Source: Persephonella sp. (GTDB lineage: Bacteria > Aquificota > Aquificia > Aquificales > Hydrogenothermaceae). Taken from it: a DNA stretch of 5,795 nt. This document shows positions 1 through 5,795 of the stretch, piece after piece; the stretch's first letter is position 1, and each line of letters opens with the position of its first letter. The position numbers and the translations under genes were made by a program. A model generated the notes under the pieces. The model made no database searches. It saw only the letters and a program-made list of their open reading frames with translations, and was not told where the DNA came from. The stretch spans positions 1 to 5,795 of the forward strand of contig JALTAS010000017.1 of assembly GCA_027058925.1 (NCBI GenBank), given 5' to 3'.

Positions 1-2
1 AT

Positions 3-176
3 ATAAGATTTATAAACAGAGAAAAAGAGCTTGAGATTTTGGAAAGAGAGTACAGGAAAAAACAGTCTTCATTCGTGGTTATATATGGAAGAAGAACAGG
101 TAAGACAACTTTAATTGAAAAATTCCAGTTAGAAAGGTTAAAAAGTTTTAATTGCTTATTGGCGTTATCATATTGA
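3..176 (+). pseudogene. N-terminal remnant of an archaeal-type P-loop ATPase
   Basis: The frame from base 3 to the TGA at 174-176 encodes 57 residues beginning IRFINREKELEILEREY, the typical opening of the archaeal ATPase family (PF01637-like), followed by a beta strand FVVIYG and a P-loop. Intact members have G-x4-G-K-[ST] (usually GRRRxGKT) and run to several hundred residues with Walker B and sensor motifs. Here the loop reads GRRTGKTT, one residue short, and the reading frame ends about 20 residues later. No ATG is visible: the position where a start would be expected reads ATA (3-5), so the true start is either just left of the window or mutated. The last 9 bases overlap the end of the converging amidotransferase gene. 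What I see is the motif and the stop; that it is dead is inference. A short live protein is unlikely because no nucleotide-binding fold could be completed. No terminator hairpin was seen between the converging genes. Confidence 0.6.
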
Positions 177-863
177 GGCAAACCTGTCAAGCATCTTTGT
201 TAAAAGCTTTTCAATTTCTTTAAAGTTCTGATCTTTTGAGAGCATCTCCTCTGGTGATTGTATATAATCTCCCTTTTCCATAAGTTCTTCCACAGAGTTT
301 TGAATAAGAGCCTGTGCACTTTCTTTGTTTGTCTCAAGGTGAAACTGCAGGCCAATAATTCTTCCTTCATACTCAAATGCCTGATTTTCACATGCTTCGC
401 TTCTTACCGTGTGCAGTGCCCCCTCTGGTATATCAAATGTATCCCCATGCCAGTGGAATGCCGTAAAGCTCTCCGGAAAATCCTTAAAAGCTTCAGAATT
501 TTTAGCATCTTTTGTTTTGTAAACAGGAAACCATCCTATTTCTTTATATCTGTTTTTATAAACCTTTGCACCTAAGACATCAGCTATAAGCTGTGCTCCC
601 AGACATATACCGAGTATTTTTTTTCCTTCTTTGACAGCTTTCTCAATAAATTTCTTTTCTTCAACAAGCCATGGGAATTTATCCTCATCATAAACACCCA
701 TAGGTCCTCCCATAATCACCAGAAGATCAAACTCCTTCATATCAGGGAGTTTTTCATTCAGAAAAAGTTTTGTTCCTTTTATGCTGTGATCCCTTTCTTC
801 AGCCCATCTGAATATATTTGCAGGTGTTTCAAAATGAACATGCTGAATATAATGTATTCTCAT
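168..863 (-). CDS. Class I glutamine amidotransferase (GATase1, GuaA/TrpG-like), stand-alone
   Basis: This 231-residue cytoplasmic protein is a stand-alone class I glutamine amidotransferase, the family that hydrolyses glutamine to release ammonia for a partner enzyme. The nucleophile elbow GICLGAQ places the catalytic Cys at 87, and LQFHLE supplies His175 and Glu177, so the triad is complete. The oxyanion strand MGGPMGV is at 51-57 and HWHGDTF at 137-143, a combination typical of the GMP-synthase-like GATase1 subgroup. No synthetase domain is fused, and the C-terminal 40 residues form a charged helical tail common in this subgroup. The start is supported by GGAGGAAT seven bases upstream of the ATG. 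That site lies inside the end of the preceding trpD2-like gene, from which this ORF is separated by only 3 bp, so the two are very probably co-transcribed and translationally coupled. The real acceptor substrate is unknown; many relatives are loosely labelled 'GMP synthase' without evidence. The family call is firm, the physiological role is not. Confidence 0.88.
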   Translation of the reverse strand: MRIHYIQHVHFETPANIFRWAEERDHSIKGTKLFLNEKLPDMKEFDLLVIMGGPMGVYDEDKFPWLVEEKKFIEKAVKEGKKILGICLGAQLIADVLGAKVYKNRYKEIGWFPVYKTKDAKNSEAFKDFPESFTAFHWHGDTFDIPEGALHTVRSEACENQAFEYEGRIIGLQFHLETNKESAQALIQNSVEELMEKGDYIQSPEEMLSKDQNFKEIEKLLTKMLDRFASI

Positions 864-866
864 TTT

Positions 867-1868
867 TTATTCCTCCATAGATATCTCACAGTATCTTTTA
901 AACCTTTCGTAAGCCTTCCCTGATATCAGACTATCTTGCGCCATCTGTCTGGCTTCATCTATATTGTCTGTCAGACCATATCCCATTATCAAAATAGAAG
1001 CTGTTAAAAGTGCAAATGGTGTGTGATCTTTGTCCTCATTTTTTAAGATAGAAAGGCATATTTTTCCATTTTCTTCAGGAGAAACCTTTCTCAGTATGAA
1101 CTCCTTTTTTATCCTTTCAGGATAAACCGTTATCTTTTTACCGTTCAGGTTGATAACAGTTTCATGATTTGGAAATGGTTCAACACCCCCTTCAAGTGAT
1201 TTAAAAACTGTTATTCTTTCAATGCCTACGTGTTTTGCAAGCTCTGTATATTTCTGTGTGTACGGAGGGTGGGACACCCCTGTTATGATCCTGTCTGTTT
1301 TAAATGGGTTTAACATTCTTTCCATAGTGTTATGGTATGTTCTAAGACCAAACTCCCTTCTCTTTGGCAAGATATTGAACAATTTTTGTGCAAATAACCA
1401 CTGGTGTGCAAAACCAAAACCTGTTTTTTCAAGGAGTTTCTTAACTGTGTCTATTTTTTTTGGGTTTTTTGCCCCCATTTTTTCAAGTATCTGGTGGTAT
1501 GTTATCCCGTATTTTGAGGGAACATTTTCAGCCCCATGTCCAGACAGGTATATTCCTGCACCTGCAGATATAAAAATTGATGCAGGTAGTATATGAACCG
1601 ATCTGTCTTTACCGTCGTAGTTTATTGCTATGTCAATAGGTTTAATATCCGTATCTATAAATGTTGCATATTCTCTGTGAAGATCCAGAAAGCCCTTCAA
1701 CTCCTCTACAGAGGCGTACTTTATCCTCTGTGCAGACCAGAAAGCCCCTGTCTGTATATCTGTTGCTTTTCCTTCTATTATCATCTTTTCAGCATCATAA
1801 GCCTCTTCTCTTGTCAGATCTTTAAATCTCTTTTTTCCTGCTCCAACTTTCTTTAAAAATTCAATCAT
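867..1868 (-). CDS. trpD2: TrpD2-type anthranilate phosphoribosyltransferase-like protein
   Basis: A 333-residue protein with the fold plan of anthranilate phosphoribosyltransferase/nucleoside phosphorylase class: an N-terminal helical domain (about 1-70, including DLTREEA and the RIK of AQRIKYAS) and an alpha/beta domain. The Gly-rich PRPP loop of true TrpD (GTGGDG) is replaced at 84-97 by YDGKDRS then HILPAS, while the following SGHGAENVPSKYG (109-121), LRTYHNTMERMLNP (175-188) and the GGVEP turn (227-231) are kept in register. That replacement is characteristic of the TrpD2 family, to which E. coli YbiB belongs; YbiB has been described as a nucleic-acid binder without detected transferase activity. 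A role in tryptophan synthesis is therefore doubtful. The start ATG has AGAGG five bases upstream. It is the first gene of a leftward unit with the amidotransferase and is divergent from nirA, so a shared nitrogen-linked control is possible. What it binds or catalyses here cannot be told from sequence. Confidence 0.82.
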   Translation of the reverse strand: MIEFLKKVGAGKKRFKDLTREEAYDAEKMIIEGKATDIQTGAFWSAQRIKYASVEELKGFLDLHREYATFIDTDIKPIDIAINYDGKDRSVHILPASIFISAGAGIYLSGHGAENVPSKYGITYHQILEKMGAKNPKKIDTVKKLLEKTGFGFAHQWLFAQKLFNILPKRREFGLRTYHNTMERMLNPFKTDRIITGVSHPPYTQKYTELAKHVGIERITVFKSLEGGVEPFPNHETVINLNGKKITVYPERIKKEFILRKVSPEENGKICLSILKNEDKDHTPFALLTASILIMGYGLTDNIDEARQMAQDSLISGKAYERFKRYCEISMEE

Positions 1869-1881
1869 TTTATCCTCTCAA

Positions 1882-1898
1882 TGCACAAAATTTGTGAA
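1882..1898. promoter_or_regulatory. NtrC-like enhancer dyad (candidate)
   Basis: The 17-base string TGCACAAAATTTGTGAA contains a perfect 6-bp inverted repeat, CACAAA and TTTGTG around one central base (1884-1896). Its outer parts resemble the enterobacterial NtrC site (TGCAC, seven central bases, GTGCA), with a single departure, GTGAA for GTGCA. Its centre lies about 117 bp upstream of the start predicted from the sigma-54-like element, a usual distance for an enhancer-bound activator. It also sits just in front of the ribosome site of the trpD2-like gene, so binding could affect that gene as well. The recognition sequence of an NtrC homologue in this lineage is not known to me, so this is a candidate only. 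Confidence 0.4.
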
Positions 1899-1911
1899 AG
1901 ATTTTTTATTT

Positions 1912-1943
1912 ATCCTTTTGATTTTACTACAAAATCCTTCTGA
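1912..1943. repeat. Tandem 10-bp direct repeat spaced 22 bp
   Basis: ATCCTTTTGA (1912-1921) recurs as ATCCTTCTGA (1934-1943), nine of ten bases identical, with starts exactly 22 bp apart, close to two helical turns. Such same-face spacing is common for tandem regulator sites. In an AT-rich intergenic stretch a chance match of this quality is possible. Confidence 0.35.
1920..1936. repeat. 17-bp dyad, GATTTT-N5-AAAATC
   Basis: Perfect 6-bp arms, GATTTT at 1920-1925 and AAAATC at 1931-1936, flank the spacer ACTAC. The geometry (17 bp in total) suits a dimeric DNA-binding protein. It overlaps the tandem 10-bp repeats, and its centre is about 38 bp from the NtrC-like dyad. No named operator consensus fits it convincingly. 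Confidence 0.35.
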
Positions 1944-1968
1944 AAGCCTTATTTTCAATGTTTTGTAG
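1927..1968. repeat. 8-bp inverted repeat with 26-bp spacer
   Basis: CTACAAAA at 1927-1934 is matched by its exact reverse complement TTTTGTAG at 1961-1968. The loop of 26 bases and the weak stem argue against an RNA hairpin. Two inverted half-sites 34 bp apart could instead be bound by one factor between the enhancer-like dyad and the promoter. Chance is a real alternative. Confidence 0.25.
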
Positions 1969-1981
1969 CTTTAAATCTTTT

Positions 1982-1997
1982 TGGCATGGTTATTGAT
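1982..1997 (+). promoter_or_regulatory. Sigma-54 (-24/-12) promoter candidate for nirA operon
   Basis: TGGCATG-GTTA-TTGAT matches the RpoN consensus TGGCACG-N4-TTGCW with the exact 16-base geometry. The -24 GG is intact; the departures are T for C in the first block and A for C in the -12 block, the latter at a strongly conserved position. Transcription would start near base 2007, giving a leader of about 24 bases that holds the AAAGGT ribosome site of nirA. Nitrogen assimilation genes are classic RpoN targets, and Aquifex encodes RpoN, so the context fits. Confidence 0.5.
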
Positions 1998-2030
1998 AAC
2001 TACTTTCAAAAAAAAGCAAAAAGGTAAAGA

Positions 2031-3932
2031 ATGGAAAAGCTGAAAAAGATCCGTCAGGAAAGGAACAAAAGGATAAATAAGATAGAGCTTTTAAAACAGG
2101 AACACTCCCCTCAGGAGGCGTGGGAGAAGCTTGAGTATTATGCAGAAAAGGGTTTTTCATCAATACCTGAACATGATCTTAATTACTTTTTTAAATGCTT
2201 CGGGATTTTCTACAGACCTGCCACACCTGAGAGGTTCATGATAAGGGTTAGAATACCCGGTGGAAGGCTTTCTTATAGGCAGGCTGTAAAGATAGGACAG
2301 GTGGCTAAGGAGTATGGGAATGATTACATAGACCTCACAACAAGAATGCAGGTTGAGCTCAGGTACATAAAAATAGAGGACATACCGCATATTTTAAAAG
2401 AACTTGAGAGTGTAGGAATAACAACATTTCAGACAGGTGTTGACAACTTTCGGAACATTGTTCAGGATCCGTTAGACGGCGTCGCTTTTGATAATGTGAT
2501 CCAGACATGGGAAATACTTCTGAAGATGCAGGATATCTTCCTGAAAAAAGAAGAATGGGTGTGCAAACTTCCAAGGAAGTTTAACATCTCCATATCAGGT
2601 AGTTTCTCAAACAGGTGTAATGTTTACGGTCATGATCTTTGTTTTGTTCTTGCTGAAAAAGACGGAATTTTCGGCTTCAACGTTTTCCTGGGAGGGAAGG
2701 TTGGAGCTGTTGCTAGGCCTGCCGATGTGTTTTTACTGGGGGACGAAGTCCCCTCCTTTTTTGAAGCTCTTGGAAAGGTTTTCAAAAAATATGGTTTCAA
2801 AGACAGCAGGAATAAAAACAGGCTGAAATATCTGATAGATGCTGTAGGTATTGATGAGCTTATTAAAGCTGTTGAGATAGAGGGAGGAAGGGGGTTTGAG
2901 AGAGCAGGAATAACACAAACTCCTGTTAGAGGGGGAGACAAAACAGGAAAGGTTCAGTTAAAGGACGGGACCTTTGCCCTTCACATGGTTGTCCCGTCCG
3001 GTATCTTTTCAGGTTCGGCAGTAATAGAGGCTGCAGAAATTTCAAAAGAGTACGGCAGTGGAGAACTGAGGCTTACAGTTGAACAAAACCTGTATATAAT
3101 AGGTATTCCGGAGGAAAATCTACAAAAAGCCCTATCTCAACCTGTTTTCAAAAAATACAAAAATAAAGACTCTATCTTTTTCTCAGACCTTATAGCCTGT
3201 GCAGGAACAGAGCACTGTCCTTTTGGTGTTATTCCCAACAAACCTGATGCGATAGAAACAGCCAGATACCTGACAGAAAAATTTCCTGATCTTGAAGGAA
3301 AAGTAAGGATGTACTGGTCTGCATGTCAGAAGGGCTGCGGTATCCACGGTTTTGGGGATATTGGTTTTGTGGGGGTTAAGTTCAGGATGAACAGACAGCC
3401 TGTTTTAGGTGTAGATATGCACATAGGGGGAACTATAACGGGAGAAAGCGAGGAAGGAAAGCTTCTTATAAAAAACCTTCCCCTTGAAAAGGTCAAGTTT
3501 TATGTTAGTGAGCTTGTAGAAGAATACTCAAGACTGAAAAAAAAGAAAGAAACTTTTGAGGATTTTTACAGAAGGGTTTTAAAAAGGCTTTCAAAGGAAG
3601 CAGTAAGGTTTTTAATGGTTTTTAACAACCTGATGAAAGAAAAAGGATTAGACTACAGAGTTGAGATAAATGATCTTGTCCTTGGAAGGTTCTCAGAGGA
3701 AGAAGAGATTTTCGGATACGGTTTTCAGCTTTACAGACAGATAACAGGGAAAAATCCTTACACAAGACCTAACATTCTGGAGATTTACGATCAGCTCCAG
3801 CCTGATAAACCGTCAAACTTTTCTGACATACCAAAATCTTTAGAAACAGTTGTTATAAAAATGATCTCAAAAGATCCTAAGAAAAGATACAAGGTTTTCA
3901 CAGAGATAGAAGAAGATCTAAAGAATTTATAG
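2031..3932 (+). CDS. nirA: Ferredoxin-nitrite reductase (siroheme/4Fe-4S), with a C-terminal kinase-like extension
   Basis: NirA reduces nitrite to ammonium with six electrons, normally from reduced ferredoxin, in the cytoplasm. The 633-residue protein has the usual duplicated layout. A first ferredoxin-like half lies at about 53-150 (FMIRVRIPGG at 69-78, TTR at 103-105, DNFRNIVQDPLDG at 138-150), followed by a siroheme-binding segment with LPRKFNISISG (180-190). A second half is at about 305-365. The cluster ligands are C-x5-C (Cys390, Cys396) and C-x3-C (Cys432, Cys436), the last also bridging to siroheme. There is no flavin or NAD domain, which points to a ferredoxin donor. The start is supported by AAAGGT six bases upstream and by an N-terminus (NKIELLKQE) that aligns with known NirA proteins. 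The position after TTR reads MQVEL, where plant and cyanobacterial enzymes have QNIQL. Typical NirA proteins end near residue 510-530 on this numbering; the remainder is unusual and listed separately. Sulfite reductase is the main alternative, but narK and narB downstream argue for nitrite. Confidence 0.92.
   Translation: MEKLKKIRQERNKRINKIELLKQEHSPQEAWEKLEYYAEKGFSSIPEHDLNYFFKCFGIFYRPATPERFMIRVRIPGGRLSYRQAVKIGQVAKEYGNDYIDLTTRMQVELRYIKIEDIPHILKELESVGITTFQTGVDNFRNIVQDPLDGVAFDNVIQTWEILLKMQDIFLKKEEWVCKLPRKFNISISGSFSNRCNVYGHDLCFVLAEKDGIFGFNVFLGGKVGAVARPADVFLLGDEVPSFFEALGKVFKKYGFKDSRNKNRLKYLIDAVGIDELIKAVEIEGGRGFERAGITQTPVRGGDKTGKVQLKDGTFALHMVVPSGIFSGSAVIEAAEISKEYGSGELRLTVEQNLYIIGIPEENLQKALSQPVFKKYKNKDSIFFSDLIACAGTEHCPFGVIPNKPDAIETARYLTEKFPDLEGKVRMYWSACQKGCGIHGFGDIGFVGVKFRMNRQPVLGVDMHIGGTITGESEEGKLLIKNLPLEKVKFYVSELVEEYSRLKKKKETFEDFYRRVLKRLSKEAVRFLMVFNNLMKEKGLDYRVEINDLVLGRFSEEEEIFGYGFQLYRQITGKNPYTRPNILEIYDQLQPDKPSNFSDIPKSLETVVIKMISKDPKKRYKVFTEIEEDLKNL
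3684..3929 (+). other. C-terminal tail of NirA resembling the end of a Ser/Thr protein kinase C-lobe
   Basis: Residues 552-633 of NirA resemble subdomains IX-XI of Hanks-type kinases. EIFGYGFQLYRQITGKNPY (559-577) parallels the D-[IV]-[FY]-S-x-G-x-x-L-[YF]-x-x-x-T-G-x-x-P-[FY] helix, with Glu559 where kinases have the invariant Asp. IPKSLETVVIKMISKDPKKR (600-619) then parallels the last helices, including KDPxxR with the conserved Arg at 619. The Gly loop, the VAIK Lys, HRD and DFG motifs are all absent, so the tail cannot phosphorylate. The reading frame from the reductase is uninterrupted, with no stop or shift at the junction. The region between (about 510-551) is a charged helical linker of unknown affinity. 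The resemblance was judged by eye, not by a profile search. Confidence 0.6.
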
Positions 3933-3945
3933 AGGTGCAAAGAGG

Positions 3946-5256
3946 ATGAAAGATTTTGAGGTGAAGGGAAGCCCTCAGATAGGGCTTATTATGGCAACAT
4001 TTGGATTTTTTATAGGGTTTGCTGCAGTCTCCCTTTATGGACCTGTTGCAAAAAACCTTAAAGAGATATTAGGGTTATCAGGTTTTTTACTCGGTCTTTT
4101 AATCGCAGCACCTAATCTGACCGGTTCTCTTCTTAGAATACCTTTTGCAGCCTGGGTTGATAAGGTTGGTGGAAAAATACCCCTTGCCACACTTTTAACA
4201 TTATCTGTAATAGGTATGGCTGGACTCTCAACCCTTTTATACCTTTACTATCCTGATCTTGAACCATGGATGTACTGGCTTATACTCTTTTTTGGTTTTT
4301 TAAGTGGATGCGGTATAGCAACATTTTCTGTAGGTATAGCCCAGACAGCATACTGGTTCCCTGAAAGTAAGCAGGGATTTGCTCTTGGTGTTTATGCTGG
4401 TGTTGGAAATCTTGCACCGGGAATATTCGGAATGATACTTCCGTTTGCACTCAAGGAAATAGGCCTCACGACATCTTACATTCTGTGGTTTGGGTTTCTT
4501 TTGGTCGGAACAGTTATTTATATAATTTTTGCTAAAGATGCCCCATACTTCCAGCTCATAAAAGCCGGAGTTCCAAGGGAAGAGGCTATAAAAAAAGCAA
4601 AAGAGCTTGGACAGGAACTTATACCTACGGGAAGTTTGATAGAGTCTTTAAAAAATTCAGCAAGGCATATAGAAACATGGGCACTGGTAGCCCTTTATTT
4701 TGTATCTTTTGGAGGTTTTTTAGCCCTTACAGGCTGGTTTATAGTGTTTTGGGTTCAGTCTTACGACATGGAAGTTAGACATGCCGGTCTTCTGATGGCT
4801 TTTGGTTTTTCCCTTCTTGCATCTGTAATAAGGATATTTGGAGGCTGGATTTCTGACAAAATAGGAGGAGAGCTTGTATCAATAATAGCATTCTTTATGG
4901 TTCTTGTTGGGGCTGTTGTGATAATGACAGGGGGAAATACAAATTTCAGCATATCCCTTGCAGGAGAAATACTAATGGGAGCAGGTATGGGAATATCCAA
5001 TGGAGCTGTTTTTAAGCTTGTTCCCAAGTATGTTCCCCATGCTACAGGTGGAGCTGCCGGTTGGGTAGGAGGTTTGGGTGCTTTTGGGGGATTTGTTGTT
5101 CCTCCAATCTTAGGACTGTTTGTTGAGACACACGGAATACTGGGATACTCCAAAGGTTTTATAGTGTATGTAATGCTGTCTATGACCGCGATATTTATAT
5201 CTGCAGTTTTATGGAGGGCTTACGGAAAGGAGATAAACAAACCAATTGAGGAGTAA
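3946..5256 (+). CDS. narK: NarK/NNP-family MFS nitrate/nitrite transporter
   Basis: A 436-residue inner-membrane protein with about 12 hydrophobic segments in the 6+6 arrangement of the major facilitator superfamily. Family features of the nitrate/nitrite porters are present: Arg64 in helix 2 (GSLLRIPF) and Arg296 in helix 8 (SVIRIFGGWISDKIGG), the pair that binds the anion in NarK. The two nitrate signature stretches AGVGNLAPGIFGMILP (151-166) and AGWVGGLGAFGGFVVP (371-386) are also present. The A-loop motif after helix 2 reads DKVGGK (72-77). A charged cytoplasmic loop at about 197-240 (EEAIKKAKELGQE) joins the two halves. The start has AGAGGTG eight bases upstream, and the gene follows nirA after 13 bp. 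Between nirA and an assimilatory nitrate reductase the likely job is nitrate uptake, perhaps with nitrite exchange. Whether it is a proton symporter or an antiporter cannot be read from sequence. Confidence 0.92.
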   Translation: MKDFEVKGSPQIGLIMATFGFFIGFAAVSLYGPVAKNLKEILGLSGFLLGLLIAAPNLTGSLLRIPFAAWVDKVGGKIPLATLLTLSVIGMAGLSTLLYLYYPDLEPWMYWLILFFGFLSGCGIATFSVGIAQTAYWFPESKQGFALGVYAGVGNLAPGIFGMILPFALKEIGLTTSYILWFGFLLVGTVIYIIFAKDAPYFQLIKAGVPREEAIKKAKELGQELIPTGSLIESLKNSARHIETWALVALYFVSFGGFLALTGWFIVFWVQSYDMEVRHAGLLMAFGFSLLASVIRIFGGWISDKIGGELVSIIAFFMVLVGAVVIMTGGNTNFSISLAGEILMGAGMGISNGAVFKLVPKYVPHATGGAAGWVGGLGAFGGFVVPPILGLFVETHGILGYSKGFIVYVMLSMTAIFISAVLWRAYGKEINKPIEE

Positions 5257-5260
5257 CAAG

Positions 5261-5795
5261 ATGGAGGAAATACTGGCCACAGCACAGTGTCCATACTGTG
5301 GTGTAGGATGTGGTCTTGAGATTTTTAAGGATAAAAAAGGTAGGATAAAAGTAAGGGGGGATAGAAATCATCCTGCTACAAAGGGAGATCTGTGCCTTAA
5401 GCCGATACCATACCCAAAGGTAATGAACATCGGCAGAATTCCAGCTCCACTTTACAGAGAAAACAAAAAAGACCAGTTCAGAAAAATAAGCTGGGGAGAA
5501 GCCTTTGAGATAATAGCATCAAAACTAAGACAGAACAAACCCGACCAGAACTATTTTTATATTTCAGGACAGCTCACAACAGAAGATAGCTATGTAATAA
5601 ACAAATTTGTTAAAGGTTTTGTCAGAACCAATAACATAGACGCAAACTCAAGGCTGTGCATGGCATCGGCTGTTATGGGCTATAAGATGGCGTTCGGTTC
5701 TGACGGTCCTCCTGGAAGTTATGAGGACATAGATGATGCTGACGCTTTTATCTTTGCAGGGTCAAATGCTGCGTGGACTCACCCTGTCCTGTTTA
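5261..5795 (+). CDS. narB: Assimilatory nitrate reductase, Mo-bisMGD catalytic subunit (N-terminal part)
   Basis: The first 178 codons of a molybdopterin oxidoreductase are visible, open to the right edge; full-length relatives have roughly 700-900 residues. The N-terminal 4Fe-4S motif is complete: C-x2-C-x3-C-x27-C at Cys10, Cys13, Cys17 and Cys45 (CPYCGVGCG, then GDLCLKP). NSRLCMASA follows at 129-137, where Cys133 is the expected Mo ligand of the NapA/NasA/NarB group; formate dehydrogenases have Cys or selenocysteine at this place in a different context. The absence of a Tat signal fits a cytoplasmic assimilatory enzyme rather than periplasmic NapA. It reduces nitrate to nitrite, which NirA then uses. 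The start is four bases after the narK stop, with GAGGAG overlapping the end of narK, so translation is probably coupled. Klebsiella-type literature names the homologue nasA; the electron donor (ferredoxin or an NADH-linked subunit) is not determinable from this part. Confidence 0.92.
   Translation, partial: MEEILATAQCPYCGVGCGLEIFKDKKGRIKVRGDRNHPATKGDLCLKPIPYPKVMNIGRIPAPLYRENKKDQFRKISWGEAFEIIASKLRQNKPDQNYFYISGQLTTEDSYVINKFVKGFVRTNNIDANSRLCMASAVMGYKMAFGSDGPPGSYEDIDDADAFIFAGSNAAWTHPVLF

Follow-up and report, generated by a model that had tools for sequence, protein, structure and literature searches.

Assimilatory nitrite reductases (NirA) of plants and of M. tuberculosis, including tobacco Nii3/Nii4 and spinach NiR, carry two NIR_SIR_ferr/NIR_SIR repeats and four conserved cysteines, and the same layout was found in the NirA described here. 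Nitrate-assimilation genes neighbor both the ferredoxin-type assimilatory NirA genes and the present nirA. Known NirA structures (chains of 535-546 residues) end without a tail; the present NirA, in contrast, has one. This tail shares helices F-I, the aromatic/Gly pattern of helix F, a GxxPF/Y turn and the subdomain XI Arg with PknB-type Hanks kinases, whereas the N-lobe, ATP site, HRD, DFG, activation segment and helix-F Asp of those kinases are all missing from it. Loss of activity in kinase folds usually concerns entire domains, and pseudokinases retain both lobes. Like MLKL and the Rv3910 domain (which we take to be a pseudokinase), both among the fold matches listed for the tail, the tail has a kinase fold without catalysis. 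Unlike such pseudokinases, it retains only about the last third of the domain, confined to the C-terminal part of a single lobe, and is attached to a metabolic enzyme. A search of the open-licence literature at the level of title listings found no description of a NirA with such a tail.

The window spans all 5,795 bases of contig G000:C17, which belongs to a genome bin of Hydrogenothermaceae/Persephonella-like type (262 contigs, completeness 78%). It contained the following features:

3-176, forward strand: archaeal-type ATPase fragment (PF01637, 1.6e-8), beginning beyond the contig edge and ending after 57 residues
168-863, divergent, upstream of nirA: glutamine amidotransferase
867-1868, reverse strand, divergent, upstream of nirA: trpD-like gene
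2031..3932, forward strand: nirA, siroheme nitrite/sulfite reductase body plus C-terminal tail, a single 633-aa open reading frame
3198..3338, forward strand: four Cys (390, 396, 432, 436) at presumed [4Fe-4S]/siroheme ligand positions, Cys in 88/88 alignment rows
3528..3683, forward strand: end of the reductase, marked by an ESFEDFYRRV-type motif (residues 500-519), then a linker containing a single helix (522-537) ahead of the kinase-like part
3684..3929, forward strand: kinase C-lobe-like tail, residues 552-633, with the match proper from about residue 556
3696..3746, forward strand: helix F equivalent, residues 556-572, from alignment to kinases
3750..3815, forward strand: helix-G-like region, residues 574-595
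3834..3863, forward strand: helix H equivalent, residues 602-611, from the predicted model
3885..3887, forward strand: R619, equivalent of the subdomain XI Arg, Arg in 83/88 rows
3897..3920, forward strand: helix I equivalent, residues 623-630, from the predicted model
3946..5256, forward strand: narK-type nitrate/nitrite transporter, the next gene after nirA (MFS_1, 6.9e-34)
5261..5794, forward strand: start only of a nasA-type molybdopterin nitrate reductase gene, cut by the contig end

Neighboring genes were compared across 15 named loci. These largely repeat genomes of the G set (e.g., L032 = G061:C161), so counts for the two were not summed. The narK gene was next after nirA in 11 of the 15 loci, at only 25% identity in L043. 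The window narK product matched the NarK family TIGR00886 at 1.5e-45, yet under the family cut-off. The window nasA seems to continue on G000:C29:19176-21008, where the frame fits the C-terminal part of NasA. A trpD-like phosphoribosyltransferase paralogue lay no more than 4 kb from nirA in nine of the 15 named Hydrogenothermaceae loci. The ATPase fragment (3-176) adjoins the 3' end of the amidotransferase gene.

The reductase body is ordinary. NIR_SIR and NIR_SIR_ferr (PF01077, PF03460) were each found twice in NirA, with Pfam scores of 130.5 and 118.5 bits against cut-offs of 27 and 24. Cys 390, 396, 432 and 436, which we take to be the [4Fe-4S]/siroheme ligands, were Cys in every row of an 88-row alignment (43 Hydrogenothermaceae-type and 45 of 53 Campylobacterota-type sequences, drawn from 121 proteins). 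The full-length model (pLDDT 92.9, pTM 0.90) had its best PDB matches in the assimilatory nitrite reductases of tobacco, M. tuberculosis and spinach, at TM-scores of 0.83-0.85 by target length. Databases label relatives of the protein as ferredoxin-nitrite reductase, and the protein is predicted to reduce nitrite to ammonia. The top NCBIfam match was NF007125, the ferredoxin-nitrite reductase equivalog. Its score of 351.3 bits was below the 594-bit cut-off, and the protein was therefore filed as NirA-like, outside that equivalog.

The frame runs about 100 residues past the usual end of NirA, as stated in a preliminary description of this DNA. Among 23 tail-less NirA-family proteins, alignment to the window NirA stopped at residue 467-537 in 22, mostly at 515-516. 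The frames of those 22 ended 2-28 residues later, whereas the window NirA reaches 633. Of these 22, five were plasmid-borne and 17 belonged to other Aquificota or to G018, a Hydrogenothermaceae genome whose NirA has no tail. The 23rd protein (L116) is a distant paralogue with an unrelated 340-residue extension. The tail is thus an addition after the ordinary C-terminus of NirA and no variant of it. Residues 520-555, between the two parts, were weakly conserved (0.64 and 0.57 in the two groups of the 88-row alignment).

The last 78 residues (556-633) matched helices F-I (subdomains IX-XI) of PknB-type Ser/Thr kinases, in agreement with the likeness first proposed. Residues 552-633 matched the NCBIfam profiles PRK13184/PknD (E 1.1e-10) and PknB_PASTA_kin (E 1.2e-9), over only part of each (209-289 and 189-267, respectively), and a kinase was matched among PDB profiles at 2e-7. 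The match to PF00069 (19.3 bits, E 8e-4) was under the 31.7-bit gathering score. Profile-profile scores against 30 Aquificota kinases were 60.9 for the 43 Hydrogenothermaceae-type rows and 65.8 for the 45 Campylobacterota-type rows. In controls for the respective groups, 50 column shuffles each scored at most 23.9 and 21.2, and 12 reductase-body windows each at most 18.7 and 21.3. The best-scoring of the 30 kinases was L047 (genome G050). The tail model (pLDDT 91) had a fold like kinase helices F-I, and all 50 of the fold matches listed were kinases or pseudokinases. R619 lies within the KDPKKRY motif (residues 614-620), and its identification as the conserved kinase Arg was upheld. The position of the helix-F Asp of kinases is occupied by E559, a Glu in 88/88 rows.

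The absence of an ATP site, HRD and DFG, also noted earlier, follows from where the matches begin. They started past those motifs, at 173-175 of 263 in PF00069, and spanned columns 180-250 of 251 in the kinase alignment. Apart from the tail, a Pfam search of the 633-residue protein gave no kinase match. An extension of the kinase-derived part upstream of helix F was considered and rejected: profile alignments begin at about residue 558, and helix 522-537 is not detectably helix E. Some VIA-align rows extended back to tail-model residues 22-41, inconsistently.

Homology of the tail to the kinase C-lobe is very likely. A short helical bundle unrelated to kinases that converged on helices F-I would be a highly improbable explanation: sequence and fold indicate the same kinase segment, in register, independently from two groups, and no non-kinase family appeared among the matches listed (60 profile rows and 50 plus 50 fold rows). 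The description of a catalytically empty kinase C-lobe fragment, joined to the reductase and kept in frame, is thus supported. Tail-bearing NirAs offer a clean way of testing what the C-lobe of a kinase can do on its own.

A tail profile run over 136 Aquificota genomes recovered 29 tails, in Hydrogenothermaceae only, and seven weaker matches that coincided with real kinases. Tail and body were in one frame in 27 genomes, which is every one of the 27 Hydrogenothermaceae NirAs readable to the tail end. In G083 body and tail were divided between two contig edges, and a tail fragment covering residues 519-632 was all that G051 showed. Altogether, 30 of 41 Hydrogenothermaceae genomes had a NirA match: the 29 tail-bearing genomes and G018, whose tail-less NirA (42% identity) belongs to another clade. 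In G087 a frame change around residues 172-184 breaks the NirA gene (L028/L045) in two, which may reflect an assembly error or a pseudogene.

Outside Aquificota, the best 120 of 3,888 matches included 53 Campylobacterota-type NirAs (629-649 aa, 49-53% identity, 97-100% query coverage), and the tail was present in all 53 of these listed. Their assignment to Campylobacterota rests on rows named Nitrosophilus, Sulfurimonas, Hydrogenimonas and "Campylobacterota bacterium" and on the tree. A tail HMM matched 121 of 121 tail-bearing proteins (33 of them outside HMM building), 25 of 30 kinases and none of the 23 tail-less NirA-family proteins. Precomputed Pfam annotation of the best 120 of the 3,888 relatives gave reductase domains only; the tail defines a NirA subfamily not captured by current domain annotation. 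One tail search returned 58 matches, all Hydrogenothermaceae-type NirAs, and a second, an exact-word search with the Nitrosophilus tail (101 candidates), matched only itself. Among 20 plasmid NirAs listed from 109 records, 19 aligned no further than residue 534, and one, from Thermus, aligned to residue 595, across an adjoining uroporphyrinogen-III synthase.

The proposal that the tail is intact and maintained was borne out. Residues E556, E559, G564, M611 and E625 were invariant in 88/88 rows, and those conserved across both groups were E556, E559, F561, G564, Y568, Y577, M611, F623 and E625. Mean identity over 300 pairs (the incomplete L025 and L028 excluded) was 0.67 for the tail versus 0.78 for the body. 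Within Hydrogenothermaceae, conservation was 0.84 in the helix-F part and 0.83 in the helix-G-like part, with a body mean of 0.83. In Campylobacterota the helix-G-like part scored 0.58 versus a body mean of 0.77. Across 10 Hydrogenothermaceae pairs, which overlap and some of which have dS > 1, dN/dS was 0.022-0.257 for residues 552-633 and 0.030-0.120 for the body. The tail is under purifying selection within Hydrogenothermaceae. The suggestion that it might be debris of a gene fusion, kept in frame by chance and without function, draws on two features: the tail is cut down from a member of an unrelated enzyme family, and most kinase residues are gone from it. The dN/dS of 0.02-0.26, the residues invariant in two groups and the presence of the tail in all 27 readable NirAs contradict that suggestion and effectively refute it; its probability is negligible.

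A tree was built from 13 Hydrogenothermaceae-type and 14 Campylobacterota-type tail-bearing sequences and 22 of the 23 tail-less proteins, the paralogue L116 being left out. Tail-bearing NirAs formed one clade on a long branch (support 100/100), which suggests one old fusion, and a single fusion at the origin of the tail is likely. Hydrogenothermaceae formed a clade inside it (100/100), and Campylobacterota may be paraphyletic relative to them (83/42). The simplest reading is one fusion followed by transfer between Hydrogenothermaceae and Campylobacterota. About one third of a kinase domain survives alone on a nitrogen-assimilation enzyme, conserved in two phyla.

As for the function of the tail, the reading we favor, at a probability of roughly 0.5, is that of a non-catalytic part, likely from one fusion, that packs rigidly against the reductase as a cap and also presents a docking surface to a nitrate-assimilation partner. 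A PknB-like kinase gene would have been the fusion partner, and a piece of a signalling enzyme would have been turned into a structural element of a metabolic one. E556 and E559, before and in helix F, and R619 may hold the helix core together, replacing the lost APE-Glu/HRD contacts. The helix-G-like surface would bind the electron donor or the NasA of the operon, beyond stabilising NirA.

Its two parts differ in strength. With a perfect body and the 82-residue tail misplaced by 20-25 Å, pTM could reach at most 0.885-0.891. The pTM of 0.90 exceeds that maximum, which lends some confidence to the model's placement of the tail against the body; a tail error of 15 Å would still permit 0.903. Judged by the predicted structure, the tail probably packs rigidly on the NirA body. 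Docking of a partner beyond stabilisation is put forward tentatively, at odds short of even. If the tail does dock a partner, it would point to an as yet unrecognised assembly in the nitrate assimilation of vent chemolithoautotrophs.

A tail acting solely as a stabilising cap, filling the C-terminal side of the reductase fold with no partner, would account for the firm packing predicted from pTM and for the location of the residues conserved in both groups, which fall within the stretch aligned to kinase helices F-I. However, other Aquificota from comparably hot niches have tail-less NirAs, and the tail is kept in Campylobacterota, which are not all thermophilic. Moreover, in Hydrogenothermaceae the helix-G-like region equals the body in conservation (0.83 each), which a bare filler would not need. 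A cap with no further role is thus unlikely, if a serious contender. The earlier idea of a stabilising cap in a thermophile survives in part: the cap is retained in the cap-and-docking reading, but the limit to thermophiles is too narrow, because a NirA from Sulfurimonas, a largely mesophilic genus, also carries the tail.

Kinase C-lobes are known interaction surfaces, and the preliminary description had named a kinase as a possible docking partner. Under that proposal a Hanks-type kinase controlling nitrite reduction would dock on the tail or phosphorylate it. Among 15 tail-bearing genomes of good quality (>=90% complete, <=5% contaminated), four (G012, G015, G023, G051) had a PF00069 kinase over the cut-off, but the other 11 had none, and kinase docking is therefore disfavored. 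No kinase gene was found beside nirA in the 15 named loci, where the sole matches to four kinase queries were the tail itself, in eight loci. Only one of 20 inspected kinase loci (G040) had a NirA-family gene within about 2.5 kb, and this was a 27% paralogue. Control by a kinase through the tail is accordingly quite improbable.

Some proteobacterial nitrate-assimilation clusters contain a Ser/Thr kinase. A nitrate-operon kinase was considered as donor of the tail and rejected, the same 20 Aquificota kinase loci (5-19 kb each) offering only the G040 case. A literature search on nitrate-operon kinases, at the level of title listings, found nothing on point.

The gene neighborhoods of tail-less NirAs bear on a third kind of partner, the regulator P-II, an idea also raised in the preliminary description. 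Family membership of the G genomes was inferred, that of f1 from the named loci and that of f2 (likely Aquificaceae) from a thermoglobin-like gene. The f2 genomes encode a NirB-NirA-type fusion (frames mostly 945-1064 aa) that has a related NirA body and lies in nitrate-assimilation clusters of an organism group in the same order. It differs in its N-terminal extension (a FAD/NAD-type half, judged by eye), has no kinase-like tail and falls in a clade apart from the tail-bearing NirAs. P-II was present in 101 of 101 genomes. Of 29 tail-less nirA genes, at least 13 (in 12 f2 genomes and in G018) had a P-II gene no more than 5 kb away. The 29 tail-bearing nirA genes had none within 10 kb on their contigs, several of which are shorter than that. 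This inverse pattern may reflect descent or a functional swap, and it would suit a tail that binds P-II or replaces a cluster-borne P-II-like regulator. However, the two operon types fall in different NirA clades, so the exclusion may be mere descent. In addition, f3 genomes lack the tail and also have no P-II gene listed close to nirA, the short tail-bearing contigs weaken the comparison, and the nasA of G073 has a P-II gene 3.5 kb away. A P-II role for the tail is doubtful on this evidence, with a small probability.

A second fusion was found in the same operon. The Hydrogenothermaceae NasA ends in a C-terminal globin domain, matched by PF00042 at 3e-15 in L037 (L037:9241-9726) and at 2e-13 in L041 (L041:5392-5877). 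Thermoglobin and NO dioxygenase were matched by the L041 globin at about 2e-19. The position that is presumably the proximal haem ligand was His in L037 and L041 and Tyr in the Persephonella-type sequences L032, L033, L034, L044 and L046. The Pfam globin match was absent in the four of these five that were scanned (L032, L033, L044, L046), and thermoglobin was still matched by L032 (5e-6) and L033 (2e-6). The Tyr-bearing form would be a haem-less globin. Thermoglobin is among the subjects treated in PMC3820574.

The NasA-globin fusion occurred in 27 of 29 tail-bearing genomes; G053 was cut, and G009 lacks the fusion. The NirA tail thus does not need the NasA globin, since G009 has the tail without it. 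One speculative extension, given little weight, would connect the two fusions: a signalling kinase reduced to the helical core of its C-lobe might have been reused as a docking module for a redox enzyme, and this NirA tail, along with the NasA tail of globin origin, might hold both reductases together so that nitrite passes between them. In the NasA of G003 (L132) the globin part contains one in-frame TGA where relatives have Trp, which may be a sequencing error, a recent nonsense change or something else.

Five f2 genomes had a free-standing globin gene between nirA and nasA. The f2 nitrate-assimilation clusters L135 (G056:C1:124500-136000) and L134 (G044:C1:1013000-1024500) contained the NirB-NirA-type fusion, a SUMT-like gene, the free-standing globin, cyanase, P-II, a NarK-type transporter and NasA. 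Domains of the globin, cyanase, P-II, trpD-like and MFS proteins were checked in L135, and the other f2 cluster genes were identified by eye. In L135 a trpD-like paralogue (L135:4064-5008) also lies beside the nitrate-assimilation genes, and P-II has two domains in one frame.
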